IMG/VR virus record: IMGVR_UViG_3300032294_001231
Span: 1-22,773 of that record
DNA from: a virus
DNA: 22,773 nt
Reading direction: 5' to 3' (one strand)
Positions 1 to 22,773 of the stretch are shown here, piece by piece (within the stretch, counting starts at the first letter, position 1; each line of letters starts with the position of its first letter). The notes below the pieces were generated by a model. It was given only the letters and a program-made list of their open reading frames with translations, did not search any database and was not told the DNA's origin. The translations under genes were made by a program, and so were the position numbers.

Positions 1-174
1 AGACATTAGGTGCTCCGGCAAAACCTTAACCCTGCGAAGTCTTGTAGATTCCGCGCCAGATTCTTCCCGTGTTGTGCCAAGCCCAGCGTGCGACCAGTCC
101 AGACTCTTGACGACATAGTCACAAAAGTCAGGCGGCATAGCCCGCTCGTAGTACAGATAACTAGATTTAATCAT
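1..174 (-). CDS. Probable 2OG-Fe(II) oxygenase, N-terminal part (cut by left edge)
   Basis: The leftward reading frame stays open to the window edge, giving 58 residues that begin MIKSSYLYYERAMPPDF. Its ATG shares one base with the terminase stop (TAATG), so translation is probably coupled to terminase. The pattern of an aromatic-rich start, then PPDFCDYVV, then DWSHAGLG, then a basic RLRRVKV segment resembles, from memory, the N-terminus of small phage and cyanophage 2OG-Fe(II) dioxygenases of the prolyl-4-hydroxylase type. The HxD...H iron ligands would lie beyond the edge, so catalysis cannot be confirmed. It could instead be another short packaging-region protein. The gene itself is well supported by coupling and open frame; the family is a tentative inference. 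Confidence 0.5.
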   Translation of the reverse strand, partial: MIKSSYLYYERAMPPDFCDYVVKSLDWSHAGLGTTREESGAESTRLRRVKVLPEHLMS

Positions 175-1685
175 TAGTAATATGGCCTTTTACGTCTGAA
201 TTCTCGTACCTCATCCGGCTCATCCAACACTGACCGGATGTAGCCACCTTTGCGGAACCGCATCAGCGCCAGCGATACGGAGTCCACGTAGTCATCATGA
301 TCCCCAGCGGGGAAGCTTGCCACCTCGTCGATTACTTCTTCAGCCCAATGTGTGTTGGGTGCCCATACCCGCCCTGACGCAAACAGGTCGGACACCGCAT
401 TTAGTCGGCTGATCTTGTCGTTACCCCTTACCGGTGTGTACTCCTGTACAGGAATACCCATTGCCCTCATCTCGTAGATGAGCGGGGCCCCTGACGCCTT
501 TTTCTCCACAATGATGGAGTCTGGCTCCCATTCTTTGCATTGCTCGATTGCTTTCTTCTTAAGTGAAGGAAACTCAAGACGGTCCCTGAAAGCATTGAGG
601 AGGATGATATTAGCTTGAAGAACACCGGTATCGTCCTCCTGATAAAAAACACCCCACGTGGTACAGGCTGAATAGTCCGAGCGGTTGGTCTTCTCGAACG
701 CGGTATCCCAACTCTGTAGGACAAACTCACAGTGCGGGGGTGTGTCGTCCTCCCAAAGCTGCCACCAGTCCCGTTTGACGATAGCTGATGTCTCAGATGT
801 CGGGTTCTGCTGGTACTGAGCCATCCATTTGGCGTTCGGAAGTTCAGCTCTTAGCGCTTCTAGCTCCTTCCTAGACCAAAACTGAGGCCAGAGCGGCTCT
901 CCTGACTCAAATAACGCCGGAAACTCGATCACTTCCCAGTCTTCACCACCTCTCTGGGCTGCGGATTTCAATACTTGACCCGTTAAGTCCTTCTTTGACC
1001 ACCGAGTCATCACAATCACGATAGATCCGCCCGGCTGTAGACGCTGACGAGGGCCAGATGTGTACCACTCGTACGTTTTATCGTAAATCTCGGGGTTTAC
1101 CTCAGCCAGAGCGGCTTCCTGTTCACTGTGCGGGTCGTCAATGATGAGCAAATCAGCGCCTTTACCGGTAACAGCGCCACCGACACCAATAGCAAAGTAA
1201 TCACCAGCGTAATTTGTAGCCCAACGACCAGCGGCTTTCGAGTCTGCTTGTAGCGCAACATCTGGAAACAAGTCCTTATAACGGTCAGAGTCCACTAAGT
1301 TACGTACTTTTCGACCAAACCCCACCGCCAACTCAGCGGTGTGGGAGGTCTGGATCACCTTCTTGGAAGGAAACTTGCCCAAAAACCAGCTCGGCAACAG
1401 ATATGAGGCGAATTCTGACTTCGTATGCCGTGGTGGCATGTTGATAATGAGTCGTTTGGTCTTGCCCTCAACCACCCGCTCAAACGCTCGCGCCATTTTC
1501 TCGTGGTGCCTACCGTGGATAAAGTTGGGCCAGACATACTTGACGTACTCCATGAAGTTATTCTTAGCAACTTCTTGTGCTTTGGCTCGCCTAGCCTCGG
1601 CAATTAGGGTACCTACCTTCTGCTGAACAGCCGGTGGTAATGTTGGCAGTACAGCTTGCGCCTTACGAAGCAGTTCCGGGTCCAT
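174..1685 (-). CDS. terL: Terminase large subunit (packaging ATPase/nuclease)
   Basis: This is the motor that pumps DNA into the prohead and cuts the concatemer. Numbered from the chosen start (503 aa), the ATPase domain has a Walker A-like PPRHTKS at 84-90 and Walker B LLIIDD at 179-184. The C-terminal RNase H-like nuclease shows an acidic strand SWDTAFEKT (D327), IIVEKKASG (E394) and HDDYVD (about 464-468). The last matches the psiM2_ORF9-type terminase C-terminal domain. An ATG at 1718 would add 11 residues but lacks a ribosome binding site. The ATG at 1685 follows AGAGGA at 8-base spacing and is preferred. It overlaps the end of the small-subunit gene by 23 bp, as expected for a TerS-TerL pair. 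No key residue appears to be missing. Confidence 0.93.
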   Translation of the reverse strand: MDPELLRKAQAVLPTLPPAVQQKVGTLIAEARRAKAQEVAKNNFMEYVKYVWPNFIHGRHHEKMARAFERVVEGKTKRLIINMPPRHTKSEFASYLLPSWFLGKFPSKKVIQTSHTAELAVGFGRKVRNLVDSDRYKDLFPDVALQADSKAAGRWATNYAGDYFAIGVGGAVTGKGADLLIIDDPHSEQEAALAEVNPEIYDKTYEWYTSGPRQRLQPGGSIVIVMTRWSKKDLTGQVLKSAAQRGGEDWEVIEFPALFESGEPLWPQFWSRKELEALRAELPNAKWMAQYQQNPTSETSAIVKRDWWQLWEDDTPPHCEFVLQSWDTAFEKTNRSDYSACTTWGVFYQEDDTGVLQANIILLNAFRDRLEFPSLKKKAIEQCKEWEPDSIIVEKKASGAPLIYEMRAMGIPVQEYTPVRGNDKISRLNAVSDLFASGRVWAPNTHWAEEVIDEVASFPAGDHDDYVDSVSLALMRFRKGGYIRSVLDEPDEVREFRRKRPYY

Positions 1686-2262
1686 CCAAGGAGTCCTCTT
1701 CGTTTGACAACTCAGCATCTACGTCAATATCACCAATACTCTTAGGCACTTCTTCGAACGCGACCTCTTCAACACCTCCAGCGTACAGCTCCAAGGTCTT
1801 CACGAGATCTGTCTCAATATCTTTTACGGTGCGGTGCGTGATGCTTATATCAATTCGCTCAGAGAATAACCCAACTCCGGCAATCCGCCCTAAGTTTTCC
1901 AGTGCCTTCATGCGCTGGCGAGGGTCGGGATCAGCAGACTCAACAATCAACTTGTTGGTCACGTAATTACGAAGCCGACGTGAAACGTCTAGTACTTCTT
2001 GATCCCACTCGTTCAGGATTGCTTCTAGGTTCAGGATGGTGCCCGGCGTCAACTGCTTTGCCGGAGGAAGTTTTTTGTTGGAGAAGATGCGGTGAGATTC
2101 CGCCTTGTCTTCGGGGGTGATGTCTACCTGCGCTCCTAGACCTATTAGGTCTTGCACCGTTTCAAAAAGTGCATGGGCCTTCAGACGAAAGTCGTCAATT
2201 TCCTCCGGTGTCGTGTCGAAGGGAAGTGGGATACCCACTTCAGGCGTGGCGAGAATAGGCAT
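1663..2262 (-). CDS. terS: Putative terminase small subunit
   Basis: This 199-residue protein lies directly upstream of and overlaps the large terminase on the same strand. That is the standard place for the DNA-recognition subunit, which binds the packaging site and hands DNA to TerL. The middle part, YVTNKLIVESADPDPRQRMK followed by ALENLGRIAGVGLFSERIDI, matches the helical region I know from phage small terminases of this type. The C-terminus is acidic (DVDAELSNEEDSLD), plausibly the part that touches TerL. The upstream ribosome site is weak (GGAA just before ATG 2262). A good leftward promoter ends about 30 bp upstream. Assignment rests on position plus the conserved segment; no HTH motif is obvious by eye. 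Confidence 0.75.
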   Translation of the reverse strand: MPILATPEVGIPLPFDTTPEEIDDFRLKAHALFETVQDLIGLGAQVDITPEDKAESHRIFSNKKLPPAKQLTPGTILNLEAILNEWDQEVLDVSRRLRNYVTNKLIVESADPDPRQRMKALENLGRIAGVGLFSERIDISITHRTVKDIETDLVKTLELYAGGVEEVAFEEVPKSIGDIDVDAELSNEEDSLDGPGTAS

Positions 2263-2297
2263 GTGTTCCGTAGCTGTTTGTGGCCCAGATGTGCGCG

Positions 2298-2326
2298 ACG
2301 ATAACCACCTTGTACAAAGTTGTCAA
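2298..2326 (-). promoter_or_regulatory. Sigma-70 promoter for the terminase genes
   Basis: Read on the minus strand there is a perfect -35 TTGACA (2321-2326), a 17-base spacer and a -10 TATCGT (2298-2303, 4 of 6 consensus). Transcription would begin near 2291, about 30 bases before the small terminase ATG. The spacer holds the 8-bp palindrome TTGTACAA (2310-2317), a possible regulator contact. Confidence 0.6.
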
Positions 2327-2607
2327 TATATACCCCCCGGGGGGTTGTAGGGGACCCAAAAAGGCAAGGGGGGTACTTTGCCATTTTGACATTTAAATTA
2401 GTCCGGCAGATTTTAGAGGGGGGTGGGGGTCACTTGTCTATCCTTGACGCCTCGTTAATAACTTAACAAGTTGTGACCCCCTTGGTTAGTGTAACCCTTT
2501 TGGGATTTTGTGATCGGGTGCGCAGATTACTAAGGCAAGGCACGCGATGGTACCAAGCGCCAACAGCGGGGGATGGGGGTACGGTGGGGTTGCCGAAACG
2601 GCATTTA

Positions 2608-2621
2608 TTAACACCTGTTAA
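2608..2621 (-). repeat. Dispersed palindrome copy 1 (TTAACACCTGTTAA)
   Basis: Perfect arms TTAACA and TGTTAA. The conserved TAAATG extension is on the minus strand here, so this copy points toward the terminase side. It lies in the divergent intergenic region, 99 bp before the first rightward gene. Confidence 0.85.
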
Positions 2622-2641
2622 CTTGTTCTGAATAAAATGCT

Positions 2642-2668
2642 TTGAATTCTAGGACTTTTTGATATTCT
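2642..2668 (+). promoter_or_regulatory. Weak candidate promoter for the first rightward gene
   Basis: TTGAAT (2642-2647) and TATTCT (2663-2668) are separated by 15 bases, shorter than optimal. Transcription would start about 45 bases before ATG 2720. A better -35 (TTGACA, 2386-2391) lies further upstream but has only a poor -10. Confidence 0.25.
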
Positions 2669-2719
2669 ACAAGTGCAGTACGAAGTAACTCAAATCCAAT
2701 CAACTGAATGAGGTGAATT

Positions 2720-3223
2720 ATGAACTACCAAGCGATGACAAAAGCGGTTACCGAAGCGATCAAGGGTGAGATTAACACTGTTAATAAATGGCAAGTAGCT
2801 GGCGCGCAAGTGCGCGAGTTTTTCGGAACCGAATCCGCGCTGAATGAGGTGAAAGCCCAATTTATCGCAGATGCAATTATCCCTGCGCTCGATAAGCGCC
2901 ACGCGGCTGCGCTCAATGCCGAGCTAGTACGTAAGGGATCAAAAGAATATAACGCGCTCGATGCGGCCGCGCGTGACAAGTGGGAAACGCAAAATCAGGC
3001 CAAAAAAGATGCGCGGTCTACTGCTCACACTATGTTTTCACGCGTGATTGGCTATGCTTTCCCGAAGGAAAAGACCGAATCCGAGCCTAAATCGCTCGAA
3101 ACAAAACTTGTCAATTTGATTAACGATGCAATTGGCAAAATCGAAAAAGCAGAAAATGCCGAATTCGATGCGGTCAACGCCCTTGTCCACCTCCGCGCAA
3201 CCCTTGCGATTATCAGCAAGTAA
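2720..3223 (+). CDS. Unknown 167-residue helical phage protein
   Basis: I do not recognise this protein. It is soluble, rich in Ala, Lys and Glu, and looks almost entirely helical. A segment ALDAAARDKWETQNQAKKDA is followed by charged C-terminal helices ending HLRATLAIISK. The start is supported by GAGGTG (2710-2715) five bases before the ATG. The gene stands alone: it has its own upstream region and a strong intrinsic terminator 15 bp after the stop, which suggests a separately controlled, perhaps highly expressed early gene. A shortened copy of the dispersed palindrome lies inside codons 18-23 (residues INTVNK). Function cannot be assigned. Confidence 0.75.
   Translation: MNYQAMTKAVTEAIKGEINTVNKWQVAGAQVREFFGTESALNEVKAQFIADAIIPALDKRHAAALNAELVRKGSKEYNALDAAARDKWETQNQAKKDARSTAHTMFSRVIGYAFPKEKTESEPKSLETKLVNLINDAIGKIEKAENAEFDAVNALVHLRATLAIISK
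2772..2784 (+). repeat. Dispersed palindrome copy 2 (13-base variant, intragenic)
   Basis: TTAACA-C-TGTTAA with a one-base centre instead of two, followed by the usual TAAATGG. It lies inside the 2720 gene near its start. Confidence 0.7.
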
Positions 3224-3238
3224 TTCGCCCCACTTGGC

Positions 3239-3264
3239 AACCCCGACCTCGGTCGGGGTTTTTT
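3239..3264 (+). terminator. Intrinsic terminator
   Basis: AACCCCGAC (3239-3247), loop CTCG, GTCGGGGTT (3252-3260): a 9-bp GC-rich stem followed directly by a T run (3259-3264). It lies 15 bp after the stop of the 2720 gene. Confidence 0.92.
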
Positions 3265-3334
3265 ATTGCCTGTGGTTTCCGACCCTTTTGATGATAGTTC
3301 CCCCCTACTGATGATGATGCAGCAACACAACTTA

Positions 3335-3348
3335 TTAACAGCTGTTAA
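3335..3348 (-). repeat. Dispersed palindrome copy 3 (TTAACAGCTGTTAA)
   Basis: A fully perfect 14-bp palindrome. The TAA extension is on the minus strand. It lies in the noncoding region after the terminator. Confidence 0.85.
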
Positions 3349-3370
3349 TGCAATATGTTGCAGAGAGCTC

Positions 3371-3409
3371 TGTTCCGCGTTGTTCCGCGTTGTTCCAGTC
3401 GCTGGAACA
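3371..3409. repeat. Tandem TGTTCCGCGT repeat plus TGTTCC hairpin
   Basis: Two exact 10-bp units (3371-3380, 3381-3390) and a third that begins TGTTCC then turns into an 8-bp perfect inverted repeat with a 3-base loop (3391-3409). This is the core of a wider cluster of the same hexamer reaching 3683. Confidence 0.8.
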
Positions 3410-3505
3410 GGCAAAACCGTTGGTACGCCTACGTTTTGGGGGTTTTTTGTGTGTTTGTTCCATTGTTCCATATATATACCCCCCCTACCCAAACCTGAGG
3501 GACTA

Positions 3506-3520
3506 GTTTACAATGTAAAC
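3506..3520. promoter_or_regulatory. Candidate operator GTTTACA-A-TGTAAAC
   Basis: Seven-base perfect arms around a single A. A related GGTTTGTAAACC follows at 3528-3539. Similar sequences overlap the start of the noncoding gap at 16822 (GTTTACAAAGTAA) and the promoter at 18437 (ACAATGTAAAC), which suggests a regulator site. Confidence 0.45.
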
Positions 3521-3629
3521 CATGATGGGTTTGTAAACCAACGTGGCCTTCGGCAGGTGGTGTAATGAGCGGAACACTGGAACACAACCGACATTTATTC
3601 GCGTAACACATTGATCTCAAAGGACATTC

Positions 3630-3884
3630 ATGCGTATCTCAGACCGGAACAAACCCATCCAAACCGGAACAGAACTCGGAACAAGCCCATTCTGCACATT
3701 ATGTGGCTCAGAAATTGACCCACCAAAGCGTCGCCTGATAACGTCTTTGTGTATGCCATGCGGCGAGGTGGAAGCGCGGAAGGTGAAGCATTGTGTCGTG
3801 CCCCTGCACAAGTCGAACTACATCGTCGTGCGTGATAGGGATTTGTTAACAGGTGTTAATCAAAAGGGAGGGATCGTCAAATGA
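3630..3884 (+). CDS. Small zinc-ribbon protein
   Basis: An 84-residue protein with four cysteines as CxxC...CxxC (C22, C25, C41, C44), a treble-clef or zinc-ribbon arrangement that would bind one zinc ion. The C-terminal part (PLHKSNYIVV...GVNQKGG) resembles a segment I recall from other short phage proteins of unknown role. AAAGGA (3619-3624) lies five bases before the ATG, which fixes the start. The first 18 residues are encoded by DNA containing three GGAACA hexamers of the upstream repeat cluster. Palindrome copy 4 lies in the last codons (residues LTGVN). The stop overlaps the next start (ATGA). Nucleic-acid or protein binding is likely, but the partner is unknown. Confidence 0.75.
   Translation: MRISDRNKPIQTGTELGTSPFCTLCGSEIDPPKRRLITSLCMPCGEVEARKVKHCVVPLHKSNYIVVRDRDLLTGVNQKGGIVK
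3846..3859 (+). repeat. Dispersed palindrome copy 4 (TTAACAGGTGTTAA)
   Basis: Perfect arms. It lies within the last codons of the zinc-ribbon gene, 21 bp upstream of the next ATG, and is followed by TCAAAAGGGAGG, which includes that gene's ribosome site. Confidence 0.85.
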
Positions 3885-3985
3885 AACTAGACGCAAACGA
3901 ATGGGCGGCAATCGCCGCTGCGTTTTTGGGAGCCATACTCGGTGCAGTATTGGCAGTGCTCATCATGCTATTTAGGAGTTTCTGA
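3881..3985 (+). CDS. 34-residue single-span membrane protein
   Basis: A short polar start (MKLDANEW) is followed by one long hydrophobic helix of Ala, Leu, Ile and Val and a basic end (FRSF), so one membrane span with the C-terminus probably inside the cell. GGAGG (3867-3871) supports the start, and ATGA overlap couples it to the gene before. Its stop overlaps the next start (TGATG). Tiny membrane proteins of this kind in phage early regions can be lysis helpers or exclusion factors; nothing here decides. Confidence 0.65.
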   Translation: MKLDANEWAAIAAAFLGAILGAVLAVLIMLFRSF

Positions 3986-4071
3986 TGGACAACTTAGACG
4001 TTGTTGGCCTGATATGTTTCTGCGTGTTAATTGCGATGGCGGTTTCCGAATACTTGGGACTGTTGCAATGA
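3985..4071 (+). CDS. 28-residue membrane peptide
   Basis: MDNLDVVGLICFCVLIAMAV is followed by SEYLGLLQ: an acidic start, one hydrophobic span with two cysteines and a short polar tail. AGGAG (3974-3978) lies six bases before the ATG, and the gene overlaps both neighbours (TGATG before, ATGA after). The precise interlocking with flanking genes argues that it is translated. It may act with the 34-residue membrane protein just before it. No function is recognised. Confidence 0.55.
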   Translation: MDNLDVVGLICFCVLIAMAVSEYLGLLQ

Positions 4072-4274
4072 AGTTGATCGACAAGAAAACCGGCAAGGAA
4101 GTACAGGTCGGCGATAGCTTGATCCGCAAGAACTACAAAGGGTTCAAGCATCGGTATGAGGTGCTCGACATCAACAAGGACTCCATTCACGTGCGAAAGC
4201 TCGGAGCCAACGATGCTTGGGTGTATTTGAACGTGCAGCCAGAAGCGTTGCAACTGACATGGGTGGTGATATGA
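4068..4274 (+). CDS. Unknown 68-residue small basic protein
   Basis: The protein begins MKLIDKKTGKEVQVGDSLI. It is short, basic and beta-rich, like the small SH3-like or KOW-like folds seen in phage accessory proteins (inference from pattern only). The frame is open further upstream to 3942, but that part is antisense to sense codon use of the membrane peptide, and the ATG at 4068 forms an ATGA overlap with that peptide's stop. It ends in an ATGA overlap with the next gene. Confidence 0.65.
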   Translation: MKLIDKKTGKEVQVGDSLIRKNYKGFKHRYEVLDINKDSIHVRKLGANDAWVYLNVQPEALQLTWVVI

Positions 4275-4426
4275 GTGACGCCGAGTGGGATGAGTACATT
4301 GACGTGCTGTACGAGCGGTGGGTGGCTGAGCATGAAGCGTATGCGTTCGAGGATAACTACGAGCCGTTCGAGCAGTGCAAATTATACTTTCGAACTGTCA
4401 ACCTACAACAAGTTAACAGGAGTTAA
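4271..4426 (+). CDS. Unknown 51-residue acidic protein
   Basis: The protein begins MSDAEWDEYIDVLYERWVAE and is very acidic and aromatic, probably helical. Such charge could suit a DNA mimic or an inhibitor of a host enzyme, but this is only a guess. ATG 4271 overlaps the previous stop; a longer frame starting at 4217 lies inside the upstream gene and is not favoured. The final codons and the TAA stop are contributed by palindrome copy 5, so the repeat truncates or defines this gene's end. Confidence 0.6.
   Translation: MSDAEWDEYIDVLYERWVAEHEAYAFEDNYEPFEQCKLYFRTVNLQQVNRS
4413..4426 (+). repeat. Dispersed palindrome copy 5, carrying a ribosome binding site
   Basis: TTAACAGGAGTTAA: one arm base changed (TG to AG), creating AGGAG. 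It is followed by TAA then the ATG of the 4430 gene. The same 14 bases supply the stop of one gene and the ribosome site of the next. Confidence 0.9.
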
Positions 4427-4429
4427 TAA

Positions 4430-5287
4430 ATGAAGAAAATCTACTACGAGCAGTACAAGAACTTGTACGAGTCGATCAAGCCGATACGTGGCAGGTCAGT
4501 CGAAGTCCGACCCATCGGTGAGCGGCGCAGGGATTGGGAGGTGATCGAGATGGACAAAGATGTTGTGGCATGCGTCTTGTATCACACACAGGTGGTGCGT
4601 TACTACCCAGATGGCAGGATCGGGGTGCAGTGTGGTGGTTGGCAAACCCCATCCACTGCCGACTTCATCCACATCCACTCGCCGTGGCAATGCGTCAAGC
4701 GTAAGGGCAAGTTATGGGTGATCGTGCCCAGTGCAACGGAGCAGTACATGTTCTACCCCATACCGAGAGAGGGTGAATTGACATTCCAGCCAACAGAAAA
4801 CGGGCGGTGGGAACCGACGTCCGAGGTTGTCATCCAGAAACAAGTTGTCAACCGAGAGAAAGCGAAGGAAGCCCGTGCCCCATACCAGCCGTTCCTGCAA
4901 TGGGCTAAGACGTTCATGCAGTTGTCGGACGGGTGGATCATGCACGAGACAAGGAAGTCAGTCATTCCAATGCCGGATGGGTACTTCAACTATCGGGAGT
5001 TTTCCGAGCCGGTGATGTTGAACATGGCGAAGTCGGGCGACGATGCGCAGTACGTGGGAGTCCTGTGTGCGGTGCTATGTGATGGCAGCAATGCGCTAGA
5101 TAGTCGGATAGCCGAGACAACGGCGCGGAACTCTGGTGGGTTTAACTACCCGATAGTTTTTTATGACATGCGGTTTTCGTATGAGCTGTTGAAATCTCGA
5201 ATCTATCGGATGGCAGATAAGGTGTCGTACATATATGACAAGGTGGACGTGCAAGTAACGTGGAAAACGCAGTCGGGCATTTTCTAA
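4430..5287 (+). CDS. Conserved-looking phage protein of unknown function (285 aa)
   Basis: I cannot name a function. The first 75 residues (KPIRGRSVEVRPIGERRRDW, then acidic and beta-rich text with VVRYYPDGRIGVQCGGW) have a pattern I recall in hypothetical proteins of podovirus- and siphovirus-like phages. The C-terminal half is mixed alpha/beta with no obvious catalytic motif or membrane span. The start is fixed by the AGGAG inside palindrome copy 5. The gene ends five bases before a consensus promoter, so it is the last gene of this transcription unit. Length and codon use look intact. Confidence 0.75.
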   Translation: MKKIYYEQYKNLYESIKPIRGRSVEVRPIGERRRDWEVIEMDKDVVACVLYHTQVVRYYPDGRIGVQCGGWQTPSTADFIHIHSPWQCVKRKGKLWVIVPSATEQYMFYPIPREGELTFQPTENGRWEPTSEVVIQKQVVNREKAKEARAPYQPFLQWAKTFMQLSDGWIMHETRKSVIPMPDGYFNYREFSEPVMLNMAKSGDDAQYVGVLCAVLCDGSNALDSRIAETTARNSGGFNYPIVFYDMRFSYELLKSRIYRMADKVSYIYDKVDVQVTWKTQSGIF

Positions 5288-5291
5288 ATAC

Positions 5292-5320
5292 TTGACATAG
5301 GGTAACTATTATGTTATAAT
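5292..5320 (+). promoter_or_regulatory. Consensus sigma-70 promoter
   Basis: TTGACA (5292-5297), exactly 17 bases, then TATAAT (5315-5320): a full match to the bacterial housekeeping promoter. Transcription should begin near 5327 and drive the ATPase-VWA cassette. No overlapping dispersed palindrome is present. Confidence 0.92.
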
Positions 5321-5371
5321 ATGTCTTACAGTGGTAGTAGTAAGAAGTAATCAACCTAAAAGGAGAAACAA

Positions 5372-6472
5372 ATGAGTGCAATCAACTTTGGTCAGTCCGT
5401 GTCGCTCGTCGAGTTTGCGAAAGCTATCGGGCAGGTGGGGCGTGATGTGACGGTGATCGGTCAAGGCGAGCCGGGGATTGGCAAATCCTCCATGCTGAAA
5501 GTTCTTGCCAAGCAGTACCCTGAGTATGCCATTGCGTATATCGACTGTACCTTGCTGGACTTGGGTGACTTTGCCCTGCCATATACAGAAAACGTGTTAA
5601 CAGATGTTAATACAGGGACAGGTAGCGTCACGAAGGTGACTAAGTTCGCACCGAACGCACGGTTCAAGATGCACGAGGGCAAGCCGGTGATCGTGATGCT
5701 TGACGAGATTGGCAAGGCAATGAAGGCGGTCAAGAATGTGTTGTTGACCTTGATGCTGGAGCATCGCATTGGTGACCACTATCTGCCTGAGGGGTCGATT
5801 GTGTTTGGCACTACCAACTTGATGTCCGATGGTGTGGGCGATATGTTGGAAGCGCATGCAAGAAATCGTGTGTGCTTGGTGACTGTGCGTAAGCCCGATG
5901 CAGATGAGTGGATCGAGTGGGCAATTGGTAACGACGTTGATCCGACAATCATTGCGTGGGTCAAGCAGTTCCCGCATGCACTAGCAAGCTACACCGATCT
6001 GTCGCAGAAGGAGAACGCATATATCTTCAACCCGACGCGGGCCGGTAGTGGTGCGGTGGTTACACCAAGAAGTTTGGAGAAGGCGTCGTTCATTGCCAAA
6101 CAACGTAGTGAACTGGGTGATGCGCTGACTATATCTCTGCTGACTGGGACTATCGGTGAGAGTGCGGCACGTGACATGCAAGCGTTCTTCACTGTGGTGG
6201 ACAAGCTGCCATCGTGGGATGCGATATTGAACGATCCGAAAAATGCCAAGCTGCCCGAGGACACGGTTGCCAAATGTATCTTGGTGTTCTCTGCGGTGAC
6301 ACGTGTGAGCAAGGACACGCTAGACAAATGGATGCACTACCTGAAACGCATGGACAAGGAGTGGCAAGCCCTGTTCGCAACAAGCGTGATGAAGTCATCC
6401 GACAAGCAGTCGTTCTGTGTGATGAACAAGGAGTTCAAAGACTGGGCGTTGGAAAACCAGTGGTTGTTCTGA
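5372..6472 (+). CDS. MoxR/CobS-like AAA+ ATPase
   Basis: A 366-residue AAA+ ATPase: Walker A GEPGIGKSS (32-40), Walker B VIVMLDE (106-112), sensor-1 TTN (147-149) and a likely arginine finger in HARNR (162-166). The layout fits the MoxR branch (RavA, CobS, NorQ), ATPases that work with a VWA-domain partner to remodel a protein or insert a metal. The partner follows immediately. AGGAG (5361-5365) supports the start, and a perfect promoter lies upstream. Palindrome copy 6 falls in residues 76-80 (LTDVN), in a loop between the first acidic strand and Walker B where family members vary. The target in the infected cell is unknown; host-factor remodelling is inference. Confidence 0.88.
   Translation: MSAINFGQSVSLVEFAKAIGQVGRDVTVIGQGEPGIGKSSMLKVLAKQYPEYAIAYIDCTLLDLGDFALPYTENVLTDVNTGTGSVTKVTKFAPNARFKMHEGKPVIVMLDEIGKAMKAVKNVLLTLMLEHRIGDHYLPEGSIVFGTTNLMSDGVGDMLEAHARNRVCLVTVRKPDADEWIEWAIGNDVDPTIIAWVKQFPHALASYTDLSQKENAYIFNPTRAGSGAVVTPRSLEKASFIAKQRSELGDALTISLLTGTIGESAARDMQAFFTVVDKLPSWDAILNDPKNAKLPEDTVAKCILVFSAVTRVSKDTLDKWMHYLKRMDKEWQALFATSVMKSSDKQSFCVMNKEFKDWALENQWLF
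5597..5610 (+). repeat. Dispersed palindrome copy 6 (TTAACAGATGTTAA, intragenic)
   Basis: Perfect arms inside the AAA+ ATPase gene. It is read in the only stop-free frame as LTDVN. Confidence 0.85.
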
Positions 6473-6479
6473 TAACAAA

Positions 6480-6493
6480 TTAACAGGAGTTAA
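6480..6493 (+). repeat. Dispersed palindrome copy 7, carrying a ribosome binding site
   Basis: TTAACAGGAGTTAA followed by TAA and the ATG at 6497. It has the same AGGAG-creating variant as copy 5 and lies between the ATPase and VWA genes. Confidence 0.9.
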
Positions 6494-6496
6494 TAA

Positions 6497-7699
6497 ATGG
6501 CTACGAAGTTATCTGCCGAGCAGCGTGTGCAACGAGCGCATGTGTGGCTCATGAAGCATCCGAACTACTGTCTGTATTCAGGCATCTTCATGCTTGGTAA
6601 AACAAGTGTGGAGGATGATGTGCCGACTGCATGTACAGATGGGCGGAACGTGAAGTATGGACGTGCGTTCACAGACAAGTTGTCAGAAGCCGAGCTACGA
6701 GCAGTGATCCTGCACGAGAACTTGCACAAGGCGTTCCGACATCTAACCATGTGGAAGCAGCTATACAAAGAGCATGCGCAGTTGGCGAACATGGCGTGTG
6801 ACTATGTGATTAACCTGATGATCGACGATTCAGATCCGACAGACCAGAACGTGAAGCTGCCTGACTGTGGCTTACTTGATCCGAAGTATCGGGGCTGGGA
6901 TTCGCAGCGTGTGTTCAACGACTTGAAGCAACAAGCTGACAAGGGCTCGGTGCATGTCAAGACCAAAGGCGATCAGGCGGGGCGTGATGTACCAGTGGAC
7001 GATACGCCATCGTTGGATGATCACGACTGGGAGGGCGCTGATGAGATGAGCGGCGAAGAGAAAGAAGTTCTAGCGCGTGACATCGATCAGGCACTACGTC
7101 AAGGCTCGATACTCGCTGGCAAGATGAAAGGCAATATGCCGCGTGAGATCAAGGAAGCGTTGGAAGCGAAGGTTGATTGGCGTCAGGCACTGCGTGAGTT
7201 CGTTACGTCATTCTGTATGGACAAGGATGAATCGACATGGCGTCGTCCTTCTCGGCGGTGGATAGGTGAAGATGTTTACATGCCTAGCTTGATCGGTGAG
7301 TCGGTCGGTCGCATCGTGGTGGCTATCGATATGTCAGGCTCCATTGGTAGTGACGAGATCAGTCAGTTCTTGGGTGAGATTCGCAGCATCTGTGAGAACG
7401 TGAAGCCCGAGGGTATCGACGTGTTGTATTGGGATACTCGCATCGCACAGCACGAGAAGTATGAGCAAGACCATCTGGGTGCGCTGTTAAGTAGTACCAA
7501 GCCTAGAGGTGGTGGGGGTACAGCACCAAGCTGCATACCGCAGTACATCAACGACAAGAAGATCAAGGCAGAGTGCGCCATCATCTTGACCGATGGGTAT
7601 GTGGGTGGTGACTGGGGTAGCAACTGGCCTTGCCCGACGCTATGGGGTATCACGTCGGATGAGGTGAGTGCAATTGGTAAGACGGTTCGTATTCATTAA
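6497..7699 (+). CDS. VWA protein with N-terminal HEXXH metallopeptidase-like domain (DUF2201/CobT-like)
   Basis: A 400-residue partner of the AAA+ ATPase. The N-terminal domain carries HENLH (73-77), the zinc HEXXH motif, with a following helix NMACDYVIN that could give the third ligand. A linker rich in acidic residues (165-190) leads to a C-terminal VWA domain with MIDAS DMSGS (278-282), GGGGTAP around T342 and ILTDGY (363-368). This order is that of DUF2201 proteins, which pair with MoxR ATPases. The ribosome site is inside palindrome copy 7, and the TAA stop falls inside copy 8. Whether the HEXXH site is a working protease is untested. All motif residues look intact. Confidence 0.88.
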   Translation: MATKLSAEQRVQRAHVWLMKHPNYCLYSGIFMLGKTSVEDDVPTACTDGRNVKYGRAFTDKLSEAELRAVILHENLHKAFRHLTMWKQLYKEHAQLANMACDYVINLMIDDSDPTDQNVKLPDCGLLDPKYRGWDSQRVFNDLKQQADKGSVHVKTKGDQAGRDVPVDDTPSLDDHDWEGADEMSGEEKEVLARDIDQALRQGSILAGKMKGNMPREIKEALEAKVDWRQALREFVTSFCMDKDESTWRRPSRRWIGEDVYMPSLIGESVGRIVVAIDMSGSIGSDEISQFLGEIRSICENVKPEGIDVLYWDTRIAQHEKYEQDHLGALLSSTKPRGGGGTAPSCIPQYINDKKIKAECAIILTDGYVGGDWGSNWPCPTLWGITSDEVSAIGKTVRIH

Positions 7700-7709
7700 C
7701 ACGTGTTAA
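7696..7709 (+). repeat. Dispersed palindrome copy 8 (TTAACACGTGTTAA)
   Basis: A fully perfect palindrome followed by TAAATTAAGGAG. Its second to fourth bases are the TAA stop of the VWA gene. Confidence 0.9.
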
Positions 7710-7727
7710 TAAATTAAGGAGAGTGCC

Positions 7728-8594
7728 ATGATTCAGAATAGCGCAATGTTGGTTGACCTGAACATCTCAGTGTGGACAGGTCGCAAGCAGGACAAGCGGG
7801 TGTCGGAAGAGATTGATGCCGCCAAGAGTACCAAGACGAAGGCTGGCAACTATCATAAGAAGCTGCTGGCAGGTACGCAAAAGCTCGACGATTTGCAGAA
7901 ACTTGTTACTGGGATTCGTGCATGGCATTACGCGCAGACGTTGCCGTGGTCGGATGGTGGCTCACGCCTACTACCCATGAAGAACTTCTTTGACTACAAG
8001 GCAACACTCAATGACCTTGAGACGCAGTTCAATGAAGCGGTGGAAGCGTTCTTAACTGACTATCCAACACTTGTATCCGCAGCGGCGTTTCAGTTGGGTG
8101 ACTTGTTCGACTCCGAGGAGTATCCGAACGTGGACAGGTTGCGCGATAAGTTCCGGTTCCGGTTCGTGTTCCTGCCCGTGCCTGACGTTGGTGACTTCCG
8201 TATTGATATTAACGAGCAGCACAAGGAAGAACTCAAAGCGCAATACGAATCGTTTTATGAGAACAAGTTGTCAGAAGCGATGCAAGACGCGTGGGCCCGG
8301 CTCCATGAATGTCTATCCAAGATGAGCGAGAAGCTGGCGAACGCCCCGTCCCCAAGAATGACGAAGGATGGCGAGGTGTACACGCAGATATTCCGCGATT
8401 CGCTGGTGACTAATGCGGTGGAGTTGTGTGAGTTGCTGACCAAGCTGAACGTGACGAACGATGCCAAGTTGGAGAACGCACGTAAGACATTGGAGTCGTT
8501 GATCGTCGGCGTGTCGCCCAAAGACTTGCGTGAGGATGAACACATGCGGTTGGATGTGAAGTCGAAGGTCGATGAAATCCTGAGCATGTTCTGA
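7728..8594 (+). CDS. Probable DUF3150-like protein, third gene of the AAA-VWA cassette
   Basis: A 288-residue, largely helical protein. The opening (LVDLNISVWTGRKQDKRVSE) resembles the start of DUF3150 proteins, which I recall next to CobS-like ATPase and CobT-like VWA genes in phages and mobile elements. That neighbourhood is exactly what is seen here. A coiled-coil-like stretch runs from about 165 to 210, and the protein has no membrane span. Start ATG 7728 follows AAGGAG (7717-7722). The role is unknown; as a constant companion it may be an adaptor or substrate of the ATPase. Family assignment is moderate, from memory and context. Confidence 0.65.
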   Translation: MIQNSAMLVDLNISVWTGRKQDKRVSEEIDAAKSTKTKAGNYHKKLLAGTQKLDDLQKLVTGIRAWHYAQTLPWSDGGSRLLPMKNFFDYKATLNDLETQFNEAVEAFLTDYPTLVSAAAFQLGDLFDSEEYPNVDRLRDKFRFRFVFLPVPDVGDFRIDINEQHKEELKAQYESFYENKLSEAMQDAWARLHECLSKMSEKLANAPSPRMTKDGEVYTQIFRDSLVTNAVELCELLTKLNVTNDAKLENARKTLESLIVGVSPKDLREDEHMRLDVKSKVDEILSMF

Positions 8595-8601
8595 CAATAA
8601 G

Positions 8602-8615
8602 TTAACACCTGTTAA
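8602..8615 (+). repeat. Dispersed palindrome copy 9 (TTAACACCTGTTAA)
   Basis: Perfect arms followed by TAAGGAG, so the conserved extension runs into the ribosome site of the next gene. It lies between the third and fourth cassette genes. Confidence 0.9.
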
Positions 8616-8628
8616 TAAGGAGAGTGTG

Positions 8629-9426
8629 ATGTTGAATTTCGTTAATCCCGAAGAAGCTGAAGGCTGCGAGATACTGAGTATTGTGAAGGACTATCGCAAG
8701 TCGCAGGTCAGTCGGTTCCCTGTCGATGTCAAGTTCGGTACACGGTCGGCTAGGTTCTACGACACTCGGCATCCAGAGAAAGCAATCGCGGCGGTCGTTC
8801 TCGAAAAAGACGATAAGGGCAAAGAGTACTGGGTGATTGAGTCACGACTGATTGAAGCGACACGGTTCACTGGTTCGCGTAGGCATCAAAAACGCACTAC
8901 AGATGTAAAGAAGTTGTTGCGTTACATGCAGGACTACATTCGCACCATATCTGTTGCGGAGATAGCGAATCGGTGGCACAGGGACTTTGAATCAGCAATT
9001 CGAGACTGGATGTACTCCGCAGACAAACTTGTTCGTGATCATTGCACGGTGACAAGAGACGAGTTGATGCGCGAGATACTCCGACTGCAAGCTACTGGCT
9101 ACACACCACAGACAGAGAGGTTTGCACAAATCATCCAAGCAGGTGTGCCTGCATGGGAAGAAAAGATGCGCCGCGAGTCACGCAAGGTGATGCAGGTGTA
9201 TGTGTGCGTAAACACCGATGATACGGTTGAGGTGTACTGCCCCGACAAGTTGGGCTACGCAGGTATCCAAGAAGGTAACAACTTCTATCAATCAATTGAT
9301 GATGCGCCATTATCCATACAACAACAAGTTGCTATGCTGCGAATGATGGAGATGAAAACATTCGTCCCCGAGGTTGGTGTGCGCACTAGCGAGAACGGCT
9401 ATTGGGTCGAGGTGATGGGCGAGTAA
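8629..9426 (+). CDS. Unknown 265-residue protein, fourth gene of the AAA-VWA cassette
   Basis: I do not recognise this protein. It has a beta-rich N-terminal half (about 1-90, with DVKFGTRSARFYDTRHPEKA), a central basic helical part (RRHQKRTTDVKKLLRYMQDY) and a C-terminal beta segment (VYVCVNTDDTVEVYCPDKLG). ATG 8629 is preferred over GTG 8626 because AAGGAGAGTG precedes ATG at the same distance as in the 7728, 18496 and 18889 genes. It shares the cassette's promoter and palindrome spacing, so it probably belongs to the same process as the ATPase and VWA protein. It ends 18 bp before the next promoter. Confidence 0.7.
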   Translation: MLNFVNPEEAEGCEILSIVKDYRKSQVSRFPVDVKFGTRSARFYDTRHPEKAIAAVVLEKDDKGKEYWVIESRLIEATRFTGSRRHQKRTTDVKKLLRYMQDYIRTISVAEIANRWHRDFESAIRDWMYSADKLVRDHCTVTRDELMREILRLQATGYTPQTERFAQIIQAGVPAWEEKMRRESRKVMQVYVCVNTDDTVEVYCPDKLGYAGIQEGNNFYQSIDDAPLSIQQQVAMLRMMEMKTFVPEVGVRTSENGYWVEVMGE

Positions 9427-9444
9427 AAATCTTTGTTGTGGGGC

Positions 9445-9473
9445 TTGACAATGTTCGAGTCTGTTTATAAATT
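9445..9473 (+). promoter_or_regulatory. Promoter with perfect -35
   Basis: TTGACA (9445-9450), followed by TATAAA at 15-base spacing (9466-9471) or TAAATT at 17 (9468-9473). The -35 context CTTGACAATGT is identical to that at 18436. It drives the gene run starting at 9495. Confidence 0.65.
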
Positions 9474-9494
9474 ATAGTCACAACGAGGATTATT

Positions 9495-9767
9495 ATGGAT
9501 CGAAGATTTGTTATCTGGGTAACTATGGATGAGCGCGGCGATTCGATTAGCATCGTTGCGCGAGATAACGAGTCGCTTGAGACCGTCAACATCAAGGAGT
9601 TTCATGGTGCGCCTAAGTTCATAGTCGAGCGGTTCGCTATGCTTAAGTTAACAGATGTTAATAAATCTGCCAAAGGAGAATTTATAGGACGAAGATTGCA
9701 AGACAACATAATTGTTATCTATATTACCTACGATGAATTCCAACAAATAAAGGAAGAGTGCAAATGA
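9495..9767 (+). CDS. Unknown 90-residue protein
   Basis: A small alpha/beta protein beginning MDRRFVIWVTMDERGDSIS, with beta strands at both ends (IIVIYITYDEF) and no known motif. GAGGA (9485-9489) lies five bases before the ATG. Palindrome copy 10 is in the middle (residues LTDVN, 52-56). The stop overlaps the next start as ATGA. First gene after the promoter at 9445. Confidence 0.65.
   Translation: MDRRFVIWVTMDERGDSISIVARDNESLETVNIKEFHGAPKFIVERFAMLKLTDVNKSAKGEFIGRRLQDNIIVIYITYDEFQQIKEECK
9648..9661 (+). repeat. Dispersed palindrome copy 10 (TTAACAGATGTTAA, intragenic)
   Basis: Perfect arms with the TAAA extension, inside the 9495 gene. Its 14 bases are identical to copy 6. Confidence 0.85.
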
Positions 9768-10162
9768 AAACCAAAATCTCAGTTCGTGAAGCAGTAACCC
9801 GCGCTATCAAAGCGCACGGTCCGATGACCCCAAAAGAACTTGCCAAAACTACTGGTAGAGCATCTAGCCGTGTGTACACAGCGATTAGTATGATGAAACA
9901 GAATGGCTATCTAACTAGATTGGGCAATGGGCAATACGCAATAGCCGATGCCCCTGCGTTGACCGCCATAACACCGAATATTGAGCCAGTCAAAACATTA
10001 CCGTCCAAACCAGAGATATCTTTTGCAAAGCAGCTTGGTCGGGCGCAAGCAGAGATCGATAACTTGCAGAAGAAGTTGCAGGATATCACCATCAAGTACT
10101 ACGACAACCTAGCTGTCCTACGTTATCTGGAATCCAAACTCATCATCTCCAAACGCCCGTAA
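9764..10162 (+). CDS. Winged-helix DNA-binding protein with C-terminal coiled coil
   Basis: A 132-residue protein. Residues 5-60 (SVREAVTRAIKAHGPMTPKE, then a helix with SSRVYTAISMMKQNGYLTRL) fit a winged helix-turn-helix: helix, turn, recognition helix and wing ending GNGQYAI. After a Pro-rich linker, residues 90-115 form a coiled-coil-like helix (AEIDNLQKKLQ), so it probably acts as a dimer. ATG 9764 (ATGA overlap, AGGAAGAG before it) is preferred over GTG 9758. It is a candidate regulator for the dispersed palindrome or the local promoter, not proven. Confidence 0.75.
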   Translation: MKTKISVREAVTRAIKAHGPMTPKELAKTTGRASSRVYTAISMMKQNGYLTRLGNGQYAIADAPALTAITPNIEPVKTLPSKPEISFAKQLGRAQAEIDNLQKKLQDITIKYYDNLAVLRYLESKLIISKRP

Positions 10163-10164
10163 CC

Positions 10165-10506
10165 ATGCCAACACCTGAGAGCAAAGTTAAGGATAAGGTG
10201 AAGAAGTTATTAGCCGCGCATGGAGCCTACCACTTCATGCCAGCTACGCATGGCTACGGATCGTCAGGAGTTCCTGATATTGTCGCTTGCCTACATGGTA
10301 GATTTATTGGTATTGAGTGCAAGGCAAATGGCAATAACCCCACTGCGCTTCAAGTAAAGAATTTGCGGGAACTATCATCGGCGGGGGGCATAGCAATCGC
10401 CGTTGACGAAACGGGACTCGACAAACTAAAAGTTTTGTTAACAGACGTTAATAAATTGAGCGATGGGGTCTTTCTTAATTTTCTAAAAAATTTTGAAGGA
10501 GATTGA
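10165..10506 (+). CDS. VRR-NUC domain nuclease
   Basis: A 113-residue stand-alone VRR-NUC nuclease of the PD-(D/E)XK superfamily. Conserved features are E5 in the first helix, GSSGVPDIVACL with D38, IECKANG with E51 and K53, and Q63 in the following helix. These proteins cut branched or nicked DNA, and in phages they sit in replication or recombination neighbourhoods. The gene starts two bases after the previous stop with no clear ribosome site, so it is probably translationally coupled. Palindrome copy 11 lies after the catalytic core (LLTDVN, 91-96) and may have been added to the tail. Confidence 0.9.
   Translation: MPTPESKVKDKVKKLLAAHGAYHFMPATHGYGSSGVPDIVACLHGRFIGIECKANGNNPTALQVKNLRELSSAGGIAIAVDETGLDKLKVLLTDVNKLSDGVFLNFLKNFEGD
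10438..10451 (+). repeat. Dispersed palindrome copy 11 (TTAACAGACGTTAA, intragenic, last copy)
   Basis: One arm base differs (CGTTAA), with TAAA following. It lies inside the VRR-NUC tail. No further complete copy was found to the end of the window. Confidence 0.8.
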
Positions 10507-10507
10507 T

Positions 10508-10690
10508 ATGTTGAGAGATGGACGGTTCATCAAGGAAGAACCACCGAGGATTGGGCAGTTCTACGTACCACAAGTAAAAGAAGAAGACCGTACACCAGAA
10601 GAACGCTTTATGCAGAACGTGTTGCTTGGACATAAAGAGCAGCAGTATTCGTTTCTATCAAAAGTGTTCGGCTTCATGTTGCGTATCTAA
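10508..10690 (+). CDS. Unknown 60-residue protein
   Basis: A small protein beginning MLRDGRFIKEEPPRIGQFYV, with a charged middle (KEEDRTPEERFMQ) and a hydrophobic C-terminal helix (FLSKVFGFMLRI) that might touch the membrane. AAGGAG (10496-10501) six bases before ATG 10508 sets the start; a TTG at 10493 is less likely. It starts one base after the VRR-NUC stop. Function unknown. Confidence 0.6.
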   Translation: MLRDGRFIKEEPPRIGQFYVPQVKEEDRTPEERFMQNVLLGHKEQQYSFLSKVFGFMLRI

Positions 10691-10701
10691 TTGGAGTGAT
10701 T

Positions 10702-10908
10702 ATGAAAAGTTCTTTTCCGTTGCTGGATAAATTGATAAAAGAGTTTGGTTTGAAGAATGATGCGGCACTCGCTAAGTTTTTGGATGTACCCCCGAGCGCA
10801 CTATCTAAGTGGCGTAATGGGTTTCAAGGCGTGTCGGCAGAACGCATACTACATATATACGATAAGACTGGATGGTCAATCGAGAAGATAAGGAGGTTAC
10901 TCAGATGA
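10702..10908 (+). CDS. Cro/CI-type helix-turn-helix protein
   Basis: A 68-residue protein that is essentially one HTH domain: NDAALAKFLDVPPSALSKWR is the helix-turn-recognition-helix core, like lambda Cro-type and XRE proteins. TTGGAG (10691-10696) precedes ATG 10702; GTG 10696 lies inside it and is rejected. The stop overlaps the next ATG (ATGA). At this size it would bind as a dimer to a palindrome, so it is a reasonable candidate to bind the TTAACA or GTTTACA sites. No oligomerisation or cleavage domain is present, so it is not a LexA/CI-type inducible repressor. Confidence 0.75.
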   Translation: MKSSFPLLDKLIKEFGLKNDAALAKFLDVPPSALSKWRNGFQGVSAERILHIYDKTGWSIEKIRRLLR

Positions 10909-11018
10909 CAATGACTCTGATGTTGGCGGGTATCTTACTTATGGGTGCTGGGGTCGCGGTGTTGGCGTTTGGGTTAGCAGCGGCGTTATACATGTTGTTA
11001 GATGAGGAGCGAAGATGA
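10905..11018 (+). CDS. 37-residue membrane protein
   Basis: Nearly the whole protein is one hydrophobic helix (starting MTMTLMLAGILLMGAGVAVL) with a charged end DEERR. It overlaps the HTH gene before it and the next gene after it, both as ATGA. This tight chain supports real translation. It probably spans the membrane once. Function unknown. Confidence 0.6.
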   Translation: MTMTLMLAGILLMGAGVAVLAFGLAAALYMLLDEERR

Positions 11019-11218
11019 TTGTCGAAACGATTAACTACAAGGCGATATGGGCATGGATCAACGATGTGTGGGCGAAGTCGTTGATCGCTGTTGTGCTGTT
11101 TGTCCTTGGCCTGTGGATTGGTGGTGTAACCACTGAGGGGAGAATCGTTTCAGACTGCAAGTTCGCTGGGTCGTTTCGCTCAGACATACAGGCGTTCGCA
11201 TGCCAGCGGAAAATCTGA
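11015..11218 (+). CDS. 67-residue single-span membrane protein
   Basis: A polar aromatic start (MIVETINYKAIWAWINDVWA) is followed by one hydrophobic segment (SLIAVVLFVLGLWIGGV) and a polar tail with two cysteines (residues about 48 and 63). The orientation is likely N-in. GAGGAG lies upstream, and the ATGA overlap pairs it with the 37-residue membrane protein. The tail cysteines could be outside the cytoplasm. The pair could be spanin-, exclusion- or lysis-related, but no lipobox or endolysin is present, so this stays open. Confidence 0.65.
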   Translation: MIVETINYKAIWAWINDVWAKSLIAVVLFVLGLWIGGVTTEGRIVSDCKFAGSFRSDIQAFACQRKI

Positions 11219-11373
11219 TGAAGACGCGGTTCTGCACCAGTTGCCAATGCCATCGAGAAGAAGCTACGGGTGAGATGCGGGTCACGCCGAAGGCACGGCG
11301 CTGGATATGTCGTGCTTGCTTAGACCGTAAGAGCGAGAGCATCTACCGCAATGTAAGTAAGGAGAAGCGATGA
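11218..11373 (+). CDS. 51-residue zinc-binding protein
   Basis: The protein begins MKTRFCTSCQCHREEATGEM and has C6, C9 and C11, then after about 20 residues CRAC (C31, C34): a small zinc ribbon. It is rich in Arg and Lys, so nucleic-acid binding is likely. The ATG shares a base with the previous stop (TGATG), and its own stop overlaps the next start (ATGA). The zinc pattern and the perfect overlaps on both sides make it convincing despite its size. Confidence 0.65.
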   Translation: MKTRFCTSCQCHREEATGEMRVTPKARRWICRACLDRKSESIYRNVSKEKR

Positions 11374-11594
11374 ACAGAGATGACATTATCCGTATGGCGC
11401 AGGGGTCAGGATTACTTGATTCTGCCGGAGCAGGTTATTGCCCTTTAAATTACCTTGAAACATTTGCCGCCCTAGTTGCAGCAGCAGAGCGAGAGGAATG
11501 CGCGAAGGTCTTGGACGAGATGGCAGCGGCAGACAAGCTGTCGAACTATTACCAAGTAGCAGCGTTGCGAATCAGAGAGCGAGGTGCGCCGTAA
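11370..11594 (+). CDS. Small phage protein (74 aa), unknown function
   Basis: MNRDDIIRMAQGSGL at the start, FAALVAAAEREECAKVLDEM in the middle and a final IRERG give a pattern I recall as common in short hypothetical proteins of many phages of Proteobacteria. It is helical with no catalytic motif. AAGGAG lies before the ATG, and overlaps connect it to both neighbours. Confidence 0.65.
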   Translation: MNRDDIIRMAQGSGLLDSAGAGYCPLNYLETFAALVAAAEREECAKVLDEMAAADKLSNYYQVAALRIRERGAP

Positions 11595-11833
11595 TGCCTG
11601 ACATCAAACTCTACGACTACCAGAAGATTCCGCACCCGCGAGTCAAGGAGACGCTGAACTACTTTGTGCCGGAGAAGAAGACCAGCTTAGTTCTAGCGCC
11701 GAAAGCACCGTGGGTGGATGGCAACATGTTCTGCTGTTACTACGATGAGAAGGGCAAGTTGATCGGCGTTAGGTTTGTCTACGCAGGTGGCACATACAAA
11801 GACTTGATTGAGATAGAGGAAAAAGCACGATGA
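11594..11833 (+). CDS. Unknown 79-residue protein
   Basis: The protein begins MPDIKLYDYQKIPHPRVKET and is beta-rich (NMFCCYYDEKGKLIGVRFVY), with no known motif. The ATG at 11594 shares a base with the preceding stop (TAATG) and has GAGGTG eight bases upstream. A longer reading from 11498 lies inside the previous gene and is not favoured. The stop overlaps the next start (ATGA). Confidence 0.6.
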   Translation: MPDIKLYDYQKIPHPRVKETLNYFVPEKKTSLVLAPKAPWVDGNMFCCYYDEKGKLIGVRFVYAGGTYKDLIEIEEKAR

Positions 11834-12042
11834 TAATTGCAAGAAAAGCCGAGCGGTTTGCAAATTCGTTACTGGAAATGCCGATGGGCGAGAACGACAT
11901 AGAGATAGCTGCGGTGTTAAGGCACTTAGCCAAGGTCTATGAAGCCGCTTTTGATATGGCGTATGCAGACACACACGAACAAAGCAAGAAGGCTTACTTG
12001 GATATGCTTAACTTGATCAAGGGGCTGAAGTATGACGATTGA
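11830..12042 (+). CDS. Unknown 70-residue helical protein
   Basis: Small, helical and mixed-charge, with MIIARKAERFANSLLEMPMG at the start and ending KGLKYDD. No motif is recognised. It overlaps the previous gene by ATGA and the following winged-helix gene by 11 bp, so it is translated as part of the chain. Confidence 0.6.
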   Translation: MIIARKAERFANSLLEMPMGENDIEIAAVLRHLAKVYEAAFDMAYADTHEQSKKAYLDMLNLIKGLKYDD

Positions 12043-12229
12043 TCCAAAAGACGAAAAGATCTTTTCCTATGTCACTGATAAGAAGGCGCCTGTAACCGTC
12101 AAGCAAGTTGTGAAGGCGCTTACCGTCAGCGAGACGCATGCAAAGAGGGCGCTGGATTTCTTTGGGTCAGTCGGGTTGGTAGAAGTAACCAAGCAGGGCA
12201 GCACTAAGTTTTATAAGGTGAAGGTTTGA
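12032..12229 (+). CDS. Small winged-helix protein (65 aa), first of three in tandem
   Basis: KIFSYVTDKKAPVTVKQVVK is followed by a recognition-like helix (SETHAKRALDFFGSVGLV) and a beta wing (EVTKQGSTKFYKVKV). The whole protein is one winged HTH of the kind used by small phage regulators. GGGG just upstream serves as ribosome site. It is followed directly by two more proteins of the same general fold. Confidence 0.65.
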   Translation: MTIDPKDEKIFSYVTDKKAPVTVKQVVKALTVSETHAKRALDFFGSVGLVEVTKQGSTKFYKVKV

Positions 12230-12438
12230 GCCAGCCAAGCAAAGGTATGTTGGTTAAGTTGCAGCGGAAGTTGCAAGGTAGGTATTTGTTTAACGTAAAA
12301 GATGTTGCTCGGATACTGAGGCGAAGCATCCGTAGTGCAGAGCGGTACATCGCCATGCTAAAAGAACTTGATGTGATCGAGCTTAAATTTCGAGGCGAAG
12401 ATCGTTACCACTATTACCGTGTCAGGAGAAACAAATGA
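12226..12438 (+). CDS. Small winged-helix protein (70 aa), second of three in tandem
   Basis: Residues LFNVKDVARILRRSIRSAER form helix-turn-helix text, with a wing ending RGEDRYHYYRVRR. It is very basic. The likely start is TTG 12226, which overlaps the previous stop (TTGA) with AAGGTG five bases upstream; ATG 12247 is the alternative and would drop seven residues. It overlaps the next ATG by four bases. Confidence 0.6.
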   Translation: MSQPSKGMLVKLQRKLQGRYLFNVKDVARILRRSIRSAERYIAMLKELDVIELKFRGEDRYHYYRVRRNK

Positions 12439-12734
12439 AGTTAGATAAATTGGCGCAAGCCCTAAACAATGTGCGCGACAAGTTCAAAGTCGATAGTACT
12501 GACCTACTGATTCTTAACTCTGTGATTGAGATGAACAAGCAGGGTGATGTTCTGACCATGCAGTTCATAAAAAATTTCGACGGTGCGTCTGAAGCTACGA
12601 CGCATGCACGGATGAAGCGGTTGGTGCAGTCTGGGTTGCTCTCACGTGTTGGTGATGATGAGAACCTACGTATCAAGAAGTTGAAGCCCACAAACAAAAC
12701 GAGCGAACTTGTCAGATACCTAGCGGAGATTTGA
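12435..12734 (+). CDS. MarR-like winged-helix protein (99 aa), third of three in tandem
   Basis: Residues 20-75 (STDLLILNSVIEMNKQGDVL, then a helix SEATTHARMKRLVQSGLLSR and a wing DENLRIKKLKPTNK) match the DNA-binding half of MarR-type regulators. Flanking helices at both ends could dimerise. AGGAG precedes the ATG. MarR-type proteins bind short palindromes, so this is a candidate reader of the dispersed TTAACA palindrome. It is also close to the replication genes it precedes. Confidence 0.7.
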   Translation: MKLDKLAQALNNVRDKFKVDSTDLLILNSVIEMNKQGDVLTMQFIKNFDGASEATTHARMKRLVQSGLLSRVGDDENLRIKKLKPTNKTSELVRYLAEI

Positions 12735-12735
12735 T

Positions 12736-13728
12736 ATGGTAATAACCATCCCAGAGAATTTTCCCAAAATGCCCATTGTTGTCCCAACCGACTATCCGCA
12801 AAATGGCGCAACAGGTAAAGGCAATCTCATGCCCGGCGCGGTGGTTTCTAAGACGGCGTTTAAAACAGTGAAGGCAGCGTTTGACTACCCACCGTTTAAA
12901 GCGATGATGCTCGAAGTTTGGAAAGATCAAGTCATCACATTCCAAAAAAGTGACTACAAAGGAGCTAAGCACAGCGCTAAAGATTTTGTTTCCGCTGTAT
13001 TGGAGTACCCAAAAGTTTTATTTGAAACCGACTTTATGGATGTAGACACCAGAGAACATTTTAAAGGTGTGAAAATATTAAAGCTACCATTCCCCAAGAT
13101 GGTAGTGATTGTCGGAGAAGAACCTGTTGAGGAAGAAGGGCTAAAATTTTTCTATTCATTCGTTGTTTGTCAGGCTGGTGATTTCGTAAGAATGGTAGTC
13201 CCACTGATAGATAAGAAAACATCCCAAGCGTACATAATGGATGTACCACTTGTTTACGTGGAAACCCCCACAGGTGAGCCTCACCTCGGCATGGCGCTTT
13301 CTTCTGAACAACGCTCATGGGTAACACAGCATCAATTAAATATACTTTCAGAGTATGTGGGCTATGTTATCTACACGATGACGATGAACCCCACTGCCGT
13401 ACAAGCAAACGTATCGATACCAACCAAAGAAGAAATTGAGAAGAACAAAAAACGAATAGCCAAAAACAAAAAGCCATTAATTGAATTTAAACTGATTACA
13501 ATAGATGGCAAGAAGCCAGACCCGATCAAGGCACCCCCGCTTGGTACGCATGCTTCACCAAAACAACATTGGCGGCGTGGGCACTGGAGGAACTATGCGT
13601 CAGGCAAATCTGTGTTCATCGACCCCATGCTGGTTGGTGACGAGAAGAACGGCAAGATCATAAAAGACTACGCAGTTGGTCTTTATGACGATGCCAAAAA
13701 TAAACGAGTGCAACAAGGAACCCGATGA
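12736..13728 (+). CDS. Unknown 330-residue protein with C-terminal HWRRGHWR domain
   Basis: The N-terminal 230 residues are beta-rich and match nothing I know. A basic linker (EIEKNKKRIAKNKKP) leads to a C-terminal domain with HASPKQHWRRGHWRNYASGK then VFIDPMLVGD...GKIIKDY. This HxRRGHW signature is shared by a widespread set of phage and plasmid proteins, and I recall it in the C-terminus of the anti-CRISPR AcrVA2. It might be a nucleic-acid or ribosome-associated domain. GGAG lies eight bases before ATG 12736, and the stop overlaps the polymerase start (ATGA). Homology to AcrVA2 is a tentative reading by eye, and a conserved replication accessory is equally possible. Confidence 0.6.
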   Translation: MVITIPENFPKMPIVVPTDYPQNGATGKGNLMPGAVVSKTAFKTVKAAFDYPPFKAMMLEVWKDQVITFQKSDYKGAKHSAKDFVSAVLEYPKVLFETDFMDVDTREHFKGVKILKLPFPKMVVIVGEEPVEEEGLKFFYSFVVCQAGDFVRMVVPLIDKKTSQAYIMDVPLVYVETPTGEPHLGMALSSEQRSWVTQHQLNILSEYVGYVIYTMTMNPTAVQANVSIPTKEEIEKNKKRIAKNKKPLIEFKLITIDGKKPDPIKAPPLGTHASPKQHWRRGHWRNYASGKSVFIDPMLVGDEKNGKIIKDYAVGLYDDAKNKRVQQGTR

Positions 13729-15548
13729 TCATTACCGTAGACTTTGAAACGTACTACGACAAAGAGTTTTCCCTATCTAAGCTGACGACCGAAGAATACG
13801 TACGTGACGATAAGTTTGAAGTTATCGGTGTAGGTATCAAGGTTGACGACGAGGAAACGTCATGGTTCTCTGGAACTAAAGACGAACTCAGGAAGCATTT
13901 GCGTCAGTACGATTGGGCTAACTCATTTGTGTTGGCACACAACACGATGTTTGATGGAGCCATTTTGTCGTGGCACTTTGGCGTCACCCCCAAAGGCTGG
14001 TTCGATACGCTCTGTATGTCACGTGCACTGCATGGTGTGGATGCCGGAGGTAGCTTGAAAGCGTTGGTAGAACGCTATCAGATCGGTGCCAAAGGAGACG
14101 AGGTTATCAATGCGCTGGGTAAGCGCAGGATAGATTTCACGGAAGAAGAGTTGGCGCGATACGGTGCGTACTGCCGCAACGACGTGGATTTGACTCACAC
14201 CTTGTTTAGTATTCTGATGAAGTCTTTTCCTAAGAAAGAACTTAAGGTTATCGATACAACCCTAAAGATGTTTGTGGAGCCTGAGCTGGAGCTGGATACG
14301 GCTATGCTGGAGCAGCATCTTATAGACGTGAAGACCAAGAAAGAGAAGCTTCTGGCGGCAGCGGCATCGGACAAAGATACGTTGATGTCTAACGACAAGT
14401 TTGCAGAACTGCTTATCAGTCTGGGAGTTGACCCACCTCGCAAGATAAGTGCGCGGACAGGCAAGGAAGCGTGGGCGTTTGCCAAGACTGACGAGGACTT
14501 CAAGGCACTTGCACAGCATAGTGACCCGCGTGTACAGGCGCTGGTGGCTGCGCGGCTTGGTACAAAAACTACTTTGGAAGAGACCCGCACCCAACGGTTT
14601 ATTGATATTTCCAATCGCGGCAAGCTGCCCGTACCTATCAAGTACTACGCAGCGCACACCGGACGGTGGGGTGGAGATGACAAGATCAACCTACAGAACT
14701 TGCCAAGCCGAGGACAGAACGCAGGTAAGTTGAAGTCATCGATCAAGCCGCCGGAAGGTTACGTCATTATTGACTCGGACTCATCGCAGATCGAAGCGCG
14801 GACAGTTGCGTGGCTGGCAGGGCAGGATGATTTGGTCGAGGCGTTCGACAAGGGCGAGGACGTGTACAAGATCATGGCGTCCGCTATCTATGGCAAGGAA
14901 GTTGAGAGCATTAGTGCAGACGAACGGTTCGTGGGGAAGACTACGATTCTCGGTGCTGGTTACGGTATGGGTGCTGAGAAGTTCCAAGCGCAGCTAAAAA
15001 TCTTTGGTGTGGACATTCCGCTGGAGGAATGTAAGCGGATCATCGCGGTGTACCGTCAGACCTACGCCAAGATTCCAGCGTTGTGGCGGCAAGCGCATAC
15101 ATGTTTGGGTGCCATCATCAGTGGTAATGCAGCGCCGTTCGGTGCGGTTGATGCGGTTACGTTCGACCCGACTGAGCGAGGGTTCCTGCTACCTAGCGGG
15201 TTGTGGCAGCGGTACGATGGGCTTGAACGTGTATATGACTCCGAGGGCAAGGAGCAGTTCCAGTACAAGACCCGCAAGGGACTCGTGAAAATTTATGGTG
15301 GTAAGGTGGTTGAGAACATCTGCCAAGCTGTTGCTCGTTGTGTAATTGCAGAGCAGATGATCAAGATCGCCAAGCAATACAAAGTGGTGCTCACCGTGCA
15401 TGATGCTGTGGCGTGTATCGCTCCGTTGGAAGAGGCTCGTGATGCTAAAAAATACGTGGAAACTTGTATGCAGTGGCGTCCAGATTGGGCGGCTACTCTT
15501 CCGTTGAACTGTGAAGCTGGAGTTGGAGATAACTATGGCGCAGTCTAA
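13725..15548 (+). CDS. polA: Family A DNA polymerase with 3'-5' exonuclease
   Basis: The 607-residue replicative polymerase. The exonuclease domain has motifs ExoI DFETY (D6, E8), ExoII NTMFD (N73, D77) and ExoIII YCRND (Y149, D153), so proofreading should work. The polymerase domain has HTGRWGG (311-317), motif A DSDSSQIEAR (350-359), motif B RFVGKTTILGAGYG (R401, K405, L409, Y413) and motif C VHDA (558-561). L409 aligns with E. coli Pol I Phe762, a position that is Phe, Tyr or Leu in phage polymerases. There is no 5'-3' exonuclease domain, as usual in phages. The start overlaps the previous stop (ATGA). It leads the replication block. Confidence 0.95.
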   Translation: MIITVDFETYYDKEFSLSKLTTEEYVRDDKFEVIGVGIKVDDEETSWFSGTKDELRKHLRQYDWANSFVLAHNTMFDGAILSWHFGVTPKGWFDTLCMSRALHGVDAGGSLKALVERYQIGAKGDEVINALGKRRIDFTEEELARYGAYCRNDVDLTHTLFSILMKSFPKKELKVIDTTLKMFVEPELELDTAMLEQHLIDVKTKKEKLLAAAASDKDTLMSNDKFAELLISLGVDPPRKISARTGKEAWAFAKTDEDFKALAQHSDPRVQALVAARLGTKTTLEETRTQRFIDISNRGKLPVPIKYYAAHTGRWGGDDKINLQNLPSRGQNAGKLKSSIKPPEGYVIIDSDSSQIEARTVAWLAGQDDLVEAFDKGEDVYKIMASAIYGKEVESISADERFVGKTTILGAGYGMGAEKFQAQLKIFGVDIPLEECKRIIAVYRQTYAKIPALWRQAHTCLGAIISGNAAPFGAVDAVTFDPTERGFLLPSGLWQRYDGLERVYDSEGKEQFQYKTRKGLVKIYGGKVVENICQAVARCVIAEQMIKIAKQYKVVLTVHDAVACIAPLEEARDAKKYVETCMQWRPDWAATLPLNCEAGVGDNYGAV

Positions 15549-16215
15549 AGTTGCTTGGTCTTACTCGTCGCTTGATATGTTCAAGCTTTGCCCGCACAAG
15601 TACTACCGACTCAAGGTCAAGAAGGATGTCATCGAGCCACCGCAAGAACACCTGAGATTTGGTTTGGACGTACACAAAGTAGCCGAGGACTACATCCGGG
15701 ACGGCACCCCCATCCCACCAAAGTACAGCACCTTGCTTGCTTCGCTGGAACGCATCCGAGCGATGGAAGGGGACAAGCTTTGCGAACAACGTCTTGGGCT
15801 GACTAGGGATTTGCAACCCTGCAAGTTCGGTGCAAAAGATGTTTGGTGGAGAGGGATCGCTGACTTGATCGTGCTGCGGGGGGACAAAGCCTACGTGGTG
15901 GATTACAAAACAAGCAAGTCTGCCAAGTACGCCGACACCAAGCAGTTGGAGATTCTGTCGTTAGCTTTATTTAAACATTTCCCGCAGTTAAAGAAGATCA
16001 AGGCAGGGCTGTTGTTCGTGGTGGCAAACGACTTTGTGACCACCGAGTACCAGAAGGACAGCGCCGGTATGTACTGGACAAAGTGGATAGAAGACGTTAA
16101 CAGATTGGAAAAAGCTGTAGAGCTAGGGGTATGGAACCCGCGCCCGAACTTCACATGTGGGCAGTGGTGCCCCGTCAAGGATTGTATTCATAATGGCAAA
16201 GGAGAATACCGATGA
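15535..16215 (+). CDS. Cas4/RecB-like PD-(D/E)XK nuclease
   Basis: A 226-residue nuclease of the PD-(D/E)XK (PDDEXK_1) group. Visible motif residues are H47 (LDVHKVAEDY), E84, GIADLI with D110, VVDYKTSK with D123 and K125, and Q137. One N-terminal cysteine (C19) plus a C-terminal group C208, C212, C217 fits the four-cysteine iron-sulfur cluster of Cas4 and AddB. ATG 15535 has GGAG six bases upstream and overlaps the polymerase by 14 bp; an earlier frame start at 15511 is inside the polymerase. Role: end resection or recombination during phage replication. It is not CRISPR-associated, since no cas genes or array are present. Confidence 0.88.
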   Translation: MAQSKVAWSYSSLDMFKLCPHKYYRLKVKKDVIEPPQEHLRFGLDVHKVAEDYIRDGTPIPPKYSTLLASLERIRAMEGDKLCEQRLGLTRDLQPCKFGAKDVWWRGIADLIVLRGDKAYVVDYKTSKSAKYADTKQLEILSLALFKHFPQLKKIKAGLLFVVANDFVTTEYQKDSAGMYWTKWIEDVNRLEKAVELGVWNPRPNFTCGQWCPVKDCIHNGKGEYR

Positions 16216-16532
16216 ACGACCTAGTTATCCGGCTGTCAGACTCAGATGAGCCACCTTCTTTTATGGATGTTAGTTACACAAGTGATCAAGACAGTGGCAA
16301 CAGCGCAAGGACAGTACTCAGTTTAGAGAACGTGGGTGGTGCCATCATAAATCTGTACATAAAGCAGCATTGGAAGGATAATCAATACGTCAAAGTCGAG
16401 GACGTAACGGCTGTGGATATTGAAATCCTTGGCGGGGTAGAACGTAGCGAGTTGCTACACGCCATGAAGCTAATACTTGAGGCCGAGAAGGTTGCAAGCA
16501 TAATCCAGTGGGGGGCGCAAGATGCCTTATAA
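16212..16532 (+). CDS. Unknown 106-residue acidic protein
   Basis: I do not recognise this protein. It is acidic (NDLVIRLSDSDEPPSFMDVS at the start) with beta strands in the middle and C-terminal helices (ELLHAMKLILEAEKVASIIQ). AAAGGAG precedes the ATG, which overlaps the nuclease stop (ATGA). It overlaps the next gene by 11 bp. Its place between recombination nuclease and helicase suggests a replication-block accessory. Confidence 0.6.
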   Translation: MNDLVIRLSDSDEPPSFMDVSYTSDQDSGNSARTVLSLENVGGAIINLYIKQHWKDNQYVKVEDVTAVDIEILGGVERSELLHAMKLILEAEKVASIIQWGAQDAL

Positions 16533-16818
16533 GAATAAGGAAGACCGCAACTACAAACGTGAGTACGCCAAATATCAAGGAACCGAAGAGCAAAAGAACA
16601 ATCGGGTTGAGCGTAACGCTGCACGTAGGAAGTTGTTGAAAGATGGCAAGGTCAGTAAAGGTGATGGCAGGGATGTAGCCCACCGCAAAGCCATCGATAA
16701 AGGGGGTTCCACAAAGGATGGAGTCCGTGTAGAATCAAAAACAGCAAACAGATCGTTTCGCCGTGATAGCCAAGGGAACCTAGTTTCCGAGAAGAGCAAG
16801 CGCGAAGCAAAGAAGTAA
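16522..16818 (+). CDS. HNH-like small phage protein
   Basis: 98 residues, very basic. KNKEDRNYKREYAKYQGTEE at the start and RNAARRKLLKDGKVSKGDGR then DVAHRKAIDKGG...VRVESKTANRSF resemble a small HNH-like family that I recall with DVDH...PLSKGG...NRSF. Here the first catalytic-type Asp of DVDH is Ala, so nuclease activity may be lost. Such proteins are often annotated as phage HNH or structural proteins. It is the last gene before the stem-loop at 16841. Confidence 0.65.
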   Translation: MPYKNKEDRNYKREYAKYQGTEEQKNNRVERNAARRKLLKDGKVSKGDGRDVAHRKAIDKGGSTKDGVRVESKTANRSFRRDSQGNLVSEKSKREAKK

Positions 16819-16840
16819 GTAGTTTACAAAGTAATTTTTT

Positions 16841-16875
16841 ATAGGCTGCAAGTGGAAATACCACTTTCGGCCTAT
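16841..16875. other. Long stem-loop ahead of the helicase gene
   Basis: A stem of 15 positions (one C-T mismatch, one G-T pair) with a 5-base loop AAATA: ATAGGCTGCAAGTGG pairs with CCACTTTCGGCCTAT. A T run (16835-16840) lies before it on the + strand and none after it, so it is not a standard terminator in either direction. It may protect or process the RNA, or control the helicase start 18 bp downstream. Confidence 0.75.
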
Positions 16876-16892
16876 CAGTGTCTGGAGATAGA

Positions 16893-18440
16893 GTGCAAAT
16901 CATCGACAACAGGGCATTGCTGCTGCGCGTTAAAGAACCTAACCGCATCACAACCGTCATACCAAAAGCCAAGGTGCTAGATACCGGCGAAGTGCTGGTG
17001 AAGTGGGGGCTGGAAGAAGCTCAGGTACTGAAGAATCTGCGGATCAAGAACGTACCATCCCCAATCAAAAACCAGTATGACTGGCCCGGGCTGTATAGAC
17101 CGTTCGACCATCAGAAAGAAACCGCATCGTTCCTGACCTTGCACAAACGGGCGTTCTGCTTCAACGAGCAGGGTACCGGCAAGACATCGAGCGTTATCTG
17201 GGCAGCGGACTACTTGCTGAACGAGGGTGTCATCAAGCGGGTGCTGGTGCTATGCCCCCTGTCCATCATGCAACCAGCGTGGGAGACGGACTTATTCCGG
17301 TTCGCCATGCACAGGACATGTGCTATCGCCCACAGCTACAACAAAGAGAAACGAGTTGAAGCAATCAATAGTTCCGCAGAGTTTGTGATCATCAACTACG
17401 ACGGGCTGGAGATCGTCAAGGAAGAAGTTGAGAAAGCCAACTTTGATTTAATTGTGGTGGATGAAGCTAACGCCTATAAAAATGTTCAGACAAAGCGTTG
17501 GAAGACACTGGCCGCACTGATCAAACCTACAAGCTGGGTATGGATGCTGACCGGAACCCCTGCGTCGCAGTCGCCCACCGATGCGTATGGTCTTGCGAAA
17601 CTAATAAACCCAAGCGGAGTACCTAAGTTCTACGGCGCGTTCCGCGACATGGTAATGCAACGCATTACACAGTTTAAGTGGATACCCAAGCCGCAATCAG
17701 AAAAGCTAGTCCACGATGTGTTGCAGCCAGCTATACGATTTACAAAAGAAGAGTGCCTTGATTTACCCGACATGACGTACGTAACTAGAGATGTTCCGCT
17801 GTCGGCGCAGCAAAAGAAATTCTACGAGCTGATCCGAAGAGACATGATGACGGTCGCCGCAGGAGAAGAGATCACGACGGTTAACGCAGCGGCAAATCTC
17901 AACAAGTTATTACAACTGTCGTGCGGTGCAGTGTATGCCGATACTGGGGAGGTGGTGGCGTTCGATGCCAAGAGTCGCCTGAACGCACTGCTGGAGGTTA
18001 TAGAAGAGGCAAGCCACAAGGTCATTGTGTTTGCGCCGTTTAAACATGCCATCGAGATAATTGCCGAAGAGTTAAAGTCGAATGGGATTAGCACCGAAGT
18101 AATTCATGGCGGTATCAGTGCAACTAGACGCGCAGAAATATTTGCTAACTTTCAAACGACAGACAGTCCGCACGTGCTAGTCATTCAGCCACAAGCTGCT
18201 GCGCACGGCGTAACACTTCATGCTGCAAACGTCGTTGTCTGGTGGGGTCCGATTACATCTATTGAAACTTACTTACAAGCTAATGCACGAGTGCACCGTG
18301 CTGGGCAACGCAACCCATGTACCGTTGTGCATCTGCAAGGTAGTCCTGTCGAGCATCGTATCTACAAGATGTTGTCAGAGAAAGTTGATATTCATTCACG
18401 ACTCATCGATCTTTATAAAAATGTGGTTGAAGATACTTGA
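16893..18440 (+). CDS. SNF2-type superfamily 2 helicase
   Basis: A 515-residue ATP-dependent DNA translocase. From the chosen start: motif I GTGKT (94-98), motif II VVDEAN (188-193; DEAN rather than DEAH or DEGH), motif III LTGTP (219-223), then the helicase C domain with motif VI QANARVHRAGQ (462-472), the hallmark of SNF2 proteins. Phage SNF2 helicases sit with Pol A genes and probably serve replication or recombination. Start: GTG 16893 follows GGAG at five-base spacing, while GTG 16878 has no ribosome site and lies directly behind the stem-loop. The TGA stop is part of the next promoter's -35 box. Confidence 0.92.
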   Translation: MQIIDNRALLLRVKEPNRITTVIPKAKVLDTGEVLVKWGLEEAQVLKNLRIKNVPSPIKNQYDWPGLYRPFDHQKETASFLTLHKRAFCFNEQGTGKTSSVIWAADYLLNEGVIKRVLVLCPLSIMQPAWETDLFRFAMHRTCAIAHSYNKEKRVEAINSSAEFVIINYDGLEIVKEEVEKANFDLIVVDEANAYKNVQTKRWKTLAALIKPTSWVWMLTGTPASQSPTDAYGLAKLINPSGVPKFYGAFRDMVMQRITQFKWIPKPQSEKLVHDVLQPAIRFTKEECLDLPDMTYVTRDVPLSAQQKKFYELIRRDMMTVAAGEEITTVNAAANLNKLLQLSCGAVYADTGEVVAFDAKSRLNALLEVIEEASHKVIVFAPFKHAIEIIAEELKSNGISTEVIHGGISATRRAEIFANFQTTDSPHVLVIQPQAAAHGVTLHAANVVVWWGPITSIETYLQANARVHRAGQRNPCTVVHLQGSPVEHRIYKMLSEKVDIHSRLIDLYKNVVEDT

Positions 18441-18465
18441 CAATGTAAACTGTGGTGCCCATAAT
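18437..18465 (+). promoter_or_regulatory. Sigma-70 promoter overlapping the helicase stop codon
   Basis: TTGACA (18437-18442), 17 bases, CATAAT (18460-18465, 5 of 6). The helicase TGA is inside the -35. ACAATGTAAAC (18440-18450) resembles the 3506 operator-like palindrome and would let a regulator cover the -35. It drives the 18496 gene onward. Confidence 0.8.
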
Positions 18466-18495
18466 TAGTCAGCAGTTCATAAGAAGGAGAGTGCG

Positions 18496-18879
18496 ATGTC
18501 AGAAACAGTTAACGCCGATAGGCTTGCAAAAGTCTATGTCAAAATCCGTGAGAAGCGTAAAGAGCTTGCCAAGCAAGATCGTGAACTAGAAGAGCAGTTA
18601 GAGTTAGTCGCTCATCAGTTACTCGAAATTTGCAAGGAGCAAGGGGCTGCAACTATACGCACTCAGCACGGCACCATCTCTCGAAGGACTAATAAACGAT
18701 TCTGGCCTACGGACTGGGATGCGTTCTATAAGTTCATCAAAGAGAAAGACGTTATGTCTTTGCTTTACCAACGCATCAACACAGCCAACATGCAACAGTA
18801 TCTTGAAGAAAACCCCGATGTACATCCGCCGGGGCTGAACGCGGATGTGACACAAACCATTGTTATTGTTAAACGCTAG
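18496..18879 (+). CDS. Coiled-coil phage protein (127 aa), unknown function
   Basis: The N-terminal 55 residues (KIREKRKELAKQDRELEEQL) form a clear coiled coil. The C-terminal part (TISRRTNKRFWPTDWDAFYK then INTANMQQYLEENPDVHPPG) is compact and has a pattern I recall in phage proteins encoded just before ssDNA-binding proteins. By layout it may resemble Gp157- or Gam-like DNA-end or nuclease-modulating proteins, but this is only an analogy. AAGGAGAGTG precedes the ATG. First gene after the promoter at 18437; the next gene follows after nine bases. Confidence 0.65.
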   Translation: MSETVNADRLAKVYVKIREKRKELAKQDRELEEQLELVAHQLLEICKEQGAATIRTQHGTISRRTNKRFWPTDWDAFYKFIKEKDVMSLLYQRINTANMQQYLEENPDVHPPGLNADVTQTIVIVKR

Positions 18880-18888
18880 GAGAGTGCA

Positions 18889-19788
18889 ATGAGTAACGAA
18901 CTCGCGGTGCTAGATGAAGGACTTCCCTCATATCTAAAAGACGCAGAACTAGATTCAACCACGAAAGCCCTGATGGGCGGCGGTGGCGGCGGAGAGTCAA
19001 AGCGTATATCCATCAAAGGCGGTGTATGGCGCATGATGGTGAATGGTAAGGAAGTAGCGAAGAACGAAGAGCGTTCGATGAACGTCGTAATCGTCGCAGC
19101 GGCAGAGAAAGTATCAAGGACGTTTTATGCAAAGCAATACTCAGAAGGTGGCGAAGTTACTGCTCCCGACTGCTGGTCAGCGGATGGAGAAATGCCAGAC
19201 GCAAAAGTCAAAGAACCACAATCCAAGCGGTGCCTCGACTGCCCACAAAACATTAGAGGCTCGGGACAGGGTGAAAGCCGTGCTTGCCGTTACAGCCAAC
19301 GCTTGGCTGTTGTACTAGCTAATGATGTCAAGGGCGATGTGTTCCAGTTGACCCTACCTGCTGCATCTATCTTTGGTGCTGGCGAAGCTGGTAAGTGGCC
19401 TCTGCAAACTTACGCCAAGATGATTGGCAGCAAGGGTGTGCCCATTACGGCGGTTGTCACCGAGATGCGCTTCGATACTAACAGCGCCACACCTAAACTG
19501 ACATTTAAGCCAGTACGTGTTCTGGATTCCAACGAGCATGCGGCTGCAATTGATCAGGGTAAATCGGCTGCTGCAAAACGAGCTATCACCATGACCGTTG
19601 CTGAAACTGATGGTGTGAAGGTAGCAGAAGCCAACGCTTTGGAATTCGAAACAGTTAAGCCAAAGAAAGAAGTTGCTGCCGTAGAAGTAGAAGAAGTCGA
19701 AGAACCCGTGAAGCGCACCGCGAAGAAGGAGGAAGCACCAGCGGAAAAGAAAGACCTGTCGAAAATCCTTGACGAGTGGGATGACTGA
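18889..19788 (+). CDS. Probable single-stranded DNA-binding protein
   Basis: 299 residues. A flexible N-terminus with a glycine run (30-35) leads to a beta-rich core (about 38-215) with KRCLDCPQN and a third cysteine (RACRYS), possibly a zinc site, then a Lys/Glu/Ala-rich tail ending in acidic, aromatic ILDEWDD. A core plus acidic C-terminal tip is how SSB, T4 gp32 and T7 gp2.5 contact partner replication enzymes. Position between Pol A/SNF2 and the primase supports the role. There is no direct OB-fold match I can prove by eye, so DNA binding is inferred. AGGAGAGTG precedes the ATG. Confidence 0.65.
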   Translation: MSNELAVLDEGLPSYLKDAELDSTTKALMGGGGGGESKRISIKGGVWRMMVNGKEVAKNEERSMNVVIVAAAEKVSRTFYAKQYSEGGEVTAPDCWSADGEMPDAKVKEPQSKRCLDCPQNIRGSGQGESRACRYSQRLAVVLANDVKGDVFQLTLPAASIFGAGEAGKWPLQTYAKMIGSKGVPITAVVTEMRFDTNSATPKLTFKPVRVLDSNEHAAAIDQGKSAAAKRAITMTVAETDGVKVAEANALEFETVKPKKEVAAVEVEEVEEPVKRTAKKEEAPAEKKDLSKILDEWDD

Positions 19789-19789
19789 T

Positions 19790-20020
19790 ATGCCGACCGG
19801 ATACTCACTACTAACCGTGGAAGAGATTCGGAGGGCTGACCAGAAACTGCTCGGCGTACAACTGGCACAGATTTGTTTACGAGACGACATTCCTGTTACA
19901 GATGTTGCCGACTTCTTTAAGGTCAGCCGAATGACCGTTTACAAGTGGTTCAAAGGTAAAGCGGTTGTCTCCGGCAAACACGTTGACCGCATGAATAAGC
20001 TAATCGAAAAGTTAGCTTAA
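19790..20020 (+). CDS. Small HTH protein (76 aa)
   Basis: Residues 35-60 (PVTDVADFFKVSRMTVYKWF then KGKAVVSGKH) are a strong helix-turn-helix, similar to excisionase or XRE-type DNA-binding proteins. ATG 19790 begins one base after the SSB-like gene's stop; ATG 19781 and TTG 19769 lie inside that gene and are less likely. A degenerate TTAACA-GT-TGT half-palindrome (20017-20027) overlaps its stop. It could regulate the primase gene or the promoter at 18437. Confidence 0.7.
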   Translation: MPTGYSLLTVEEIRRADQKLLGVQLAQICLRDDIPVTDVADFFKVSRMTVYKWFKGKAVVSGKHVDRMNKLIEKLA

Positions 20021-20109
20021 CAGTTGTAGGGGGGCTAGGTTAGCTACCGAAGAGGGCGTTACCGTCACGCCCCTGCCCATCCTCTTTTGACGGTTCGTTA
20101 AGGACGGTT
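20021..20109 (+). promoter_or_regulatory. Structured leader of the primase-helicase gene
   Basis: Two overlapping hairpins are possible: GGGCGT/ACGCCC (20054-20059 with 20067-20072) and the wider AAGAGG/CCTCTT (20050-20055 with 20081-20086, followed by TT). They share two bases, so they compete. A direct repeat GACGGTT (20089-20095, 20103-20109) ends at the ATG. AAGGA (20100-20104) is the ribosome site. Whether the fold controls translation is unknown. Confidence 0.35.
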
Positions 20110-22773
20110 ATGCTCTCTCGCAAAGAATTTTTTGCATTGGTGTTACCACCTCTTGAAGAAGGTGAGCACTACTGCAACTGGGGTAATAAAAAAGAGCTAG
20201 TCCAAGAGGACGGCGAGGACAAGTATAAAGACGTTGTTCGGCAGCGGTTTGCGAACAGTATCGACGTTCTCAGCAGCCAAGCGGACGATCTGCAAAATGG
20301 CGGGTTCAATTCTTTCTTTGCACTGGCTAAGTTCGGTGCGACCAAGAACGGACGATATGCAACCAACGCGATTGCGCTCAAGTCGTTTTTCTTAGACCTT
20401 GATTGTGGTGAGGGAAAGCCTTACGCCACGCTAGATGATGGGTTAGTAGCACTCAAGAACTTTTGCAAAGCCACTGGGCTACCGAAGCCGACGATTCTTA
20501 GGTCTGGGCGCGGTGCGCACGTGTACTGGATTCTGGAAGAGCCGCTTACTAAAGAAGAGTGGAAGCCATTTGCCGAGCAGCTCAAGAGCCTTTGCACTAC
20601 ACACAAATTTGATATTGACTACGCCGTGCCAGCAGATGCGGCGCGGGTGTTGCGCGTTCCTGAAACCAATCACCTGAAAGACCCGACCAATCCGATACCG
20701 GTTGAGATTCTGTATCTGGCACCGCTGGTTCCGAACGAGCGCATAAAAGAACTGCTAGAACCATCGGACGCCATACTAGAAACAGTTGCCAAAGAGTTTG
20801 GTAAGCGACCACTTGATGCAACGACCCTAGCTTTGATTGGCGCGAGTCAGTCACGCTTCAAGACAATCCTGATCAAGTCGGTTGAGGGTAACGGTTGCGC
20901 ACAGATCGTCAACATTTACGACAACCAAGCCACAATCGAAGAGCCGTTGTGGAGAGCCGGTCTATCTATTGCCCAGCAGTGCATAGACCGCGACAAAGCA
21001 ATACATGTTATCAGCAAGGGGTATCCGGGGTATTCGTTTGAGAACACCGAGAAGAAAGCAAACGAGACGAAAGGTCCGTACACCTGCGAGACTTTTAAGA
21101 AACTTAATGCCGCAGGTTGTGAAGGATGCCAGCAAAAGGTTACGTCGCCTATTCAGTTAGGGCGAGAGATCGTCGAGGCTACAGAGGAGCAAAGCACCGT
21201 CGTTGGTGTTGAAGCGCAGACTAAAGAACTCAAAGAATACGTCATTCCGAAGTTTCCGTTTCCGTTTTTCCGTGGCAAGAACGGTGGGGTATTTGTCCAC
21301 ACCAAAGACAAAGATGGTACCGACATAGATGAAGTTGTTTACCCGTACGACTTCTACGTAGTCAAGCGCATGACCGACCCCGACTTGGGGGAGACCTTAC
21401 TGCTACGTCTACACCTGCCAAAAGATGGAGTGCGCGAGTTCATCATGCCTCTGGCATCGGCGCTTGCTAAAGATAAGTTCAGAGAAATCATCGCATCACA
21501 TGGCATCGCTGCTCTCAGTAAGCAGCAAGACACGCTCATGTGGTACGTGGCGAAATGGGTAGAGGAGTTGCAAATGTCAATGCAAGCAGAGAAGGCGCAT
21601 AAACAGTTTGGTTGGGTAGATGATCAGTCTGCAATCATCGTAGGCGACCGAGAGATCAGAGCAACAGGAGTAAGTTACAGTCCCCCATCTGCACCGACCC
21701 TACCACTGGTGCCGTTGTTCACCCCCAAAGGTGACTTCCATGTTTGGAAGGATGTCATCAACGCATACGGCAGACCGGGGATGGAAGGCAGAGCCTTTGC
21801 TTTCTTCATGGGGTTTGGTACGTTGCTAATGCCATTCGTCGCAAAGGGCGCACTTGATGGGTTTCTCGTTAACCTGATGAGCCGCGAATCTGGTTCGGGG
21901 AAGACAACCATCCTGCATGCTATCAACAGTATCTACGGCAGACCTAAAGAGTTAATGCTATCTCCCAAAGATACATACAACGCACGGATGCAGCGGTTCG
22001 GAACCCTGCAAAACCTCTGCGTGACGATGGACGAGATCACCAACATGCAGTCAGACCACATGTCACAACAAATTTATGACGTGACTTCTGGACGGGGCAA
22101 GAACCGGATGAGTCGGCACGAGAACGCTGAACGGCTAAACCACACCAAGTTTTCTAGTGGGTTGGTTACTTCGAGCAACCGGTCAGTGCCCGACATGCTG
22201 CTGAACATAAAGGGCTTTCCTGATGGTGAACTGAATCGTATCTTGGAGATCAACGTAAAGCCGGATACGCACAACGATCCACACTGGTCAAGAAACCATT
22301 TTGGCAAGCTGCTATCTAACTACGGGCATGCTATCGAGCCGTATTCGAAGGCGGTACTAGGCCAACTTCCGATGGTCATGCAGAAGATAGAGGAGTTTGA
22401 GGCCAAGGTAGACGCAGCTGCTGGCATCACAAATACAGAACGGTACTGGTCAGCTATGGTCACAATAAGCATAACAGGTGGGGCGATTGCCAAAACACTT
22501 GGTTTGCATGACATACCGATTAAGCCGGTGTTTGACTTCGGCGTTAACCTAGTCAAAGACACCCGTGTGCGTACCAAAGAGCTTATGCTGGATGCGGATG
22601 ACTTCCTTGGTGGATTTTTGCAGCGGCATTTCCACGAGATTCTGGTCATCAACGGCAACCGCGACAAGCGCACGGGTGCTGAATTTGGTCCGTTTCGTGA
22701 ACCTCGCGGGGCGCTCACCATCCGGTATGAGCCAGACACCAAGCTATTGTTTGTTGTCACAAAGGTCTATAGG
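20110..22773 (+). CDS. Primase-helicase fusion (AEP-like primase plus DUF927-type helicase), cut by right edge
   Basis: At least 888 residues, open to the window end. The N-terminal part looks like an archaeo-eukaryotic type primase: FFLDLDCG (D96, D98), SGRGAHVYW (H137) and FDIDYAVPADAARVLRVPET (D168, D170). Together these give the DxD...H...D catalytic set. The C-terminal part is a DUF927-like AAA/SF3-type helicase: Walker A ESGSGKTT (593-600), Walker B VTMDE (638-642) and a sensor-like VTSSN. It would prime and unwind at the phage fork with the Pol A encoded upstream. AAGGA lies five bases before ATG 20110. A cysteine set CETF...CEGC around 325-340 may bind zinc between the domains. Confidence 0.85.
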   Translation, partial: MLSRKEFFALVLPPLEEGEHYCNWGNKKELVQEDGEDKYKDVVRQRFANSIDVLSSQADDLQNGGFNSFFALAKFGATKNGRYATNAIALKSFFLDLDCGEGKPYATLDDGLVALKNFCKATGLPKPTILRSGRGAHVYWILEEPLTKEEWKPFAEQLKSLCTTHKFDIDYAVPADAARVLRVPETNHLKDPTNPIPVEILYLAPLVPNERIKELLEPSDAILETVAKEFGKRPLDATTLALIGASQSRFKTILIKSVEGNGCAQIVNIYDNQATIEEPLWRAGLSIAQQCIDRDKAIHVISKGYPGYSFENTEKKANETKGPYTCETFKKLNAAGCEGCQQKVTSPIQLGREIVEATEEQSTVVGVEAQTKELKEYVIPKFPFPFFRGKNGGVFVHTKDKDGTDIDEVVYPYDFYVVKRMTDPDLGETLLLRLHLPKDGVREFIMPLASALAKDKFREIIASHGIAALSKQQDTLMWYVAKWVEELQMSMQAEKAHKQFGWVDDQSAIIVGDREIRATGVSYSPPSAPTLPLVPLFTPKGDFHVWKDVINAYGRPGMEGRAFAFFMGFGTLLMPFVAKGALDGFLVNLMSRESGSGKTTILHAINSIYGRPKELMLSPKDTYNARMQRFGTLQNLCVTMDEITNMQSDHMSQQIYDVTSGRGKNRMSRHENAERLNHTKFSSGLVTSSNRSVPDMLLNIKGFPDGELNRILEINVKPDTHNDPHWSRNHFGKLLSNYGHAIEPYSKAVLGQLPMVMQKIEEFEAKVDAAAGITNTERYWSAMVTISITGGAIAKTLGLHDIPIKPVFDFGVNLVKDTRVRTKELMLDADDFLGGFLQRHFHEILVINGNRDKRTGAEFGPFREPRGALTIRYEPDTKLLFVVTKVYR

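Follow-up and report, generated by a model that had tools for sequence, protein, structure and literature searches.

What do eleven copies of one short palindrome do in the early genes of a phage? The window analyzed here, a 22,773-nt stretch of virus DNA taken at its full length, carries TTAACA-NN-TGTTAA in seven perfect copies and three copies with one mismatch, as found in a motif scan of the window, as well as one 13-bp form (Table 1). The eleven dispersed copies proposed in an earlier reading made from the sequence only were thus borne out. All 11 are confined to positions 2608-10451, and the rest of the window is free of copies at ≤1 mismatch. The count is also above chance, as that reading had expected: over 200 dinucleotide shuffles, perfect copies averaged 0.005 and copies with up to one mismatch 0.055, each with a maximum of 1, and perfect 6 + 6 palindromes of any sequence with a 0-4-bp centre reached at most 2 occurrences in 100 shuffles, versus 7 here. 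Allowing up to 3 mismatches leaves a slight excess, 19 matches where shuffles average 10, a count that one shuffle in 100 also reached. In the copies at 4413 and 6480, the variable centre provides an AGGAG that, judged from the sequence, apparently serves the following gene for ribosome binding. The 13-bp copy and its flanks encode I-N-T-V-N within the first early gene, and many relatives have at least one such 1-bp-centred match (≤1 mismatch).

Table 1 Palindrome copies and associated features in the window
Feature	Position	Strand	Remarks
Operator copy TTAACACCTGTTAA	2608-2621		0 mismatches; upstream of first early gene
First early gene, 167 aa, candidate reader	2720-3223	+	Residue 97 is Asp; reader role inferred, letters co-vary
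13-bp copy TTAACACTGTTAA, 1-bp centre	2772-2784		Read in the sequence; inside first early gene
Terminator-like hairpin with T tail	3239-3260	+	9 pairs, 6 G-C; directly 3' of first early gene
Operator copy TTAACAGCTGTTAA	3335-3348		0 mismatches
Operator copy TTAACAGGTGTTAA	3846-3859		0 mismatches; in end of zinc-ribbon-like gene 3630-3884
Operator copy TTAACAGGAGTTAA	4413-4426		1 mismatch; centre resembles ribosome-binding site of gene 4430
Sigma-70-type promoter match TTGACA-17-TATAAT	5292-5320	+	12/12; before MoxR-type ATPase gene
Operator copy TTAACAGATGTTAA	5597-5610		0 mismatches; inside MoxR-type gene 5372-6472
Operator copy TTAACAGGAGTTAA	6480-6493		1 mismatch; before DUF2201/VWA gene 6497-7699
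Operator copy TTAACACGTGTTAA	7696-7709		0 mismatches; before DUF3150 gene 7728-8594
Operator copy TTAACACCTGTTAA	8602-8615		0 mismatches; before gene 8626-9426
Promoter-like match TTGACA-17-TAAATT	9445-9473	+	10/12; before gene 9495
Operator copy TTAACAGATGTTAA	9648-9661		0 mismatches; inside gene 9495-9767
Operator copy TTAACAGACGTTAA	10438-10451		1 mismatch; near end of Hjc-like nuclease gene 10165-10506

The sequence-only reading had suggested scanning relatives for the motif, and this revealed both conservation and matching positions. Relatives of up to 65 kb carry copies at matching places of the same early block; in the full-length relative G002, 11 of 11 matches lie inside 8.3 of 65 kb, and in G012, 7 of 8 lie inside 8.5 kb. 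The in-gene copy at 5597 has matching counterparts in five loci (L007, L009, L036, L035 and L038), and the 20 TTAACA records hold 3 to 14 copies each. The 192 unique sites of relatives, a set that keeps near-copies and excludes four relatives in which the palindrome differs, show a conserved palindrome of 22 bp, TTTATTAACANNTGTTAATAAA, whose right half is somewhat better conserved than the left and whose centre is least conserved. Therefore, the TAAA continuation noted earlier is real but belongs to a longer dyad, of which it is the right half.

Other relatives contain other palindromes in the same block (TTATCA, TAAACA, ATAACA, TACTGTC, TAATGTC and more), and the arms of TACTGTC-N-GACAGTA are nearly invariant over 156 unique sites, which were selected at ≤1 mismatch. 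Motifs were called at lgP ≤ -9, a cut-off passed by 153 of 215 loci, with 62 of the 215 left without a call. The named Planktothrix phage Pag-Yong1 carries 28 copies of GGTTCAG-N-CTGAACC with ≤1 mismatch, more widely spread than the early-block sites of the mapped relatives; no paper on this phage was found in the portion of the literature searched. A megablast search against 50,697 named phages gave no match. The first 50 kb of three named terminase relatives, HTVC027P, HTVC023P and DSL-LC04, showed no strong dispersed palindrome. Relatives of the VWA gene were found in three bacterial genomes, of which Spiribacter had no dispersed palindrome and the other two had weak palindromes in 3 copies.

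The half-site letters vary in step with the first early gene; therefore, the sites look like binding sites of a phage protein. Among 95 loci where a single stretch has a motif call together with terminase and MoxR/VWA, the family of the 2720-3223 product (the 2720 family) is present in 42 of 42 TTAACA and 14 of 14 TAAACA loci, while 14 of 15 loci of the GTC class carry an unrelated family, CL2, in its place; among the remaining site types, 14 of 24 loci have the 2720 family and 10 have neither. Thinning to 45 representatives (VWA <93% identical) left the pattern as 10 of 10 TTAACA and 8 of 8 TAAACA loci with the 2720 family, 9 of 10 GTC loci with CL2, and 8 of 17 loci of other types with the 2720 family. 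This tally omits 17 covered loci below the motif cut-off, several of which have TTAACA, TAAACA or ATAACA sites (L010, L013, L038, L077, L083, L092, L134, L149, L182, L187, L198, L199, L201, L202, L206, L218 and L230). No locus carries both families, and a profile comparison detected no relation between them. One locus, L043, seemed to have an RHH-like first gene (G024_006), which was dropped once a CL2 homologue was found further upstream.

Within the 2720 family, all 19 TTAACA representatives have Asp at residue 97, which none of the 11 TAAACA representatives has, and this column is the only one of 157 that is fixed in the TTAACA rows and absent from all TAAACA rows. The same exchange is nested in the TerL tree, where L085 (TAAACA, Leu97) is sister to L065 (TTAACA, Asp97) with support 99/96, and L192 (TAAACA) and L155 (TAAACC), both with Thr97, stand beside L112 (TTAACA half-sites, Asp97) with support 100/99. 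The TerL proteins of L085 and L065 are 92% identical, and the L085 sites are 6 of 6 of the TAAACA type with none of the TTAACA type. The 11 site labels require 16 changes on this tree against a shuffled mean of 29; 16 is somewhat too high because L075 and L093 were labelled 'other' despite TTAACA-like sites. The tree has 50 rows, of which L010, L013, L038, L067, L077 and L134 carry labels set by hand from earlier motif results, and L134 and L233 sit on long branches with unsure placement. Two counter-cases are L010, which has Ala97 with mixed TTAACA/TTATCA half-sites, and L205, which has GTACTGTC sites and neither first-gene family.

The chimeric first genes of L177 and L193, both with ACTGTC sites, are 62-66% identical to the AATGTC group at the C-terminus and 67-92% identical to the ACTGTC group in the centre; they fit a reader role and are not decisive, because gene 4430 and MoxR of these loci also lean to the ACTGTC group. 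Distance correlations are mixed. Gene 4430 (partial 0.48) and VWA (0.33) exceed the first gene (0.27) over 22 loci, and the zinc-ribbon gene exceeds it over 18 (0.46 versus 0.15); on the MarR, wH12226, g8626 and VRR-NUC subsets it is the first gene that scores highest. For this Mantel ranking, loci were thinned at 93% VWA identity and L093, a false TATATA call, was excluded. Neither family matched a known DNA-binding family or fold in Pfam and PDB fold searches. The strongest Pfam match, to an HMG box, was obtained with 3 of 26 members at a best E of 0.0011; for the single member displayed it fell short of the curated threshold. Fold searches of the PDB with both models, the AF2 model of the 2720-3223 product (mean pLDDT 89, all helical) and the middling CL2 model (pLDDT 73.5), gave nothing above chance, and none of the 50,697 named phages matches either family at E 0.01.

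The proteins that had been put forward as readers agree poorly with the sites. The Cro-like 10702 protein is present in 4, and the winged-helix 9764 protein in 11, of the 21 TTAACA loci spanning that region. The 19790 protein occurs in 15 of 20 records, with a helix VSRxxVYxWFxG that stays nearly constant over five site types (V to I in one case). MarR 12435 is encoded in 21 of 21 TTAACA loci, but its distances do not track the letters (partial correlation 0.18, p 0.12; the first gene reaches 0.61 over these 15 loci); it is absent from 4 of 17 GTC-type loci, and in L177, which has ACTGTC sites, it is nearer the AATGTC group. We infer from these sequence comparisons that the 2720-3223 product, absent from the readers suggested earlier, is a better candidate than any of them.

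It seems to us reasonably probable that the palindromes are operators of one phage protein, most likely the 2720-3223 product, and form a stoperator-like block of early transcription. The product would bind as a symmetric dimer, with residue 97, in a predicted long helix (82-113), reading base 2 of the half-site. Bound protein may block RNA polymerase shortly after the start and again at gene boundaries, so that the early genes would be shut down by the product of the first of them, which would also limit its own synthesis via the sites at and in its gene. The sites thus probably serve the switching-off of early genes. The letters have changed many times, which leads to the further suggestion that the protein may also silence incoming phages with the same letters, favouring new ones. 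The placement of the sites is consistent with this. The nearest site centre lies at +20 to +60 of 46 of 111 promoter-like matches (4.6 expected), no site overlaps the -35 to -10 region in any of the 111, and many copies lie in short gaps between genes, with several inside genes. In the window, terminator-like matches are in excess (19 versus 10.7 expected), promoter-like matches are not (15 versus 13.4 expected), and the site that follows the MoxR promoter is ~270 bp downstream, which counts against a roadblock near that start.

The ties of the sites to promoters and gene starts could also mean that the phage protein bound at these operators activates early and middle transcription, or sets its timing, instead of blocking it. 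An activator could sit at -100 to -40, where 13 of the 111 promoter-like matches have a site (7.0 expected). In addition, 20 records yielded neither an integrase or resolvase nor a ParA-type gene (PF00589, PF01656 and PF00239 matched 0 of 20, 2 of them <58 kb, while positive controls matched); therefore, lytic timing would be a sufficient use. Most of the excess, however, lies downstream of the promoter, and pure timing would seem to give no ground for so many changes of letters. We regard such activation or timing as unlikely.

Many sites lie 30-60 nt past the expected transcript start, where they might act as RNA, either as a leader hairpin read by a protein or RNase or as an attenuator. Some natural stretches fold well (down to -12.9 kcal/mol), a 24-mer from the 22-bp consensus folds at -7.6 kcal/mol, and a T5 run, giving a terminator-like arrangement, follows within 14 nt of 17 of 159 unique TACTGTC and 7 of 30 TAATGTC sites; such runs are rare at the others (6 of 232 TTAACA and 1 of 97 TAAACA sites). 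However, none of 38 sites with two mismatches, 7 of them with both at paired positions, is compensatory, and among 112 sites with one mismatch, 100 break a pair and 12 are of G-U type. The centre, which would be the hairpin loop, is the least conserved part, and three natural TTAACA stretches fold at only -1.4 to -2.8 kcal/mol. The conservation is of sequence, not of RNA pairing, and an RNA element appears improbable.

The phages come from many metagenomes, few of them with a known host, so a host protein whose letters differ with the host could in principle read the sites. We think this very doubtful, since the letters track the first phage gene, including its whole replacement in the GTC class and residue 97 in the nested switches, and they differ between L085 and L065 at the TerL identity given above. 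Dispersed palindromes serve partition or packaging elsewhere, but the dispersed-centromere reading modelled on N15 is hardly credible here, with a ParA-type match in 0 of 20 records (control 14 of 14) and sites that keep to a single early block in the mapped relatives, close to gene starts.

The earlier likening to stoperators therefore stands in part: dispersed operators of this kind are supported by the matching positions, the turnover of letters, the placement after promoter-like matches and between genes, and the lack of RNA covariation, while the reader proteins proposed with them are not. A wider picture can be offered only tentatively, as it is rather unlikely to hold in every part. It is that of a widespread, virulent-looking ~65-kb phage family with an immunity-type operator code. 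In this picture, the protein expressed first, from a new DNA-binding family, acts at about ten palindromes to silence the early genes, including those of same-letter incoming phages, and more than ten letter sets arose by a one-residue change or replacement of the reader, with all sites rewritten each time. If true, phage-wide silencing would have two unrelated solutions, this one and the Cluster A stoperators, and the present one would occur in phages for which the searches gave no hint of lysogeny. The code would also give a function to two unannotated protein families, and the natural series of specificities and readers would make the joint change of a regulator and ten sites testable. The predicted immunity would be testable in Pag-Yong1, which was recorded from a culture-collection strain, Planktothrix agardhii FACHB-1261, and whose candidate first gene is UMO76074.

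The comparisons with known systems draw on parts of the cited papers. In Cluster A mycobacteriophages (L5, Bxb1, TipsytheTRex), sites and repressor diverge together and an elongation block has been proposed; the stoperators are asymmetric 13-mers, the repressor binds them as a monomer that carries two DNA-binding domains, and the phages have an integrase or parABS (PMC6550527, PMC9283540). Those stoperators are oriented with transcription and occupy the lytic-gene arm, and their reader combines an N-terminal helix-turn-helix with a stoperator domain; domain searches with the 2720 family gave no significant match. The sites described here similarly recur many times in the short gaps between genes and change together with their candidate reader across relatives. 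Unlike the Cluster A system, they form a 22-bp dyad (192 unique sites), the candidate reader has no recognized fold, and searches of the 20 records for tyrosine and serine recombinases and for ParA-type genes came up empty. The start-associated sequences (SAS) of Cluster K, which are 13-bp, asymmetric and tied to translation starts, and the ESAS, imperfect inverted repeats of 17 bp whose spacer varies, likewise stand before a subset of gene starts (PMC3203893), whereas our sites, unlike the SAS, are dyad-symmetric. Nostoc cyanophages A-1 and N-1 have tens of conserved, typically intergenic motifs for which stoperators were suggested as one possibility; in contrast to the present sites, they are described as asymmetric, with no reader named in the sections drawn on (PMC4916379). 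The Cluster O (Corndog) repeats, TGTTCGG-NNN-CCGAACA, are 17 bp long and occur in 34 copies, many of them intergenic, in phages from which no stable lysogens were recovered; their function is unassigned, and they are genome-wide and not closely linked to starts (PMC4351075). They seem to resemble our sites in their invariant or nearly invariant arms, variable centre and frequent intergenic location, but ours lie near starts in one early block of the mapped relatives, and their letters vary between relatives while one letter set is shared by the five Corndog-type phages compared. In summary, this kind of system has already been described, in the Cluster A stoperators and the Corndog repeats, and the novelty seems to lie in the protein families and in the turnover of letters.

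The window, a virus record of 22,773 bp, carries eleven palindromes of the form TTAACA-NN-TGTTAA, all of them between 2608 and 10451; copy counts and shuffled-sequence controls bear out the dispersed element described in the sequence-only reading. Relatives (39) were located via the DUF2201/VWA protein. In a search of whole records, 20 of 24 contained the motif (one mismatch allowed) at 3 to 14 copies each, and the reversed-pattern control gave 0 or 1. The remaining four (L030, L035, L038 and L043) carry different palindromes in the corresponding early block. Mapping of 15 loci showed copies at matching places, namely before genes 3630, 4430, MoxR, VWA, DUF3150 and 8626 or inside MoxR, with not all places occupied in each phage. 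A motif-free scan put 153 of 215 loci above the cut-off, with more than 10 palindrome kinds, although locus counts are non-independent because many loci overlap one another or were taken from near-identical contigs. The call at L093 was false, reflecting an AT repeat.

Within one phage the arms hardly vary. Where an arm does vary, the dyad is usually broken and the opposite side unmended; none of 38 two-mismatch sites is compensatory, and 12 of 112 one-mismatch sites are of the G-U type. The sites are thus probable operators rather than RNA stems or promoters.

Gene layout of the window
Feature	Position	Strand	Remarks
Terminase genes	from 2262 leftward		large subunit assigned from its match to named phages, small subunit from its position
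Early block	right of terminases	+	opens with gene 2720-3223
Terminator-like hairpin	3239-3260		after gene 2720-3223
Small genes	between hairpin 3239-3260 and MoxR-type ATPase
MoxR-type ATPase	5372		early block
DUF2201/VWA protein	6497-7699		early block
DUF3150 protein	7728		early block
Hjc-like nuclease	10165		early block
DNA polymerase A	13725		one of the replication genes right of the Hjc-like nuclease

The PHROGs family name of the VWA protein, 'HNH endonuclease', is doubtful because its Pfam domains are metallopeptidase-like and VWA-like. In the record of L030 (G015; pieces L057 and L058), a second reading frame resembling DNA polymerase A (21822-23060; 55% to that of the window) lies downstream of the first and is cut by the record end.

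The operator regions of 60 representatives contain 111 promoter-like matches (at least 10 of 12 bases). Sites were allowed up to two mismatches, and a few of them appear fortuitous. The nearest site centre lies +20 to +60 from the expected start in 46 of the 111 (4.6 expected) and −100 to −40 from it in 13 (7.0 expected), and no site overlaps the region from −35 to −10. The order of 12-of-12 promoter, site and MoxR start recurs in L012, L016, L020, L025, L031 and L043; the MoxR promoter of the window (5292-5320) is an exception, the next site after it being intragenic. Taken together, the promoter-like matches of this block in the window show no excess over shuffles (15 vs 13.4), so weight is placed on the near-perfect ones. 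Before MoxR in L133, L145 and L146, a TACTGTC palindrome precedes a T run as the possible stem of a terminator-like hairpin; thus, operator and attenuator may coincide there.

From sequence comparison, the first early gene (2720-3223) fits best as the reader of the sites. Its family provides the first gene in 42/42 TTAACA loci, 14/14 TAAACA loci and 14/24 loci with other site types, while in 14 of 15 loci with GTC-N-GAC sites the first gene belongs to the unrelated family CL2, the exception being L205. After thinning to 45 representatives, the 2720 family accounts for 10/10 TTAACA, 8/8 TAAACA and 8/17 other types, and CL2 for 9/10 GTC; the two families never co-occur. The tree of the terminase large subunit (TerL) places the main GTC group among TTAACA phages, so its first gene was probably replaced and its sites rewritten. 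L205 has GTACTGTC sites and a first gene in neither family, possibly a third reader family. Two first genes (L177:1930-2421 and L193:3344-3820) appear chimera-like, with a centre resembling the ACTGTC group and a C-terminus resembling the AATGTC group, and domain exchange may have occurred among first genes. Single-sequence tblastn of the first-gene families gave no match at E 0.01 among 50,697 named phages.

Residue 97 of the first-gene protein is Asp in 19/19 TTAACA vs 0/11 TAAACA representatives. L085 branches among TTAACA phages, its TerL being 92% identical to that of L065. It carries six sites of TAAACA type, four of them perfect, and none of TTAACA type; its first gene has Leu97, yet keeps TTAACA-type residues at 61, 64, 65, 98 and 104. 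Thr97 is found in L192 and L155, where base 2 is A, and Asp97 in their neighbour L112, which has TTAACA half-sites with a 1-bp centre. L010 (mixed TTAACA/TTATCA half-sites) has Ala97, L030 (TTATCA) has Ser97, and L111, with too few sites for a judgement, has Asn97. A column test of TTAACA vs TAAACA phages, covering genes that lie within the L085 sequence, singled out 1/157 columns in the first gene (residue 97), 0/501 in TerL, 0/186 in the small subunit and 0/59 in the zinc-ribbon gene; the portal-like structural gene gave 1/792, on only 7 and 5 rows.

Matrix correlations count against the first gene in some sets, where gene 4430, VWA and the zinc-ribbon gene score higher. Three further proteins, raised as candidates from the sequence alone, fit poorly as readers. 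The 19790 protein, present in 15/20 records, has the same helix, VSRxxVYxWFxG (V to I once), across five site types (TTAACA, TAAACA, TTAAAC, ATAACA and TACTGTC phages); the winged-helix protein 9764 is absent from 10/21 spanning TTAACA loci, and the Cro-like protein 10702 from 17/21.

In the proposed mechanism, early synthesis of the first-gene protein would supply dimers that occupy both its own gene and the starts of most block genes, halting polymerase soon after it begins and again between genes; the sign of the effect is part of the proposal. Neither tyrosine nor serine recombinases nor a ParA-type gene were found in 20 records, which gives no indication of classical lysogeny. An immunity or exclusion role would be expected to produce the high turnover of half-site letters.

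Planktothrix phage Pag-Yong1 (L233, OL906435, 15100-65014; recorded host Planktothrix agardhii FACHB-1261) offers a test system for operator reading. The 49.9 of 65.0 kb scanned contain GGTTCAG-N-CTGAACC in 15 perfect and 28 near copies, several of them immediately before annotated genes, and the OL906435 feature table lists no repeat feature. Its first leftward gene is, by position, only a candidate reader. Three records (OQ594354, OL906435 and PP438419) bear different cyanobacterial names, have equal length (65,014) and identical TerL match values, and may be a single phage deposited three times.

MoxR and VWA homologues also lie on a 619-kb bacterial scaffold of Spiribacter salilacus (L254), beside large unannotated genes and with no dispersed palindromes. 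Cluster A stoperators are asymmetric and accompanied by an integrase or parABS, unlike the site and phages here as far as tested (tyrosine and serine recombinases and ParA-type genes, 20 records); the site is therefore not classed among them. Of the published systems compared, Cluster A stoperators are the nearest in behaviour, and the Corndog 17-bp repeats, whose function is unknown, are the nearest in form.
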